A stretch of DNA of 64,000 nucleotides from Mesonia aestuariivivens (GTDB lineage Bacteria > Bacteroidota > Bacteroidia > Flavobacteriales > Flavobacteriaceae): contig NZ_JAHWDF010000017.1 in the NCBI RefSeq assembly GCF_019311235.1, positions 1 to 64,000 of the forward strand, read 5' to 3'. The position numbers and the translations under genes were made by a program. The notes under the pieces are model-generated. The model made no database searches. It had not been told where the DNA came from and saw only the letters and a list, made by a program, of their open reading frames with translations. Position 1 is the stretch's first letter. The number at the start of each line of letters is the position of its first letter. This document shows positions 1 to 64,000 of this stretch, one piece after another.

Positions 1-35
1 AGGAATACCGAATACTTCTTATATCGATTGATTAA

Positions 36-125
36 ATTATATTCTTAAAATCGTAAAAACCCAGATTTTAGACTTGATCCATTATATTCTTAAAATCGTA
101 AAAACCCAGATTTTAGACTTGATCC
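36..125. repeat. Tandem duplication, two 45-bp units
   Basis: Two identical adjacent copies, 36-80 and 81-125, each ending in the sequence gacttgatcc. That ending resembles the core of the dispersed palindromic repeats found in the his operon gaps, so this may be a member of that family that has duplicated. No reading frame is supported here. Confidence 0.85.
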
Positions 126-157
126 GAAAATATCGGGAAATATATTTTAAGCATAAA

Positions 158-184
158 AAAACCCTCTGAAAATCAGAGGGTTTT
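158..184 (-). terminator. Intrinsic terminator of tRNA-Arg
   Basis: A 12-bp perfect stem (158-169 with 173-184, GC core ccctctga) with a 3-nt loop, followed on the minus strand by a T run. It lies just downstream of the minus-strand tRNA. Confidence 0.8.
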
Positions 185-196
185 AAAATTATAAAG

Positions 197-270
<74 letters not shown>

Positions 271-383
271 TTTTTGCTTTGTAAGCGGTTGCAAATATAT
301 TAATACTTCTGAATAATACAAGCCTTATTTTACAAAAAAATACAGCTTAATTATTAACACACTCATACTCAGAAATAAAAAAA

Positions 384-1742
384 TTAAAATTTATTTATAT
401 AAACTGTTTTTCTATTCAAAAATTCTTTGATCCCGTGCGAAGAAAGCTCTCTTCCGTAACCAGAATCTTTAGTTCCTCCAAAAGGTAATCTTGGATCACT
501 TTTCACAAGATCATTCACAAATACAGCTCCATCATCAAATTGGGGTATTAATGCTTTTGCTCTTTCGTAGTCTTCAGTAAAAATAGAAACACCCAATCCA
601 AACGCAGATCTATTAACTAAATCGATCGCTTCCATATCTGAGTTAAAACGTGTCACTGCAATTAAAGGCCCAAAAGTTTCCTCTTTAAAAATTGTAGATT
701 TTTTATTTACATTAATTACAATAGTAGGTTCAAAATAAGATTTATTACGCTTTCCTCCTAGTACTACTTTAGCTCCTTTATCTTTAGCTTTTTTTAATTG
801 TTCTTCTAAATCTATCGCTAAATCTTCTCGTGCTAAAACACCAATATAAGTGTCTTCATCCATTGGGTCTCCACTTTTAAGCTCTCGCACTTGAGTGATA
901 AATTCTTCTAAAAATTCTTCATAAATAGATTCCTGAATTATTAAACGCTTACCAGCAATACAACTTTGACCCGTATTTTGAAATCTTGCCTGAACGCAGA
1001 TTTTCACCGTTTCAGCAATATTAGCATCTTCAAAAACTACAAGTGCATTGCTACCGCCAAGCTCTAAAACAGACTTTTTAATTTCTTCTCCCGCAATAGA
1101 AGCTACAGAACTTCCGGCAGGTTTACTTCCCGTGAGAGTAACTGCTTTTACTCGTTTATCTCTCACTACTTGCTCAACTTTCTTACTACTAATAATTAAA
1201 TTTTGGAAACAGCCTTCAGGAAAACCTGCGTTTAAAATAGCTTTTTCTATATTTTCTGCACAACGCATTACGTTACTGGCATGTTTTAAAAGCCCTACAT
1301 TACCTGCCATTAAAGCTGGAGCTATAAATCTAAATACTTGCCAAAAAGGGTAATTCCAAGGCATAACAGCAAATACAACGCCTATAGGATCGAAACGTAC
1401 ATAAGATTCTTCAGCATCAGTAGCTATCATTTCCTTTTGAAGCTGATTCTCTGCATTTTCAGCATAATATTCACAGACCCAAGCGCATTTTTCTATTTCT
1501 GCTATGGCTTGTGATATAGGCTTCCCCATCTCTTTGGTAATGGCAGTAGCATACTCTTTTTTATTGCTTTTAAGTTCTTCTGCCAAGTTGAGCATGAGTT
1601 CTTTTTTTCTGCTAAAAGAAACGTGTCGCCAATCTTGAAATGTTTTATCTGCTTTCTTTATTTTTTTTGAAATATCTGACTTGGTGTGAACTTTAAATTT
1701 TTCTAAAGTTTCTCCTGTATATGGATTTATTGACTTAATCAT
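384..1742 (-). CDS. NAD(P)-dependent aldehyde dehydrogenase, succinate-semialdehyde type
   Basis: A 452-residue aldehyde dehydrogenase of the short Sad/YneI type, which oxidises aldehydes such as succinate semialdehyde to acids in the cytoplasm. Visible signatures are the oxyanion-hole Asn in PWN (residue 130), the general base Glu227 in LELGGSN, and the nucleophile Cys261 in NTGQSCIAGKR. The length fits the roughly 460-residue Sad family rather than longer GabD. It stands alone between tRNA-Arg and a divergent gene, with no GABA transaminase nearby, so the physiological aldehyde is not settled by context. The family is certain; the substrate is inferred. Confidence 0.88.
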   Translation of the reverse strand: MIKSINPYTGETLEKFKVHTKSDISKKIKKADKTFQDWRHVSFSRKKELMLNLAEELKSNKKEYATAITKEMGKPISQAIAEIEKCAWVCEYYAENAENQLQKEMIATDAEESYVRFDPIGVVFAVMPWNYPFWQVFRFIAPALMAGNVGLLKHASNVMRCAENIEKAILNAGFPEGCFQNLIISSKKVEQVVRDKRVKAVTLTGSKPAGSSVASIAGEEIKKSVLELGGSNALVVFEDANIAETVKICVQARFQNTGQSCIAGKRLIIQESIYEEFLEEFITQVRELKSGDPMDEDTYIGVLAREDLAIDLEEQLKKAKDKGAKVVLGGKRNKSYFEPTIVINVNKKSTIFKEETFGPLIAVTRFNSDMEAIDLVNRSAFGLGVSIFTEDYERAKALIPQFDDGAVFVNDLVKSDPRLPFGGTKDSGYGRELSSHGIKEFLNRKTVYINKF

Positions 1743-1910
1743 AATAAAATAAAATTTGACCCTAAATTTAAATATCTTAAAATTGGTTTAATTTTCAATT
1801 AAGATGAATTTAACTTAGGTTTCTATTGTTGAAAAATTAGTTTAAAACTCTTCTATCCTTTTTACTTTTCTCCAATTCATTTGTTTAATTTTATTAAAAA
1901 TCACATTATT

Positions 1911-2318
1911 ATGGATGTTAGAGATGAGTACTTACTACAAATTAGACCAGAAATACCTTCAGCTAAAGTTTCTGAAAACATGTCTGCAGAAGAGCGATTT
2001 CAAAATGAAACCTTGCGACCAGTAATAAAACTTCAACATCATTTATTAATTGAAGCATTTAAAAACTACATAAAAAAGCATAAAAATGTATTTTTTGAGC
2101 TCACTATAGAAAGAAGATTCCTCTATGTTGATAATGCTATACATAAAGATATGAAATTTAGAAATAGTTTAAAAGGAATGATTATTGGGCAATTTACCAT
2201 AAATGAATACCATAACTATATTAAAAATTCTTCTGCGCTCAATAAACGAATGATGAATTTGGTAAGAGATAGAATACAGAATAGCATTCAGCTTTTAGAA
2301 CAAGATATTGTTTTCTAA
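1911..2318 (+). CDS. Conserved flavobacterial protein of unknown function
   Basis: A small soluble protein of 135 residues from the Met at 1911. The frame is open from 1881, but the ten extra residues there look like translated upstream region, and MDVRDEYLLQIRPEIPSA is the natural beginning. It is rich in charged residues and predicted helical, with no signal peptide, membrane segment or motif that I can assign to an enzyme. Similar proteins are, as far as I recall, sometimes labelled glyoxalase in databases; nothing in the sequence supports that name. It lies 21 bp upstream of corA on the same strand and may be cotranscribed with it. Confidence 0.7.
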   Translation: MDVRDEYLLQIRPEIPSAKVSENMSAEERFQNETLRPVIKLQHHLLIEAFKNYIKKHKNVFFELTIERRFLYVDNAIHKDMKFRNSLKGMIIGQFTINEYHNYIKNSSALNKRMMNLVRDRIQNSIQLLEQDIVF

Positions 2319-2339
2319 AATTATACTATTTTTACTTTT

Positions 2340-3422
2340 ATGAGAGTGAGAAGAAAACACAAGAAAAAACTAAAAGTAAAAAATACTTCAGTTAATCAAA
2401 TTCCAGGTCAAGTAACTTATGTAGGAAATAAAGTTACTGAAAAACCTACGGTTGAAATTATAAATTTTGACAAAGAAAAAGTTACCCGTGAAGACAGTAA
2501 TAAGGTTAATGATGCTTTTCATTTTAAAGGAAAAGACAACATTACTTGGATTAATATTAACGGTCTAAACCACACTACTGAGATTGAAGAACTTGGTAAA
2601 CATTACCATTTGCATCCATTAATTATCGAAGACATTGTAAACACGCAACAACGTCCAAAATTTGATGATTACGAAGATTATATATTTGTCGTAGTAAAAA
2701 TGCTCTACACAGATAACGAAAATGAATTTGTAAATGAGCATTTAAGTATTGTCGCTGGAGAAGGTTTTGTGCTTACTTTTCAAGAGGCTGATGGTGATGT
2801 TTTTGACGGCGTTCGAGAGCGAATTAATAATACAAAAGGAAGAATGCGTAGTTCTGGCTCAGACTATTTAATGTATGCGCTTATTGATGCCGTTGTCGAT
2901 AATTATTTTATTATTATTGAAGGTTTAAGTGATAAAATTGAAACCTTAGAAGATTCTCTTTTTACGCAAGAAGTTGAAGATGATATGACGCAAGAAATAC
3001 AAGATTTAAAACGTGAAGTATTAAAAATTAGAAAAGCTATTCATCCGCTTCGAGAGGTGATTAACAGATTAGAAAATAGCGAGCATGAACTGATTGATGA
3101 AAAGACACATAGTTACCTTAGAGATTTACAAGATCACATTACCCAAATCTCTGAAAATATAGAGATTTACCGTGAAATGATATGGAGTTTAATGGATATG
3201 TATATGACTTCTATTAGCAATAAAATGAATGAAGTCATGAAGGTTCTAACCATCATGGCAAGTATTTTTATACCATTAACTTTTATGGCAGGCATCTACG
3301 GGATGAATTTTGAATACATGCCAGAGCTTAAATTTAAATACGGTTATTTTTACCTTTGGGGATTAATGATTACCGTTTTTTTACTCATGATTTGGTATTT
3401 CAGAAGAAAAAAATGGTTGTAA
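2340..3422 (+). CDS. corA: Magnesium/cobalt transporter CorA
   Basis: A 360-residue CorA-family divalent cation channel of the inner membrane. The N-terminal two thirds is the cytoplasmic funnel with a long coiled region (about 195-300). Two C-terminal membrane segments follow (about 301-319 and 337-354), separated by the family signature YGMN at 320-323 in the periplasmic loop. The protein ends in a basic tail (RRKKWL), as usual for CorA. The length is typical. The gene converges on truA with only 4 bp between the stop codons and no obvious terminator in the gap. Confidence 0.95.
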   Translation: MRVRRKHKKKLKVKNTSVNQIPGQVTYVGNKVTEKPTVEIINFDKEKVTREDSNKVNDAFHFKGKDNITWININGLNHTTEIEELGKHYHLHPLIIEDIVNTQQRPKFDDYEDYIFVVVKMLYTDNENEFVNEHLSIVAGEGFVLTFQEADGDVFDGVRERINNTKGRMRSSGSDYLMYALIDAVVDNYFIIIEGLSDKIETLEDSLFTQEVEDDMTQEIQDLKREVLKIRKAIHPLREVINRLENSEHELIDEKTHSYLRDLQDHITQISENIEIYREMIWSLMDMYMTSISNKMNEVMKVLTIMASIFIPLTFMAGIYGMNFEYMPELKFKYGYFYLWGLMITVFLLMIWYFRRKKWL

Positions 3423-3426
3423 AAAC

Positions 3427-4212
3427 TTAATCATTTAAGCTAACTTCATTCAAAATTAATCCAGAAGGTTGAGCGATATGTTCTAGTTTAATTCGGTTTG
3501 CTGCATTTAAGGTTTGTTTTATAAAATCTAAATTTATCTCTCCCCTACCTAAATCAAATAAAACGCCCATCATTAATCGGATTTGGTGACGTTTAAAACC
3601 TTTTCCTTTTACCCGCAAAACATAACTTTTCTCCGGAAAAAAATTAGCGGAATAAATATCATTCTCTACCAGTTTACACACATCTATTTTTCCTTGAGTT
3701 TTGGTTTCAGGCTTAGGTCTAAAGGCGTAGGACCAAAAATCATGTTCACCCTCAAAAAGTTTAGCGCCCTCTTGCATCAATTCAATAGCTAAATCGTCTT
3801 TCATATACGTCATAAAGGGCGCACAAAAAGGATGAAATTTTTCACCGTAAGCAAAAAAATACAAATATTCCTTTTGCTTAGGATGATTAATGATATTAAA
3901 GTCTTGATTGGTTTCTGTAATGGCTAAAGCTCGAATATCTGGCGGAAGATTCTTATTAAATTCTGATAAAAATTCATCTATATTGATGGGCTCTTCATCT
4001 ACAAAAAGCTCTACAAAAGTTTGATTTACTGAAACTTTAGCATCTGTTCTTCCTGAGGCTAAAAGCTTAAAATTTTTTCTTCCTAAAACAAAAGAAACCG
4101 TACGATCTACCATTTTTTCAACCGTAATTACGTCGGGTTGCTTTTGCCAACCGTGAAATCTAAATCCTAAATATTGAAGTTTTATAAGGTAATAATACCG
4201 AATGCGTTGCAT
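3427..4212 (-). CDS. truA: tRNA pseudouridine(38-40) synthase TruA
   Basis: A 261-residue pseudouridine synthase that isomerises uridines 38-40 in the tRNA anticodon arm. The catalytic Asp57 is in the motif ASGRTDAKVS. The RHQIRLMMG segment near the C-terminus matches the conserved KxHQIR-like region. The N-terminus (YYYLIKLQYLGFRFHGWQ) matches the family start, so the ATG at 4212 is accepted. It is a single gene convergent with corA. Confidence 0.95.
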   Translation of the reverse strand: MQRIRYYYLIKLQYLGFRFHGWQKQPDVITVEKMVDRTVSFVLGRKNFKLLASGRTDAKVSVNQTFVELFVDEEPINIDEFLSEFNKNLPPDIRALAITETNQDFNIINHPKQKEYLYFFAYGEKFHPFCAPFMTYMKDDLAIELMQEGAKLFEGEHDFWSYAFRPKPETKTQGKIDVCKLVENDIYSANFFPEKSYVLRVKGKGFKRHQIRLMMGVLFDLGRGEINLDFIKQTLNAANRIKLEHIAQPSGLILNEVSLND

Positions 4213-4337
4213 TTACTTTTTTATCAAAAATAAACACTATTAAGAGATTGTCAAGAAACGAATTCAATTTCGTCTAAAATAATTCATTTTATTATTTTTT
4301 GCTTTCCTATTTGTAAAGGAAGCCAAAGAATAATTTT

Positions 4338-4345
4338 TAACTTTG
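4338..4345 (+). promoter_or_regulatory. Probable -7 element upstream of cysE
   Basis: TAACTTTG matches the Bacteroidota -7 consensus TAnnTTTG, 20 bp before the cysE ATG. A TTG at 4311-4313 could be the -33 element, but the 24-bp spacer is slightly long. Confidence 0.5.
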
Positions 4346-4364
4346 AGGAGTAGAATTTCAATAC

Positions 4365-5153
4365 ATGAATAAAAAAGAAATCATTGCGAATATTAAAGAT
4401 CAAAAACAAAATCCGCATCTTAAATTTCAGCTAAAAACAAAAACAGAAAATTTCACCATTAAGTTGTTTCATACACTTTTTGATGCAGAAATTCCGGTAG
4501 AAAAAAATATTGATGAGTTAGAACAAGATTTTGAAAGGTTAGTAGATTTAGCTTGTTGGGAACACAAAAAACCTTGCCGAAAACTTTGGCAGAATTATAT
4601 GCATCAACTTCCAGAATTGTTATGCAAACTTAATAAAGATGCAGAAACCATTTTTAAAAATGACCCCGCAGCTAATTCTATTGAAGAAATTTATTTATGT
4701 TATCCAGGTTTTTTTGCAGTAGCTATTTATCGTTTTGCACACGAGTTTTATAAAGCGGGATTCCCATTAGTACCAAGAATGATGACCGAATATGCGCATC
4801 GTCTCACTGGAGTAGATATTCATCCAGGAGCAAAAATTGGCACTTCTTTTTTTATAGATCATGCTACCGGAATTGTAATTGGAGAAACAGCAGAAATTAA
4901 AAATGAAGTAAAAATTTATCAAGGAGTTACGCTGGGAGCTTTGTATGTAGAGAAGAATCTAAAAAATACCAAACGTCATCCCACTGTTGAAGAAAATGTG
5001 ACCATTTACGCTAATGCAACAATTTTAGGCGGAGATACTATTATCGGAAAAAACAGCATTGTTGGCGGTAATGTTTGGCTCACTTCTTCTATCCCAGAAA
5101 ATTCTATCGTAACCCATAGCCCAGAAATTAAAATTAGAAAAAATCATGAGTAG
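4365..5153 (+). CDS. cysE: Serine O-acetyltransferase
   Basis: A 262-residue serine acetyltransferase that makes O-acetylserine from serine and acetyl-CoA, the first step of cysteine synthesis. An N-terminal helical domain is followed by a left-handed beta-helix of hexapeptide repeats (from about residue 150: IHPGAKIG, IGETAEI). The catalytic His is in the IDHATGIVIGE segment. The C-terminus ends in a flexible basic tail. The gene overlaps cysM by 8 bp, so the two enzymes of the pathway are translationally coupled. This arrangement supports the specific assignment over other hexapeptide acetyltransferases. Confidence 0.95.
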   Translation: MNKKEIIANIKDQKQNPHLKFQLKTKTENFTIKLFHTLFDAEIPVEKNIDELEQDFERLVDLACWEHKKPCRKLWQNYMHQLPELLCKLNKDAETIFKNDPAANSIEEIYLCYPGFFAVAIYRFAHEFYKAGFPLVPRMMTEYAHRLTGVDIHPGAKIGTSFFIDHATGIVIGETAEIKNEVKIYQGVTLGALYVEKNLKNTKRHPTVEENVTIYANATILGGDTIIGKNSIVGGNVWLTSSIPENSIVTHSPEIKIRKNHE

Positions 5154-6030
5154 CATATTAGATTTAATAGGAAACACTCCTTTAGTAGAAGCACAGCATC
5201 TTAATACTAACAAAAACGTAAAGTTGTTTTTTAAATTAGAAGGAAATAATCCCGGAGGAAGCGTAAAAGACCGTCCTGCTTATAATATGATTAAAAGTGC
5301 TGTAGAACGTGGTGATATTGATAAAAACACCAAACTTATTGAAGCTACCAGCGGAAATACCGGCATTGCTTTAGCGCTAATTGCCAATCTTTACAACTTA
5401 ACTATCGAATTGGTTATGCCAGAAAATTCTACCAAAGAACGGGTACAAACAATGCGGGCTTATGGTGCAAAAGTGACCTTAACTTCAAGTGATCGTGGTA
5501 TCGAAGGTTCTCGTGATTACGCAGATGATAAAGTTAAACATGAAGGTTTTGTTGGCTTAAACCAGTTTGCCAACGACGATAACTGGAAAGCTCACTATAA
5601 AACTACCGGACCAGAAGTTTGGCGAGATACCAATCAAGAAGTTACTCATTTTGTTTCTTCTATGGGTACAACTGGAACTATTATGGGAACTTCTACCTAT
5701 TTAAAAGAACAAAATAAAGACATACAAATTGTTGGCGTACAACCCACCGATAATTCTCGTATTCCTGGGATTAGAAAATGGCCAAAAGAGTATCTCCCTA
5801 AAATATTTAATCCCAAAAAAGTAGATCAGGTAATTGAGGTAAGCGAAGATGAAGCTCGTGCCATGACTAAACGTTTAGCCAAAGAAGAAGGTATCTTTGC
5901 AGGTATGAGTAGTGGCGGTGCTACAGCAGCAGCTTTAAAACTTATAGAAACGCTAGAAGAAGGCATAGTAGTTTCTATTATTTGTGACCGTGGTGATCGA
6001 TATCTTTCTTCTGATTTATTTGAAGATTAG
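5146..6030 (+). CDS. cysM: Cysteine synthase (O-acetylserine sulfhydrylase B type)
   Basis: A 294-residue PLP enzyme that replaces the acetyl group of O-acetylserine with sulfide to give cysteine. PLP Lys41 is in GGSVKDR, the substrate loop TSGNTG is at 68-73, and the C-terminal glycine-rich SSGGAT segment binds the cofactor phosphate. The short length and the sequence between these motifs fit CysM better than CysK. The gene starts inside the end of cysE. A strong hairpin follows at 6074. Confidence 0.93.
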   Translation: MSSILDLIGNTPLVEAQHLNTNKNVKLFFKLEGNNPGGSVKDRPAYNMIKSAVERGDIDKNTKLIEATSGNTGIALALIANLYNLTIELVMPENSTKERVQTMRAYGAKVTLTSSDRGIEGSRDYADDKVKHEGFVGLNQFANDDNWKAHYKTTGPEVWRDTNQEVTHFVSSMGTTGTIMGTSTYLKEQNKDIQIVGVQPTDNSRIPGIRKWPKEYLPKIFNPKKVDQVIEVSEDEARAMTKRLAKEEGIFAGMSSGGATAAALKLIETLEEGIVVSIICDRGDRYLSSDLFED

Positions 6031-6073
6031 GTTTTCTTATTTAGTTAAACTTATTTGAGAAATCGCATGTTTA

Positions 6074-6112
6074 ATTTTCTTCACCTTGAATATTTTTCAA
6101 AGTGAAGAAAAT
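6074..6112. terminator. Bidirectional terminator between cysM and DUF2461 gene
   Basis: A 17-bp stem with a single mismatch (6074-6090 with 6096-6112) and a 5-nt loop, lying between convergent genes. The stem ends are A/T-rich on both strands, so it can act in both directions. Confidence 0.7.
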
Positions 6113-6169
6113 CTGTTTGTTTAAGTCTATATGAAATTAGAGACAAACATAGAATTATTGATTAAAAAC

Positions 6170-6850
6170 CTATTCATCAATTAATGAAACTCCGTTTAAA
6201 TCTGTGGTTAAAACACTACTCATATAATCAAAAAACGGACGAATAGCTTTAAAATGATTATCGACAGTTGCAGCAAAATCATTAGCTAGCACTTCTTTAT
6301 CTGTGAATTTTTTAGTAAAATTCCATTGTTTTAAATTTAATAAATCAATAGCAGGATGTTCTTTATCAAAACCTTTAGGTGAAGTTTTTAAACGTTCGCC
6401 TTCCACTTCACCCCAATATTTTTTTAATTCTTTTTGTTGAATCACCTGTTTTATTTCTTCAGCATCTAACTCAACTTCTTTTCTTATTCGGTATAAATCA
6501 TCTTTATGCGGATTCCAAAAACCTACAGCGATAAACGATTTATTTTCAGGCTGAATATGCACATAATAACCACCACGTAATGCTGGTTTTCTACGAGTAA
6601 AACTTGCTCCAAAATTAGTTTTATACGGCGTTTTATCTTTTGAAAACCGAATATCTCTGTATATTCTAAACGCTTTGGTTTTCTCTATTTGATCGTGAAG
6701 ATTCAGCTTAATTTCAATTTCTTTATAGAAATCTTTCATTTCACTTTCTAAAGCTTTAAATTCAGCTTTATGCTCATTGAACCAGTCACGTTCGTTGTTT
6801 TTTTGGAGTTGAAGTAAAAACGCTAAAGCTTCTTGAGGAACAGATTTCAT
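6170..6850 (-). CDS. DUF2461 domain-containing protein
   Basis: A TIGR02453/DUF2461 family protein of unknown function, 226 residues from the Met at 6850. The open frame extends to 6868, but MKSVPQEALAFLLQLQKNN resembles the usual family start, so the shorter form is preferred. Family signatures visible are NNERDWFNEHKAEF near the N-terminus, RIYRDIRFSKDKTPYKTNFGA in the middle and RGGYYVHIQPE after it. It is soluble, with no signal peptide. It is a single gene separated from thiN by a 0.27-kb repeat-filled gap. Confidence 0.85.
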   Translation of the reverse strand: MKSVPQEALAFLLQLQKNNERDWFNEHKAEFKALESEMKDFYKEIEIKLNLHDQIEKTKAFRIYRDIRFSKDKTPYKTNFGASFTRRKPALRGGYYVHIQPENKSFIAVGFWNPHKDDLYRIRKEVELDAEEIKQVIQQKELKKYWGEVEGERLKTSPKGFDKEHPAIDLLNLKQWNFTKKFTDKEVLANDFAATVDNHFKAIRPFFDYMSSVLTTDLNGVSLIDE

Positions 6851-6902
6851 ACAAATTCTTTTCTTCAAAGTTATAAAACTTCTTTTTACTTTTACTTAAT
6901 TC

Positions 6903-7130
6903 TAGACTTGTTCTAAGATCTTATCATCACGATTTCTCAGCATCCTCTCTGAATGAGATGTAAAATAAATTCAGTATGACACTACTTCCTTACATTTAAT
7001 ATATCTTCATCTCAAACTTGATATGGGATCTCATACAGATTTTCACGTATTCACTTTTAATTTTTTGACGTGATGCTAAATCAAGTTCAGTATCAGGTTT
7101 TCTTTTTATAAAACTGAACTGATCTCATCC
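6903..7130. repeat. Dispersed palindromic repeats downstream of the his operon
   Basis: A non-coding gap containing degenerate copies of short elements built around cores such as gacttgttc, ttcagtatgac and caaacttgat, interspersed with tcatc/atctcat words. The same words recur at 8397-8520, 9348-9475, 10861-11035, 12216-12248 and partly at 18715. No gene is supported here. Confidence 0.6.
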
Positions 7131-7136
7131 TGAAAA

Positions 7137-7781
7137 CTATTTCAATCGATCTTGAATAAATAATAACAAGTTCCCCTCTTGAAATCTTACCGTTGCCTTA
7201 TTTTCTATGATCGTATTTCGGGTTCCGATACGAGTAACTACACTTAAATCACCATTGTGCAAGGGATATTTTACGCCTTCAGAAACGATTCCTTTGGCTT
7301 CAGGAAAAGGATAAAGAGAAATAATTTCGCTTTTAAAATTAACTACTTCGGTTCCATTTTCGGCAAAAAAATAAAAGCCGAAATCATCAAAACACCTAAT
7401 TTTTAGTTCATTCTTGTGTGCTAACATTGAAGTTAAATTTCCTAAAAAGTGATCTTGTTCTAATCCGCTACACCCAAAAACAGAAACGCTAGAGAACCCT
7501 TCTTTAATAATAATTCTCAATGCCTTTTCAAAATCTGTTGCATTTTGATCTGGCGTTTCTATAATTTTTACTTCCGAAGAGATTTCTGACATCGCTATCG
7601 AATCAAAATCGCCAGAAACAACATCGGGTTGAATATTTAAATGTTTGAGTTTTTTATAAGCGCCATCGGTACAAAATATTTTCTTAAAATGAGCTAAATC
7701 TGGAGTTTCACTAGGAAATTGACCATTTATAAACAAAACTACCTCACTCTCTAATTTATAGGTATCTCGATGTATTTGCAT
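7137..7781 (-). CDS. thiN: Thiamine diphosphokinase
   Basis: A 214-residue thiamine pyrophosphokinase that converts thiamine to the cofactor thiamine diphosphate using ATP. The catalytic motif GDFDSI starts at residue 57, preceded by CTDGAYKKL. A second acidic stretch, TPDQNATDFEKAL, follows as in the family. The C-terminal beta-rich thiamine-binding half is present. Its start overlaps the hisIE stop (TAATG), so it is the last gene of the histidine operon by position, although the pathway is unrelated. It may therefore be transcribed under histidine control unless an internal promoter exists. Confidence 0.9.
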   Translation of the reverse strand: MQIHRDTYKLESEVVLFINGQFPSETPDLAHFKKIFCTDGAYKKLKHLNIQPDVVSGDFDSIAMSEISSEVKIIETPDQNATDFEKALRIIIKEGFSSVSVFGCSGLEQDHFLGNLTSMLAHKNELKIRCFDDFGFYFFAENGTEVVNFKSEIISLYPFPEAKGIVSEGVKYPLHNGDLSVVTRIGTRNTIIENKATVRFQEGNLLLFIQDRLK

Positions 7782-8377
7782 TAATTTCGCTTTTCTAAAA
7801 CCTTAACAATATCGTTTAATTCATAGCCTTTGGCTCTCAGCAAAATTAAATAATGAAATAATAAATCTGCAGATTCATTTAGAAATAAATCTTCATTGTC
7901 ATCTTTTGCTTCAATGACTACCTCTACAGCCTCTTCCCCTACTTTCTGAGCTATTTTATTCATCCCTTTTTCAAAAAGAGAAGCAATATAACTTTCATCT
8001 GGATGAGCTTGATTTTTTCTATTCTCAATAATTTGTTCTAATGCGGAGATGAAACCATATTTCTGGCTATTTTCTTCTTGCCAACACGTATCTGTTCCTT
8101 TGTGACAAACCGGACCTTCTGGGTTAACGTGAATTAAAAGAGTATCATTATCACAATCTAATTTGATATTGACCAAATGTAAAAAATTACCACTTTCTTC
8201 ACCTTTGGTCCAGAGACGTTGTTTTGTTCTGCTGTAAAAAGTAACTTTCTTCGACTGGTTTGTTTTTAAAAAGGCTTCTTCATTCATGTACCCTAACATT
8301 AAAACGTTTAGAGTCTTTGCATCTTGAATAATTGCCGGTACAAGTCCGTCCTTATTTTTATTAAAATCTATCTTCAT
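7781..8377 (-). CDS. hisIE: Bifunctional phosphoribosyl-AMP cyclohydrolase / phosphoribosyl-ATP pyrophosphatase
   Basis: A 198-residue fusion carrying out steps 2 and 3 of histidine synthesis. The N-terminal HisI domain (about 1-105) shows the metal-binding LDCDNDTLL and the CHKGTDTCW cysteines. The C-terminal HisE domain (about 110-198) carries the NTP-pyrophosphatase helix EEAVEVVIEAK with its acidic cluster, then NESADLLFHYLILL. It is the last his gene, following hisF after a 157-bp gap containing dispersed repeats, and is coupled to thiN through TAATG. Confidence 0.95.
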   Translation of the reverse strand: MKIDFNKNKDGLVPAIIQDAKTLNVLMLGYMNEEAFLKTNQSKKVTFYSRTKQRLWTKGEESGNFLHLVNIKLDCDNDTLLIHVNPEGPVCHKGTDTCWQEENSQKYGFISALEQIIENRKNQAHPDESYIASLFEKGMNKIAQKVGEEAVEVVIEAKDDNEDLFLNESADLLFHYLILLRAKGYELNDIVKVLEKRN

Positions 8378-8396
8378 TTTTTAATCTTTTAATTAT

Positions 8397-8520
8397 CTCT
8401 CGACTTTGCGCGAGGTGAGATTATCATTATTTTTCTTATCATTCTGAAGTTGATCTGGAATCTCATTATAGTTTTAAAACATAATTATTTTAATGATGAG
8501 ACAATAAAATAAATTCAGCG
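8397..8520. repeat. Dispersed repeat cluster between hisF and hisIE
   Basis: Contains ctctcgactttgcgcgaggt, then cattctgaagttgatctgga, then aaataaattcagcgtgaagc. These are degenerate members of the same palindromic repeat family as the other his-operon gaps. It is probably transcribed as part of the operon. Confidence 0.65.
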
Positions 8521-8534
8521 TGAAGCAACTCAAC

Positions 8535-9290
8535 TTATCTTCTTACCAAAATTCCCTTATTATTTAAAAAATCTTTCAAATTAGAAATAGCTATTTCTTT
8601 AAAATGAAACACACTGGCTGCCAAGGCTGCATCTGCCTTTCCTAGTTTAAAGGTATCTGCAAAATGTTGCATATTTCCTGCGCCACCAGAAGCAATTATA
8701 GGAATATTTAACTCCTCAGAAAGTTGCGCTAAAGCTTCATTTGCAAAACCGCTTTTAGTGCCGTCATTATTCATTGAAGTAAATAAAATTTCTCCTGCAC
8801 CACGCGTTTCTACTTCTTTTGCCCAATCAAACAAATTGAGTTTAGTTGGTATTTTGCCACCTACTAAATGAACTTTCCATTCGTTATCTATTTGTCTTGC
8901 ATCTATCGCCACCACTACACACTGACTCCCGAATTTAGCCGAAAGCTCATTAATTAATGCTGGTCTTTTTACTGCTGAAGAATTTATCGAAACTTTATCT
9001 GCACCACATTGAAGCAGTACATCTACATCTTCTACAGAAGAAATACCGCCACCAACCGTAAAAGGAATATTTACTTTTTCGGCTATTCGAAGTACTAAAT
9101 CTGCCAATGTTTTTCTTTTTTCTTCAGTGGCTGAAATATCTAAAAAGACCAATTCATCAGCTCCATTTTCAGCGTAAAACTGCGCTAAGTCTACAGGATC
9201 ACCTGCGTCTCTTAAGTCTAGAAAATTAACTCCCTTTACGGTTCTTCCGTTTTTAATATCTAAACAAGGAATAATTCTTTTTGTAAGCAT
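8535..9290 (-). CDS. hisF: Imidazole glycerol phosphate synthase cyclase subunit
   Basis: A 251-residue (beta-alpha)8 barrel. With HisH it makes imidazole glycerol phosphate and AICAR from PRFAR and ammonia. The catalytic acids Asp11 ([12 protein letters not shown]) and Asp130 (VVAIDAR) are both present, as are the phosphate-binding TVGGGI and ASGGAG loops. The length is typical. It is encoded in its canonical place after hisA, from which it is separated by a gap of dispersed repeats. Confidence 0.97.
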
Positions 9291-9347
9291 TTTGTAGTTT
9301 ACTGTTTACGCCTTTTAGCGTTTTAAATTCAACTTTTTATTTTTAAT

Positions 9348-9475
9348 CCTCTCGACTCCGCTCAAGGTGACATTTATTTTTTTCATAATCTTGGAATTGA
9401 TCTGGGGTCTCATCCGGTTTAGTTCTAACTAAATTATCATAAAAATGCGATGCTGAAATAAATTCAGCAGGACGC
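9348..9475. repeat. Dispersed repeat cluster between hisA and hisF
   Basis: Contains cctctcgactccgctcaagg, ggaattgatctggggtctca and gatgctgaaataaattcagc, in the same order as the 8397-8520 cluster. It lies within the operon and no gene is present. Confidence 0.65.
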
Positions 9476-10200
9476 TATTTTTCAAGAATGTACTTTTCTA
9501 ATTGGTTTAAACTTATTCTATTTTCATAAATTGCTTTACCAATTATAGTTCCCTCACAACCTAAAGCGGCTAATTTTGGAAGTTCGTCAAAAGTCGAAAT
9601 TCCACCGGAAGCAATTAGCTTAACACCTTGACATTCTTTTATTATTTTTTGATATAACTGAAATGAGGGTCCTTCTAACATTCCGTCTTTACTTATATCT
9701 GTACATATTACATATTGAATATCACTTTGCTGATAATCTTGAATAAACGGGACTAATTCTTGATTTGAATCTTCTTGCCAGCCTGAAATAGCTATTTTTT
9801 CATCTTTAGCATCTGCACCTAAAATAATTTTATCTGATCCGTATTGCTGAATCCAATTCTTAAAAAGTTTTTTATTTTTAACTGCAATGCTTCCTCCAGT
9901 AATTTGTTGTGCACCACTTTCAAAAGCAATACGTAAATCTCCATCAGATTTAAGTCCGCCTCCAAAATCAATCTTTAAATTTGTTTGAGAAGCAATTTTT
10001 TCTAAAACCTTATAATTTACAATCTGACTGCTTTTAGCGCCATCTAAATCTACTAAATGCAGGTATTTGATTCCGTGTGATTCAAACTGTTTAGCCACCT
10101 CTAGCGGACTTTCATTATATATTTTCTTTGTACTATAATCACCTTTAGAAAGGCGTACACATTTACCTTCAATAACATCTATAGCGGGAATAATTCTCAT
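9475..10200 (-). CDS. hisA: Phosphoribosylformimino-5-aminoimidazole carboxamide ribotide isomerase
   Basis: A 241-residue (beta-alpha)8 barrel isomerase, step 4 of histidine synthesis, converting ProFAR to PRFAR. The catalytic Asp8 is in [15 protein letters not shown], and Asp130 is in the second half (LGADAKD). The phosphate-binding loops DFGGGL and ASGGIS are visible. It is distinguished from its homologue hisF by the starting motif and the [13 protein letters not shown] segment. It follows hisH after 34 bp. Confidence 0.96.
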
Positions 10201-10234
10201 AGTATTTAAGCTTTTAGCTAAAAACGATTTGTTG

Positions 10235-10816
10235 TTAGCTTTTTAAAAAATTCTCTAATATTTTTTCTCCAGCATCACTGCTTTTTTCGGGATGAAATTG
10301 AACTCCATAAAAATTATCTTTTTGCAAAGCCGAAGCATAATATGTATCATAACTGGTCTCTGCTATCATTTCTGAACATTTTTCGGCATAAAAACTATGT
10401 ACTAGATACATAAACTCGTTTTCTTTAATACCTCGAAATAAATCTGATTTTAAATTTGAAATTTGATTCCATCCAATCTGCGGTACTTTTACTTGATTAG
10501 AGAAACGTTTAACTTCAACATCAAAAATCCCTAAACCTTTAGTGTTTCCTTCTTCAGAATGCTGACACATTAATTGCATTCCTAAACAAATACCTAATAC
10601 GGGTTGTTTTAATTGCGGAATGAGTTGATCTAAACCGGTAACTTTTAATTTTTGCATCGCACTACTTGCTTCGCCTACACCAGGGAAGATTATTTTATCT
10701 GCTTGTTGAATTTCTTCTACACTATCTGAAAGCTGAGCTTCAAAGCCCAATCGCTGTATAGCAAATTTGATGCTTTGAATATTTCCCGCTCCATAGTTAA
10801 TAATGACTATTTTCAT
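10235..10816 (-). CDS. hisH: Imidazole glycerol phosphate synthase glutaminase subunit
   Basis: A 193-residue class I glutamine amidotransferase that hydrolyses glutamine and channels ammonia to HisF. The triad is complete: Cys77 in LGICLGMQL, and His175 and Glu177 in FHPEKSS. The N-terminus [17 protein letters not shown] is typical of HisH. A 242-bp repeat-filled gap separates it from hisB upstream. Confidence 0.96.
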
Positions 10817-10860
10817 TTATTCTAGTAATTAGTAGTTAGAATTGAGTATTGAGCTTTTAT

Positions 10861-11035
10861 TCAATAAAAGCTTAATCAGGTGATATGCTGAATTAAATTC
10901 AGTATGACTTAACTTTATTTACCTTTTGAATCGCGTCATTCCAGACTTGATCTGGAATCTCATCCTGCTTTTTTTATTCAACTTAACTTTTATCAACCTG
11001 ATGTGATACTGAATCGAGTTCAGTATGACAAATTC
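10861..11035. repeat. Dispersed palindromic repeats between hisB and hisH
   Basis: At least three elements: gctgaattaaattcagtatg near 10880, ccagacttgatctggaatct near 10953, and gatactgaatcgagttcagt near 11007. Each has an inverted-repeat core and is flanked by gtcat/atctcat words. These are the clearest copies of the family in the window. Confidence 0.75.
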
Positions 11036-11058
11036 TCATCTCTAACATCTCAATTCTG

Positions 11059-12201
11059 CTAAAGCATTCCTTTGGTTGACGGTAATATCATTTTTTCTGT
11101 ATCTCGCTTTACGGCAAATTTAATAGCTTTAGCAAAAGCTTTAAATATCGCTTCAATTTTATGATGCTCGTTAGTTCCTTCTGCTTTGATATTTAAATTA
11201 GCTTTAGCGCCATCTGAAAAGGACTTGAAAAAATGGTAAAACATTTCTGTTGGCATTTTGCCTACCATTTCTCGTTTAAAGTTAGCTTCCCAAACTAGCC
11301 AGTTTCTACCACCAAAATCTATAGCTACTTGCGCAAGGCAATCGTCCATTGGTAAACAAAAACCGTATCGCTCCACACCTAATTTATTACCCAATGCTTG
11401 TTGAAATACTTCGCCTAAGGCAATAGCGGTATCTTCAATAGTATGATGTTCATCTACTTCTAAATCGCCTTTCACCTTAATTTTTAAATCCATCTGACCA
11501 TGACGTGAAAGCTGATCTAGCATATGGTCAAAAAATGCAATTCCTGTATCGATTTCACTTTTCCCTGTTCCATCTAGATTTAGTTGAATAGCAATATTTG
11601 TTTCGTTGGTTTTTCTAGTAATTTCGGCAGTTCTATCTTTCAGCTTTAAAAATTCGTAAATCTCTTTCCAAGAATCTGTCTGTAATGCAATTGCATTTTC
11701 AACTTCAGTTTGATCATTTTTAATTTCATCTGCGCCCAATTCTGTATGGGTGTTGATGAAAAGTCCTTTTCCTCCAAAATTATAGGCAAATTCTATATCG
11801 GTTAACCGATCGCCAACCATAAACGAATTTTTCAGATCGTATTTTTCTTCCTCTAAATATCCATTTTGTTTTAATAAACCAATATTAGGTTTGCGAGTAT
11901 CGGCATTTTCTTTAGCGTAAGTTTTATCGATGAGACTTTCTTGAAATTTTGCTCCTTCGTTAGCAAAAACTTTTTCTATAAAATGCTGAATAGGCCAAAA
12001 ATCATTTTCAGGAAACTCTTCGGTTCCCAAACCATCTTGATTGGTTACCATCACCAACTCATAATCTAGTTCTTTAGCAATTTTTGCGAGGTAATAAATC
12101 ACTTCAGGATAAAATTCTAGCTTATCTAAACTATCAACTTGATAATCTTCTGGCTCGTGAATTAAAGTTCCGTCTCGATCTATAAATAATATTTTCTTCA
12201 T
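11059..12201 (-). CDS. hisB: Bifunctional histidinol-phosphatase / imidazoleglycerol-phosphate dehydratase
   Basis: A two-domain enzyme for steps 6 and 8 of histidine synthesis. The HAD phosphatase (about 1-165) begins MKKILFIDRDGTLIHEP with nucleophile Asp8 and Asp10. The dehydratase follows from about 190, with its metal-binding DEHHTIED and NEHHKIEA segments. The open frame extends to 12249, but those first 16 residues (MRHPGLDSGFHPKKIE) are a translated copy of the dispersed repeat, so the Met at 12201 is chosen (380 residues). Downstream of hisC, in canonical order. Confidence 0.95.
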   Translation of the reverse strand: MKKILFIDRDGTLIHEPEDYQVDSLDKLEFYPEVIYYLAKIAKELDYELVMVTNQDGLGTEEFPENDFWPIQHFIEKVFANEGAKFQESLIDKTYAKENADTRKPNIGLLKQNGYLEEEKYDLKNSFMVGDRLTDIEFAYNFGGKGLFINTHTELGADEIKNDQTEVENAIALQTDSWKEIYEFLKLKDRTAEITRKTNETNIAIQLNLDGTGKSEIDTGIAFFDHMLDQLSRHGQMDLKIKVKGDLEVDEHHTIEDTAIALGEVFQQALGNKLGVERYGFCLPMDDCLAQVAIDFGGRNWLVWEANFKREMVGKMPTEMFYHFFKSFSDGAKANLNIKAEGTNEHHKIEAIFKAFAKAIKFAVKRDTEKMILPSTKGML

Positions 12202-12215
12202 TTCTATTTTCTTTG

Positions 12216-12248
12216 GATGAAATCCCGAATCAAGTCCAGGATGGCGCA
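12216..12248. repeat. Dispersed repeat copy between hisC and hisB
   Basis: On the minus strand it reads catcctggacttgattcggg followed by atttcatcc, the same family as the copies near 10953. It fills the gap between the hisC stop and the true hisB start, and creates an artificial in-frame N-terminal extension for hisB. Confidence 0.75.
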
Positions 12249-12253
12249 TTTAT

Positions 12254-13303
12254 TTAATTATCTAAATTATGCAATGCTTCTATTAACTTCTCATTTTCTT
12301 GAGCAGTCCCAATCGTAAAACGTAAGGTATTTTCACAAAGTGGTTGCGTATTTCTATTTCTTATCACGATTCCTTTTGCTAATAATTCGTTATAACGAAG
12401 GCTCGCATTATCTACTTTAACCAATATAAAATTAGCATCAGTAGGATATATTTTTTCAATGAAATTTATCGTTTCTAAATTTTTGAGTAAGCTATTTCTT
12501 TCTTTTAAAATATGTTCTACTTCATCAAACACTTCATCAACTGCTAATACACGCTCTAATGCTTTTTGCTGTGTTAACTCATTAACATTATAAGGTGGTT
12601 TAATTTTATTTAATACTGAAATAATTGCTTCTGAAGCGTAACAAATTCCTAATCTAATTCCTGCCATTCCATAAGCTTTAGATAGCGTTTGTGTGATCAC
12701 TAAATTAGGATATAAATCTAGAAAAGTAATCCAACTTTCGTAAGATGAAAAATCGATGTAAGCTTCATCGATCACCACGATTCCGGAGAAATTTTCTAAA
12801 AGAGTTTTGATATTTCTAGCATCAATAGCATTCCCTGTAGGATTATTTGGCGAACAAATAAAAAGTAATTTTGAATTTTGATCAACGCTATTTAAAATAG
12901 ATTTTACATCAAGCTGAAATTCTTCTGTTAATAAAACCTCTCGATTTTCTATAGCATTAATTTCAGCTAACACCTTATACATTCCGTATGTTGGTGGTAA
13001 TGTGATTACATTATCGATACCTGGTTCACAAAAAGATCGAAACAATAAATCTAAAACTTCATCACTTCCATTGCCTAATAAAATTTGTTTACTACTTAGG
13101 TTTTTAAGTTTCGCTAAAGTAAGTTTCAACTCTCGTTGTTGCGGATCTGGATAACGATTTACGCCATTCTCAAACGGATTTTCATTAGCATCTAGAAATG
13201 TCATAGCATCACCCGTTGCTTTGTACTCATCACGAGCCGAAGAATACGGCTTTAGCCTTTGAACATTAGCTCTGACTAAATTTTTTAAATTGAATTTATT
13301 CAT
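12254..13303 (-). CDS. hisC: Histidinol-phosphate aminotransferase
   Basis: A 349-residue fold-type I PLP aminotransferase that converts imidazole acetol phosphate to histidinol phosphate. The PLP lysine is Lys209 in TQTLSKAYGMAGIRLG. Other signatures are DANENPF near residue 38, SPNNPTG (151-157) and VIDEAYIDF (177-185). The length is typical. It sits between hisD and hisB, as in the canonical operon. Confidence 0.96.
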   Translation of the reverse strand: MNKFNLKNLVRANVQRLKPYSSARDEYKATGDAMTFLDANENPFENGVNRYPDPQQRELKLTLAKLKNLSSKQILLGNGSDEVLDLLFRSFCEPGIDNVITLPPTYGMYKVLAEINAIENREVLLTEEFQLDVKSILNSVDQNSKLLFICSPNNPTGNAIDARNIKTLLENFSGIVVIDEAYIDFSSYESWITFLDLYPNLVITQTLSKAYGMAGIRLGICYASEAIISVLNKIKPPYNVNELTQQKALERVLAVDEVFDEVEHILKERNSLLKNLETINFIEKIYPTDANFILVKVDNASLRYNELLAKGIVIRNRNTQPLCENTLRFTIGTAQENEKLIEALHNLDN

Positions 13304-13348
13304 TTGTTTTCAGTTTAAACCTCTTTATTTGATGAAGGTATAAAATTG

Positions 13349-14641
13349 CTAAATATTATTTTCTAAACTCTGTAATCGTAGACTTACCGCGTTTTTATGA
13401 GCTTGTAATCCTTCGGCCTCTGCCATTAATTCTATTGCTTTACCAATAGTTTGAATACCTTGTTCGTTAATTTTTTGAAAAGTCATACTTTTTTGAAAAC
13501 TGTCTAAATTTACACCGCTATATTGCTTGGCATAAGCGTTTGTTGGTAACGTATGATTGGTGCCAGAAGCATAATCACCTGCACTTTCTGGCGTATAATT
13601 TCCTATAAAAACAGAACCTGCATTTTGAATTTCTTGAATAAAAAATTCTTCATTTTCAGCTACTACAATAAAATGCTCTGGAGCGTATTGATTAATAAGT
13701 GCCAATGCAATAACATCATCTTTCACTAAAATTAATTTAGAATTTTCTATGGCCTTTTCGGCAATTGCCTTTCTTGGTAAAACTGCTAACTGGCGCTGAA
13801 CCTCCTGTTCTACTTCTTTTAAAACTTGTTGAGAAGTTGTAACTAAAATTACCTGACTATCTGCTCCGTGTTCAGCTTGCGAAAGCAAATCTGAGGCAAT
13901 AAAACTTGCATTGGCAGTTTTATCTGCAAATACTAATAACTCTGAAGGTCCAGCCGGCATATCGATAGCCACATTAAACCGTGTAGCTAATTGTTTAGCG
14001 ACAGTCACAAATTGATTCCCTGGGCCAAATATTTTATATACTTGCGGAATAGTTTTTGTTCCAAAAGTTAATCCTGCAATCGCCTGAATACCTCCCACTT
14101 TAAACAGTTTTGTAACTCCACATAAATTGGCTGTATATAAAATTGCCGGATGAACATTCCCGTTTTTATCTGGCGGTGTACATAATACAATTTCTTGACA
14201 ACCTGCTAATTTTGCTGGAATTGCTAACATTAAAATAGTGGAGAATAACGGAGCTGAACCTCCCGGAATATAAAGTCCCACTTTTTGGATAGGACGCTTT
14301 TCTTGCCAGCATTTTACCCCTTTTTGAGTTTCTACTTCAACAAGTTCAGTTTTTTGAGCTGCGTGAAATTTGGTGATATTATCTTTTGCTAATTGTATTG
14401 CTGCTTTTAATTCTGTAGAGATCTCTTTTTCTGCTTGTTGAATTTCCTTAATTGAAACTTGTATATTTTCTAAGGAAATACCATCAAATAAACTGGTATA
14501 TTTTGAAATAGCCTGATCTCCATTTGATTGAACTTCTGTAAAAATTTGATTTACCGTAGCTTCAATATCATCAATAGTTTGCGTAGGGCGTTTTAGAAGT
14601 TCTTCCCAATTTTCTGCTAATGGATTTTTTATGATTTTCAT
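13349..14641 (-). CDS. hisD: Histidinol dehydrogenase
   Basis: A 430-residue zinc enzyme that performs the last two NAD-dependent oxidations from histidinol to histidine. Recognisable regions are GLYIPGGSAPLFSTILMLAIPA, VYKIFGPGNQFVT, MPAGPSELLVFAD and the catalytic Glu-His pair in NQYAPEHFIV, followed by GSVFIGNYTPESAGDYASGTNHTLPT with its zinc-ligand residues. Length and motif order match the family. It is the second gene of the operon, 104 bp after hisG. Confidence 0.97.
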   Translation of the reverse strand: MKIIKNPLAENWEELLKRPTQTIDDIEATVNQIFTEVQSNGDQAISKYTSLFDGISLENIQVSIKEIQQAEKEISTELKAAIQLAKDNITKFHAAQKTELVEVETQKGVKCWQEKRPIQKVGLYIPGGSAPLFSTILMLAIPAKLAGCQEIVLCTPPDKNGNVHPAILYTANLCGVTKLFKVGGIQAIAGLTFGTKTIPQVYKIFGPGNQFVTVAKQLATRFNVAIDMPAGPSELLVFADKTANASFIASDLLSQAEHGADSQVILVTTSQQVLKEVEQEVQRQLAVLPRKAIAEKAIENSKLILVKDDVIALALINQYAPEHFIVVAENEEFFIQEIQNAGSVFIGNYTPESAGDYASGTNHTLPTNAYAKQYSGVNLDSFQKSMTFQKINEQGIQTIGKAIELMAEAEGLQAHKNAVSLRLQSLENNI

Positions 14642-14745
14642 ATTTTTATTTTATGTAATTCTAAAACAAGTCAGTATAAATATAAATAGTGCTTTTAAAA
14701 TTTTACTATTCCGAGATTTCATCTAGGTTATTTACTGATTTTATT

Positions 14746-15597
14746 TTATAAAACCATTTTTTCGATAGGACAGATTAAAATTCCTTCGGCACCATTTGCT
14801 TTTAACTCATCAATAACTTCCCAAAAGGTTTCTTCATTGATCACAGAGTGTAACGAACTCCATCCTTCTTTAGCTAGAGGAAGCACAGTAGGACTCTTCA
14901 TTCCTGGTAAAATTTCTATAATTTTAGCTAAGTTTTTATTGGGGGCATTCAGCAATACATATTTTGAAGTCCTCGCTTTTAAAACAGATTGAATGCGAAA
15001 TAGTAGTTTATTTAAAACTTGATTGTTTTCTGGAGAAATTTTTGGAGAAACAGCGATAACTGCTTCACTTTTTAAGATTTGTTCTACCTCTTTTAAATTG
15101 TTTTTGAACAAGGTACTTCCGCTAGAAACGATATCTACGATGGCATCTGCCAAACCAATATTTGGAGCAATTTCAACAGAACCTGATATTTGGTGTAAAT
15201 CTGCTGTGATTCCTTTTTCAGCTAAATAATTTTTAACCGTATTGGGATAAGAAGTTGCGATTTTTTTTCCTTGTAATTGTTTTAAATCGCTAAATTCTTT
15301 GTCTTTTGGAACAGCGATAGAAACGCGGCATTTAGAAAAACCTAATTTTTGAAGAATTTCTATATCTTCACCTTTTTCAATTAAAAGATTTTCACCGATA
15401 ATCGCCATATCGACTACGCCGTCTCTTAAATATTGAGGTATATCTCCATTTCTTAAATAAAGAACTTCTAAAGGGAAATTACTAGATTTGGTTTTGAGTT
15501 GATCTTTACCGTTATCAATGTAAATTCCTGCTTCTTTTAGAATTTTAATAGAATCGTCGTGTAAACGTCCTGATTTTTGAATCGCAATTGTTAGCAT
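14746..15597 (-). CDS. hisG: ATP phosphoribosyltransferase (long form)
   Basis: The first enzyme of histidine synthesis, condensing ATP and PRPP; it is the feedback-inhibited step. From the Met at 15597 (MLTIAIQKSGRLHDD) it has 283 residues, matching the long HisG form with a C-terminal ACT-like regulatory domain (about 205-283). The open frame continues to 15639, but that part overlaps the attenuator terminator, so the shorter start is chosen. The PRPP-binding DIVSSGSTL motif is visible around residue 155. A His-rich leader and terminator lie immediately upstream. Confidence 0.96.
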   Translation of the reverse strand: MLTIAIQKSGRLHDDSIKILKEAGIYIDNGKDQLKTKSSNFPLEVLYLRNGDIPQYLRDGVVDMAIIGENLLIEKGEDIEILQKLGFSKCRVSIAVPKDKEFSDLKQLQGKKIATSYPNTVKNYLAEKGITADLHQISGSVEIAPNIGLADAIVDIVSSGSTLFKNNLKEVEQILKSEAVIAVSPKISPENNQVLNKLLFRIQSVLKARTSKYVLLNAPNKNLAKIIEILPGMKSPTVLPLAKEGWSSLHSVINEETFWEVIDELKANGAEGILICPIEKMVL

Positions 15598-15640
15598 TTT
15601 TTTAAAATAAAAGTTTGAGCAGTTAAAATAGGGCAACAAA

Positions 15641-15669
15641 AAACCCGTTTGAACTACTCAAACGGGTTT
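15641..15669 (-). terminator. his operon attenuator terminator
   Basis: A perfect 12-bp stem on the minus strand (AAACCCGTTTGA at 15669-15658, TCAAACGGGTTT at 15652-15641) with a 5-nt loop, running into a T tract. It lies 35 bp after the leader peptide stop and 44 bp before the hisG start. It is an intrinsic terminator inside the operon leader. Confidence 0.92.
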
Positions 15670-15703
15670 GTAAATTATTTTTTGAATTTCATCAAACACA
15701 TAA

Positions 15704-15760
15704 TCACCTCGCTTGAGCGTGGAAATGAATATGATGATGATGTAAATTAATTTTTCTCAT
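15704..15760 (-). CDS. hisL: His operon leader peptide
   Basis: An 18-codon frame encoding MRKINLHHHHIHFHAQAR; six of residues 7-14 are histidine. It lies directly upstream of an intrinsic terminator and hisG, the classic layout of ribosome-mediated transcription attenuation: when charged tRNA-His is scarce, ribosomes stall on the His codons and the terminator does not form. An in-frame ATG at 15775 would give a 23-residue form, but it overlaps the likely -7 element. A small hairpin (15707-15722) covers the leader end and may be the alternative structure. The peptide itself probably has no function. Confidence 0.9.
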   Translation of the reverse strand: MRKINLHHHHIHFHAQAR

Positions 15761-15768
15761 TGTGATTA

Positions 15769-15776
15769 CAAACATA
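15769..15776 (-). promoter_or_regulatory. Probable -7 promoter element of the his operon
   Basis: TATGTTTG on the minus strand matches TAnnTTTG. It ends 8 bp before the leader ATG, so the transcript would have only a few bases before the leader peptide. No clear -33 TTG is seen. Confidence 0.5.
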
Positions 15777-15824
15777 TAAATAATTTTAAAATAATTTCTA
15801 ATTTTAGAAAAATTTAATAGTTGT

Positions 15825-16643
15825 CTAATTATTTCCTAGAATAATTGGTAAACCTCCATCTCCTCCTCCAATAACAATAACTTTAGAGTTATTAGATTTA
15901 GAAAGTTCAATTGTGGCTTGTATTCCTTTTTCTTTTAAAACTTTGTCTGTTAAAGACTCACTTAAAATTTTATTAGCAACGGCTTTACCTTCTGCATCAA
16001 TTCTTTGTCTTTCTGCTTCTTTGGTCGCTTTGGTCAATCTAAATTCATATTCTAAAGATTCCTGCTCTTGGCGTAATTTACGCTCAATAGCTTCTTTAAT
16101 GGTCGTAGGTAAAGAGACATCTCTTACCAAGATTTCATTTACCTGCACATATTGATCTTTTAGAAGAATTTGCGTTTCTTCTAATATTTCTTTTTGAATA
16201 GCTTCTCTTTTACTTGCATACAATTGCTCTGGACTATAGCGTCCAACCACAGCTCTAGCAGCAGATCTTACTGCAGGTTTAAGTAATCTTTCTATATACT
16301 TATCCCCTTTCTCTTTATGTAATTTTCCTAAATCTGCATATTTGGGTTGAAACCAAGTAGAAGCATCTATTCTAATCTCTAAACCATTAGAACTTAAAAC
16401 TTGCATTTTTTCATCGAGTGATTGTTGTCTAACTTCATAAACAAAAACACTATTCCAAGGAGCTACAAAGTGAAAACCTTCACCCATTGGTGGCTCATCT
16501 GTTACTACACCGCCGTCTAGTGTTTTATATAAAACACCCGCTTCACCAGAACCAATGGTTACTGTAGCTTTAAAAATAATAATTATAAATACAATCCCAA
16601 TAATAACGATAGGGATAATTGCTTTAGGTAGTCTGTTGTTCAT
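15825..16643 (-). CDS. Prohibitin-like SPFH/Band 7 membrane protein
   Basis: A 272-residue membrane-anchored SPFH-domain protein. One N-terminal membrane segment (about 11-29) is followed by the Band 7 domain (about 30-200) and a charged alpha-helical region (about 175-245: RQEQESLEYEFRLTKATKEAERQR) typical of prohibitins and flotillins. Such proteins assemble into membrane rings that organise proteases and lipid domains; the bacterial role of this one is not known. It is 9 bp downstream of the vWA membrane protein gene and probably cotranscribed with it. Confidence 0.88.
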   Translation of the reverse strand: MNNRLPKAIIPIVIIGIVFIIIIFKATVTIGSGEAGVLYKTLDGGVVTDEPPMGEGFHFVAPWNSVFVYEVRQQSLDEKMQVLSSNGLEIRIDASTWFQPKYADLGKLHKEKGDKYIERLLKPAVRSAARAVVGRYSPEQLYASKREAIQKEILEETQILLKDQYVQVNEILVRDVSLPTTIKEAIERKLRQEQESLEYEFRLTKATKEAERQRIDAEGKAVANKILSESLTDKVLKEKGIQATIELSKSNNSKVIVIGGGDGGLPIILGNN

Positions 16644-16652
16644 TATGTTTGT

Positions 16653-18674
16653 TTAAATAAGTCCGTAATATTTTCTTAGAAACCACTCGGAAGATAGGCA
16701 AAAAACCATGATTACCAATAGATAAACCCAATCAATTAAAGGTAAAACTTCTTGCTGGCTTTTTTGAATAGGCTTAAATTCTGGTGCGGTTAATAAATTT
16801 TGTTTTAGTTGTTTAAATTGATTAAGAAAATAAACTTCATCATTTAGCTGTTGAAGTGCCACAAAATTAGCATTTGAAAATTGTTTTTCTACCTCAAAAT
16901 CTATAATCGTAAATTGACCTGTTTTACTAAGCTGCTCATCATTTGCATTAAATATAAAAGTGTAATTTCCCGAATCTAAATTACTTAAATCTACTTCATA
17001 TAAATTATTAAGAAGTAAAAAAGGGAAAACTTGAGCCGTGTCTGTCTCTTTATTTCTTACGGTTAAACTTAATTTCCCACGTGAGTCAAACTCAAAATTT
17101 TTATCAAAGTATTGAGCTTTAAATACAATATTTTCACCAGAATTATAAAACGAATTGTAATCGAGTTGCAAGCGTTCTCTTCGTTTATTGGAAGCTAAGT
17201 ACTGAATTAATTTACCAAAAAAGTCATCGTAGGTATCAAAATTTTCGTGATCTAAAAAACTGTTGGCTCTCCATTGCCAGGTATTCTCTCCAAATATAAA
17301 TCCGTAACGCTGATTACCATCTTCTAATGTAGCTATGAGAGGAGTTTGGGTTTCATAACCGGCAATAGATTGAAACAATAAAGAATTCAATTCTCTAGAA
17401 AAATTTAGATCTCCAAACTTATCTTTTAAGGGTGGAAAATTTTCAAATCCTATATTTTCAAATTGAAATGACGAATAATTGGTATTATAAATTGCTAAAT
17501 AATCTTCATTCTGATTTGATCTTGGTTTTGTGAAAATTTCTTCATATTCACCAAGAAACTCATAATTGGTTTGAGTACCTGTTACCGTAAGCGTATTTAA
17601 ACCTAATTGTTTAATTTGTTGGTAAGCTGCTGCAAAATTCTCATTGGGTTGGTAAAGAATTACAAGTTGATAGTTTCCAAAATCAATTTCTTCATCTACC
17701 ATTTTAATGGTTGCAGATCGTTGTTGATTATGTGCTATACTTTTTTTAAATGCACCTAAATCTGGATGCAAGATAGATGAAAGTATAAGTACATTTGTTT
17801 TCTCATCGATCACTTCTACTGCAAAATTCTTAATATTATTTTCTGTGTTTTTTTCGTTTTCAATCGTCTCAATACTCACCGAATAGGTCTTCACTCCCAC
17901 ACTATTCGCGGGAAGTGTTGCATTGATAACTGCGGAAGTTTTTTGTTGACTGAGCGAAATATTTTCAGCATACAAAGTTTGATTACCTTGCTTAATTTCA
18001 AAGCGTTTTGAAATTGCTGAATTACCAGAATAATTTACAAATACTTCAACAGGAAATTTATTATTCAGAAATGCATAACGATTCGCGTTTAGCTGTCCAA
18101 TTTTTAAATCGGCATATGTTGTAGTATCGCCTACCACAACAGGAAAAATAGGTTGCTTTAATTGTTTTGCTGAATAGGTGAAATCTTGACCATAAGTTTG
18201 ATTACCATCAGAAATAAAAACTATGGGAGCGGTTTTGTTTTTATAAAGCTGTTGAAGATTAGAAAACGCTTGATGCAGATTACTTTGCTTTTCTGAAAAA
18301 TTGATCGAATCGTTAGCTCTAAAATTTGAACCGAAACTATAATTTTCAATAGAAAAAGCTTCATTTAACTCTTTATCTTGATGAATTTCATTAAGATAAT
18401 TAAAAACCTTATTTTCTTCACCTAAATTTTTAATTGAAGAAGAATTATCGACTACCAATGCTAGAGAAGGTTTCTCTAAGGTATAAGTCGTATTGGTGAA
18501 TTTAGGATTAACCAGTAATAGAAATACTGAAAAATAAGTTATAAAACGTAAAGCACTGAAAAATATCCAGTGCTTTGAACGTTTGTTTTTATTCGTAAAA
18601 TAATATTGTAACAACACCAATACTAAAGCGGTGACCGCTGCTAAAATGATAAAAAAGATGTTGTTTACTACCAT
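16653..18674 (-). CDS. vWA-like membrane protein
   Basis: A 673-residue protein with two N-terminal membrane segments (about 6-24 and 40-56), a large periplasmic part and a C-terminal membrane segment (about 645-662). A metal-site-like DxSxS (Asp76, Ser78, Ser80 in VVDNSSSI) and ISDGNQTYG suggest a von Willebrand A fold, followed by beta-rich repeats and a glutamine-amidotransferase-like segment. The architecture resembles the BatA-type protein encoded at 38762. The function is unknown; a role in envelope stress or surface assembly is only inferred. It is followed closely by the SPFH gene. Confidence 0.7.
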   Translation of the reverse strand: MVVNNIFFIILAAVTALVLVLLQYYFTNKNKRSKHWIFFSALRFITYFSVFLLLVNPKFTNTTYTLEKPSLALVVDNSSSIKNLGEENKVFNYLNEIHQDKELNEAFSIENYSFGSNFRANDSINFSEKQSNLHQAFSNLQQLYKNKTAPIVFISDGNQTYGQDFTYSAKQLKQPIFPVVVGDTTTYADLKIGQLNANRYAFLNNKFPVEVFVNYSGNSAISKRFEIKQGNQTLYAENISLSQQKTSAVINATLPANSVGVKTYSVSIETIENEKNTENNIKNFAVEVIDEKTNVLILSSILHPDLGAFKKSIAHNQQRSATIKMVDEEIDFGNYQLVILYQPNENFAAAYQQIKQLGLNTLTVTGTQTNYEFLGEYEEIFTKPRSNQNEDYLAIYNTNYSSFQFENIGFENFPPLKDKFGDLNFSRELNSLLFQSIAGYETQTPLIATLEDGNQRYGFIFGENTWQWRANSFLDHENFDTYDDFFGKLIQYLASNKRRERLQLDYNSFYNSGENIVFKAQYFDKNFEFDSRGKLSLTVRNKETDTAQVFPFLLLNNLYEVDLSNLDSGNYTFIFNANDEQLSKTGQFTIIDFEVEKQFSNANFVALQQLNDEVYFLNQFKQLKQNLLTAPEFKPIQKSQQEVLPLIDWVYLLVIMVFCLSSEWFLRKYYGLI

Positions 18675-18707
18675 TAAATGGATTTAATTTTTATAAAAAG
18701 TTTGAAA

Positions 18708-18737
18708 ACCCCTCTCGACTCCGCTCGAGGTAACAAT
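18708..18737. repeat. Partial dispersed repeat
   Basis: The sequence cccctctcgactccgctcga with ggtaac is an inverted-repeat element (ctcga..tcgag) nearly identical to the 5' parts of the clusters at 8397 and 9348. Confidence 0.6.
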
Positions 18738-18739
18738 CA

Positions 18740-19486
18740 TTAAGTTAGCATTCCCCCATCTACATTGATTACTTGACCAGTAATATAATTGCTTAAATCG
18801 CTACCTAAAAATACACAAGCATTAGCGATATCTTCTGGACTTCCACCACGTTTTAATGGAATATTATCTCTCCAACCTTGTACGATTTTTTCATCTAATT
18901 TCGCCGTCATTTCAGTTTCAATAAAACCAGGTGCAATTACATTAGTTCTAATATTTCTAGAACCTAATTCTAACGCCATAGATTTAGAAAAGCCAATAAT
19001 ACCAGCTTTAGAAGCTGCATAATTAGATTGACCTGCATTCCCTTTAACACCAACTACAGAGCTCATGTTAATAATGCTTCCTTTACGTTGTTTGAGCATG
19101 GTGCGTTGAACAGCTTTTGTCATATTAAAAATAGACTTCAGGTTGACTTCAATTACTTTATCGAAATCTTCCTCGCTCATACGCATTAATAAATTATCTT
19201 TTGTAATCCCAGCGTTATTAATTAAAATATCGATGCTGCTAAAATCTTTAGAGACTTGCGCGATTAACTCTTGAGATTCTTCAAAACTAGCAGCATTACT
19301 TTTATAGGCTTTAGCTTTAACGCCCATTTTTGTTAATTCATCTTCTAATTCTTCGGCTGCTTCTACCGACGAGCTATAGGTAAATGCCACATTTGCTCCG
19401 TGTTGAGCAAAAACTTGTGCGATCCCTCTACCAATACCACGACTGGCTCCGGTTATGATGGCATTTTTTCCTTCTAATATTTTCAT
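18740..19486 (-). CDS. fabG: 3-oxoacyl-[acyl-carrier-protein] reductase
   Basis: A 248-residue short-chain dehydrogenase that reduces 3-oxoacyl-ACP with NADPH in fatty-acid elongation. The cofactor motif TGASRGIG is at 12-19, the NNAG structural motif is at 90-93, and the catalytic Ser142/143, Tyr156 and Lys160 lie in MSSVVGVKGNAGQSNYAASK. The C-terminal GQVINVDGGM is typical of FabG. The gap to the vWA gene contains a partial dispersed repeat. Confidence 0.93.
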   Translation of the reverse strand: MKILEGKNAIITGASRGIGRGIAQVFAQHGANVAFTYSSSVEAAEELEDELTKMGVKAKAYKSNAASFEESQELIAQVSKDFSSIDILINNAGITKDNLLMRMSEEDFDKVIEVNLKSIFNMTKAVQRTMLKQRKGSIINMSSVVGVKGNAGQSNYAASKAGIIGFSKSMALELGSRNIRTNVIAPGFIETEMTAKLDEKIVQGWRDNIPLKRGGSPEDIANACVFLGSDLSNYITGQVINVDGGMLT

Positions 19487-19551
19487 AATTTGTAATTGAT
19501 TTATTTATAGCAAAGCCAAATATAATAATAAGCATAGAGTTTTTGCATAAA

Positions 19552-19579
19552 AAAACCTCCTGAAATCTCAGGAGGTTTT
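19552..19579 (-). terminator. Intrinsic terminator after the M16 protease gene
   Basis: A 12-bp perfect stem (aaaacctcctga with tcaggaggtttt), a 4-nt loop and a T run on the minus strand, 23 bp beyond the protease stop codon. Confidence 0.9.
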
Positions 19580-19601
19580 CTAATCTGAATTTTGAAATGA
19601 T

Positions 19602-22583
19602 TTATAATTTTAAATCTTCTGAAGATTTTTCGTAATTAAATAAATAATCGATATCTAATTCTTCTACTTCACCTAATTTAGAAAGTGATTGCATATCTAT
19701 ATCTTCTTTGTTACCAATGACCATTACGTTGTAATCTTGCCCTTTGATATTGTTATTGAAAAATTCTTTAAGATCTTCCATCGTCATACCTTGGATAGCA
19801 TCATACATTTCTTTACGGTAATCGTGATCCATACCACGTTTCTTTAAACTCTCGTAATTCCAAAAAATTGAAGTTTTGGTAATTCTCTCTGCCGCAATTT
19901 GTTTTAATGTTGCTTCCTTAGCCGCTTGAAATTGTTCTTCTGCTTCTGGCATATCTGTCATAAGCTCCATCATCGCATCTACCGCTTGTGGCATTTTATT
20001 AGCCTGAGTACCAATATAAGCCATGACATAATTTGGTTTTTCTTTTTCTTTTGCTGTTTGGTAGGCAGAATATGCTGAATAAGCTAAAGATTTAGACTCT
20101 CTAATTTCTTGAAAAACGATAGATGAAAGTCCGCTACCAAAATAGGTGTTAAACAACTCTGTCGCTGCCATTTTCTCTGGGCTAAAATCTTCTCCTTTAG
20201 AAAGGAAAACCATTTCTGCCTGTACCATATCGTAATCTACAAAATATACTTTTTTACCTGTATTAGTTTCAGCATATTCTTTAGCTTCTGGATATTCTTT
20301 AAGTTCTTTAGGAAGCTGGTGATTTTCTTCAATAGCGCTGACTGCGTTATCTAAGTCTTTTCCGTAATAAAAAATACGCTGTTTAAAATTGCGCATATCT
20401 TTTATTTTCTGCACCAATTCTTCAGGATTCTTGTTTTTCAACTCTTCAGCAGTATAAATATCACGAAGTCTAGAGTTTTCTCCATACTTACCGTAATTCA
20501 TTAATCCATTGAAAAGAATATTCCTTTTTTGGGTTTTGTTATCTTCTCTTCCTTTTAAAATTTGTTCTACGTATTTATCGTAAGTTTCTTGATTTGCTTT
20601 TGCATTGGTCCAAACACTTTCTAATAATGCTAAACCTTTTGGTAAATTTTCTTTTAAACCAGAAATACCTACGTAAGTTTTATCTGTTGCCGAACTAACA
20701 AAATAATTAATCCCTAATTTATAGAACTCTTGTTTTACTTCTTCAGGAGTAAGCTCGTTAGTCCCTAAATAGTCTAAATAACCCGCAGCCAAAGAAAGCT
20801 CTTTATCATTATCTTCCCCCATATCGAAAATAAAATAGAGGTTGAACAAATCGTTGTTTTCATTTTTAACATAAGCCACTGGTAATCCACTTTTTGTTTC
20901 AGAATTTTTGATCGCTTTCTCGTAATCTACATATTGAGGTTGTAAAGCTGGTGATTCTGTTTTGTTGAATTCTGTTAAGAAATCTGATTGCTTATCACGG
21001 TTCAATTTTACAGGAGTAATCCCTGGATTCTGAACTTTTGAAATACTCGTATCTTTACCTTTACGCTTATAAACGGCAACATAATTATTATTATAATGCT
21101 TGTTAGCATAGTTAACGATATCTTCTTTAGTTACCGTTTTTAAGTCATTGATAAAATCGACTTGATCTTGCCAATCTTGAAAATGAATAAAAGCATCCAT
21201 ATAAGCATAAGCTGTAGATGAAGCATCTTCGTATTCACGAATTTCTGAAAGCTTTAAATCGTTAATAACGGCTTCTACCAACCAATCATCAAATTCTCCC
21301 TTTTTAATTTTTTCAACTTCAGCTAAGAGTAAGTTTTTCACTTCATCTAAACTTTGATTCGCTTTTGGCATCCCATAAAGTAAATGAAAACCATAATCGT
21401 TATCAAAATTTGTATAAGAGGATGCACGCTGAACTTTTTGCTGTTGATTTAAATCTAAATCGATTAATCCTGCTTGTGAATTGGCTAAAATATAATCGAT
21501 AAGTGTTACGATCTTTTGATCTTCACTCCCTACTCCATCGGTTCTAAAAGCCACATAAACAGATTCTGAAGTTGGTCCGAAAACTTCTTTTTCTACCGGA
21601 GCTGTAATTGGTTGTTCATCCGAGAAACTTGGATGAGAAACTTCTTTTTTCTCGTAATCACCAAAAGCATCGTTTACTTTAGCGATGGTTTTATCAAAAT
21701 CAATATCTCCCACTAAAACTACAGCCATATTGTTAGGCACGTAGTATTTATCGAAATAAGCATGAATGGCTTCCATTGAGGGATTTTTAAGGTGTTCAGA
21801 CTTACCAATCGTACTTTGTGTACCGTATGGATGCGTCGGGAATAAACCTTCTAAAGTAGCTTGATATTGCTTACGACCATCGCTATCTTGACCCCTGTTA
21901 AATTCTTCATAAACCGCTTCTAATTCGGTATGAAATAAGCGTAAAACCAATGTACTAAAGCGTTCACTTTCTAAAGTTAACCATTTGTCTAATTCGTTAG
22001 AAGGAATTTTATTTACATAAACCGTTTGCTCATTAGAAGTAAAAGCATTTGTACCTTCTGCTCCTAAAGAAGCTACCATTTTATCGTATTCATTCGCAAT
22101 GGAATATTCTGAAGCCTTTTGAGAAACAGAATCGATTTGGGTGTAATACTCTTTTTTCTTTTCTGGATCTTGCTCGGCTTTATGCATTTCATATAAGTTT
22201 GAAATACTATCTAAAAGCATTTTTTCTTGTTCCCAGTCTTGAGTCCCTATTTTATGAGTTCCTTTAAAAACCATATGCTCTAAATAATGAGCCAATCCCG
22301 TATTATCTGCAGGATCGTAAGTAGAACCTGCTCTTACAGCTATTAAGGTCTGAATTTTTGGTTCTTCTTCGTTTTTACCTAAATAGACTTTTAGACCATT
22401 GTCTAACGTGTAAAGTCGCAGTCCAGAAGGATCTTCTTTAAAAGTTTCATATGAAAACCCTGCATCATCGGTATGATGGTAGTGGTCTTCTTGATTCTGG
22501 CTCTCTTTCTCTTTATTGTCTCCGCAACTAATTAAAGTTACAGAACCTAAAAAAAGGAAAATTGGTAAATAAATTTTCTTCAT
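19602..22583 (-). CDS. M16 family metallopeptidase lipoprotein
   Basis: A 993-residue insulinase/pitrilysin-type zinc protease. The signal peptide ends in the lipobox LISC (Cys20), so it is probably a lipoprotein in the cell envelope. The inverted zinc motif HYLEH (His99-His103) sits in the first M16 domain; downstream domains show the usual inactive-half features (AYSAYSAYQTAKE). Length and four-domain layout fit two M16 repeats in one chain. It is flanked by terminators on both sides, so it is likely a single transcription unit. The substrate is unknown. Confidence 0.9.
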   Translation of the reverse strand: MKKIYLPIFLFLGSVTLISCGDNKEKESQNQEDHYHHTDDAGFSYETFKEDPSGLRLYTLDNGLKVYLGKNEEEPKIQTLIAVRAGSTYDPADNTGLAHYLEHMVFKGTHKIGTQDWEQEKMLLDSISNLYEMHKAEQDPEKKKEYYTQIDSVSQKASEYSIANEYDKMVASLGAEGTNAFTSNEQTVYVNKIPSNELDKWLTLESERFSTLVLRLFHTELEAVYEEFNRGQDSDGRKQYQATLEGLFPTHPYGTQSTIGKSEHLKNPSMEAIHAYFDKYYVPNNMAVVLVGDIDFDKTIAKVNDAFGDYEKKEVSHPSFSDEQPITAPVEKEVFGPTSESVYVAFRTDGVGSEDQKIVTLIDYILANSQAGLIDLDLNQQQKVQRASSYTNFDNDYGFHLLYGMPKANQSLDEVKNLLLAEVEKIKKGEFDDWLVEAVINDLKLSEIREYEDASSTAYAYMDAFIHFQDWQDQVDFINDLKTVTKEDIVNYANKHYNNNYVAVYKRKGKDTSISKVQNPGITPVKLNRDKQSDFLTEFNKTESPALQPQYVDYEKAIKNSETKSGLPVAYVKNENNDLFNLYFIFDMGEDNDKELSLAAGYLDYLGTNELTPEEVKQEFYKLGINYFVSSATDKTYVGISGLKENLPKGLALLESVWTNAKANQETYDKYVEQILKGREDNKTQKRNILFNGLMNYGKYGENSRLRDIYTAEELKNKNPEELVQKIKDMRNFKQRIFYYGKDLDNAVSAIEENHQLPKELKEYPEAKEYAETNTGKKVYFVDYDMVQAEMVFLSKGEDFSPEKMAATELFNTYFGSGLSSIVFQEIRESKSLAYSAYSAYQTAKEKEKPNYVMAYIGTQANKMPQAVDAMMELMTDMPEAEEQFQAAKEATLKQIAAERITKTSIFWNYESLKKRGMDHDYRKEMYDAIQGMTMEDLKEFFNNNIKGQDYNVMVIGNKEDIDMQSLSKLGEVEELDIDYLFNYEKSSEDLKL

Positions 22584-22620
22584 AAGTTGACATTAAATTA
22601 GTAATTCTTAAAAATAAAAA

Positions 22621-22654
22621 AAAGTTCGATAGTGATTAGACACTAACGAACTTT
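22621..22654 (-). terminator. Intrinsic terminator after sucD
   Basis: Stem aaagttcg with cgaacttt, extended by an inner agtg/cact pairing. A long T run follows on the minus strand, 36 bp after the sucD stop. Confidence 0.8.
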
Positions 22655-22690
22655 AAATATTATAAAATCTGTTAAAACTTTAAAAAAAAT

Positions 22691-23566
22691 TTATTTCGCT
22701 AAAACTTCTGCTACTTTTTTACCGATTTCAGCAGGAGAATCTACTACATGAATTCCGCTTTCACTCATAATTTTCTTTTTGGCTTGTGCTGTATCTTCAC
22801 TTCCGCCAACAATTGCACCAGCATGTCCCATCGTTCTTCCCGCAGGAGCAGTTTCACCAGCGATAAAACCTACGATTGGCTTTTTAGAGCCACTTTCTTT
22901 GTACCATTGTGCTGCATCTGCTTCTAATTGACCGCCTATTTCACCAATCATCACTACACATTCCGTTTCTGGGTCGTTGATCAATAACTCTACTGCTTCT
23001 TTTGTAGTCGTACCAATTATTGGATCTCCTCCAATACCAATAGCGGTGGTAATCCCTAATCCTTGTTTGACAACTTGATCTGCTGCTTCATAAGTTAAAG
23101 TTCCTGATTTTGATACGATACCAACTTTACCTTTTTTGAAAACGAAACCTGGCATAATACCAACTTTAGCTTCACCTGGAGTAATAATACCTGGACAGTT
23201 AGGACCTACTAAACGACAATCTTTATTTTTAATATAGTTTGAGGCTTTAATCATATCTGCTACCGGAATACCTTCAGTAATAGTAATAATTACTTTAATT
23301 CCTGCATCTGCAGCTTCCATAATTGCATCGGCTGCGAATGCTGGTGGCACAAAAATAATGGTTGTGTCTGCGTCTGCTTCTTTTACAGCTTCTGCAACAG
23401 TATTAAATACTGGTTTACCTAAATGAGTTTGACCACCTTTTCCTGGAGTTACTCCTCCAACAACATTGGTACCATAATCTATCATTTGTTCAGCGTGAAA
23501 AGTACCTTCACTACCTGTAAAACCTTGAACAATTATTTTTGAATCTTTATTTACTAAAACGCTCAT
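22691..23566 (-). CDS. sucD: Succinyl-CoA synthetase alpha subunit
   Basis: A 291-residue alpha subunit of succinyl-CoA ligase (citric acid cycle; substrate-level ATP/GTP formation). The CoA-binding N-domain has [10 protein letters not shown] at 15-24, and the phosphorylated active-site histidine is His248 in [10 protein letters not shown]. No sucC beta-subunit gene is adjacent, so the subunits are encoded apart. It lies downstream of the lpx/efp cluster with a 64-bp gap, and its own terminator follows. Confidence 0.96.
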
Positions 23567-23630
23567 AATTTTTATCTTGATTTGTTGCCTTGCAAATTTA
23601 ATTTTTTAAAAGTAACTCTAAAAGTTTTTG

Positions 23631-24041
23631 CTATCTTTTTGGTAGAAAAGATGCTATATTTTCTTCTGAATCGTCTCCTGGTTGACTAATTAAGTGGCCT
23701 TCGTGTAATTTATTGTTTTTCACCTCCCAAATACAAATAAAATGAGCTAATGCTCCTTCTTCATCTGGATCTTCAATAGTATTAACGTGATAGGTAAACC
23801 TGACAGTTACCATATTATCTTCTTGCAATAAATGCGTGATTTCACAAGACAAACCTTCAAATGCTTTACCCATTTCTTCTGCCATAACAGCAAAATCATG
23901 ATAATTCAATTTAAAAAAACCTGAACTTGAATTCCAATATATAACGGCATCTTTATCTAGATACTTTTCGATAATTGAAGTGTCTTTATGAAATTTAGAT
24001 TTATAAAAATCTTCAACCAATTGTTTTTCTTTTAATTGCAT
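23631..24041 (-). CDS. NTF2-like / SnoaL-like protein
   Basis: A 136-residue small soluble protein with the cone-shaped NTF2-like fold suggested by the N-terminal helix QLKEKQLVEDFYKSKFHKDTS, the segment KYLDKDAVIYWNSSSGFF, and C-terminal strands (VRFTYHVNTIEDPDEEGALAHFICIWEVKNNKL). Members can be enzymes or ligand-binding proteins; no catalytic residues can be named here. It starts 1 bp after the stop of the second lpxD gene and is almost certainly in the same operon. Confidence 0.7.
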   Translation of the reverse strand: MQLKEKQLVEDFYKSKFHKDTSIIEKYLDKDAVIYWNSSSGFFKLNYHDFAVMAEEMGKAFEGLSCEITHLLQEDNMVTVRFTYHVNTIEDPDEEGALAHFICIWEVKNNKLHEGHLISQPGDDSEENIASFLPKR

Positions 24042-24042
24042 T

Positions 24043-24975
24043 TTACTCTGGTTTTTTATTTAACATCGAAGGTAATTGCCTGATGGCGGCGGCCTCTTTA
24101 AACCACTTTTTTGCTTCAGTCGCAGGAGAACCAAAATATTGAGTATTTGCTTTTAAATTTTTACCAACTCCAGATTGCGCAAAAACTTCCGATCCTTTCG
24201 CTAATTTCACATCGCTTCTTATACCTACTTGTCCCCAAAGGGTGACTTCATCTTCTAAAATTACGCAGCCCGCAATACCTACCTGAGAAGCAATTAAGCA
24301 TTTCTCTCCTATTACCGTATCGTGACCTATATGAACTTGATTATCTATTTTAGTTCCAGATTTTATGGTAGTATCACCACTTACACCTCTATCTATGGTA
24401 CAAGCCGCACCAATATCTACATGATTTTTTATAACAACTCTTCCTCCAGATTGAAGTTGATCAAAGCCGTCTGTTCTCTTTTTATAATAAAAAGCTGAAG
24501 CTCCTAAGACTGTACCAGCATGAATGGTTACATGATCACCTATTACTGTATGATCATAAATACTTACATTAGAATGTATCACACAGTTTTTACCTATCTT
24601 TACGTGATTACCAATGAAAGAATTAGGTTGAATTATAGTATTTTCTCCTACTTCTGCAGATAATGAAACATTTTGAAACGAAGCCTGAAAGGGCTTAAAA
24701 TAATCTGTAAGTTTATTAAAGTCTCTAAAAGGATCATCGGAAATTAATAAAGCTTTACCTTCTGGACAATTTACTTCTTTATTGATAAGAACTATGGTTG
24801 CAGCAGATTGTAAAGCTTTATCGTAATACTTTGGATGATCTACAAAAACAATATCTCCAGCAGTCACTACATGAATTTCATTCATTCCATTTACCGGAAA
24901 ATCGGCTTCTCCAACAAATTTTGCATTAATAATACTGGCAATTTGATAAAGACTATAGGTTTGAGAAAATTTCAT
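24043..24975 (-). CDS. LpxD-like UDP-3-O-acylglucosamine N-acyltransferase, second copy
   Basis: A 310-residue hexapeptide-repeat acyltransferase related to LpxD. The N-terminal non-repeat domain (about 1-95) is followed by a left-handed beta-helix (about 100-260: GENTIIQPNSFIGNHVKIG, ...) with the conserved IGHDTVIG containing the catalytic-type His. It is clearly a paralogue of the lpxD at 27744, which begins the same gene cluster, and is shorter at the C-terminus. Whether it acylates lipid A precursors or another sugar is not known. It lies 18 bp after efp and abuts the NTF2-like gene. Confidence 0.82.
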   Translation of the reverse strand: MKFSQTYSLYQIASIINAKFVGEADFPVNGMNEIHVVTAGDIVFVDHPKYYDKALQSAATIVLINKEVNCPEGKALLISDDPFRDFNKLTDYFKPFQASFQNVSLSAEVGENTIIQPNSFIGNHVKIGKNCVIHSNVSIYDHTVIGDHVTIHAGTVLGASAFYYKKRTDGFDQLQSGGRVVIKNHVDIGAACTIDRGVSGDTTIKSGTKIDNQVHIGHDTVIGEKCLIASQVGIAGCVILEDEVTLWGQVGIRSDVKLAKGSEVFAQSGVGKNLKANTQYFGSPATEAKKWFKEAAAIRQLPSMLNKKPE

Positions 24976-24993
24976 ATAGTTATTTTAAGATGA

Positions 24994-25560
24994 TTATTCT
25001 TTTATACGTTCTTTGTAAGCACCCTTTTCGGTTTCAATTTTTATTTTATCACCTTCATTAATAAATAATGGAACATTCACCTCTGCTCCTGTTTCTACCG
25101 TTGCTGGTTTAGTTGCATTGGTGGCAGTATTTCCTTTTACTCCAGGTTCTGTATGTGTAACTTCTAAAATTACACTTGGAGGCATTTCAACTGAAAGTGG
25201 AGCATTATCTTCTGTATTAATAATTACAGTTACCACTTCTCCTTCTTTCATTAATTGTGGAGAATCTAAAGCAGATTCAATTAATCTAATTTGAGTATAA
25301 TCTTCTGTGTTCATAAAGTGATAGAACTCTCCATCATTATATAAAAACTGAAATTTATGTGTTTCTACACGAACCTCATCAATTTTGTGCCCTGCAGAAA
25401 ATGTATTTTCAATTGTCTTACCTGTGGTTACACTTTTTAGTTTTGTTCTTACAAATGCTGGACCTTTACCCGGCTTTACGTGTAAAAATTCAACTATTTT
25501 AAAAATATCATGGTTGTAACGAATACATAAACCATTTCTAATATCACTTGTACTTGCCAT
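24994..25560 (-). CDS. efp: Elongation factor P
   Basis: A 188-residue three-domain beta-barrel protein that relieves ribosome stalling at polyproline. The modification-loop motif HVKPGKGPAFVRTKLK places the conserved lysine at residue 32. The C-terminal signature is visible (GDKIKIETEKGAYKERI). The length is standard. It lies 11 bp after lpxA, within the lpx cluster, as is common in this phylum. Confidence 0.97.
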   Translation of the reverse strand: MASTSDIRNGLCIRYNHDIFKIVEFLHVKPGKGPAFVRTKLKSVTTGKTIENTFSAGHKIDEVRVETHKFQFLYNDGEFYHFMNTEDYTQIRLIESALDSPQLMKEGEVVTVIINTEDNAPLSVEMPPSVILEVTHTEPGVKGNTATNATKPATVETGAEVNVPLFINEGDKIKIETEKGAYKERIKE

Positions 25561-25571
25561 TCTTAAATTTT

Positions 25572-26354
25572 TTAATTTGAAAAATATCCTTTCATAATAC
25601 CACGCTGTGAATTTTTAATAAATTCTAAGATATCATCACGCTCTGGAGTGGCTTCCATCTCTGCTTCAATGATAGTTACTGCTTGGGTATTATTATAATT
25701 TCTTTGGTATAAAATTCTATAAATATCTTGAACTTCTCTAATTTTATCGGTAGAAAAACCTCTTCTACGTAATCCTATAGAGTTAATACCTACGTAAGAT
25801 AAGGGTTCTCGAGCAGCTTTTACAAACGGCGGTACATCTTTTCTAACTAAAGAACCTCCTGTAATAAATGCATGGCTACCAATCATACAAAATTGTTGAA
25901 TTGCCGTCATACCTGCTAAAACAACATAATCACCAACGGTTATATGACCTGCTAAGGTACTGTTATTTGAAAATATACAATGATCACCAACAATACAATC
26001 GTGGGCAATATGACAGTAAGCCATAATCCAACAATTATTACCAATAACGGTTTTCATTCGGTCTGAAGTACCTCTATTAATGGTAACGCACTCTCTAATG
26101 GTTGTATTATCGCCAATAATAGTTAGTGTTTCTTCATCGTTAAATTTTTTATCTTGTGGAACTGCTGAAATTACTGCTCCCGGAAAAATACTTACATTTT
26201 TACCAATACGAGCTCCCTCCATTATGGTTACATTAGATCCTATCCAACTTCCCTCCCCAATTACAACGTTGTTATGAATAGTTGTAAAAGGCTCTATCAC
26301 CACATTTTTTGCAATTTTTGCACCTGGATGTACGTATGCCAATGGTTGATTCAT
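25572..26354 (-). CDS. lpxA: Acyl-ACP--UDP-N-acetylglucosamine O-acyltransferase
   Basis: A 260-residue enzyme for the first step of lipid A synthesis. A left-handed beta-helix of hexapeptide repeats fills the first 180 residues, with the catalytic-type His in AYCHIAHDCIVG. The C-terminal helical domain follows (GLRRRGFSTDKIREVQDIYRILY). The open frame extends to 26408, but the first 18 residues overlap the end of lpxC-fabZ and are unlike LpxA; MNQPLAYVHPGAKIA at 26354 is the natural start, 8 bp after the upstream stop. Confidence 0.95.
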   Translation of the reverse strand: MNQPLAYVHPGAKIAKNVVIEPFTTIHNNVVIGEGSWIGSNVTIMEGARIGKNVSIFPGAVISAVPQDKKFNDEETLTIIGDNTTIRECVTINRGTSDRMKTVIGNNCWIMAYCHIAHDCIVGDHCIFSNNSTLAGHITVGDYVVLAGMTAIQQFCMIGSHAFITGGSLVRKDVPPFVKAAREPLSYVGINSIGLRRRGFSTDKIREVQDIYRILYQRNYNNTQAVTIIEAEMEATPERDDILEFIKNSQRGIMKGYFSN

Positions 26355-26362
26355 AAACTTTA

Positions 26363-27760
26363 TTATTTTGTTTTTACAATTTGCGCCATCAATTCTGCTT
26401 CGGCACATAATTTACCATTTGCAAAAGCATAGCCTTGCATATGACATATTCCTCTTCTTATTGGTGATATTAAATCACATTTAAAAACTAATGTATCTCC
26501 AGGAACCACTTTCTGTTTAAATTTTACTTTATCAATTTTCATAAAGTAAGTTAGATAATTCTCAGGATCTGGCACAGTACTTAGAATTAAAACTCCTCCG
26601 GTTTGTGCCATGGCTTCAACAATTAAAACACCAGGCATGACTGGAGCTCCAGGAAAGTGACCTCGGAAGAAATCTTCATTCATGGTAACATTTTTACTAC
26701 CAATTACATGTGTCTCTGATAATTCAAATATTTTATCTATTAACAACATAGGTTGTCTATGCGGTAACATATTCATGATTTGATTCACATCCATTAATGG
26801 AGGTTGGTTCAAATCTACTTGAGGAACATTATTTCTTTTTTCTGCCTTAATATGTTTCGCTAATTTCTTTGCAAATTCTGTATTTACATAGTGACCAGGT
26901 TTAGTAGCAATTACCTTACCGCGAATTCTTGTACCAATTAAAGCTAGATCGCCTATTACATCTAATAGTTTGTGACGAGCCGCTTCGTTAGGGTGATGTA
27001 GTGTAAGGTTATCTAAAATTCCGTTAGATTTAACTGCTATTTCTTCTTTATTAAAGGCTTTTCTTAACTTTTCCATTGTGCTTTCAGATAGTTCTTTATC
27101 TACATACACAATAGCATTATTTAGATCTCCTCCTTGTATAAGTCCGTGCTCTAATAATGTTTCTAATTCATGAAGAAAGCTGAAAGTTCTAGCATCTGAA
27201 ATTTCTTCTTTAAACTGAGTTATATTTTTAATAGATGCATTTTGAGTACCTAAAATCTTAGTACCAAAATCTACCATGGTTGTAATCTCATATTCATTAG
27301 AAGGCATGATTACTAATTCACTTCCTGAGTTTTCATCGGTAAAAGAGATTACGTCTTTTATAACATATTCTTCTCTTTCTGCATCAAGTTCACTTATTCC
27401 TGCTTTTTCTAACGCTTCAACAAAAAATTTAGAAGAACCATCCATAATAGGAGGTTCACTTTGGTTCATTTCAATTAAAAGGTTATCTATTTCTAAACCG
27501 ACACAGGCCGCTAACACATGTTCTGAAGTCTGAATAGAAACACCATTTTTCTCTAAAGATGTACCTCGTTGCGTATCTACCACATAGCTTACATCTGCAG
27601 GTATTTCTGGTTGACCTTCTAGGTCTACACGCTTAAATACATAGCCTGTGCTTGCTTTTGCAGGTTTAAAAGTTAGGGTTACTTCTTTACCTGTATGAAG
27701 ACCTACTCCTTCTAAAGTAACCTCTTTTTCAATAGTTGTTTGTTTAATTTTCTGAGCCAT
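26363..27760 (-). CDS. lpxC-fabZ: Bifunctional UDP-3-O-acyl-N-acetylglucosamine deacetylase / 3-hydroxyacyl-ACP dehydratase
   Basis: A 465-residue fusion typical of Bacteroidota. The LpxC zinc deacetylase (about 1-305) commits the pathway to lipid A; zinc ligands His81, His263 and Asp267 are in TSEHVLAA and HKLLD. The FabZ hot-dog dehydratase follows (about 320-465), with [13 protein letters not shown] and catalytic His368 and Glu382 in [22 protein letters not shown]. The fusion joins the two competing uses of 3-hydroxyacyl-ACP. Its start overlaps the end of lpxD by 17 bp. Confidence 0.97.
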
Positions 27761-28781
27761 TAGTGTTTAGCTTTTTTTCGATATTGTGAAGTTTTTTTAT
27801 TGATGCTGGTAAATTTTTGAAATGCACGTAGGCTTTGTTATAATCGTTATAACCTAATGCAGGTGAACCCTGAAGGGCTTCATCATCTTTTACATTTCTT
27901 CCTATACCAGATTGTGCTTGAATTCTAACTCGATCTCCAATTGTAATATGGCCTACAATACCAACCTGACCACCAATGATACAGTTTTTGCCAATTTTAG
28001 TAGAACCTGCTACACCAGTTTGAGCGGCTATTACAGTATGTTCACCAATTTCTACATTGTGAGCGATTTGTATTTGATTATCTAATTTTACACCTTTTCT
28101 AATAATGGTAGATCCTAAGGTAGCTCTATCTATACTTGTTCCTGCTCCTATATCTACGTGATCTTCAATAACCACATTACCTATTTGCGGTACTTTATCG
28201 TACTCCCCTTTTTCATTAGGTGCAAAACCAAATCCGTCAGCTCCTACGATAGCCCCACCATGAATAACACAATGATTACCTATAATAGTTTCTGAATATA
28301 TTTTGGCTCCGGCAAATACAATAACATCATTACCTATTTTGGTATTATCACCAATATAAGCATTCGGATAAATTTTAACATTATCACCAATACTGACATT
28401 ATCGCCAATGTAAGCAAAAGCACCTATATAAATATCTTCACCATAGCTAGCAGATGAAGAAATATAAGATGGAGACTCTACCCCTGTTTTACTTAATTTT
28501 ACCTGATTATAATAATTTAAAAGTGTAGAAAAAGCTTTATACGCATCTTTTACTTTTATTAAAGTAAGTGATAATTCTTTTTCTGGTTCAAAATCTTCGT
28601 TTACAATACAAATGGCTGCATTTGTAGTATAAATGTGTTGTGTATATTTTGGGTTTGCTAAAAAAGTAAGTGAAGAAGAATGCCCTTCTTCAATTTTAGA
28701 AAGTTCTGAAACTTCTGCCTCAGGATTTCCTACTAACTTACCTTCTAAAACCTCTGCTATTTGTTCTGCTGTAAATTTCAT
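27744..28781 (-). CDS. lpxD: UDP-3-O-(3-hydroxyacyl)glucosamine N-acyltransferase
   Basis: A 345-residue enzyme for the third step of lipid A synthesis. The N-terminal uridine-binding domain (about 1-100, starting [19 protein letters not shown]) is followed by a long beta-helix of hexapeptide repeats with the catalytic His in [12 protein letters not shown], and a C-terminal helix ([25 protein letters not shown]). Length and layout match standard LpxD, so this copy is the likely housekeeping enzyme. It heads the lpxD/lpxC-fabZ/lpxA/efp series. A candidate -7 element TATTTTTG (28787-28794) lies just upstream. Confidence 0.96.
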
Positions 28782-28811
28782 GCTGACAAAAATAGAAAAA
28801 TTAGTTAATTT

Positions 28812-30038
28812 TTAGGGTTTAGGGTAACAGATATAATATTTTATCACGGGTTTAGTAAGTGCACTAAGATTTAATTGGTCTGAAGCTTTAATAACATCAC
28901 TAGTTTTTCCGTTTTTATAAAGAATACTAATATGGTCGTCTTGCTTCTCATTATAGGCTAAATTTGATACTTTACCTTCAAATACAAAATAATTAGCCTC
29001 TTCTCGAGTAATGCCATATTTCTGCTGTAATTCTTTTAAAAATTTTTCAATCTTATGTTGATCTATAGGTTTGCTCTTCAGCTTTACCTTGAGTAAATCT
29101 CTATTGATAATAGATTCACATAAATTTTTCAATATAAAATCATCACAAGAAATCCATTCTTTCATTGCTGAAACAATATCATAATCATCTAATTTACTAA
29201 AAGTGTGTAATACTTCTTCATCAAAATTAGATGGATTAATTTCATTTTCTAAGAAAAAAGAAAGTGCTTTTGTAGCTGGAAGCTTTACACCTTTACTTAC
29301 CAGCTCTTTTGCGCGTTTTAAAACTCGTATTAAAAGTTGTTCTGCACCAACACTTGTTTTGTGTAAATATACCTGCCAATACATTAATCTACGAGCAACG
29401 AGAAATTTTTCTACAGAATAAATCCCCTTTTGTTCTACAACTAATTTATCATTACTCACATTAAGCATACTAATTAGGCGCTCACTATTAATGTTTCCTT
29501 CGGCTACGCCCGTGTAAAAACTATCTCTTTTAAGATAATCTAAACGATCAACGTCTAGCTGACTCGCTATAAGTTCTTTGAAAAATTTACGGTGATATTC
29601 TCCTTTAAATATTCGAATAGCTAACGTTAAACTTTGGTTAAAATCAGCATTCATTTTTTCCATAAATTGAAGAGAAATCCACTCGTGACTTACTCCATTT
29701 ACAATACTATGTTCCATAGCATGAGAAAAAGGACCGTGACCTATATCGTGCAGCAAAATAGCGATTAATAGGGCTTCTTCTTCTTTATCTGAAATTTTAA
29801 TTCCTTTAAAACGAAGAACATCCAAAGCCTTTCGCATAAGATGCATACAACCTAAAGCATGATGAAAACGTGTATGATGTGCACCAGGATAAACCAAGTA
29901 AGACATGCCCATTTGTGAAATTCGGCGTAATCTTTGAAAGTATTTATGCTCCATGATGTCAAAAATACGTTCATTTGGAATGGTAATAAATCCGTAAATT
30001 GGATCGTTTAATATTTTGAGTTTGTTACGTTGATTCAA
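28812..30038 (-). CDS. HD-domain phosphohydrolase
   Basis: A 408-residue HD superfamily protein related to dNTP triphosphohydrolases. Metal-site residues are visible in TRFHHALG (His59/60) and LLHDIGHGPFSHAME (His97, Asp98), with the further D of DVDRLDYLKRDS. The substrate cannot be deduced; the family includes dNTPases and nucleotide phosphohydrolases. It is transcribed away from porX, with both starts only 35 bp apart. A TATATTTG at 30061-30068 (minus) could be its -7 element. It ends 30 bp before lpxD. Confidence 0.88.
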   Translation of the reverse strand: MNQRNKLKILNDPIYGFITIPNERIFDIMEHKYFQRLRRISQMGMSYLVYPGAHHTRFHHALGCMHLMRKALDVLRFKGIKISDKEEEALLIAILLHDIGHGPFSHAMEHSIVNGVSHEWISLQFMEKMNADFNQSLTLAIRIFKGEYHRKFFKELIASQLDVDRLDYLKRDSFYTGVAEGNINSERLISMLNVSNDKLVVEQKGIYSVEKFLVARRLMYWQVYLHKTSVGAEQLLIRVLKRAKELVSKGVKLPATKALSFFLENEINPSNFDEEVLHTFSKLDDYDIVSAMKEWISCDDFILKNLCESIINRDLLKVKLKSKPIDQHKIEKFLKELQQKYGITREEANYFVFEGKVSNLAYNEKQDDHISILYKNGKTSDVIKASDQLNLSALTKPVIKYYICYPKP

Positions 30039-30073
30039 AATGATAGTTTAATTAAAAAAACAAATATACATAT

Positions 30074-31624
30074 ATGAATAACATCAAAGTACTTTGGGTA
30101 GATGATGAAATAGATTTATTAAAACCTCATATCTTATTTCTAGAAAAGAAAAATTACGAAGTAACTACCTGCAAAAGCGGAACAGAGGCAATAGAAGAAG
30201 TGGAAAAACAAAGCTTTGACATTGTTTTTTTAGATGAAAATATGCCAGGCTTAACAGGTTTAGAAACTTTAGCCGAAATTAAAGAAACTAATAATAATCT
30301 TCCAGTAGTAATGATTACTAAAAGTGAAGAAGAATATATTATGGAAGAAGCCATTGGCTCTAAAATAGCAGATTACCTAATTAAACCTGTTAATCCTAAT
30401 CAAATTCTATTAAGCTTAAAAAAGAATTTAGATCATTCTAGGTTAATTTCAGAAAAAACAACCGCTAACTACCAACAAGAATTTAGAAAAATTGCCATGG
30501 AAATGTCGATGATCAATTCTTGGGAGGGCTGGTCTGATCTTTACCAAAAACTAATTTATTGGGAAATTGAATTAGAAAATATTGAAGATAGCGGAATGTT
30601 CGAGATTTTAGAATCTCAAAAATCTGAAGCTAATACTCAATTCTGTAAGTTTGTCGAAAAGAATTATACTTCATGGTTTAGTGGTGATGAAGAAGCACCA
30701 ACACTCTCTCATCAATTATTCAAAAAGAAAGTGGTACCAGAACTCAGCGACAAGCAACCTACACTACTTTTAGTCATAGATAATTTACGTTATGACCAAT
30801 GGCGAGCTTTTGAACCCATTGTCAATAAATATTACAAAAAAGAGAAAGAGAGCGCTTTCTCTAGCATTTTACCAACCGCTACTCAGTATGCTAGAAATGC
30901 AATATTTTCTGGACTCATGCCTTCAGATATGGAAAAATTATATCCTAATTTATGGTTAAATGATACTGAAGAAGGCGGTAAAAACATGCATGAAGAAGAA
31001 TTTTTAGTAGCTCAAATGAAACGTCTAGGTTTAGATTACAAAACTGAATACTATAAAATTGCAAGTTTAAAAGCAGGTAAAAATTTAATTCAAAACTTTA
31101 AACAACTTAAAAATAACGATCTCACTGCCGTAGTTTATAATTTTGTAGACATGCTTTCTCACTCTAAAACAGAAATGGAAGTTATTAAAGAACTAGCGTC
31201 TAATGATAAATCGTATAGATCTTTAACAGAAAGTTGGTTTAAAAACTCTCCACTTTTAGAGATGATACAAAATGCGCAACAGTTAGGTTTCAAATTAATC
31301 ATAACCACCGACCACGGAACTATAAATGCTCAAAACCCATCTAAGGTTATTGGTGACAAAAACACAAGCTTAAATTTGCGTTACAAAACCGGTAAAAGTT
31401 TAACTTATGAAAATAAAGATGTAATCGCAGCTAAAAATCCTAAAGATTTTCATTTACCAAGTATTAATATGAGTAGCTCTTTTATATTTGCAAAAGGAGA
31501 TTTATTTTTCGCCTACCCAAATAACTACAATCATTATGTAAGTTATTATAGAAATACCTATCAACACGGCGGTGTATCTTTAGAAGAAATGGTAATTCCT
31601 TTTTCAGTACTCACCCCTAGATAA
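30074..31624 (+). CDS. porX: PorX, type IX secretion response regulator with PglZ domain
   Basis: A 516-residue two-component protein. The N-terminal receiver domain (about 3-120) has phospho-acceptor Asp54 in VFLDENMPG. The C-terminal alkaline-phosphatase-superfamily PglZ domain (about 200-516) shows LLVIDNLRYDQW, SILPTATQYARNAIFSGLMP and TTDHGTI metal-ligand motifs. This architecture is that of PorX, which with PorY and SigP controls type IX secretion genes in Bacteroidota and hydrolyses cyclic oligonucleotides. It is followed 6 bp later by tsaE. Confidence 0.93.
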   Translation: MNNIKVLWVDDEIDLLKPHILFLEKKNYEVTTCKSGTEAIEEVEKQSFDIVFLDENMPGLTGLETLAEIKETNNNLPVVMITKSEEEYIMEEAIGSKIADYLIKPVNPNQILLSLKKNLDHSRLISEKTTANYQQEFRKIAMEMSMINSWEGWSDLYQKLIYWEIELENIEDSGMFEILESQKSEANTQFCKFVEKNYTSWFSGDEEAPTLSHQLFKKKVVPELSDKQPTLLLVIDNLRYDQWRAFEPIVNKYYKKEKESAFSSILPTATQYARNAIFSGLMPSDMEKLYPNLWLNDTEEGGKNMHEEEFLVAQMKRLGLDYKTEYYKIASLKAGKNLIQNFKQLKNNDLTAVVYNFVDMLSHSKTEMEVIKELASNDKSYRSLTESWFKNSPLLEMIQNAQQLGFKLIITTDHGTINAQNPSKVIGDKNTSLNLRYKTGKSLTYENKDVIAAKNPKDFHLPSINMSSSFIFAKGDLFFAYPNNYNHYVSYYRNTYQHGGVSLEEMVIPFSVLTPR

Positions 31625-31630
31625 TTTTTT

Positions 31631-32065
31631 ATGGAAATAGAATATAATATTGATCAACTTCCAGAAGTAGCAAAACAAATTTTAAAAGTGTCTTCTTGCA
31701 AGACACTTTTATTTTATGGCGAAATGGGGGCAGGAAAAACCACTTTAATTAAAGAGATTGTAAAACAATTAAACTCAACAGATAGAGTCACCAGCCCTAC
31801 TTATTCGTTAGTGAATGAATATGTAACTCCAACAAAAAAAATATACCATTTCGATTTTCATAGAATAGAAGATGAAGATGAAGCTTATGATATTGGATTT
31901 GAAGACTACTTAATGAATGATGATTGGGTTTTAATAGAATGGCCAGATAAAATTAAAAATCTAATTCCAGAAATGCATACTAAAATTTCTATACTAAAAA
32001 ACTCTTATCAAGCAAGAAAAATTTCAATCGATAATGAAAATCAAAGTGTTAAAACACAAAATTGA
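31631..32065 (+). CDS. tsaE: tRNA threonylcarbamoyladenosine biosynthesis ATPase TsaE
   Basis: A 144-residue P-loop ATPase required with TsaB, TsaC and TsaD to make t6A37 in tRNAs. Walker A GEMGAGKTT is at 30-38. The family segments TSPTYSLVNEY and IYHFDFHRIEDEDEAYDIGFEDYL, and the C-terminal ...DDWVLIEWPDKI, are intact. It lies 6 bp after porX, likely cotranscribed. The 160 bp that follow are A-rich and hold no gene. Confidence 0.95.
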   Translation: MEIEYNIDQLPEVAKQILKVSSCKTLLFYGEMGAGKTTLIKEIVKQLNSTDRVTSPTYSLVNEYVTPTKKIYHFDFHRIEDEDEAYDIGFEDYLMNDDWVLIEWPDKIKNLIPEMHTKISILKNSYQARKISIDNENQSVKTQN

Positions 32066-32166
32066 ATTTAAAAAAATAACACAAACAACTAAAAAACAGA
32101 TACTTAACCTAAAAAAATACACAAAGGTACGGCGAACAAAATTAACACAATTAACAAAATTATTTC

Positions 32167-32174
32167 TAGGTTTG
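32167..32174 (+). promoter_or_regulatory. Candidate -7 element for the small lipoprotein gene
   Basis: TAGGTTTG matches TAnnTTTG, 50 bp before the ATG at 32225. No convincing -33 TTG is seen. Confidence 0.4.
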
Positions 32175-32224
32175 TACTACAACAAAACAAAAAACAACTT
32201 TTATAAACTTAGAAATTAATTATT

Positions 32225-32389
32225 ATGAATGTAAAAAACGCTATCTTCGCTATTGCAGCTTTAGGATTTTTAGTAACCTCTTGTTCCCCACAATCAATAG
32301 ATGAACACACCACACAAGACAACATCAAAGCCACAACAACAATACAAAATATCGACAAAGGCGATATCAAAATCCCTACTCACGGGTAG
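32225..32389 (+). CDS. Small predicted lipoprotein
   Basis: A 54-residue frame with a clear lipoprotein signal: MNVKNAIFAIAALGFL then lipobox VTSC (Cys20). The mature part is only 35 residues, Thr/Asp/Lys-rich, ending DIKIPTHG. Codon usage and the good signal sequence argue for a real gene even though it is short. No function can be assigned. Its last 89 bp overlap, in another frame, the start of the membrane-protein frame at 32301. A strong hairpin at 32439 would suit it as a terminator. Confidence 0.7.
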   Translation: MNVKNAIFAIAALGFLVTSCSPQSIDEHTTQDNIKATTTIQNIDKGDIKIPTHG

Positions 32390-32849
32390 TGTTATAGCTT
32401 TTTTAATTATAATTTCACCCTATATATTCTATTCCTATAAAAGTTTCCCAGACACCAAAATCTGGGAAACTTTTATATTTACGTTTGAAAGTGGATTTTA
32501 TGAAAAAGTCAGCGTTAGCTTTTGGACTATTTTAGGGAAATTTGTACCTCTTTACTTACTTAGTATTTGGTTTTTGACTTGTAAGCATTGGTGGTATCAT
32601 GTTATTTTAATTCCTATGGGAATGTATTTATTTCAATTAATTATGGCTATTAATGATGATGTTAAGTTTTCTGATGAAATTGAAATTTGGTATTTAATTC
32701 CCATTATGGCGGTGATTGTCCCTTTGGTTTATTTAATTAGAACAAAAATTTTTACAAGCATGCATAATCCTACTTTAGAAGAAATAGAATACGAACTTCA
32801 AAATAAAAAAAATATTTTTTCTCACTTTAGAGATCTCTTCAAATCATAG
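32301..32849 (+). CDS. Four-helix membrane protein of unknown function
   Basis: A frame of 182 residues with four likely membrane segments (about 30-47, 71-90, 97-116 and 126-144) and a basic C-terminus. The hydrophobic pattern and continuous frame support a real protein from about residue 30 on. The first 29 residues are encoded by DNA that also encodes the small lipoprotein in another frame, and no ATG other than 32301 lies nearby, so the true start is uncertain. The frame also runs through a perfect 14-bp hairpin (32439-32474). No family recognised. Confidence 0.65.
   Translation: MNTPHKTTSKPQQQYKISTKAISKSLLTGSVIAFLIIISPYIFYSYKSFPDTKIWETFIFTFESGFYEKVSVSFWTILGKFVPLYLLSIWFLTCKHWWYHVILIPMGMYLFQLIMAINDDVKFSDEIEIWYLIPIMAVIVPLVYLIRTKIFTSMHNPTLEEIEYELQNKKNIFSHFRDLFKS
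32439..32474 (+). terminator. Terminator-like hairpin inside a coding frame
   Basis: A perfect 14-bp stem (aaaagtttcccaga with tctgggaaactttt), an 8-nt loop, then tatattt. It lies 50 bp after the lipoprotein stop and within the 32301-32849 frame. Confidence 0.65.
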
Positions 32850-32909
32850 GTTGTTTTAAGTTTGCTTATCGTTTTTTTTCGTTACTTTAGTTTTATATCT
32901 TAACTAAAA

Positions 32910-34106
32910 ATGAGTAAACCAACCACACCTTTTACACAGCGAGATCTTCTTCCGCAGGAAGAAATGTTAGAAATTCAAAGGCAAAAAGGAGAACTCTTTA
33001 TAGGTTTACCTAAAGAGACTTCTTACCAAGAAAAAAGGGTCTGCTTAACACCAGATGCTGTTGCCGCAATTACAGCAAATGGTCACCGTATATTAATTGA
33101 AAGTAATGCCGGTCAGGATGCTAATTTTTCAGATAACGATTATAGTGAAGCGGGTGCAGAAGTTACCAAAGATACGGCTAAAGTGTTTGGGTGTCCTATA
33201 ATTTTAAAAGTAGAACCACCTTCATTGGAAGAGCTAGAATTAATGAACTCGCAATGTACTTTAATCTCTGCATTACAATTAAAAACTCAAGATAAAAGCT
33301 ACTTTCAAAAACTTGCAGAAAAAAGAATAACCGCATTAGCTTTTGAATTTATTAAAGATAATGATGGTACTTATCCTGCTGTAAGAGCCTTAAGCGAAAT
33401 TGCTGGGACAGCATCTGTTCTTATTGCTTCAGAAATATTAGCAAGCCCAAAAGGTAGCGGACTCATGTTTGGTAATATTAGCGGTGTTCCTCCTTTAGAA
33501 GTAGTTATTATTGGAGCAGGAACTGTTGGAGAGTTTGCCGGTAGATCTGCTTTAGGTCTTGGAGCAAATATTAAAATATTTGATAATTCCCTAACTAAAT
33601 TACGCTGTATTCAGACCAATTTAGGTAGACCTTTATATACTTCTACTCTTCAACCCAAAAATTTATTAAAATCTTTAATGCGCGCAGATGTAGTTATTGG
33701 TGCTGTTCGCGGTAAAGATCGTTCTCCAGTAATTATTTCAGAAACGATGGTTGAAAACATGAAGCCTGGTTCTGTTATTATTGATGTAAGCATTGATATG
33801 GGAGGTTGTGTAGAAACTTCTGAAATCACTAGCCACGACCAGCCAACTCAAAAAAAACATAACGTAATACATTACGGTGTACCCAACATTCCTTCTAGAT
33901 ATCCAAGAACATCCTCTATTTCTATCAGTAATATCTTCACGCCCTATCTTTTACATATTGGCGAAGAAGGTGGCTTAGAAAATACCTTAAGATTTGATCG
34001 TGGTTTAAGAAACGGTTTGTATTTTTACCACGGTATTTTAACCAACAAATCTATTGCAGATTGGTTTAATCTTAATTATAGAGATATTAATTTGCTCATT
34101 TTTTAA
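32910..34106 (+). CDS. ald: Alanine dehydrogenase
   Basis: A 398-residue NAD-dependent enzyme of the alanine dehydrogenase/PNT family, interconverting alanine and pyruvate plus ammonia. The N-terminal part reads GLPKETSYQEKRVCLTPDAV and the Rossmann motif is VVIIGAGTVGEFAGRSALGLGA. VIIDVSIDMGGCVETSEITSHDQPT and the C-terminal HYGVPNIPSRYPRTSSISIS match the family. The N-terminal extension of about 30 residues before the domain is typical of the Bacteroidota form. The 34112 gene follows 5 bp later. Confidence 0.93.
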   Translation: MSKPTTPFTQRDLLPQEEMLEIQRQKGELFIGLPKETSYQEKRVCLTPDAVAAITANGHRILIESNAGQDANFSDNDYSEAGAEVTKDTAKVFGCPIILKVEPPSLEELELMNSQCTLISALQLKTQDKSYFQKLAEKRITALAFEFIKDNDGTYPAVRALSEIAGTASVLIASEILASPKGSGLMFGNISGVPPLEVVIIGAGTVGEFAGRSALGLGANIKIFDNSLTKLRCIQTNLGRPLYTSTLQPKNLLKSLMRADVVIGAVRGKDRSPVIISETMVENMKPGSVIIDVSIDMGGCVETSEITSHDQPTQKKHNVIHYGVPNIPSRYPRTSSISISNIFTPYLLHIGEEGGLENTLRFDRGLRNGLYFYHGILTNKSIADWFNLNYRDINLLIF

Positions 34107-34111
34107 ATTTT

Positions 34112-34489
34112 ATGAAATTAATTCATCGTTTTGGGTATTACTTCGGAGGTTTCTCACTTGGCATTGTTATTCTTATTTTTTTTCTTAGTGGAAAAAAAAC
34201 TTCGTGTGATTACGGGCCTAGTGCAAGAGTCTTAAAAAACCTTAGAATAAAAGAAAAAGCTTATTCTACAGATGCTAAAAAACAAATGCAGGTATATCAA
34301 CTCGATTCTATTTTTATAGCGAATACCTTGCAATCTGGAGATGTTATCTTTAGCGAAAGTGAAACTTCTTTAGATTCTTGTAACGTCTACATTGTTCAAT
34401 CAGAAAAAGAAAACAAAACCTATGAAACCAGTTTTAAAAACTGCGATAGCCTTGTAACTATTCTTAGCGTTAACAACCTAAAAAATTAA
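34112..34489 (+). CDS. Small membrane-anchored protein, possibly DUF4258
   Basis: A 125-residue protein with one N-terminal membrane segment (about 12-27, ending FFLSGKKTSC) and a small extracytoplasmic domain (LDSIFIANTLQSGDVIFSES..., VYIVQSEKENKTYETSFKNCDSLVTI). It resembles the DUF4258-type proteins found after ald in flavobacteria, as far as I recall. The function is unknown. Its close spacing to ald suggests cotranscription. Confidence 0.65.
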   Translation: MKLIHRFGYYFGGFSLGIVILIFFLSGKKTSCDYGPSARVLKNLRIKEKAYSTDAKKQMQVYQLDSIFIANTLQSGDVIFSESETSLDSCNVYIVQSEKENKTYETSFKNCDSLVTILSVNNLKN

Positions 34490-34575
34490 TATAATTTTTT
34501 TTAAATTATACCCAAGTTTTAATCGAAACTTTTTTATTATTGTTTTTATTAAGCGATTAATTTAAGCTACTGAAT

Positions 34576-34914
34576 ATGAAACGAGTTATTGTTGATTATA
34601 AAAAATTAACACCCGAAATTTTAGGACTTTTAGTTGAAAAATATCCTGACGGATATGATGATGATCATATCATAACTTTCAAAAACGCCAAATATGAAAC
34701 CGTAGAAGCTGTTGAAGTAAAAACGGAAGATTGTATTTATTTAGTGAAAGTAAGTACGCGACTAGAAAATACAATGGCAAATTATGATGAAGATGATTAT
34801 AATGATGAAGATTTAAATGAACCAATTGTAGATATTCCTGAAGCGGTCAAAATACCTAAAGAAGATCTAGAAGAGATGGACGACGATGATGAAGATGAAA
34901 AAGAAGAAGAGTAA
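34576..34914 (+). CDS. Acidic conserved hypothetical protein
   Basis: A 112-residue protein. The first 65 residues form a small alpha/beta unit (MKRVIVDYKKLTPEILGLLVEKYPDG...). The C-terminal third is extremely acidic (EEMDDDDEDEKEEE end). There is no signal peptide or membrane segment. Such tails occur in nucleic-acid-mimic or chaperone-like proteins, but no role can be given. A strong terminator follows immediately. Confidence 0.75.
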   Translation: MKRVIVDYKKLTPEILGLLVEKYPDGYDDDHIITFKNAKYETVEAVEVKTEDCIYLVKVSTRLENTMANYDEDDYNDEDLNEPIVDIPEAVKIPKEDLEEMDDDDEDEKEEE

Positions 34915-34924
34915 ATTCATATAA

Positions 34925-34955
34925 AAAAAGGCTATCAACAATTGATAGCCTTTTT
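34925..34955. terminator. Bidirectional intrinsic terminator
   Basis: A 14-bp perfect stem (aaaaaggctatcaa with ttgatagccttttt) between convergent genes. T runs exist on both strands. Confidence 0.92.
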
Positions 34956-34961
34956 CTTATT

Positions 34962-35264
34962 TTAAGAAATTACTTCATTAAATCGAATGTCTTCAACTTC
35001 GCTCTTATTCCATACAAATGTATATAACCACATTAACGTAAATGAAGGTATTATGTCTGTAAAGGGTAAAATTTCTTCTACAAAAACCAATGCAGAAGCA
35101 AACTTTCCTTTTTTACCCGGATACATTTTCTGCATTTTTTTTGCAGCATAAGGCGCCCAAAGAATATCTATAAAAGAACCTACAACAGGTATCGCACTAC
35201 TTAACATCCCTACTCCATCATAAAACAAGCCTTTAAGTAATAGTTTATTTTTCAATGTTTTCAT
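34962..35264 (-). CDS. Small membrane protein, DUF4112-like
   Basis: About 100 residues from the Met at 35264 (MKTLKNKLLLKGLFYDGVGM). The frame is open up to 35336, but that part overlaps msrA and looks like non-coding translation. Hydrophobic stretches VGMLSSAIPVVGSFIDILWAPYAA and ILPFTDIIPSFTLMWLYTFVW suggest two membrane segments around a basic loop with KKMQKMYPGKKGK. I do not recognise the family with confidence. It sits 55 bp downstream of msrA. Confidence 0.65.
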   Translation of the reverse strand: MKTLKNKLLLKGLFYDGVGMLSSAIPVVGSFIDILWAPYAAKKMQKMYPGKKGKFASALVFVEEILPFTDIIPSFTLMWLYTFVWNKSEVEDIRFNEVIS

Positions 35265-35319
35265 AAGATATTTAATTGATTCAGTAATTATATAACAAAA
35301 AACTTGCCAAAATAAATAT

Positions 35320-35871
35320 TTATACTTTCGAATCAATCATTTTATCTGAAAAATAAGTTTTTAATTTATTTATTTTGGGATCTATAATATACTGGCAATA
35401 AGGCTGATTAGGATTATTATTATAGAAATTTTGATGATCAAATTCTGCCGAATAGAATGCTGAAGCTTCAGTAATCTCTGTAACTATTTTACCTTTAAAA
35501 ACCGTTTCGTTTAGTTGTCTTACTACCTGCTCTGCAATATTTTTCTGTTCTTCTGAATGGTAGAAAATGGCACTTCGATATTGAGTCCCAATATCATTAC
35601 CTTGTCTATTAAGAGTTGTAGGGTCATGAGTGGTAAAAAACACCAATAATAATTCTTCATAACTTATAAATTTTGAATCGTATTTTAATTGAATTGCTTC
35701 TGCATGACCAGTTCTCCCTTGTACCACTTCACGATAAGGAGGATTTTTGATGGCACCACCTGTAAAACCAGATTCAATACCACTCACTCCTTTTAAACGC
35801 TGAAAAACCGCCTCTGTACACCAAAAACATCCATTGGCAAAAGTTGCGGTTTTCAAATTTTCTATATTCAT
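35320..35871 (-). CDS. msrA: Peptide-methionine (S)-S-oxide reductase
   Basis: A 183-residue MsrA that repairs methionine-S-sulfoxide in proteins. The catalytic GCFWC is at 14-18, with the conserved Glu in CTEAVF and the substrate segment YRSAIFYHSEEQ. No signal peptide is seen, so it is cytoplasmic. The C-terminus has YCQYIIDPKINKL but no second resolving Cys pair as in longer forms. Confidence 0.95.
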   Translation of the reverse strand: MNIENLKTATFANGCFWCTEAVFQRLKGVSGIESGFTGGAIKNPPYREVVQGRTGHAEAIQLKYDSKFISYEELLLVFFTTHDPTTLNRQGNDIGTQYRSAIFYHSEEQKNIAEQVVRQLNETVFKGKIVTEITEASAFYSAEFDHQNFYNNNPNQPYCQYIIDPKINKLKTYFSDKMIDSKV

Positions 35872-35992
35872 TTTTTATTTTAAAATTAATACTAAAATTT
35901 TAATCTATAATTGTAAAAAGTATAAAGCTTTGTTATAACACTATTGTTCCTATAAAATAGTTTATTTTAGCCATACAAAATTTATAAGCTAA

Positions 35993-36667
35993 ATGATTAC
36001 CGCCCAAAATATTCATAAATATTATGATGATTTACATGTATTAAACAATGTAAATTTATTTATTAAAAAAGGAGAAATAGTTTCTATTGTAGGTGCTTCA
36101 GGAGCAGGAAAAACCACCTTATTACAAATTTTAGGGACCTTAGATTTTGCTACAAAAAATAAAAAATCTTCTTTAAAAATAAACGATACTGAAGTTTACA
36201 ATCTTTCTAAAAATGAATTAGCTGCATTTAGAAATAAACATATTGGTTTTATATTTCAATTTCATCAATTATTACCAGAATTCACAGCGCTTGAAAATAT
36301 TTGCATTCCCGCTTATATCCAACGAACAGAAAAATCTGTTGCAGAAAAAAGAGCCTTAGAATTACTCGAGTTTTTAGGATTATCGCATCGTAAGAACCAT
36401 AAACCTTCAGAATTAAGTGGTGGTGAGCAACAGCGTGTTGCTGTAGCGAGAGCTTTAATTAACAACCCAGAAGTAATTTTAGCAGATGAACCTTCAGGGA
36501 ATTTAGATTCTGAGTCTGCTGAAAATTTGCACCATCTTTTCTTTAAACTTAGAGAAGAATTTGGACAAACTTTTGTTATTGTAACTCACAATACAGAACT
36601 TGCCAATATGGCCGACAGAAAATTAACCATGGTTGATGGTCAAATTGAAAATAAAATTAATGAATAA
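35993..36667 (+). CDS. lolD: ABC transporter ATP-binding protein, LolD type
   Basis: A 224-residue ATPase of the MacB/LolD subfamily. Walker [10 protein letters not shown] is at 34-42, the Q-loop [15 protein letters not shown] follows, then signature [15 protein letters not shown], Walker [13 protein letters not shown] and the H-loop VTHNTELA. The Q-loop and length fit the lipoprotein-release ATPase; the permease is not encoded here. The gene overlaps the next one by 8 bp. Confidence 0.85.
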
Positions 36668-37427
36668 AAAAGAACTTCAAGAGTTTTTAAATTTTAAAGC
36701 TGAACAATACAACCAACCTAAATTTATTGAAACCGACCCTATTCAAATTCCACATTTATTTTCTAAAAAAGAGGATATTGAAATTTCAGGGTTTTTAACA
36801 GCTACTATCGCCTGGGGAAATCGTAAAAGCATTTTAAACAATGCTCAAAGGTTGATGGAATTGCTAGATATGAGTCCGCATGAATTTATTATTAACCTTA
36901 AAGAAAAAGATTTAGAAAGGTTTGAGGGTTTTGTACATCGCACGTTTAATGAAACAGATTTAAAATATTTTCTTAAATCACTTCAACAGATTTATTTGAA
37001 CCACGGCGGCTTAGAGAGTGTGTTTACTAAAAACTCTTCTGCTATTTCCACTCAAAATTCAATTCATGAATTTAAAAAAGTTTTTTTTGAACTTCCGCAT
37101 TTAAAAAGAACTCAAAAACACGTAAGCGATCCTTTAAAAAATTCAGCAGCTAAAAGAATTAATATGTATTTAAGGTGGATGGTTAGAAACGATCGAAATG
37201 GAGTAGATTTTGGATTATGGAACAATATTTCTTCAGCAGCACTTTCTTGTCCTTTAGATGTTCATAGTGGCAATATTGCTAGAAAATTGGGCTTATTAAA
37301 AAGAAAACAAAACGATGCTAAAGCTTTAGTTGAATTAGATAACAGCTTAAGAGGTTTAGATAAAAACGATCCTGTAAAGTACGATTTTGCTCTTTTTGGA
37401 ATTGGTGCATTTGAGAAAGATTTCTAA
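36660..37427 (+). CDS. TIGR02757 family protein
   Basis: A 255-residue protein from the Met at 36660 ([20 protein letters not shown]). The ATG overlaps the lolD stop and is preferred to the frame start at 36633. Characteristic segments are [35 protein letters not shown] and [17 protein letters not shown]. This resembles the HhH-GPD-like fold predicted for the family, and [20 protein letters not shown] follows. The activity is unknown. Confidence 0.88.
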
Positions 37428-37465
37428 AATTATTTTCTTAATTTTACGTTAATATTTATATCGCT

Positions 37466-38683
37466 ATGATTAAACCTGAAATACCTAAAAACGAATCGGT
37501 TAGATTAAAAGCCTTAAAAAACTTAGGTATTGTTGATAGCAAGGCTGAGAAAGAATTTGACGATTTGGCTAGCTTAGCTGCTTATATCTGTGATGTTCCC
37601 ATCGCATTAATTTCTTTTTTAGAGGAAGAGCGTCAATGGTTTAAATCTACTATTGGTATAAATTTTTGTGATACTACACGAGAGGTCTCTTTTTGCGCAC
37701 ACGCAATTAATCAACCTCAAGAATTAATGATTGTAGAAGACGCAAGAAAAGATCCTAGATTCGCTAAAAATCCTTTGACATTATCTACAGAACAGCCAGT
37801 TATTTTTTATGCAGGAATGCCATTAACCGATAAAAACGGAAATTCTTTAGGTACACTTTGCGTAATAGATCATCAACCAAGAATATTAAATGATCGTCAA
37901 AAAATAGCTTTAAAAACAATTACTAATCAAGTAATTAATCTTTTAGAAATACGATCAAAAAATAATAATTTAAAAGCTATTGAAAAAGAACTAAGGTTAA
38001 GAAACGAACTTCTTAAAGATTTTGCCGGAGTAGTATCTCACGATATGAAAATGCCTTTAACTAATATGATTATTACGGCCGATATTTTGAAAGAAAAATA
38101 TAGTAATCAATTAGACGATAAAGGCAAAGAATACCTTCAATACATGAAGCAATCTTCTTTCTCTTTAAGTGATTATATTTCTAAAATATTAACTTATTAT
38201 GAGAGTGATAAATTAAGTGATCAAAAACATAATGAAAGCTTCGATATTCATCATTTATTAGAAGAAATTGTAGATTTATTTAACATACAAGAAGATTGTG
38301 ATATTAACTTTCCTGATGAGAATATTGAATTGAATTGTAACCGAGTTGCCTTAGAGCAAATTCTTCTTAATCTAATTGGTAATAGTCTAAAATATAACGA
38401 TAAAAAGAAAATTGAAATTTCTATTAATTGTCATCAAGATGATAGTTTTTATTACTTTACCGTAACAGATAACGGAATGGGAATACCTGAAAACAAACAA
38501 AAAGAAATATTTAAGTTGTTTTCTACCGTTACTCAACTAGATAGAAACGGAAATAAAGGAAACGGGATTGGACTTTCTACGGTGAAAAAATTAATTATGA
38601 ATTTAGGTGGCGATATTGAGGTTAACTCTAATGTAGGTGAAAAAACATCGTTTTCATTTTCTATTAAAAAATCAAATGAATAG
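37466..38683 (+). CDS. GAF-domain sensor histidine kinase
   Basis: A 405-residue soluble kinase. The GAF domain (about 25-165: DVPIALISFLEEERQWFKS, SFCAHAI, TLCVIDHQPR) is followed by the dimerisation helix with phospho-acceptor His192 in VVSHDMKMPLTN, then a HATPase_c domain (N-box NLIGNSLKYN, G-boxes DNGMGIPE and GNGIGLSTV). There is no membrane segment, so it senses a cytoplasmic signal. No response regulator is adjacent; it is an orphan kinase whose partner is unknown. Confidence 0.92.
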   Translation: MIKPEIPKNESVRLKALKNLGIVDSKAEKEFDDLASLAAYICDVPIALISFLEEERQWFKSTIGINFCDTTREVSFCAHAINQPQELMIVEDARKDPRFAKNPLTLSTEQPVIFYAGMPLTDKNGNSLGTLCVIDHQPRILNDRQKIALKTITNQVINLLEIRSKNNNLKAIEKELRLRNELLKDFAGVVSHDMKMPLTNMIITADILKEKYSNQLDDKGKEYLQYMKQSSFSLSDYISKILTYYESDKLSDQKHNESFDIHHLLEEIVDLFNIQEDCDINFPDENIELNCNRVALEQILLNLIGNSLKYNDKKKIEISINCHQDDSFYYFTVTDNGMGIPENKQKEIFKLFSTVTQLDRNGNKGNGIGLSTVKKLIMNLGGDIEVNSNVGEKTSFSFSIKKSNE

Positions 38684-38761
38684 AAAGTCTTATAATATCT
38701 AATATTTACAAATAGATTTTAACTTTCATTTTCTATATTTGAATTTATACAGAAATAAAAA

Positions 38762-40687
38762 ATGCTATTAAAAAATCCGCAAATTCTATACGCATTATTT
38801 TTATTAATAATTCCTGTCATTGTTCATCTTTTTCAATTAAGAAAATTTAAAAAAGAACAATTTACCAATGTAAAGTTTCTAAAAAAAGTTCAATTACAAA
38901 CACGTAAGAGTTCTAAAATTAAAAAGTGGCTTACTTTACTAGCTAGACTTTTAGGCTTAGCGTGCATAATTTTTGCTTTTGCTCAACCCTATCTACCAGA
39001 AACTTCGCAAAGTCTAAAAAAGAAAGAAACGGTAATTTACCTCGATAATTCTTTTAGTATGCAGCAAAAAGGAAAAAATGGAGAACTGCTAAAAAATGCA
39101 ATTCAATCTTTACTTACTGCGCTTCCAGAAGATTATCATTTTTCATTGCTTACAAATGATGAAATTTATAAAAATACCACCAAGCAAGAATTAGCTAAAG
39201 AGTTACAACAAATTAATTATAGTAGTAATTCTCCTAATTTCAAAACAACTTATATTAAAGCAAAGAAGGTTTTTTCTAAACATAAAAATACGCTCAAAAA
39301 ATTTGTAGCAATTTCAGATTTTCAAGAACAAAATCTCAAAGATCTCGAGTTTGACGCACAACTAGAAAATACACTCATTCAACTTCAACCAGAAAAAAAT
39401 TTCAACATTAGCATTGACTCTGTTTTTGTGAAAGATAAAAATATTGAAAACACAACTGTACAAGTAAACCTTTCTTCTTCTACTGCTACTGATCAACTTT
39501 TTACGGTAAGCCTTTTTGACCACCATAAATTATTAGCAAAAAGCAGTGTAAATTTTGATGATAATACTAAAGCAAATACTACATTTAGCATCCCTACTTC
39601 TCAAGATATTAAAGGAGTGTTAGCGATTAATGACAATAGTCTTCAATATGACAATTCACTTTATTTTTCACTTCAACAAAATGAAAAAATAAACGTAGCT
39701 AGCATAAGTGATGCTAAAGATAATTTTCTAAAAAAAATATTCAATCAAGATGAATTTAATTTAATAACTACTCAAAGTAATCAAATAAATTACAATAAAC
39801 TTTCTCATCAAAACCTTATTATTTTAAATGAATTAAAATCGATTCCTCAAGGCTTAGCCAACATCTTAAGTAAACATCTTGAAAATGGAGGTAGTTTAAG
39901 CATTATTCCTGCTGAAACTATTAATGAAGCTAGTTACAATCGCCTATTTAATGCTTTAAATTTAAGTAGATATCAGAAAAAGCAAACCGAAGAGCTAAAA
40001 ATTACCAATATTAATTTTTCTAATATAGTTTTTGAAAATGTATTTAATAAAAAAGTGAGAAATTTTGACTATCCCAAGGTTAATTCTCATTATTATTTAA
40101 ACACTGGTGCTAACCAAATTTTAAGCTATAATAACGGTCAGCCATTTTTAAAACAAATAAAACAAGTTTTTTTATTTACTGCTGCCATCAATAAAGAAAA
40201 TAGCAACTTTAAACAATCTCCTTTAATTGTCCCTACATTTTATAATATAGCAAAGCAAAGTTTACAATTGCCACAGCTTTATTATGTAAACGAAAATAAC
40301 AATACCATTGAGGTTAAGGTAAAGTTAGATAAAGATAATGTTATTAAAATTAAAGACTCTTCAAAAACTTTTATTCCTCTACAACAGCATTTTGCGAATA
40401 AAGTAAACTTAACCCTGCAAAACGAACCTAAGAGCGCGGGTAATTACAGTGTAATTGCAAATGATAAAACAATAAACTTGCTTAGTTTTAATTATAATAG
40501 AAGAGAAAGTAAACTCAACTACGCAAATCTTTCTAGCTATAAACATATAAAAACACAAGATTCTATTACAAATTTCTTTAGTCAAGAGATTAATGACAAT
40601 CAAATGAATTTTTTCTGGAAATGGTTTGTTATTTTTGCCTTACTATTTTTAGTGATTGAATTTTTATTCTTAAAGTTTCTAAAATAA
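38762..40687 (+). CDS. BatA-domain / vWA membrane protein
   Basis: A 641-residue protein starting with the BatA aerotolerance N-terminal domain (MLLKNPQILYALFLLIIPVIVHLFQLRKFKK...). A second membrane segment lies at about 56-76, then a vWA-like domain with DxSxS (Asp95, Ser97, Ser99 in YLDNSFSM), a long beta-rich periplasmic region and a final membrane segment (about 618-638). It shares this layout with the 16653 protein. The function is unknown. It is the first gene of a tight operon with the dihydroorotase-like gene 5 bp later. Confidence 0.8.
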   Translation: MLLKNPQILYALFLLIIPVIVHLFQLRKFKKEQFTNVKFLKKVQLQTRKSSKIKKWLTLLARLLGLACIIFAFAQPYLPETSQSLKKKETVIYLDNSFSMQQKGKNGELLKNAIQSLLTALPEDYHFSLLTNDEIYKNTTKQELAKELQQINYSSNSPNFKTTYIKAKKVFSKHKNTLKKFVAISDFQEQNLKDLEFDAQLENTLIQLQPEKNFNISIDSVFVKDKNIENTTVQVNLSSSTATDQLFTVSLFDHHKLLAKSSVNFDDNTKANTTFSIPTSQDIKGVLAINDNSLQYDNSLYFSLQQNEKINVASISDAKDNFLKKIFNQDEFNLITTQSNQINYNKLSHQNLIILNELKSIPQGLANILSKHLENGGSLSIIPAETINEASYNRLFNALNLSRYQKKQTEELKITNINFSNIVFENVFNKKVRNFDYPKVNSHYYLNTGANQILSYNNGQPFLKQIKQVFLFTAAINKENSNFKQSPLIVPTFYNIAKQSLQLPQLYYVNENNNTIEVKVKLDKDNVIKIKDSSKTFIPLQQHFANKVNLTLQNEPKSAGNYSVIANDKTINLLSFNYNRRESKLNYANLSSYKHIKTQDSITNFFSQEINDNQMNFFWKWFVIFALLFLVIEFLFLKFLK

Positions 40688-40692
40688 ATTTA

Positions 40693-41943
40693 ATGAAAAT
40701 CCTCATAAAATCTGCCACCATTGTTCTACCAGATAGCAAGTATCACCAACAAACAGTAGATATTCTGCTTCAAAACGGAAAAATAGAAAAAATAGAAAAA
40801 AATATTTCTGCTGAAGTAGATCAAACCATAGAAATGAAAAACCTGCATGTTTCATTGGGTTGGTTTGACAGCAGTATTTGTTTTGGAGAACCAGGTTATG
40901 AAGAAAGAGAAACGTTAACCAACGGTTTAAAGACAGCCGCAAAAAGTGGGTTTACCTCTATTGCCGTAAACCCGAACAGCAATCCAATAGCAGATCACAG
41001 CACCTCTATTAAATTTTTAAAAAGTCACCATACTCAATTTGGAGTAGGAGTTTATCCTGTGGGTGCATTAACGGTAAAAAGCGAAAGCGTAGATTTAGCC
41101 GAATTATTTGATATGAAAAATGCCGGAGCCGTTTCATTTTCAGATTACAAAAAACCTATAGAAAACCCTAACCTATTAAAAATTGCTTTACAGTATGCAC
41201 AAAATTTTGATGCTTTAATACAATCTTTCCCTCAAGAAAATGCCATAGCAAGAAATGGTTGCGCACACGAAGATTTCCATAGTACTCAATTAGGTTTAAA
41301 AGGGATTCCTGCTTTAGCCGAAGAGCTTCAAATTGCCAGAGATTTATTCATTTTAGAATATACTGGCGGTAAATTACATATACCGACAATTTCTACAGAA
41401 AAATCGGTACAACTTATCAAAGAAGCTAAAAAGAAAGGTTTAGATGTAAGTTGTAGTGTTGCTATACATCAACTTATATTTACAGATGAAAAACTACAAG
41501 GTTTTAATGCCAACTATAAAGTTTTACCGCCACTAAGAAGCTCTAAAGATGCCAAAGCATTAATTAAAGGCTTAAAAGATGGTATTATCGATATGGTCAC
41601 CACAGACCACTGCCCTATAGATATTGAAGATAAAAAAGTAGAATTTGTAAATGCCGCTTACGGAACTATAGGCTTAGAAACTGCTTTTGCAGCCCTAAAA
41701 ACTATTTTTTCTACAGAAAAAACAATTGATCTTCTTACCAAAGGTAGAGCTCGTTTTGGGATAGAAAATCCTAAATTTGAAAAGGGAGAAATAGCGAATT
41801 TAACCTTATTTAATCCTGATTATAAATATACTTTTAACGAAGAAAATATTATTTCTACTTCAAAAAATTCTATGTTTATAGACTCAAAAATCAACGGAAA
41901 AGTATACGGAATTTATGCTAACCATAAACTAACATTAGCTTAA
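40693..41943 (+). CDS. Dihydroorotase homologue lacking metal ligands
   Basis: A 416-residue amidohydrolase-fold protein of the class I dihydroorotase family. The canonical DxHxHxREPG metal motif reads FDSSICFGEPG here (about 58-68), so both histidines and the substrate Arg are lost. TTDHCPID near the C-terminus keeps the Asp-His. Several later ligands are also altered (LHIPTISTE instead of HxHxST). It is likely a non-catalytic pseudo-dihydroorotase, like those that stabilise aspartate transcarbamylase in other bacteria; that role is inferred. It is coupled to the next gene through TAATG. Confidence 0.85.
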   Translation: MKILIKSATIVLPDSKYHQQTVDILLQNGKIEKIEKNISAEVDQTIEMKNLHVSLGWFDSSICFGEPGYEERETLTNGLKTAAKSGFTSIAVNPNSNPIADHSTSIKFLKSHHTQFGVGVYPVGALTVKSESVDLAELFDMKNAGAVSFSDYKKPIENPNLLKIALQYAQNFDALIQSFPQENAIARNGCAHEDFHSTQLGLKGIPALAEELQIARDLFILEYTGGKLHIPTISTEKSVQLIKEAKKKGLDVSCSVAIHQLIFTDEKLQGFNANYKVLPPLRSSKDAKALIKGLKDGIIDMVTTDHCPIDIEDKKVEFVNAAYGTIGLETAFAALKTIFSTEKTIDLLTKGRARFGIENPKFEKGEIANLTLFNPDYKYTFNEENIISTSKNSMFIDSKINGKVYGIYANHKLTLA

Positions 41944-42275
41944 TGACAACAATTAACGATAGTAAAGAAGGTAAATCTAATGCTATTTTAGCTTATTTTA
42001 CCATTATTGGTTGCGTAATTGCAATTTTTATGAATATGGAAAGCAAAAATAAATTTGCTAGTTTTCATATTAAACAAGCCCTTGGCGTACATATTCTCTA
42101 TTTTCTAATATTAGCAGTGGTTAGTGGTTTTGATAGTTGGTTAATTACCTTTTCTTTTTGGATTTTTGTTTTTATACTTTGGATTTACGGATTTATTGGG
42201 GCTCTACAAGGAAGAGAAACAATAGTCCCTTTGGTAGGAGAATATTTTCAAAAATGGTTTGATAAATTAGCATAA
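41943..42275 (+). CDS. Small Tic20/DUF4870-like membrane protein
   Basis: A 110-residue protein with three hydrophobic segments (about 15-30, 47-63, 66-87) and the motif NKFASFHIKQALGVHI. That pattern is seen in DUF4870 and Tic20-like proteins. The function is unknown. Its start overlaps the stop of the dihydroorotase-like gene (TAATG) and its stop overlaps the start of the next gene in the same way, so the three genes are translationally coupled. Confidence 0.75.
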   Translation: MTTINDSKEGKSNAILAYFTIIGCVIAIFMNMESKNKFASFHIKQALGVHILYFLILAVVSGFDSWLITFSFWIFVFILWIYGFIGALQGRETIVPLVGEYFQKWFDKLA

Positions 42276-42928
42276 TGACAACACAAAATTTAAGTTTAAC
42301 TCACGTAATAAAACCATCTTCATTAACAGAAAAAGCCCCCGTAATTATTATGCTTCATGGCTACGGAAGTAATGAGGATGATCTATTTTCTTTTGCAACA
42401 GAATTACCAAACGAATATTTAATAGTTTCAGCTCGAGCTCCGTTACCTTTGCAACCTTACGGAAATGCTTGGTATGAGATAAATTTTGATGCTAACCAAA
42501 ATAAATTTACTAACGATGAGCAAGCTATTGCTTCTCGAGAACTTATTGCCAAATTTATTGATGAAGTAGTTGAAAGCTATCCTGCAGATGCGAATCAAAT
42601 TACTTTATTAGGTTTTAGTCAAGGAGCCATTTTAAGCTATGCTGTTGCACTTTCTTATCCTGAAAAAGTTAATAAAGTGGTAGCATTAAGTGGTTATATT
42701 CACGAAACTATATTTAAAGAAGGATATGAAAATAATGACTTTTCGTCGTTAAAAATTTATGGTTCTCACGGTTCGGTAGATCAAGTTATCCCAATTGAAT
42801 GGGCTAAAAAAAACAAACCTTTTATCGGTAATTTAAATATTGATTATACCTTCTCTGAATTTCCTATAGGTCACGGCGTTAATCCTCAAAACTTTATGGA
42901 GTTTAAGAACTGGCTAGAAAAAAATTAA
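42275..42928 (+). CDS. Alpha/beta hydrolase, phospholipase/carboxylesterase family
   Basis: A 217-residue cytoplasmic serine esterase of the Abhydrolase_2 family. The oxyanion region is IIMLHGYGSNEDDL, the nucleophile is Ser115 in LLGFSQGAI, the catalytic Asp lies in GSHGSVDQVIP and the His in IGHGVNPQ. The natural ester is not known. It is the last gene of the BatA-like operon and overlaps the convergent hypothetical gene by 4 bp. Confidence 0.9.
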   Translation: MTTQNLSLTHVIKPSSLTEKAPVIIMLHGYGSNEDDLFSFATELPNEYLIVSARAPLPLQPYGNAWYEINFDANQNKFTNDEQAIASRELIAKFIDEVVESYPADANQITLLGFSQGAILSYAVALSYPEKVNKVVALSGYIHETIFKEGYENNDFSSLKIYGSHGSVDQVIPIEWAKKNKPFIGNLNIDYTFSEFPIGHGVNPQNFMEFKNWLEKN

Positions 42929-43425
42929 TTACCGTATAAAAATCCGTCGTTCACTTCAAAAGAAATAGAACCGTCTTTTTCGATAAAATAATTCAGAATA
43001 GCTTCGCCCCAAAATTTACCATCAGTAAATTCAACTAATACCCATTTGTGATTGATAATCTTTAAGCCATTTATACGCATAAAACCATTCATACCACTAT
43101 AAGGAACAAGTTTATTGTCTGAATCTGCTTTATTTTCGGCGACTATTTTAGTCTGTAATAAAGTTTTAAATTCTTCTACCTCATATCCCAAATCTTCAAT
43201 ATACATTCGGGCTTTTTCGTCTCCAGCTAATGTGAAGTCTTCTACTTGATTATTTTTATTAAGCTGAATTATTGAGTCTTTTTCAGCTTCAAGCTCATCA
43301 ACTTCAAGGTTTAAATCTGCGATCATTTGTTGTTGTACTTCAAATGTTTTTTTCACATTAGCATATTGAAAAACAATATAAAGTAATGCAAATAAAAACA
43401 GATACATAAAGATTTTACCTTTCAT
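42925..43425 (-). CDS. Membrane-anchored coiled-coil hypothetical protein
   Basis: A 166-residue protein with an N-terminal membrane segment (about 5-20), a coiled coil (about 25-60: KTFEVQQQMIADLNLEVDELEAEKDSIIQLNK) and a C-terminal beta-rich domain (LKIINHKWVLVEFTDGKFWGEAILNYF). No family recognised. Its start overlaps the MBL gene stop by 1 bp, indicating a two-gene operon. Confidence 0.75.
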   Translation of the reverse strand: MKGKIFMYLFLFALLYIVFQYANVKKTFEVQQQMIADLNLEVDELEAEKDSIIQLNKNNQVEDFTLAGDEKARMYIEDLGYEVEEFKTLLQTKIVAENKADSDNKLVPYSGMNGFMRINGLKIINHKWVLVEFTDGKFWGEAILNYFIEKDGSISFEVNDGFLYGN

Positions 43426-44186
43426 TAAATTTTAATTTTTAAATTATCGTAAGCCAAAAATACATTCTCTGGCAACTCTTTTTCTACTTCAGCATGAAAA
43501 CCTAATAAATGACTTATATGTGTTAAGTAAGCTTTCTCTGGATTAACTTTTTTAATAAATGCTAACGCTTCATCTAAATTAAAATGAGCTAAATGCGTTT
43601 CTTTACGTAAGGCATTTACCGTTAACACTTTCACTCCTTTTAATTTTTCGACTTCTTCTTCAGTAATTGTTTTAGCATCGGTTACGTAAGCAAAATCATG
43701 AAATCTAAATGCATATACTTGTAATTTATGATGCCAAACATTTACAGGTATTACCTCTAGATTACCTATAGTAAAAGGGGTATCGTTAATTTCATTAATT
43801 TTTAAACTTGGTGTGCCTGGGTATTTATTTACAGTTTCAAACACATAGTCAAAACGTTTCTTTAGCGCTTTAATCACGCGTTGATGTGCATAAACAGAAA
43901 TGTCACCCTGTTTAAAATAAAATGGCCTAACATCGTCTAAACCTATAATATGATCGTTATGCTCGTGAGTAAAAAGAATTCCATCAATTTTTTTTACATT
44001 ATTGGCAAGCATTTGTTGTCTAAAATCTGGTCCGCAATCTACAACGTAGGTATAATTATCCCATTCAACTAAAATAGAAACACGTAAACGCTTATCTTTC
44101 TGATCTTCACTTAAACATACGGGATGATCGCTACCAATAATAGGGACGCCTTGAGAAGTTCCAGTACCTAAAAATGTAATTTCCAC
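43425..44186 (-). CDS. MBL-fold metallohydrolase
   Basis: A 253-residue metallo-beta-lactamase-fold enzyme. The metal motif HxHxDH is complete (His74, His76, Asp78, His79 in FTHEHNDH), with further ligands in VWHHKL, VTDAKT and THISH. The N-terminus MEITFLGTGTSQGVPIIGSDHPVC matches the PhnP-like phosphodiesterase branch. The substrate is not known. It is divergent from the 44289 gene. Confidence 0.9.
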   Translation of the reverse strand: MEITFLGTGTSQGVPIIGSDHPVCLSEDQKDKRLRVSILVEWDNYTYVVDCGPDFRQQMLANNVKKIDGILFTHEHNDHIIGLDDVRPFYFKQGDISVYAHQRVIKALKKRFDYVFETVNKYPGTPSLKINEINDTPFTIGNLEVIPVNVWHHKLQVYAFRFHDFAYVTDAKTITEEEVEKLKGVKVLTVNALRKETHLAHFNLDEALAFIKKVNPEKAYLTHISHLLGFHAEVEKELPENVFLAYDNLKIKI

Positions 44187-44288
44187 AGTTTAATTTTATC
44201 ACAAAAGTAATTATATTTTTTTGTTTAAATGCCAATTCACTACCTTTGATGTAAAGAATAAACACACAAACTAAATCTCTAGATCGAT

Positions 44289-45740
44289 ATGCCAATAACC
44301 ATTATGGGCGATAAGGAATTTGAAAATGTTCCTTCGATAAAAAGTAAAGCGCTGCGCATTAATCTTAACGAAAATATTTACGGCACGTTTGCAGAAATAG
44401 GTGCCGGACAAGAAACCGTTAGAAATTTTTTTAGGGCAGGAGCTGCTTCAGGTACTATTGCAAAGACAATGAGTGCTTATGATAAAGACTTTAGTGATGC
44501 TATTTACGGTATTGAAGATGATAAGAGATATGTAACCGAAGCTCGACTTAAAAAAATGCTATCGCATGAAATGCGCTTAATGGAAGAGCGTATGGATAGA
44601 GAGAAGCATCCTAAAAAGCTGTTTTTCACCTACGCTAATACAGTAGCTACCATAGATTTTGCAAAAAAATATAAAGGTCACGGCTGGGTTGGAATTAGAT
44701 ATCAAGTAAGACCAGATGAAGATTATAATGAAATTAGTCTTCATTTAAGATTTAAAGAAAATGATGCCCGACTACAACAAAATACACTCGGTATTTTAGG
44801 GGTAAATCTTATTTACGGTGCCTATTACAAATATGATAACCCTAAAAAATTATTACGTTATTTATATGATCATATTGATAAAGATCAATTAGAGATAGAT
44901 ACGATTAATTTTTCTGGTCCGCGTTTTGAAAATGTAGATAACCGATTAATGAGTTTACAACTTGTTAAAAATGGAATGACAGAAGCGGTGATGTTTGCTC
45001 CAGACGGAAATAATGTTTTACCAGCAAGAATACTCTATAAAAAAAATGTACTTGCTCTTAGAGGTAGCTTTAGACCGGTAACGAAAGTGAATATGGATAT
45101 TTATAAAAACTCCATGGAACTTTTTAAACAAGAAAGCAGAGTTGAAGAAGAAAATACTATTTGTGTTTTTGAGATCACTCTTTCTAACTTAAGATCTGAA
45201 GGTGAAATCGATGAAAAAGATTTTATGGCGCGTGCAAAATTACTTTGTGCGTTGGGACAAACTGTTATGATCTCTAACTTTCAAGAATATTATAAAGTAG
45301 TTGAATATTTTTCTCGTTACACCAAGCAAAGAATGGGGTTAGCCATGGGTGTAAACAACCTGGTAGATATTTTTGATGAAAAATATTATCGTCATTTAAG
45401 CGGTGGTATTCTAGAAGCATTTGGTAAACTCTTCTTTAAAGATTTAAAAGTATACTTATACCCTTTAAAAGATAAAAAGACTGGAGAAATTACCGATAGT
45501 GATAACCTAAAAGTTCATCCACGTATGAAAGAATTATATAAATTCTTCAAATACAATGGAAAAGTAGTAGATATACAAGATTACGACCGTAGCCTAATGG
45601 ATATCTTCTCTAGAGAAGTGCTACAAATGATTACTGAAGGACAAGATGGCTGGGAAGAAATGTTGCCTCTTGAAACTGCAGAGATGATTAAATCTCAGCA
45701 TCTTTTTGGTTACAATAGTAAAATGATAGAACAGAAATAA
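44289..45740 (+). CDS. Conserved Bacteroidota protein of unknown function
   Basis: A 483-residue soluble protein with no signal peptide, membrane segment or TonB box. Well-conserved-looking stretches are KALRINLNENIYGTFAEIG, GQETVRNFFRAGAASGTIAKTMSAYDKDFSDAIYG and QRMGLAMGVNNLVDIFDE. Homologues are, to my recollection, labelled nicotinate-nucleotide adenylyltransferase or TonB-dependent receptor in databases; neither name fits what is visible. It is a single gene ending at a very strong terminator. Confidence 0.8.
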   Translation: MPITIMGDKEFENVPSIKSKALRINLNENIYGTFAEIGAGQETVRNFFRAGAASGTIAKTMSAYDKDFSDAIYGIEDDKRYVTEARLKKMLSHEMRLMEERMDREKHPKKLFFTYANTVATIDFAKKYKGHGWVGIRYQVRPDEDYNEISLHLRFKENDARLQQNTLGILGVNLIYGAYYKYDNPKKLLRYLYDHIDKDQLEIDTINFSGPRFENVDNRLMSLQLVKNGMTEAVMFAPDGNNVLPARILYKKNVLALRGSFRPVTKVNMDIYKNSMELFKQESRVEEENTICVFEITLSNLRSEGEIDEKDFMARAKLLCALGQTVMISNFQEYYKVVEYFSRYTKQRMGLAMGVNNLVDIFDEKYYRHLSGGILEAFGKLFFKDLKVYLYPLKDKKTGEITDSDNLKVHPRMKELYKFFKYNGKVVDIQDYDRSLMDIFSREVLQMITEGQDGWEEMLPLETAEMIKSQHLFGYNSKMIEQK

Positions 45741-45755
45741 TCTTTCTTTTAAATT

Positions 45756-45804
45756 ATTCTAATAAAAAAGGAGTTTCAAATTGAAACTCCTTTTTTATTA
45801 GAAT
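45756..45804. terminator. Bidirectional terminator, 24-bp perfect stem
   Basis: A perfect 49-nt inverted repeat (24-bp arms, 1-nt centre) between the convergent 44289 gene and murA. The inner part is ggagtttcaa/ttgaaactcc with A and T runs outside, so it terminates both ways. Confidence 0.93.
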
Positions 45805-45815
45805 CTTATGTAAAC

Positions 45816-47126
45816 TTAAAGTCTAGTGATTTTAGCACCTATCTTTTTTAACCTTCCATCAATATCTTCATAACCACGATCTATTTGTTCAATGTTATGA
45901 ATGGTAGAGGTTCCTTTAGCAGATAACGCTGCAATTAATAAAGAAATACCAGCTCTAATATCAGGACTTGTCATCGTAGTGGCTTTCAATTGAGATTCAA
46001 AATTATGTCCTATTACTGTTGCTCTGTGAGGGTCACATAATATAATCTTAGCGCCCATATCTATCAATTTATCTACGAAGAATAATCTACTCTCAAACAT
46101 TTTTTGATGAATAAGTACACTTCCTTTTGCTTGAGTTGCGACTACTAAAATAATGCTTAATAAATCTGGTGTAAATCCAGGCCAAGGAGCATCACTAATG
46201 TTCATTATAGAGCCATCAATAAAGCTTTGTACTTCGTAACCATTTTTATGAGCCGGAATATAAATATCATCTCCTTTTCTTTCGATGGTAATCCCTAATT
46301 TTCTAAAAGTGGTAGGTATTAATCCTAAATTATCCCAACTTACATTTTTAATGGTAATTTCACTTTTGGTCATTGCTGCCAAACCAATCCAAGATCCAAT
46401 CTCAACCATATCTGGCAAAATAGTGTGGGTGCACCCTCCTAATTCTTTAACACCAGTTATTTTGAGCATATTAGAACCTATACCATCTATTTTTGCCCCC
46501 ATAGATACCAACATCTTACAAAGCTGTTGTAAATAAGGTTCACAGGCGGCATTATAAATAGTAGTTTCTCCTTCAGCTAAAGCTGCTGCCATTACTATAT
46601 TGGCAGTCCCTGTAACTGATGCTTCTTCCAAAAGCATGAAAGTTCCTTTTAAACCTTTTGGTGCTTCTACACCATAAAAACGCTCTTCTTTATTATATCT
46701 AAATTCTGCGCCGAGTTTAATAAATCCTTCGAAATGAGTATCTAATCTTCTACGACCTATTTTGTCACCACCTGGGCGAGGAATATATCCTCTGCCAAAC
46801 CTTCCTAATAAAGGTCCGACAATCATAATAGAGCCTCTTAAACCACTACCCTCTTGCTTAAATTGTTCGCTTTCTAAATAATCTAAGTTTAATTCATCAC
46901 TCTTAAAACTATAAGTACCATTACCTAGCTTCTGAATTTTAACTCCCAAATTACTTAAGATATCAATTAATTTATTGACATCTCTAATATCTGGTATGTT
47001 GTTAATCTTTACGGTTTCGTTAGTAAGAAGTACTGCACATAAAATTTGTAGTGCTTCATTTTTAGCACCCTGAGGTTGAATTTCACCTTTTAAAGCTTGC
47101 CCTCCCTCGATTTGAAATGTAGCCAT
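45816..47126 (-). CDS. murA: UDP-N-acetylglucosamine 1-carboxyvinyltransferase
   Basis: A 436-residue first committed enzyme of peptidoglycan synthesis, adding enolpyruvate to UDP-GlcNAc. Lys22/Asn23 are in GAKNEALQ. The active-site loop reads RPGGDKIGRRRLDTH, so Asp121 stands where E. coli has Cys115, the residue alkylated by fosfomycin. Enzymes with Asp here, as in Mycobacterium tuberculosis, are active but fosfomycin-insensitive. The gene follows the DUF4290 gene after 19 bp. Confidence 0.96.
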   Translation of the reverse strand: MATFQIEGGQALKGEIQPQGAKNEALQILCAVLLTNETVKINNIPDIRDVNKLIDILSNLGVKIQKLGNGTYSFKSDELNLDYLESEQFKQEGSGLRGSIMIVGPLLGRFGRGYIPRPGGDKIGRRRLDTHFEGFIKLGAEFRYNKEERFYGVEAPKGLKGTFMLLEEASVTGTANIVMAAALAEGETTIYNAACEPYLQQLCKMLVSMGAKIDGIGSNMLKITGVKELGGCTHTILPDMVEIGSWIGLAAMTKSEITIKNVSWDNLGLIPTTFRKLGITIERKGDDIYIPAHKNGYEVQSFIDGSIMNISDAPWPGFTPDLLSIILVVATQAKGSVLIHQKMFESRLFFVDKLIDMGAKIILCDPHRATVIGHNFESQLKATTMTSPDIRAGISLLIAALSAKGTSTIHNIEQIDRGYEDIDGRLKKIGAKITRL

Positions 47127-47145
47127 ATTGGTTAGTTAGGTTTTT

Positions 47146-47796
47146 TTAGTAACGCTTACGTCCTCTAGTTTTACCTTTTTTTGAATTTTTATAATTGTTA
47201 TTAGAACTGGTTGTGGTTCTTTTCTTACCTTTTAATAAATCTGATGCGTTAGCAAGATCTTCATCTTTCTGATTTAAATTAATTTGCCCATCACTTAATT
47301 CAAATAAATGATTAAAAATCACCTTATCTTCTACCGTATCCCTGTTCCAATTTAAATAGCACTTTTTCATATGATTAGCAATCGTAAGCACTAAACCTTC
47401 TTTTAAAGGACCACTTTCCATCTTCATTGCCTCGTCAATCATGCGCTTAATATTATTTCCGTAAAATCTATATTTAGGGAAATTTTGAGGATAACCTAAT
47501 GGATCTGGAGATTCTTGTAATTTTTCTCGAGAAAGCTTAGGAAACGGACAATCTACATCTAGTTTAAAATCACTAATAATAAATAACTGATCCCATAATT
47601 TATGCTGAAAATCGGATACATCTCTTAAATGCGGATTTAAATTCCCCATGACAGCGATAATAGAATTTGCTACTTCATTTCTCTTTTTATCATCTTCTAT
47701 GCTAACGGCATGTTCTACCATTTTTTGAATATGTCTGCCATATTCAGGTATAATTAATTTTGTTCTTTCTGAATTATATTCTAAGTCGTATATCAA
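47146..47796 (-). CDS. DUF4290 domain-containing protein
   Basis: A 216-residue protein. The N-terminus LEYNSERTKLIIPEYGRHIQKMVEHAV and the following helical repeats fit DUF4290, found in Bacteroidota next to murA. The last 25 residues are Lys/Arg/Asn/Ser-rich (ending KKGKTRGRKRY) and look like a flexible nucleic-acid-binding tail. The function is unknown. It is cotranscribed with murA. Confidence 0.9.
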   Translation of the reverse strand: MIYDLEYNSERTKLIIPEYGRHIQKMVEHAVSIEDDKKRNEVANSIIAVMGNLNPHLRDVSDFQHKLWDQLFIISDFKLDVDCPFPKLSREKLQESPDPLGYPQNFPKYRFYGNNIKRMIDEAMKMESGPLKEGLVLTIANHMKKCYLNWNRDTVEDKVIFNHLFELSDGQINLNQKDEDLANASDLLKGKKRTTTSSNNNYKNSKKGKTRGRKRY

Positions 47797-47904
47797 AACT
47801 GAAGTTTTCTAATATTAAAGTATTGGTTATTGTAGTACTTATAACCTTTTCGTGCAAAATAATAAATAATACCGAAGATTGTTCAAAAAATACAATAAAA
47901 ATTA

Positions 47905-48198
47905 TTAGAGTGAAATAACACCTTCTACCTTGGCTCCCACTTCTTTATATTTTTCAATCACTTGATCAGGATTTTTCATCTTTACATTTATAGAAACACT
48001 GGTATAAGTACCTTTTGAAGATTGTTTGGTGGTGATTACTGCTCCCATATTATCAAATATAGTTTCTACTAATTCAATCTTTTCATTGGCAGAAGGAACA
48101 ATAAATTTATAAAGATATTCACTAGGCCAAGAAGTGGTTTCTTCTAATTGTTTATGTAATTTTTTGTAAAACTCTTCTGGATTTTCATTTGCATTCAT
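47905..48198 (-). CDS. DUF493 domain-containing protein (YbeD-like)
   Basis: A 97-residue small alpha/beta protein of the DUF493/YbeD family: FKLHKQLEETTSWPSEYLYKFIVPS-type start and the middle KGTYTSVSINVKMKNPDQVIEKYKEVG. Family members have an ACT-like ferredoxin fold, with a suggested regulatory role. It lies 108 bp upstream of the DUF4290 gene on the same strand. Confidence 0.87.
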   Translation of the reverse strand: MNANENPEEFYKKLHKQLEETTSWPSEYLYKFIVPSANEKIELVETIFDNMGAVITTKQSSKGTYTSVSINVKMKNPDQVIEKYKEVGAKVEGVISL

Positions 48199-48279
48199 AA
48201 AAAATCTATTTCTTTTTTTTCTACAAAGATACTGTAATTAAGCTATTTTTTTAAATTGCCTTTAATTAAATAGAAATTC

Positions 48280-48819
48280 ATGCATAATCATTCAAAAATT
48301 GTAATTCTTGGCGGCCCAGGAACGGGAAAATCTTCTGTTATCACCGAATTAAAAAATAGAGGTTATCCTTGTTTTGATGAAGTATCAAGAGAAATCATTC
48401 AAAAAGCTCAAAAAGAAGGTATAGATCAGCTATTTTTGACAGAACCGCTTTTGTTTAGTGAAAAACTATTAGAAGGTAGAATTAATCAATTTAAGCAAGC
48501 ACAAAAAATAGAAAAAGCTGTTTTTATAGATAGAGGTATACCAGACGTAACCGCTTATATGGATTTTAAAAAAGAAAAATACCCCCTAAAATTCAGTAAA
48601 GCAAACATAGATTACACTTACGACCAAGCTTTTTTATTACCAGTTTGGCCAGAAATTTATAAGTCTGATACAGAACGCTATGAAAATTTAGAGGAAGCTT
48701 TTTTAATTGAAAAAGAGCTTATTAAAACCTATAAAAATTTAGGTTATCATTTAATTGAAGTTCCTAAAACTAATGTAAAAGAAAGAACTAACTTTATTTT
48801 AGAAAACTTAAAGTCATAA
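48280..48819 (+). CDS. P-loop ATP-binding protein (AAA_28-like)
   Basis: A 179-residue small NTPase or kinase-like protein. Walker A GGPGTGKSS is at 11-19, then the acidic GYPCFDEVSREII segment and FIDRGIPDVTAYM, which resemble nucleoside-kinase-type lids. The substrate cannot be named. Its TAA stop overlaps the apparent ATA start of recQ (tcATAAac). Confidence 0.8.
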   Translation: MHNHSKIVILGGPGTGKSSVITELKNRGYPCFDEVSREIIQKAQKEGIDQLFLTEPLLFSEKLLEGRINQFKQAQKIEKAVFIDRGIPDVTAYMDFKKEKYPLKFSKANIDYTYDQAFLLPVWPEIYKSDTERYENLEEAFLIEKELIKTYKNLGYHLIEVPKTNVKERTNFILENLKS

Positions 48820-50711
48820 ACAAAAAAGAAGACATATTATACCAATACTGGGGCTATTCTAAATTTAGACCAAGTCAAGAAGAAGTAATCAATCATATTT
48901 TAAATAATAAAGATGTGATTGCTTTAATGCCAACTGGTGGCGGAAAGTCATTATGCTTTCAAGTTCCTGCTTTATTAAAAAAAGGAATTTGTATTGTTAT
49001 TTCTCCTTTACTTGCCTTAATGCAAGATCAAGTAAATAACCTTATGCAACGAGGCATACCTGCTTTAATGTTGCAAGGCGGCATTTCTTATGACGAATTA
49101 GACAAAACACTAGATAACTGCATTTACGGAAAATACAAATTTCTTTACCTCTCACCAGAACGTTTAAGCCAAGAGCTTGTGCAAGAAAGAATTAAACTCA
49201 TGAATGTAAGCTATTTAGTCGTAGATGAAGCACATTGTATTTCTGAGTGGGGGCATGATTTTAGACCTGCCTACCAAAATATTGTAGATTTTAAAAATCT
49301 TCATCCGCAAATAAAGACCATAGCACTTACCGCTACTGCAACCCAAAAAGTAGTTAGTGATATGGTAAATTATTTAGAAATACCCGAAGCTAAGATTGTA
49401 AAACAAAGTTTTAAACGCCACAACTTAAGCTTAATTTCTGAAAAATTTGAAGATAAAAACCATAAGCTTTTTCAATTTCTTTCTAACAATCCAGGTTCGT
49501 CAATTATTTATGTAAGAAATAGAAATGCTACAGAAGAAATTTCTGAATTTTTATCAACTAGAAACATTGCTGCTTCTCCATTTCATGGCGGTTTGCAAAC
49601 CGCTACTAAAAATAAACTTTTAAAAAATTGGCTAGATGAAAAGGTTAGCGTAATGGTAGCCACAAGTGCTTTTGGAATGGGAATCGATAAAGCAAATGTA
49701 AGAAATGTAATTCACTACCATTTACCCGAAAGTTTAGAAAGTTTTTTTCAAGAAATTGGGCGTGGCGGCAGAGACGGAAAACCTGCCAAGGCTTACCTTA
49801 TCTATAATGATGCAGATATACTAAGGCTAAAAACTCAATTTTTAAGCATTATACCAAAAGTTGAAGATGTTAAACTAATTTACAAAAAATTAAATGCTTT
49901 TTTTTCTATAGCTTATGGTGAAGGAAAAGAAGAATTATATAATTTCAACTTTTTAAATTTTTGTAAAACCTATCAACTTTCTTCAGGAAAAACCTACCAA
50001 GTACTTCAACTTTTAGACAGGACAAGTATTTTTAGCTTAAAAAAAGAATACAAACAAAAAATAGAAATTGTTTTTAAGGTTTCAGCAAAGCAAGTAGATC
50101 AGCTCACGCAATTACAACCAAAATTTCATCATTTTGTACAAATTTTAACCCGAAATTATTCTGGAATATTTGAGCAGTTTATCTCGTTAGATTTTAAAGA
50201 ACTTCAATACAAAACTGGATTCAATCCTCAGGAGATTAAAACTGTTTTAAATGAACTAGACCACCTAGAGGTTATAAATCTTAGAATTATAGATCAAGAC
50301 ACCTCTATATTCTTTCTTCAACCAAGAGAAGATCAAATAACCATTAGTCCGCTAATTCCATACATTAAGCAGCAATACACCAACAAAGAGACTAAAATAA
50401 ATGCTGTTTTAGCTTATTTAGAGAATAATAAAGATTGTAAAATGGTACAATTACTTACTTATTTTGGTGAAATAGACGTTAAGCCCTGCGGTCAATGTAG
50501 TGTATGCTTGCAAAAGAATAAAAATAACAACATTAATAAACGCCAAATTGCTTTAGAAATACTTAAATATTTAACCAACCATGCCATGTCTTCCAGAGAA
50601 ATTGTTCAAGTAGTTAAATATGATGAAGAAATAGTAATAAGTATACTTCAGCAGCTCTTAGAATTTAATAAAATTACCTTAACCCCCGATAAAAAATATA
50701 AGCTCAAATGA
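48816..50711 (+). CDS. recQ: RecQ-family ATP-dependent DNA helicase
   Basis: A superfamily 2 DNA helicase, about 631 residues. The first ordinary start codon is a GTG at 48915, but that would cut off motif 0. The same frame upstream encodes EDILYQYWGYSKFRPSQEEV, which is the family N-terminus with the Q motif, so the start is placed at the ATA at 48816, overlapping the upstream stop. Walker A (MPTGGGKS), DEAH (VVDEAHCISEWGHDFRP), motif VI (QEIGRGGRDG) and the four-Cys zinc region (CKMVQLLTYF...CGQCSVC) are present. No HRDC domain is seen. It overlaps fmt by 4 bp. Confidence 0.88.
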   Translation: MNKKEDILYQYWGYSKFRPSQEEVINHILNNKDVIALMPTGGGKSLCFQVPALLKKGICIVISPLLALMQDQVNNLMQRGIPALMLQGGISYDELDKTLDNCIYGKYKFLYLSPERLSQELVQERIKLMNVSYLVVDEAHCISEWGHDFRPAYQNIVDFKNLHPQIKTIALTATATQKVVSDMVNYLEIPEAKIVKQSFKRHNLSLISEKFEDKNHKLFQFLSNNPGSSIIYVRNRNATEEISEFLSTRNIAASPFHGGLQTATKNKLLKNWLDEKVSVMVATSAFGMGIDKANVRNVIHYHLPESLESFFQEIGRGGRDGKPAKAYLIYNDADILRLKTQFLSIIPKVEDVKLIYKKLNAFFSIAYGEGKEELYNFNFLNFCKTYQLSSGKTYQVLQLLDRTSIFSLKKEYKQKIEIVFKVSAKQVDQLTQLQPKFHHFVQILTRNYSGIFEQFISLDFKELQYKTGFNPQEIKTVLNELDHLEVINLRIIDQDTSIFFLQPREDQITISPLIPYIKQQYTNKETKINAVLAYLENNKDCKMVQLLTYFGEIDVKPCGQCSVCLQKNKNNNINKRQIALEILKYLTNHAMSSREIVQVVKYDEEIVISILQQLLEFNKITLTPDKKYKLK

Positions 50712-51655
50712 AAAATTTAAGAATTCTATTTATGGGTACTCCAGATTTTGCAGTTACCATATTAGACAAGATTATAGCCGAAAAATATAATGTGGTAGGT
50801 GCGGTTACCGCGGTAGATAAACCTGCTGGAAGAGGTCAAAAATTAAGATTTTCTGCTGTAAAAGAAGCTGCACTTCAACATGATTTAGAAGTGTTACAGC
50901 CCACTAATTTAAAATCAGAATCTTTCCAAGAAGACCTCAATAGACTTAATCCTAATTTAATTATTGTAGTTGCTTTTAGAATGTTACCTAAAAAAGTTTG
51001 GAATTTCCCTGCTTTAGGTACTTTTAATTTGCACGCCTCTCTTCTACCGCAATATAGAGGAGCAGCTCCTATTAATTGGGCAATTATTAACGGAGAAGAA
51101 AAAACAGGAGTAACAACTTTTTTTATCGATGAAAAAATTGATACTGGAGAAATTATTGCAAAAAAAGAAATAGCCATAGATTCTGCCGAAAATGCAGGCG
51201 TATTGCATGATAAATTAATGCATTTAGGTGCAGATCTAGTAACAGAAACCTTGAAGCTCATTCAAGAAGAAAACGTTAAAACACAAAAGCAAAATAATTT
51301 TTCTCCTTTAAAAACCGCTTACAAACTTAATAATGAAAATACCAAGATAGATTGGCAACAACCAGCAATTAAAATTTATAATCACATTAGAGGCTTAAGT
51401 CCTTACCCAGTTGCATGGACATATTTAGATAACGGTAATAAAGAATTACGCTGTAAAGTTTATTCTGCTAGTTATGTTATAGAAAATCATCAAACTAACA
51501 TAGGAACGGTAACTAAAGAAGATAAAAAATTGAAAGTAGCCACTCAAGATGGTTATATTTTCATAGAAGAAATTCAATTACCTGGAAAACGTAAACTACC
51601 TACAAAAGATCTATTAAATGGTTTTTCTTTAGAAGAGAATTCAAAAATGGTGTAA
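50708..51655 (+). CDS. fmt: Methionyl-tRNA formyltransferase
   Basis: A 315-residue enzyme that formylates initiator Met-tRNA. The N-terminal catalytic domain shows RILFMGTPDFAVTILD and the catalytic motif FNLHASLLPQYRGAAPINWAI, with Asn, His and the later Asp of FIDEKIDTGEII. The C-terminal domain contributes tRNA binding (IRGLSPYPVAWTYL). ATGA overlap with recQ. A 10-bp AT-rich hairpin follows at 51687-51710, without a T run. Confidence 0.96.
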   Translation: MKNLRILFMGTPDFAVTILDKIIAEKYNVVGAVTAVDKPAGRGQKLRFSAVKEAALQHDLEVLQPTNLKSESFQEDLNRLNPNLIIVVAFRMLPKKVWNFPALGTFNLHASLLPQYRGAAPINWAIINGEEKTGVTTFFIDEKIDTGEIIAKKEIAIDSAENAGVLHDKLMHLGADLVTETLKLIQEENVKTQKQNNFSPLKTAYKLNNENTKIDWQQPAIKIYNHIRGLSPYPVAWTYLDNGNKELRCKVYSASYVIENHQTNIGTVTKEDKKLKVATQDGYIFIEEIQLPGKRKLPTKDLLNGFSLEENSKMV

Positions 51656-51759
51656 ACCCTTACAAATACTGAACTGAAGAAATTTTTAATAAATCAAGTG
51701 TGATTTATTAACAATACCACTAAGTTATTAACAATATCGCCCATTTGACCTGCTATTGC

Positions 51760-51789
51760 TTGCATAGGTGAGAATTCCGTATAAATTTG
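51760..51789 (+). promoter_or_regulatory. Promoter of the HU gene
   Basis: TTG at 51760-51762, a 19-bp spacer, then TAAATTTG at 51782-51789. This matches the Bacteroidota -33/-7 consensus (TTG, TAnnTTTG). It lies 50 bp before the HU start. Confidence 0.75.
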
Positions 51790-51839
51790 TAGACGAAATC
51801 AATACATGTTTAACCAACAATTAGTTTAAATCAAAAATT

Positions 51840-52112
51840 ATGAACAAAACGAATTTAATTGATGCAATGGCAGAAGATGCCGGGATTTCTAAAGCTGCTG
51901 CTAAAAAAGCATTAGAATCTTTCTTAGAGAATATTGAAGGATCTCTTAAAAAAGGAGATAGAGTTTCTCTAGTAGGATTTGGATCTTGGGCTGTTTCTAA
52001 AAGAGCTGCTCGCGAAGGTAGAAATCCACAAACTGGAAAAACAATCAAAATCGCTGCTAAAAACGTTGTTAAGTTTAAAGCAGGATCTGATTTACAGAAA
52101 TCGGTTAATTAA
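51840..52112 (+). CDS. hup: HU-family DNA-binding protein
   Basis: A 90-residue nucleoid protein: N-terminal helices ([25 protein letters not shown]) and the DNA-embracing beta arms with the signature [27 protein letters not shown]. It compacts and bends DNA as a dimer. It has its own promoter and terminator. Confidence 0.95.
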
Positions 52113-52135
52113 TTAACTGTATTCCATAAGTTTAT

Positions 52136-52165
52136 AAAAACCTTTCTTTTCGAGAGGTTTTTTTT
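52136..52165 (+). terminator. Intrinsic terminator after the HU gene
   Basis: Stem aaaacctttc/gagaggtttt (one G-U), a 5-nt loop, then a T run, 24 bp after the stop codon. Confidence 0.85.
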
Positions 52166-52236
52166 ATGCTTTTTTATAAATATTAATTGCATTTATAGAT
52201 TTTTTAATTTAGATTTATTTCCAAAGACTAAAATAT

Positions 52237-52797
52237 TTGACATCATTAGTACCACATAAAGGAAAATTACTAGTTGCAGAACCTTCTATTATAGGTGATG
52301 TTTCATTCAATAGATCTGTCGTTCTGTTAGCCGACCATAATACTGAAGGATCGGTGGGTTTTATTCTGAATAAACTCTTAGATTTTGATTTATCTGAACT
52401 TATTCCAGGCATTAATAAAAACTTTAAAGTTTTTAATGGTGGTCCTGTAGAACAAGACAATCTCTATTTTATACATAAAGTACCAGAACTTATCCCTGGA
52501 AGTATAGAAATAGCAGGAGGTATTTTTTGGGGAGGCAATTTTGAAGTAGTAAAAAGTCTCATTCAGAATAATTTAATTTTCGAAGAAGACATTAAGTTTT
52601 TCTTAGGCTATAGCGGTTGGGATTCTAATCAGTTAGATATAGAATTAAGCGCTAACGCTTGGGTTGTGATAGATAATAAAGACAATAAAGGTATCTTACA
52701 ACAAGATTCTGCAAATTTCTGGAAAGAAAAGATGAAAGAGCTTGGTGGTGAATACTTAATTTGGTCAAATGCCCCAGAAAACCCTAGTTACAATTAA
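52237..52797 (+). CDS. YqgE/AlgH family protein
   Basis: A 186-residue protein of the YqgE/AlgH family (unknown biochemical role). LLVAEPSIIGDVSFNRSVVLLADHNTEGSVGFILNK at the start and the later FNGGPVEQDNLYF match the family. The start codon is TTG at 52237; no ATG lies nearby and homologues begin at this point. Its stop overlaps the end of the convergent aminotransferase gene by 4 bp. Confidence 0.92.
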   Translation: MTSLVPHKGKLLVAEPSIIGDVSFNRSVVLLADHNTEGSVGFILNKLLDFDLSELIPGINKNFKVFNGGPVEQDNLYFIHKVPELIPGSIEIAGGIFWGGNFEVVKSLIQNNLIFEEDIKFFLGYSGWDSNQLDIELSANAWVVIDNKDNKGILQQDSANFWKEKMKELGGEYLIWSNAPENPSYN

Positions 52798-53639
52798 CCC
52801 AACCTAGCAGTAGTATTTAATTTTGCTAAGAGTTGCTTTGCCACTTTCGCACTAAAATTTTTCTTTCTGTATTTTGTAATTGGTTGAATACCCATCACCA
52901 CATTTGTGATAAATAATTCATCTGCTTTTTGCAATTCAAATGCAGAAACAGATGCTTCTTCTAAAGTAAAATCATCTGTTTTTTTAATGATCTCGATAAG
53001 TTTTTTTCTTGTAATTCCATTTAAACAACCATCTGTTAAAGGCGCGGTTTTAATGTTGTTTCCCTTCACTACAAATAAGTTTCCGTTTAAAGCTTCTACA
53101 ATATTTTTTTTCTCGTTGACTAACAAACAGTTTTGATAAGCATTTTCTTCTGCATAGATACTTGCCAGTACATTAATTATTTTATTGGTAGACTTTAACG
53201 TAGAAAGCAAACCACTGGTTAAGTAATGGTCTTTAAATAGCTCTATCTCATAATCTTTTTCATCTAAAATGTAAAAAGAATTAGCTAACTCATAGGTTCT
53301 TATGGTATAATTTACTTCTCTAGTACTGGGTTGATAAAGCCCTCCTGGTTTTCGGTAAACATTAATTTTAACCCTAGCAGGTTGTTGCGTTAATTTATTT
53401 GCTTCAAGAAGTTCTAAGATTTCTGCTTCTAAAAATTCTGGGGAAAACTGCATTGGGATTTCCATACGTAAAATACGCATAGAAGCCATTAATCTAAAGT
53501 AATGATCTTCCCAAAACATAATTTTACCATTAATCACTCTTATGGTTTCAAACAAACCATCAGCGTAATTAAAAGATCTATTCTCTATGTTTAAATTTAC
53601 ATGTTGATCTTGTACTATTTCACCTTCAAAATTAATCAT
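52794..53639 (-). CDS. Class IV aminotransferase (PabC/IlvE-like)
   Basis: A 281-residue fold-type IV PLP enzyme. The likely PLP lysine is Lys149 in LSTLKSTNK, with RSFNYADGLFETIRVINGKIMFWEDH at the N-terminus and the cofactor-binding NGITRKKLIEI and FITNVVMGIQPI segments. The family covers branched-chain aminotransferase, D-amino-acid aminotransferase and aminodeoxychorismate lyase; the size and YADGLFETIRV start favour the last, but this is not decisive. It is preceded by a terminator that separates it from the START-domain gene. Confidence 0.85.
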   Translation of the reverse strand: MINFEGEIVQDQHVNLNIENRSFNYADGLFETIRVINGKIMFWEDHYFRLMASMRILRMEIPMQFSPEFLEAEILELLEANKLTQQPARVKINVYRKPGGLYQPSTREVNYTIRTYELANSFYILDEKDYEIELFKDHYLTSGLLSTLKSTNKIINVLASIYAEENAYQNCLLVNEKKNIVEALNGNLFVVKGNNIKTAPLTDGCLNGITRKKLIEIIKKTDDFTLEEASVSAFELQKADELFITNVVMGIQPITKYRKKNFSAKVAKQLLAKLNTTARLG

Positions 53640-53640
53640 A

Positions 53641-53671
53641 AAAAAGCCCCGTATTTAAGTAAAAACGGGGC
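53641..53671 (-). terminator. Intrinsic terminator after the START-domain gene
   Basis: Stem gccccgt/acggggc with a 12-nt loop and a T run on the minus strand. It lies 26 bp after the START-domain stop and immediately before the aminotransferase start. Confidence 0.8.
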
Positions 53672-53696
53672 AAATATACTAAATTAAAAAAATCTT

Positions 53697-54092
53697 TTAT
53701 ACAGAACCAAGCACATGTTTTAAATCTGAAACCATATTTTCCCAAAGCATTTTCCCTTCATTAACTTCATCATCATCTTCTGCATGATCGGTAATCATTA
53801 AAGAAACATCTTTAGTAATCTCATCTACCTGAATTCTCATCTCAAAAAAATAAGGATTTCCCTCTTCTTCATCCTCTAACCAACGTAATTTAATGCGCTC
53901 TCCACTTTTTTTACTTAGAAGCTTTGCTTTTTCTTCGCTACCTTCCCAAATAAACGTAAAAATCTCACCTCTAGAATTTACATTATCGGCATACCATTCG
54001 CTTAAACCTGAAGGAGTTGAAATATATTGATATAATAATGACGGAGATGCCTGAATAGGAAACTCCATTTCGTATTTTATTTTAGTACTCAT
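53697..54092 (-). CDS. START-like/AHSA1 domain protein
   Basis: A 131-residue protein from the Met at 54092 (MSTKIKYEMEFPIQASPSLLYQYIS), the usual start of Bacteroidota START-like proteins. The longer frame to 54188 adds 32 AT-rich residues unlike the family. The helix-grip fold is suggested by SGLSEWYADNV, the strand pattern and an acidic stretch DHAEDDDEVNEG. It may bind a hydrophobic ligand; no activity is assigned. It is divergent from tRNA-Met. Confidence 0.87.
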   Translation of the reverse strand: MSTKIKYEMEFPIQASPSLLYQYISTPSGLSEWYADNVNSRGEIFTFIWEGSEEKAKLLSKKSGERIKLRWLEDEEEGNPYFFEMRIQVDEITKDVSLMITDHAEDDDEVNEGKMLWENMVSDLKHVLGSV

Positions 54093-54220
54093 ACGTATTT
54101 TATTTGTTGAAAGGCAATATATATATTCTTTAGAAACATTGAAAGGAAAATTAATTATTTTATTTTTTTTAAAACTTATTTGCAACATAATAAAATAATT
54201 TTATATTTGCACCCGCAAAC

Positions 54221-54294
54221 GGCGAGGTAGCTCAGTTGGTTAGAGCGTCGGATTCATAACCCGGAGGTCCCGAGTTCAAATCTCGGTCTCGCTA
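54221..54294 (+). tRNA. tRNA-Met (anticodon CAT)
   Basis: Folds as a cloverleaf: acceptor GGCGAGG with TCTCGCT (G-U at both ends), D-arm AGCTCAGTTGGTTAGAGC, anticodon loop TTCATAA (CAT) and T-loop TTCAAAT. The discriminator is A, and CCA is not encoded. The initiator marks (GGG/CCC anticodon stem, unpaired first base) are incomplete, so elongator is more likely. It is the attachment locus for the integrase remnant downstream. Confidence 0.93.
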
Positions 54295-54304
54295 CAGTAT
54301 TTTT

Positions 54305-54332
54305 CAAAACCCTTGTAATTTCAAGGGTTTTG
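54305..54332 (+). terminator. Intrinsic terminator of tRNA-Met
   Basis: An 11-bp perfect stem (caaaacccttg with caagggttttg), a 6-nt loop, then acgttttt, beginning 11 bp after the tRNA. Confidence 0.85.
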
Positions 54333-54412
54333 ACGTTTTTAAGCGTAATTGCCGGTTCATATTTGGTTCAATCTATATTTTTAGCTGCTTTTTAAAAGAC
54401 TGCTAAAAAAAA

Positions 54413-55180
54413 ATGGATACTTCTCAAAAAACCACTTCAAAAAAAATTCTATTTGTTGATTACATTCCTGCAGATCTAAAAGAAACGTCTGGAGAGAACT
54501 GGCGCGTTGTATTTTCTGTAAAAATTCCAGATAAAGAAGATTTAAAAAGATTTAAACGTAGGGTTCCGAAACATTCAAACAAAACGTTGCGAAAAAAAAT
54601 TGCCACGAGAATGTGTAACGAAATAAATAAAAAGCTTGAAAAAGGTTGGTCGCCATTTTATGAAGGTATTGCCGATCACGAATTTAAAAAACTTGTTAAA
54701 GTTTTAGATTTCTATATAGATCAAGCGGAACGCAAAGCAAATGACGGTTTAATAAGATTAGATAGTTACCGTGCGTACAATTCCTTTTCTAATAATATTA
54801 AGCAATACTTAACTGAAAAAAATATTGGCGAAATGTTCGTAGCAGAATTTGACAAAAAATTTGTTCTTGAATTTTTAGATTACATCTATTATGAAAGAAA
54901 ACGATCTGCAAGAACTCACAATAATTACCTTTCATTTCTTAACCAGTTGGCAATTTTTATGACCGACAGAAAATTTATTCCATCTAATCCAGTTAACGGA
55001 ATTTCTAAAAAAATGGTTACTAAGAAAAAAAGGGAATTAATACCGGGTAATGTGCGAAATGAAATTTTTAAATATCAAGCTCTTACAAACAAACACTATT
55101 TATGTTTAATGCTTACGGTATATTTTTGTTTTATTAGAAGGACGGAAATCACTAAATTAAAAAAAACACATTGGGTGTAA
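54413..55180 (+). pseudogene. Truncated tyrosine-type site-specific integrase
   Basis: A 255-residue N-terminal part of a tyrosine recombinase, of the type that integrates mobile elements at tRNA genes. An N-terminal arm-binding-like region is followed by the SAM-like core-binding domain (about 115-215: DSYRAYNSFSNNIKQYL, RTHNNYLSFLNQLAIFM). The catalytic domain begins after residue 215 but stops just beyond the first catalytic Arg (Arg243 in FIRRTEITKLKK); the HxxR and Tyr boxes are absent. The last four residues (THWV) are probably junk after a deletion junction near 55165. It cannot recombine DNA as it stands. Confidence 0.85.
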
Positions 55181-55207
55181 TTTAAAAATCGAGCTGAATT
55201 TAGTTTT

Positions 55208-55230
55208 TTTACCAATTTTTGGTAAATTTG
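55208..55230 (+). promoter_or_regulatory. Operator palindrome overlapping the parDE promoter
   Basis: A perfect inverted repeat TTTACCAA-TTT-TTGGTAAA (55208-55226) whose right arm runs into TAAATTTG (55223-55230), a consensus -7 element, 17 bp before parD. This is a likely site for autorepression by ParD. Confidence 0.65.
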
Positions 55231-55246
55231 ATTAAAATTAAAAATA

Positions 55247-55495
55247 ATGAAGAATACATCCATATCACTCGGAGATTATTTTGACCAGTTTGTACAAACT
55301 CAAGTTTCTGCTGGTAGATACAAGAACGTTAGTGAAGTTATCAGAGCTGGACTCAGAATGTTGGAAAATGAAGAAAGTAAAGTAATTGCGTTGCGAAATG
55401 CAATACAAGAAGGGTTGAACAGTCCATTGGTTGAAGATTTTGACTTTGATGAAAATCTGAAAAGATTAAAAGCAGAGAAAAGAAAGAATGGCTAA
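55247..55495 (+). CDS. parD: ParD-family antitoxin
   Basis: An 82-residue ribbon-helix-helix antitoxin. The N-terminal strand and helices (TSISLGDYFDQFVQTQVSAGRYKNVSEVIRAGLRML) bind DNA; the C-terminal tail (GLNSPLVEDFDFDENLKRLKAEKRK) wraps the toxin. It overlaps parE by 8 bp, the usual coupling. A palindrome over its promoter suits autoregulation. It lies in the island behind tRNA-Met. Confidence 0.93.
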   Translation: MKNTSISLGDYFDQFVQTQVSAGRYKNVSEVIRAGLRMLENEESKVIALRNAIQEGLNSPLVEDFDFDENLKRLKAEKRKNG

Positions 55496-55787
55496 AGTTA
55501 TACTAAGACAAGAAGCTATTAATGACTTAAATAGTATTTGGTATTATACTTTCGAAAAATGGTCTGAAAAGCAAGCTGATAAATATTATGCAACAGTTAA
55601 AATGGCTTGCAATGGAATTGGAGATAATCCCGATATTGGAAAAGAATATTACGGGATAAACAAAAATTTACTCGGACTAAAATTTGGAAAACATATTATT
55701 TTTTATCAGCAAATGTCAAATGATAGAATTGAAATAATCAGAATCCTACACGAAAGAATGGATTTAAAAAATAGAATAAGCGAATAA
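55488..55787 (+). CDS. parE: ParE/RelE-superfamily toxin
   Basis: A 99-residue toxin of the ParE family (many act on DNA gyrase). The RelE-like fold is indicated by ILRQEAINDLNSIWYYTFEKWSEKQADKYYATV, GKEYYGI, LKFGKHIIFYQ and the C-terminal IIRILHERMDL. It is complete and in frame, unlike the neighbouring integrase and HipA/HxlR remnants, consistent with selection to keep a toxin-antitoxin pair. Confidence 0.92.
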   Translation: MAKVILRQEAINDLNSIWYYTFEKWSEKQADKYYATVKMACNGIGDNPDIGKEYYGINKNLLGLKFGKHIIFYQQMSNDRIEIIRILHERMDLKNRISE

Positions 55788-55812
55788 AAAAGGGTTCAAC
55801 TCTAAATATTAA

Positions 55813-56137
55813 TTAAAGACAAACCCAAGGTATTTTAAACTTACACACTTTACAGGATGGTCCCCTGCTAACATTGTATGCCACTTCAGAAAAACTACTA
55901 GCAAACACACTCTTTTCTCTTACAATCTGATTTATCCAAGTATAATAGACTCTAAAACTGGAATGAAAGATTTACCAAAATCGGTCAGATTATAAACCTT
56001 TTTTATTGGTGGCTTTTACCATAGCCTTTTCTTGAAACCAAAACATCTTTTTCTAATTGTTTTAATTGTAAACTCAAAGCCATTTCAGTAATTCAAGGTG
56101 TTTCTTTGCGAATTTCACTAAATCTTACTTTCATTAT
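55813..56137 (-). pseudogene. HxlR-family transcriptional regulator remnant
   Basis: Minus-strand translation in pieces gives KVRFSEIRKETP, a stop, ITEMALSLQLKQLEKDVLVSRKGYGK, a frameshift, KKVYNLTDFGKSFIPVLESIILG, a second frameshift, then WINQIVREKSVF. The order matches the winged-helix core of HxlR regulators (FSELR...ITEKMLSxQLRELExDGLV...YxLTxFGxSLxPVL). One in-frame stop and two frameshifts make it non-functional. The N-terminal part is missing or unrecognisable. Confidence 0.72.
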
Positions 56138-56315
56138 CAACCCTAAGTTTCTAAAATCTAACCTATACGCAAACAAGTGTGTACCTATTATAAAACCACT
56201 ATATAGTATAAATAGTGTAGTCTTGCTCTGCAGTTATTATGGACTTAGTGTGGGTTAGATAGGGCTTATCTAGGAGATTCCTCAGCTTTTAACGGTTAGC
56301 AACAAATATAAATAT

Positions 56316-56632
56316 TTATTTATCATGGGCTTTATTTATGGATATTATACTTACGGCTGCTATACAGTTTTAACAACAAACCAATAATAAGCCCATGCAA
56401 TCGTTAGGATTAATTTTCCATTTTTTGGCAGTAATATCCAATAACCAAACCCTGGAAATCAATCCTTCATAAAAAGGGAAATAATCTGCTATCGGTATAG
56501 GGTTCCTTTCTTAATGGCCAACGTAATTTCTTTAGTATAATATTCTTTATACTGAAATATATAATCTCCTTCATTGGTCTCGGTAATTGTTGCCGCTATC
56601 ACATCTTTACAAAATACCTTCGCTTGCCTCAT
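56316..56632 (-). pseudogene. HipA N-terminal domain remnant
   Basis: Minus strand from the ATG at 56632 gives MRQAKVFCKDVIAATITETN and on to a stop after about 46 codons. A one-base shift then restores ADYFPFYEGLISRVWLLDI and NPNDCMGLLLVCC, with one further stop, ending INKAHDK. This is the HipA N-terminal domain as encoded by separate short genes in Bacteroidota hip loci. One frameshift and one nonsense codon disable it; no kinase domain or hipB is seen next to it. Confidence 0.72.
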
Positions 56633-56639
56633 TAAGTAT

Positions 56640-57119
56640 TTCTTTTGTATTTATAGGTGCTCATTCATCTACAAAGATGGCTAAAACAAGTTTACTTTTT
56701 TCATATTAAGATTTGTCTTCCTCTACTCTATTTTACAGACTACAGTTCTTCCCTCTCTTCAAATTCTTCTTCTATTTACTTCGTTTTTTTTACAAATGTT
56801 GCCAATCCTTTTATTATATGCAAAAACATATAGAACGGATACTATTTAGACATCTTTGGCATTACGAACTCTGAAAAGGGTAAATTATCTCATATAAAAA
56901 GAATCATTACTAAATGATTGTGGATTTTTTATGAGGCTCTCCCCCAATTTGCTTGTTTTTAAAATTATGAGGTTCATATAATTATGGCTGTAAAACACAC
57001 CCCAATAAGATTGTGAAACTATGGTAAGGAAACGTTTAACTACTGGGTAGACCGCCGTAAATAGATTACTTGCGATATAAACGAATTTCAATAAGTACGG
57101 TTATTGGTAATATTCATGA
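56640..57119. other. Non-coding decayed sequence of the island
   Basis: About 0.5 kb with no convincing gene on either strand. A 68-residue frame on the minus strand (56885-57091) is short and unlike any family I know, and short frame fragments are interrupted by stops. I see no terminal inverted repeats or target duplications. Probably eroded mobile-element DNA. Confidence 0.5.
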
Positions 57120-57153
57120 AAAAAGATGAATAGCAATAAAGTATTCATCTTTT
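57120..57153. terminator. Terminator-like hairpin
   Basis: Stem aaaagatgaata/tattcatctttt with a 9-nt loop. The T run on the plus strand suits a transcript coming from the island; on the minus strand it would end the histone-like gene transcript. Confidence 0.6.
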
Positions 57154-57219
57154 TAAAAATAACCAATTATCATTATGCTAGGGTGAAAGTATAAACTCTC
57201 TACGATAGAGATGAGCTTT

Positions 57220-57396
57220 TTATTTTTTTGCTTCTGCTACAGAAACTTTACGGAATTCTTTTAGCAATTTTTCTAAAGCTAAAGAAGATTTTCTTGCTCT
57301 AGTACCTGCTGCTTTATTACCACTTTCTAATTGAGCATTGGCATCGCTCTCAAAAGATTTGTAAGTGCTTTTAATGTTTTCGATCAATTCTTTCAT
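57220..57396 (-). CDS. Histone H1-like protein
   Basis: A 58-residue frame starting MKELIENIKSTYKSFESDAN and ending EFRKVSVAEAKK. It is helical and lysine-rich, with the composition and layout of the Hc1-like histone H1 homologues found throughout Bacteroidota. It would bind DNA non-specifically. It is complete, with a clear ATG, and lies just outside the decayed island. Confidence 0.82.
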   Translation of the reverse strand: MKELIENIKSTYKSFESDANAQLESGNKAAGTRARKSSLALEKLLKEFRKVSVAEAKK

Positions 57397-57494
57397 AATT
57401 CTTGTTTTTAAATTTTATTTACAAAACTAAAATAAAATTATTCTATTTAAACACGCCCTTATTCCCATAAATTTCACGAAGAACCCGTACTTGT

Positions 57495-58160
57495 TTAAGG
57501 CTTTTCTTTCAGCTTTTTTACTTCCTGATCTAAACTATCTACCTGTTTACGTAGCCGATCAGACTCTTCTCGTAACTCTTTTACCTCTTCCCTTTTGGTA
57601 TTTCGTCGTTCTTGTAAGCTTAAGCGCTTTGCTTCCAGCTGCATACGTTTAGCTTCACGTTCTAAACGCATAGATTTACGTTGTAAGATTAAGTCTTCGC
57701 GATTGCTTAGTTCTCCCGAAATTATTTTTTTAATTAGTTCACCTGTATCCGTGAATTTTTGCTGTAGCTCGTTCCCTGCTTGAGTTTTATCTAATTTCAT
57801 TCTAAGATAACCTGAAGAGAATTCTATAGTATATATCTCATCATTACTTGGTGAGAATACCCAAGAAAGCCAAGAACCTTTTTTATTAATACGCTCTTTT
57901 CCAAATGCATCGATTAAAGTTTCTTTTACCTGTTGGTCATATGGAGAAGCATAACTTGCCCTAAACTTATAACTATCGTTAGAATTGCTTACGGCGATAG
58001 ATAAATTCTCGTCTTTCTGTTCACTATTAGCTACTGAATGTTTATAGCTGTTACTTGTACTAGAGTTAGTAGCTGTTGAAGTAGTACTAGAAGATGCTTG
58101 TTGTGCTCGACAAAACAGTCCGCACACAAATAATACAATTGATAATAGAATAAGTTTCAT
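57495..58160 (-). CDS. Secreted coiled-coil protein of unknown function
   Basis: A 221-residue protein with a signal peptide (about 1-19, MKLILLSIVLFVCGLFCRAQ). A Ser/Thr/Asn-rich low-complexity linker follows (about 22-45), then a small globular region (KFRASYASPYDQQVKETLIDAFGKERI) and a long charged coiled coil to the end (about 145-221, rich in R, E, K). No family recognised. It is the third gene of an operon behind the kinase and response regulator (29 bp after the regulator), so it probably acts in the same envelope response. Confidence 0.75.
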   Translation of the reverse strand: MKLILLSIVLFVCGLFCRAQQASSSTTSTATNSSTSNSYKHSVANSEQKDENLSIAVSNSNDSYKFRASYASPYDQQVKETLIDAFGKERINKKGSWLSWVFSPSNDEIYTIEFSSGYLRMKLDKTQAGNELQQKFTDTGELIKKIISGELSNREDLILQRKSMRLEREAKRMQLEAKRLSLQERRNTKREEVKELREESDRLRKQVDSLDQEVKKLKEKP

Positions 58161-58189
58161 GATGATATGGTTTTTATGAATTAATAAAT

Positions 58190-58894
58190 TTATTTTTCTA
58201 CTAGAAAAGTGAGACCTATACCTCGGGTACTTTTAATTTTTATTCGGGGATCTTCTTTAAAATATTTACGCAAACGACTTATAAAAACATCCATACTTCG
58301 TCCCGAAAAGAAATCGACCTCTCCCCATAGCTGCTGTAAAATGGTTTCGCGTTTGAGTAATTTATTTTTGTTTTGAAACAAATAATCAATTAAGGCAGCT
58401 TCTTTTTCTGTTATTTTTTGAACTTTTCCTTCCCTAAGCAAACAATAATTTTGAGTATCTAAATAATAACTCGAAATTTTAAGATTAGCTTCAGTTTCAG
58501 GTTGCTTGAGATGCTGTTGAGTTCTCCTTAAAATATTTTGAATGCGTAACACCAAGATGTCGGCATCAAAAGGTTTTACAATATAATCATCGGCACCTAG
58601 CTTTAGTCCCCTTATTTTGTCTTCTTTTAGTTTTCTAGCGGTTAAAAATATAAACGGAACTTCGGGAAACTGTTGAATAATTTTTTTAGCGAGCTGAAAA
58701 CCATCAATTTCTGGCATCATCACATCAAGAACCGCGATAGAAAACGGTATTTGCTCTTGTTTATGTAGTAGTTCTAAAGCTACTTGTCCATTAACCGCCC
58801 AACTTACTTGATACCCGTGTACTTCTAAATATTGCTTTAAAATACTTCCAAAGTCATAATCATCTTCTACTAATAATAGATGAGCTTTTATCAT
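58190..58894 (-). CDS. OmpR-family response regulator
   Basis: A 234-residue transcription factor. The receiver domain (about 3-118) has Asp57 in VLDVMMPEIDG and the Thr/Lys switch residues (FLTARK, IVKPFD). The winged-helix DNA-binding domain (about 135-232) shows KITEKEAALIDYLFQNKNKLLKRETILQQLWG and SRLRKYFKEDPRIKIKSTRGIG. Its start overlaps the kinase gene by 4 bp. OmpR-type regulators bind direct repeats on one helix face; such repeats lie in the divergent region at 60347-60480. Confidence 0.94.
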   Translation of the reverse strand: MIKAHLLLVEDDYDFGSILKQYLEVHGYQVSWAVNGQVALELLHKQEQIPFSIAVLDVMMPEIDGFQLAKKIIQQFPEVPFIFLTARKLKEDKIRGLKLGADDYIVKPFDADILVLRIQNILRRTQQHLKQPETEANLKISSYYLDTQNYCLLREGKVQKITEKEAALIDYLFQNKNKLLKRETILQQLWGEVDFFSGRSMDVFISRLRKYFKEDPRIKIKSTRGIGLTFLVEK

Positions 58895-60285
58895 AAGGCA
58901 AACGGAATTTGAATGATAAATTTACTTCCTTTTCTAATGTCACTTTGCACTTCTAAACTTCCTTCATGCGCTATTATTATTTGTTTTGAATAATATAATC
59001 CCAAGCCAAGACCTTGATGCGTATGTAAGTTTCCTTGAGAAACACGATAAAATTTTTCGAAGATCTGTTTTTGAGCTGGTTTGGGAATTCCTAATCCGTT
59101 ATCGCTAATTTCTATAAAAAAATAATCTTCTATTTGCTTTGTAGTCATATGAATACGAATATCTGCCTCATTATATTTTACAGCATTGTCTAAGAAATTA
59201 AATAGTGCTGTGGTAAAATAAAATTCATCTATAAAAAGGGATGGTGTCTCTTTTTGAAAAGAAGTAATTATTGTTAGCTCTTCCTTTGTTTGACTCAATT
59301 TAAAATCTTCCACTACCCTATTTAAATAAGCAAATGTATTTATTGGTTGACGATTTAATTGTAGATGCCCTGCCTCCAAACTACTATTCATCACTTGATC
59401 GATAAGTTTTTGAATACGTTCATTTTGGCGATCTATAATCTGTAATGAATTGGTTAATGCTTCAGGGTGCTTTAATATGTGTTCATTTTTTAAACTTTTT
59501 ATGGCAATTCCTAAAGTAGCCAAAGGTGTTTTCAGCTCGTGGGTTATATTATTTATAAAATCGGTTTTTATTGTGCTTATTTTTTTTTGGGTTATTAAGC
59601 TTTTTAGCGAGTAATAAAAAAGCCCCAGCATTACTAAAAAAAGAAACACCGATCCCACCAATAAACCAAGCATTTGATTGAGCACGATACTTTTTTCATC
59701 TACAATCTGCATCATATCTTTAAACTTTAACTCTATATTGTAATGCTTTGTGGTAATTTTATCCTCGGTTTGATCGAGGTAGTCGTATTGAGAAAAGGTT
59801 CGGGAAACACTCACCGAATTTGCTTTTTCGTTAGGAAAGTCATTTCCAAACATTTTAAAGGTTTGCACTTGTTTTTGCGGAAAAAGGGTATCATTTTCTT
59901 CTCCAAAAATGACAATGCTTTCTATATTCTTTTTATAATTAACCGAATACCCGAGTTTTTTATCTTTTAATTCCTTCTGATAAATACGATAGTAATCTTT
60001 ATTTAAGGTATCGGCTTTTTGCTGCAACCTGTATAATATTTCTTGATTTGTACTACGATGGTTTTTATAATCGGCAATCTGGTTTTTCAATTCTTCATCC
60101 CAGTTATTTATAATCGAATCCAATTCTTGGTTATAGTCAATGTTCAAGATTCGGCTTCGGGTGTCTTCAATAAACGCCTTTCTTTTTAAAGTGTAGGTGT
60201 TATAGATAAGATAGCCCTGAATAGTCGATAATGCTAAAAAAGCAGCGATAGAAATTAGGATAAGCCAAGTGATCTTCAGTTTCAT
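58891..60285 (-). CDS. Membrane sensor histidine kinase
   Basis: A 464-residue inner-membrane kinase. There are two membrane segments (about 6-28 and 205-226) enclosing a periplasmic sensor of about 175 residues with coiled-coil-like character. The dimerisation domain has His249 in NNITHELKTPLATLG, and the catalytic domain has FFNFLDNAVKYNE-type N-box, SDNGLGIPK and GLGLGLYYSKQI. No HAMP domain is evident. It is the first gene of the operon kinase/regulator/secreted protein and is divergent from the outer-membrane barrel gene. Confidence 0.93.
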   Translation of the reverse strand: MKLKITWLILISIAAFLALSTIQGYLIYNTYTLKRKAFIEDTRSRILNIDYNQELDSIINNWDEELKNQIADYKNHRSTNQEILYRLQQKADTLNKDYYRIYQKELKDKKLGYSVNYKKNIESIVIFGEENDTLFPQKQVQTFKMFGNDFPNEKANSVSVSRTFSQYDYLDQTEDKITTKHYNIELKFKDMMQIVDEKSIVLNQMLGLLVGSVFLFLVMLGLFYYSLKSLITQKKISTIKTDFINNITHELKTPLATLGIAIKSLKNEHILKHPEALTNSLQIIDRQNERIQKLIDQVMNSSLEAGHLQLNRQPINTFAYLNRVVEDFKLSQTKEELTIITSFQKETPSLFIDEFYFTTALFNFLDNAVKYNEADIRIHMTTKQIEDYFFIEISDNGLGIPKPAQKQIFEKFYRVSQGNLHTHQGLGLGLYYSKQIIIAHEGSLEVQSDIRKGSKFIIQIPFAL

Positions 60286-60346
60286 AATTACATCTTCTGC
60301 ATCAAAATTACTATACTTTAGCTTTTATAGAGAAACATTTCTATGC

Positions 60347-60480
60347 GTTAACCCATCGTTAACCTTAAAATTGAGCAAAAGCCTTGTTATAAATGGGTCT
60401 TTAGGTTTTGAAATGTATTCAGATCCATCCTTAAGGATTTTTGTGAGTTACATTAACCTCCCATTAACCACGGGTTAACC
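60347..60480. promoter_or_regulatory. Phased TTAACC direct repeats, probable response-regulator operator
   Basis: Five (A/G)TTAACC heptamers: 60347 and 60358, then 60452, 60463 and 60474. Within each group the repeats are exactly 11 bp apart with 4-bp spacers. They lie between the divergent kinase operon and the outer-membrane barrel gene, as expected for binding of the OmpR-type regulator encoded alongside. Confidence 0.75.
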
Positions 60481-60531
60481 GTATTTAAAGTGAAGTTGTC
60501 TCAAATTTGCTGTACTCTAAAAGCAAAAATC

Positions 60532-62928
60532 ATGAAACAACTAAGCTTATTTTTCCTATCTCTATTCATTCAGCAAGTTTTAATAGCACAATCTATAGCA
60601 CTTCACGGAGAAGTAAAAGACATGCTAAAACATCCTGTGGAAAATGCAGATGTGATTTTAAGAGACGTTCAACAAAAAATGATCACCTATACAGCGACCG
60701 ATTCTTTAGGAAAATTTACCTTGAAAGCACCTGATGGAATCTATATACTTGAAGTATATCACCTCGCTTATCAAAAACTTACAAAGAATATTCAATTAGT
60801 CGATTCCTCTCCTCAACCTCTAGGCTTAATTTTACTTTCTGCAGAAGAAAGTCTATCTGAAGTTATGATTTCTGCTCAAAAGCCATTATTGGAAAAAAAA
60901 TTAGATCGTTTGGTGATTAATGTAGAAAATAGATCTGCCTTTGCGGGCAATAATTTATTTGAATTGTTAAAAAATACACCTGGTATCTACACCGCTACGG
61001 ACGACCAGTTACAGATGCTGGGGAAATCTGGTATTCGGGTTATGCTAAATGGCAGGTTACAATACTTAGCCACCAATGAAATAAGTGATTTCTTAAAAAA
61101 TATTGCTGCTGATGAAATCATTAAAATCGAACTTATTACCACACCGCCAGCTAATTTTGAGGCAGAAGGAAATGCTGGTTATATTAATATAGTTACCAAA
61201 AAAATAAGAAAAAAAGGAAGGGAGTTAAAAACAGCACTCAACGGTTATCAGGGAAAATACTCCCGAATAATGAGCAGAACAGGGTTTCAGTACCAAGATG
61301 AACAATTACGAACGGATATTTCTTACAGCTACGGAAAAATAAATTCTTTTGAAGCTATTAAACAATATAACGTGTTTTCCAATAACGGAATAATACAGCA
61401 TTATCGTTCTTTTAATCAAGAAAATCGGCGCACCTATTACCATACTATAAGAAATCAAATAGATTGGCAAATCAACAAAAAATCTGTTTTAAGTTTTGCC
61501 TTACGAACTATGATAAAAGAAGAAGAACGACCTGCTGAAAATGAAAATTTTCAGTTGGGAGAAGAGGATAATATTTTTCATAACATACAAAGTTCAACTT
61601 TTGAAGAGCGTGCTTATATAAATTACGGTACCGATATTTTTTATGAATATACATTAGATTCCTTAAAGAAAAAAATGATGCTTAGCGGAAGTTATGCAGG
61701 CTTTAGCACCAATAACCAGCAAAGGTTTTCTAACCATTATTTTAATGAACATGAGCCTTTAACTCAAGAACAATTGCGGAGTGATTTCAAAAATAAATCA
61801 GAAATCATGGCTTTTAAAGTGGACTTTTATTTACCTTTTAAAAAAACCACTTGGGAAACCGGTTTAAAATACGCTCAAACCAAAACAAACAATAGCTTCT
61901 TATTTGAAAATTTTGATTACCTGCAATGGCAAATAAATCCTAATTTAAACAATGACTTTTTGTACAGAGAACAAAATGCGGCACTCTATATTTCGATGCA
62001 AAAAAATATGGCTAAAAGATGGAAGCTTAAATTAGGCTTGCGAGGAGAATATACTTCTACAAAAGGAGACTCCCCTAACCTTGACCAATTAACCACTTAT
62101 CGTTACTTTAATCTTTTCTCTACGTTTTATCTTCAATATGAGGTAAATAATCAGTATCAAATGAACCTTTCTTATGCAAGACGCATTAACCGTCCAGATT
62201 ATAGTAGCCTTAATCCTTTTATTACCTATCAAAGCCCGTTGTTTTCTAATCAAGGGAATCCGTTATTAAGACCCGAGTTTACCCATAGTTTAGAATGGAA
62301 TCATACGCTAAAAAACAGGTATGTTATCACTCCTTTTTACAATTATACTCAAGCGTATTATTCTGAGTATCCCTATCAAGTAGAAGCAACTCAAGAAACT
62401 CGCTATACGTTTGGAAATCTTGGAAGTCATCAAAACGCTGGAGTGCAAGCTATTTTACCTTTTAAAATTAACAAACAAATTAATTGGCAACATAGCTTAT
62501 TGGGTCTATATCAACAATACGTTATTGCTTACGATTCCATTCAAGAAAAACCCGCAGGTGTTTTTTGGCGTTATCAAAGCTCTTTTAGCGTTGAATTGAA
62601 TAAAAATTTAAATATGGAAATCTCCGGATATTATGAAAGTAAATCTATACAAGCTTTTTATGAAGCAGATGATCATGCCGATGTTAGTATAGGCATGAAC
62701 TATTCCTTTTGGAAAGAAAAGGCAAATTTATCATTAGGGGTTTCTGATATTTTTTATACCAACAGAGCAAAAGCTGAAATAAATTATCCTAATCAATCTT
62801 TAGGCTTTTATAGGCGTAATGATACCCGATTATTTAAAATTGGCTTTACTTATAAATTTGGGAAAAATACAGTTAAAGACAAGAAGTCTTTGGATAGCGC
62901 TAGTGCAGAAGAGCAGGAAAGATGGTAA
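60532..62928 (+). CDS. Outer-membrane beta-barrel protein, TonB-receptor-like
   Basis: A 798-residue protein from the Met at 60532 (signal peptide MKQLSLFFLSLFIQQVLIAQ). The frame is open from 60490 but the first 14 residues are not signal-like. A carboxypeptidase-regulatory-like beta-sandwich (about 25-105: LHGEVKDMLKHPVENADVIL) is followed by a plug-like domain (about 125-215: NNLFELLKNTPGIY, IRVMLNGRLQYL, IELITTPPANFEAEGNAGYINIVTKK) and a long beta-barrel ending in F-K-F-type strands. The family is outer-membrane beta-barrel family 3. The ligand is unknown. It is divergent from the two-component genes and probably their target. Confidence 0.87.
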   Translation: MKQLSLFFLSLFIQQVLIAQSIALHGEVKDMLKHPVENADVILRDVQQKMITYTATDSLGKFTLKAPDGIYILEVYHLAYQKLTKNIQLVDSSPQPLGLILLSAEESLSEVMISAQKPLLEKKLDRLVINVENRSAFAGNNLFELLKNTPGIYTATDDQLQMLGKSGIRVMLNGRLQYLATNEISDFLKNIAADEIIKIELITTPPANFEAEGNAGYINIVTKKIRKKGRELKTALNGYQGKYSRIMSRTGFQYQDEQLRTDISYSYGKINSFEAIKQYNVFSNNGIIQHYRSFNQENRRTYYHTIRNQIDWQINKKSVLSFALRTMIKEEERPAENENFQLGEEDNIFHNIQSSTFEERAYINYGTDIFYEYTLDSLKKKMMLSGSYAGFSTNNQQRFSNHYFNEHEPLTQEQLRSDFKNKSEIMAFKVDFYLPFKKTTWETGLKYAQTKTNNSFLFENFDYLQWQINPNLNNDFLYREQNAALYISMQKNMAKRWKLKLGLRGEYTSTKGDSPNLDQLTTYRYFNLFSTFYLQYEVNNQYQMNLSYARRINRPDYSSLNPFITYQSPLFSNQGNPLLRPEFTHSLEWNHTLKNRYVITPFYNYTQAYYSEYPYQVEATQETRYTFGNLGSHQNAGVQAILPFKINKQINWQHSLLGLYQQYVIAYDSIQEKPAGVFWRYQSSFSVELNKNLNMEISGYYESKSIQAFYEADDHADVSIGMNYSFWKEKANLSLGVSDIFYTNRAKAEINYPNQSLGFYRRNDTRLFKIGFTYKFGKNTVKDKKSLDSASAEEQERW

Positions 62929-63676
62929 ACCTATAAATTTTAAGTTATATTTTATTAATTAAATCTTGTAGGAGGCTATTGGTGTTTAAGTATTGATAGA
63001 TAGCATGGTAAAAAATAGGGATAAGTTGTTTTTAATCTTAAAATAAATTCTCTTCTTAAACCTTATGCAGCAACATTTAAAAATTTATTTATTCCCATCG
63101 TTTCAAATTTTTATAGCTCAAAATTCTTTTCGTTATAAATGATTTAAAAAAATATTGATTTCTAGAATTTTTTATTAATCTACAGACGATATTTTTGGAC
63201 TTCTCCCAATGATAAATGCACCCCCTTGATATTGTTAAACTTGAAATTTACATTTGTACTTTCAAAATCAACTTGCTATCGATCGCCACCATTTTCAGTC
63301 TTTCTTTTTAATATACGAAAATATAATATCCCATAACGATCAACAAGATTGTACAGACCAGAAGGAATATATTTATCAATTCTTTCCTGCCAATACATTT
63401 ATTTTAAAACTCTTTTTTGTATGTTTATCTTCATAAATTTTGTTTAAAAATAGGGAGATTATAAAATTTGAATGGAGTTTCATTTTATAGAAATAAACAG
63501 AAATTTTTAGTTTTGAGATTTTTATAATGCTTCATTCAATAAATTATTTAATTAAATTTAAAAAATTTATACTAATAAGTAAAACTAAAAACTTGTGTTA
63601 TCCGGTCAATATACCTATATAAACAGTTATATTTGTTTGGATATAACCAGTTGGCAACAAGCTGAAAAAATCACGA
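62929..63676. other. AT-rich region without an intact gene
   Basis: About 0.75 kb. On the minus strand at 63181-63398 a fragment reads MYWQERIDKYIPSGLYNLVD, then after a stop QVDFESTNVNFKFNNIKGVH. This looks like broken coding sequence but I cannot assign it. The rest shows no structure that I can interpret. Confidence 0.45.
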
Positions 63677-64000
63677 ATGAAAAACAAAATACTGATTTTA
63701 TTACTCACTTTATCATCGATAATTGGCTTTGGTCAGAACTCAAAAGAAAATGTCTTATATGTTGTCGATTCAATTCCAGTAATAGAAGAACCGAAAGAAG
63801 GATTTCGAACTCTAACCGAAAATGAAATTGATAATGTTGTTGTGGTAAAAGATAAAAAAGTAATGAAATCTTCTGGATACAAAGATTTGGATAGAATTAT
63901 TTATGTTTTCACTAAAGAATATATCAAAAGACCAGATAGCATAAAAGCAATTCCGACAACTAAATTAATGACCAAAAAAAATGGAACTTGGTATCTAAAA
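63677..64000 (+). CDS. Secreted hypothetical protein, 3' part outside the window
   Basis: The frame starts MKNKILILLLTLSSIIGFGQ, a clear signal peptide with a GFGQ-type cleavage region, and continues without a stop for 108 codons to the end of the window. The mature part contains VLYVVDSIPVIEEPKEGFRTL and DLDRIIYVFTKEYIKRPDSIK, reminiscent of small Bacteroidota periplasmic proteins with repeated strand motifs. Its function and true length are unknown. Confidence 0.72.
   Translation, partial: MKNKILILLLTLSSIIGFGQNSKENVLYVVDSIPVIEEPKEGFRTLTENEIDNVVVVKDKKVMKSSGYKDLDRIIYVFTKEYIKRPDSIKAIPTTKLMTKKNGTWYLK

Follow-up and report, generated by a model that had tools for sequence, protein, structure and literature searches.

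The his operon of Escherichia coli is preceded by a leader in which a run of His codons is followed by an intrinsic terminator before hisG, and the alternative pairing of the leader RNA is set by the position of the ribosome. Leaderless attenuator sORFs rich in Cys are known from mycobacteria. Comparative surveys of attenuation, such as one from 2010, are said to list candidates from the Bacteroidetes.

Within the phylum, strong signs that amino acid operons are attenuated through leader peptides have been reported for Flavobacterium psychrophilum, together with a conserved structured 5' element at hisG that occurs in other genera too and is without an Rfam match (PMC9723704), and the long 5' UTRs of Bacteroides thetaiotaomicron hold sORFs reminiscent of attenuation leaders (PMC7366714). 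An initial annotation of the locus described here had called peptide attenuation less described in this phylum, a statement that is only partly right given the F. psychrophilum clues and the hisG element already found in PMC9723704. Neither the kind of mechanism nor the presence of an element at hisG is therefore new. A literature search on hisG leader peptides in Flavobacteria, mostly among papers outside subscription, yielded that one paper only, and searches on his attenuation or on amino acid attenuators in Bacteroidetes, with some papers judged by title, yielded none on this subject.

We analyzed a 64-kb stretch of DNA from Mesonia aestuariivivens, the whole of which is called the window below, and in which a -7 box, a leader ORF, a terminator and hisG follow one another in that order on the minus strand. 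From comparison of sequences we consider it very probable (roughly nine chances in ten) that the leader of this his operon is a ribosome-mediated transcription attenuator. It would provide a detailed and testable anatomy of amino acid attenuation in a phylum without Shine-Dalgarno starts.

The hisG leader and its relatives

The features of the locus are listed in the order in which they are discussed, each with the basis of its assignment.

15776-15769, minus strand: -7 promoter box TATGTTTG of the TAnnTTTG type (sequence, with the spacing rule from PMC9723704 and PMC6847099; boxes also in relatives)
15764 or 15763, minus strand: predicted transcription start (spacing from the -7 box)
15760-15704, minus strand: leader ORF MRKINLHHHHIHFHAQAR, 18 codons from an ATG at 15760, plus TGA at 15706-15704 (sequence; conserved in relatives)
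15742-15731, minus strand: putative regulatory run of four CAT (His) codons, codons 7-10 (sequence; ribosome geometry)
15717-15706, minus strand: region 2, predicted 5' strand of the antiterminator, CTCAAGCGAGGT, within the last leader codons (conserved CTCARGCG type; partner of region 3 in the MFE structure of 15658-15725)
15696-15681, minus strand: small hairpin between leader stop and terminator, shortening the antiterminator loop (folding; similar TTGA...TCAA seen by eye in relatives)
15669-15657, minus strand: region 3, the 5' arm of the terminator, AAACCCGTTTGA plus a G, common partner of regions 2, 4 and 5 (sequence, folding)
15652-15638, minus strand: region 4, the 3' arm, TCAAACGGGTTT plus further T residues (sequence, folding)
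15624-15613, minus strand: region 5, AACTGCTCAAAC, complementary to GTTTGAGTAGTT (15663-15652) and 15 nt upstream of the hisG ATG (shuffle tests, covariation; 3:5 pairing in the MFE structure of 15590-15695)
15597-14746, minus strand: hisG, first gene of the operon, ATG at 15597 (PF01634, 1e-51; PF08029)
14641-7781, minus strand: rest of the operon, hisD, hisC (aminotransferase), hisB, hisH, hisA, hisF and hisIE (ORFs; Pfam family and gene order)
15825-16643, minus strand: Band 7 gene upstream, in the same direction as hisG (ORF list, Pfam)

Pfam matches 3' of hisG identify a histidinol dehydrogenase, an aminotransferase, hisB (IGPD with a HAD-type phosphatase part) and a glutamine amidotransferase, and later in the operon two His_biosynth proteins and then a PRA-CH/PRA-PH protein. 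Among the named relatives listed, Mesonia oceanica is the nearest, with a HisG identity of 93%.

The annotated leader of 18 codons with six His in eight residues is present at 15760-15704, its six His lying within residues 7-14. It is the sole short ORF of the window with at least four His in eight residues (two nested starts in one frame). The His run by itself is not rare, as CAYCAYCAYCAYNNNCAY occurs six times in the genome against once for the reversed control, while the arrangement CTCARGCGAG...CGTTTGAG occurs once and its reversed control not at all.

HisG was detected in 123 of 149 Flavobacteriaceae genomes, and the upstream stretch of all 123 was taken for the comparison that the initial annotation had proposed as a check. 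This comparison strongly favoured the annotated interpretation. An automatic test for a short ORF before hisG with at least three His in eight residues was passed by 119/123 loci, and a terminator with a score of at least 30 was called in 122/123, the exception being a locus truncated by a contig end. In three of the failures of the His test the best eight residues hold two His (L024, L074, L120), and the fourth is truncated by a contig end (L059). One further locus, L085, passed on a wrong reading frame, and the leader in its likely frame, MQNIKLHTHQFSIAQVR, contains two His. Named relatives passed in 79/80 cases, a set that overlaps the family set (the L003 = L190 pair, for example) and whose related sequences, like those of the family set, are not independent. 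Read by eye, the sole miss among these 80 (L194) has a frame that starts with TTG and contains two His and then two Tyr, and its terminator is the same in its core. His-rich leaders also stand in most of the loci examined class-wide (49/54 sampled hisG loci, among them L125, which belongs to the Flavobacteriaceae). Those without such a frame are L150, L157, L171, L176 and L177; in the last two, what precedes hisG resembles, by eye, a further coding gene. Three loci from one family of the class (L130, L170, L178) have very short leaders with His codons right after a putative start codon (MHHHHFCA, MHHHHYFCA).

The initial annotation described the leader as almost leaderless, with the -7 box 8 bp from its ATG. 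The box is indeed there, with TATGTTTG ending 8 nt upstream of the ATG, and the TAnnTTTG box has been placed at -12 to -5 (PMC9723704) or 4-5 nt before the start site (PMC6847099); by either spacing rule the promoter predicts a 5' UTR of 3-4 nt. Across loci the distance from box to ATG is bimodal, at most 11 nt in 45/120 and 14-24 nt in 75/120, with no box in 1/121; L085 was left out of this count, many of the boxes match only 5/6 letters, and the two distances of 2 nt (L024, L033) are due to spurious boxes, a likelier box standing at 8 nt in both. Taking 4-5 nt from box to start, 5' UTRs of the short-distance class are predicted not to exceed about 7 nt. Leaderless transcripts make up 5.5% of the mRNAs examined in F. 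psychrophilum (PMC9723704), leaders are longer than 10 nt in 87% of the predicted transcripts of F. johnsoniae (PMC6847099), and about 3.7% of B. thetaiotaomicron 5' UTRs are shorter than 10 nt (PMC7366714).

The layout of the his leader recurs at trpE, where a leader with consecutive Trp codons and a terminator behind it was found in 30/30 family genomes (L289 in the genome of the window, and L290-L318); these trp leaders are near-leaderless in many of the same genomes. Of 28 genomes compared, 9 have the short box distance at both leaders, 12 at neither, 3 at his only and 4 at trp only, with G056 miscounted as his only, its right trp leader being 7 nt from the box. Since the his and trp leaders show the same two start classes, the near-leaderless trait appears partly to follow lineage. 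The trpE leader in the genome of the window (upstream of C23:85015-86352) has a predicted 5' UTR of 0-1 nt (TATCTTTG, 5 nt, ATG). Upstream of ilvD in that genome (C23:227173-228786; L259) there are a leader, MNRNLTIISIIILVIIIPIMN, and a terminator, which likely form a branched-chain attenuator. In the other 29 ilvD loci a terminator lies about 240-380 nt before the ilvD match or none was found.

Competing structures and ribosome geometry

The terminator, AAACCCGTTTGA-GTAGT-TCAAACGGGTTT, occupies 15669-15641 on the minus strand and has the perfect 12-bp stem that had been annotated ahead of hisG, with a 5-nt loop and further T residues behind. The gap between leader and terminator, given earlier as 35 bp, exists and counts 34 nt. 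RNA of 15700-15630 folds as the terminator (-18.8 kcal/mol, z -3.5 vs shuffles) and RNA of 15725-15658 as the antiterminator (-15.4 kcal/mol, z -2.5 vs shuffles); the four leader segments that were folded are all more stable than their shuffles (z -3.5, -4.1, -2.5 for the antiterminator, and -4.0). The CTCAA/TTGAG pairing suggested previously as the alternative structure is real, and in folding it extends further, to CTCAAGC plus GGT/ACC. Antiterminator and terminator are mutually exclusive, as region 3 is shared by regions 2 and 4.

Among relatives, the mean duplex energy of region 2 with region 3 and the loop is -13.4 kcal/mol against -6.5 for shuffled region 2, and the duplex lies below the mean of its own shuffles in 109/111 loci. 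Listings inspected by eye indicate that region 3 variants with CGTCTGAG go with CTCAGGCG-like versions of region 2 and a matching region 4. Leaders of the Salinimicrobium type have CTCTTGCG as region 2, which pairs more poorly, and in the class outside this family the terminator often has another sequence. The CGTCTGAG type of terminator arm is also carried by L121, the stretch upstream of hisG in G053, a genome labelled as the same genus; its HisG is only 59% identical, while that of some other genera reaches 77%, and horizontal replacement or an odd grouping is possible.

The small hairpin annotated over the leader end (15707-15722) does appear in the MFE structure. It is weak, however, and by eye it is not conserved. 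A 1:2 pause hairpin of the E. coli his kind was not evident, with only this kind of weak hairpin over region 2 in the window. A conserved CTC-AAGC-GAG hairpin within region 2 was considered and rejected, being lost by eye in QAK, QAN and QAG leaders.

The spacing of codons and RNA segments was measured in 111/121 loci, ten having been dropped for want of a region 2 found by motif search. Counted from the first base of the codon that closes the first His run, region 2 is 16 nt away in 82/111 loci and 17 nt away in 14/111, and the distance is kept although the run varies in length from 2 to 5 His. From region 2 to the stop codon there are 11 nt in 84/111 and 10 nt in 14/111. The footprint of a ribosome, counted from the first base of the codon in its A site, extends over about 13 nt. 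With 16-17 nt in 96/111 loci, a ribosome stalled on the last codon of the run would therefore barely clear region 2, and one that has reached the stop codon would sit on it; classical attenuation needs this geometry. A stall at the later His codons (12 and 14 in the window) would not free region 2. The near-invariant 16-17 nt from the last His codon of the run to the antiterminator is in effect a natural ruler of the ribosome.

The proposed course of events begins with a near-leaderless transcript, in which the His-rich frame would be the first feature made by RNA polymerase. When charged tRNA-His is scarce, the ribosome would stall in the CAT run and leave region 2 (15717-15706) free to pair with region 3, and the terminator would be blocked. 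When His is plentiful, the ribosome would reach the stop codon and cover region 2, and 3:4 pairing would terminate transcription. It is hardly credible that the His-rich frame is instead untranslated and that the terminator simply serves the Band 7 gene upstream or keeps basal his expression low: the Band 7 gene (15825-16643) does have the same direction as the his genes, but the promoter box stands downstream of it, the frame, the codon identity and the ribosome geometry are all conserved, and at trpE Trp codons stand in place of His.

The peptide has a conserved C-terminus, QAR or QAS, that RNA pairing probably explains better than a peptide function would, in view of the region 2:3 duplex and the matching variants of regions 2, 3 and 4. 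Seven leaders (L008, L183, L195, L233, L244, L086, L116) end early by eye, with TAG or TAA inside the QAR end, and in these seven region 2 can still pair with region 3 via G-U. Early stops that leave the pairing possible would be expected from selection on the RNA rather than on the peptide. A Shine-Dalgarno-like role for the GAGGTGA at the leader end was rejected, as many relatives have GAGCTGA, GAAGTGA or GCAGGCTGA there and in the window its GGT serves in the antiterminator.

A complementary segment between terminator and hisG

In most of the family loci tested, the spacer between terminator and hisG contains a segment complementary to about 13 nt of region 3 and the terminator loop. This region 5, at 15624-15613 in the window, was missed in the initial annotation, whose layout had no downstream partner. 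Examples from other loci are GTTTGAGTAAATC with GATTTACTCAAAC, GTTTGAGACAATC with GATTGTTTCAAAC and GTCTGAGTAAATC with GATTTACTCAGAC. Significance was assessed by dinucleotide shuffles of each locus's spacer in 119/123 family loci (L059, L061, L081 and L111 are without a recognisable region 3 or a complete locus) and in 78/80 of the named set (L194 and L241 left out). In the family p was at most 0.005 in 63 loci, at most 0.015 in 73, at most 0.05 in 78 and above 0.05 in 41 of 119; in the named set, which overlaps it, p was at most 0.015 in 39/78 and above 0.05 in 31/78. When region 3 was dealt among loci and the best site sought again, the result was 945 +/- 17 (maximum 1010 in 2000 trials) against a true 1235.

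Parsimony on the HisG tree counted 30 double compensatory changes, 57 single changes that keep the pair and 38 to or from a non-pair, in one reconstruction restricted to the 65/108 loci that scored 9 or more for region 5. All 30 double changes fall at pairing positions 7-12, with 24 at positions 7-10, in or beside the terminator loop; part of the changes at positions 10-12 reflects terminator loops that differ in length. Positions 7-10 of this pairing are under no constraint from 2:3 and little from 3:4. Positions 7-11 are paired in 92% of cases, as opposed to 65 +/- 2% after dealing in a control without re-optimisation. The pairing is also sharply bounded, with 81-100% over 13 positions and then 0/73 and 1/73 towards CCC, where about 0.11 is expected. 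Pairing of regions 3 and 5 is well supported by these comparisons.

In 55/73 loci the distance between the end of region 5 and the hisG start is 12-18 nt, and region 5 is tied to the start codon more than to the terminator (24/32 vs 16/32 distinct region 3 sequences, best 7-nt window). The terminator ends at most 32 nt from the start codon in 17/41 loci without region 5 and at least 34 nt from it in 73/73 loci with region 5. In five loci from some of the genera (L010, L026, L034, L041, L043) a short hairpin-like sequence (e.g. CCCGCTTTCTCGGG, CCTGCATTCGCAGG) separates region 5 from the hisG start, and region 5 then lies 33-47 nt upstream of the ATG. In the class-wide set, only L125, L129, L131 and L158 reached p of at most 0.02 among the 37 loci with a usable terminator; L125 is itself of the Flavobacteriaceae, L131 of the same order, and L129 and L158 are labelled as other families of the same class. 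At trp leaders a region 5-like partner was found in 0/30 at p of at most 0.01 and in 2/30 at p of at most 0.05.

As region 5 is transcribed after the terminator, it cannot prevent termination, and it would have to act in read-through RNA or be a target in trans. The role that we prefer, while holding it to be doubtful, is that region 5 takes region 3 in read-through transcripts and tunes translation of hisG. A single ribosome translating a single leader peptide might then control the his operon twice in the Flavobacteriaceae and their near relatives, at termination and afterwards at translation: with the ribosome unstalled, 3:5 pairing would close the stretch upstream of the hisG start, and with it stalled, 2:3 pairing would be kept and the stretch left open. 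Region 3 would pass between region 2 and region 5 in the finished mRNA, and translation too would follow histidine supply. Such an arrangement, if true, is a four-segment switch with a partner beyond the terminator. The position of region 5 at about -15, fixed to the start codon rather than the terminator, is consistent with this, as is the reported influence of RNA structure between -20 and +20 on translation initiation in flavobacteria (PMC6847099), and the MFE structure of the window's post-leader RNA (15590-15695) forms 3:5. Across loci, however, 3:4 and not 3:5 is the MFE structure in 62/73, and in nested folding openness did not differ between stalled and unstalled states either at the hisG start region (0.58 vs 0.57, n=73) or at region 5 (0.36 vs 0.37), so thermodynamics lends the translation role no support.

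A trans mechanism, in which the terminated leader RNA would bind region 5 on read-through his mRNA, with its loop making first contact, is unlikely. The complementarity takes in the exposed terminator loop and covaries with it, and a trans-acting attenuator RNA has been described, rnTrpL of Sinorhizobium, but the cis copy of region 3 is always closer. Moreover, the genome has four copies of AACTRCTCAAAC, two at the his locus and two elsewhere, and also four of its reversed control, so there is no sign of further targets. It is very improbable that region 5 is not an RNA partner but half of a DNA operator site or a repeat arisen by chance: at the DNA level it does form an inverted repeat with the terminator arm, yet from lineage to lineage its bases follow those of the terminator loop, G-U pairs included, which speaks against a fixed protein site, as the bases of such a site would stay the same. 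A pseudoknot that keeps the lower terminator stem and places region 5 on the upper part was also considered. The sharp stop at CCC fits it; the linker of about 4 nt seems too short for 13 bp, and it was set aside. Tuning of hisG translation through 3:5 pairing is retained here only as the preferred candidate role.

Relation to known attenuators

The structured element at hisG in F. psychrophilum concerns the same family and the same gene as the Mesonia leader, and the portions of that account at hand (PMC9723704) give no anatomy, ribosome geometry or downstream partner, which the present analysis does. The putative leader sORFs of B. thetaiotaomicron are from the same phylum; in the corresponding portions of the report BT_4401 is named and his is not (PMC7366714). 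In the literature searched we did not find described the anatomy, the class-wide spread, the two start classes or, above all, region 5, which, if functional, would couple transcriptional and translational control of one operon via one sensor.

The Rfam covariance model of His_leader (RF00514) gave no match in the window up to E = 1. Weak matches to nine other Rfam families, one of which is Trp_leader (RF00513) with an E of 0.91, all stay below the respective gathering scores.

The Cys-rich sORFs of mycobacteria likewise start at or near the 5' end of the transcript and carry regulatory codons. They belong to another phylum and concern another amino acid, and the Mesonia start site is a prediction from the promoter. 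The enterobacterial hisL leader (RF00514) resembles the Mesonia leader in its His run, in the terminator before hisG and in an alternative pairing that would be set by the ribosome. Unlike hisL, the Mesonia leader has three evident pairing segments up to the U-tract and no evident pause hairpin, it starts without a Shine-Dalgarno sequence, and it has an extra partner downstream of the terminator.
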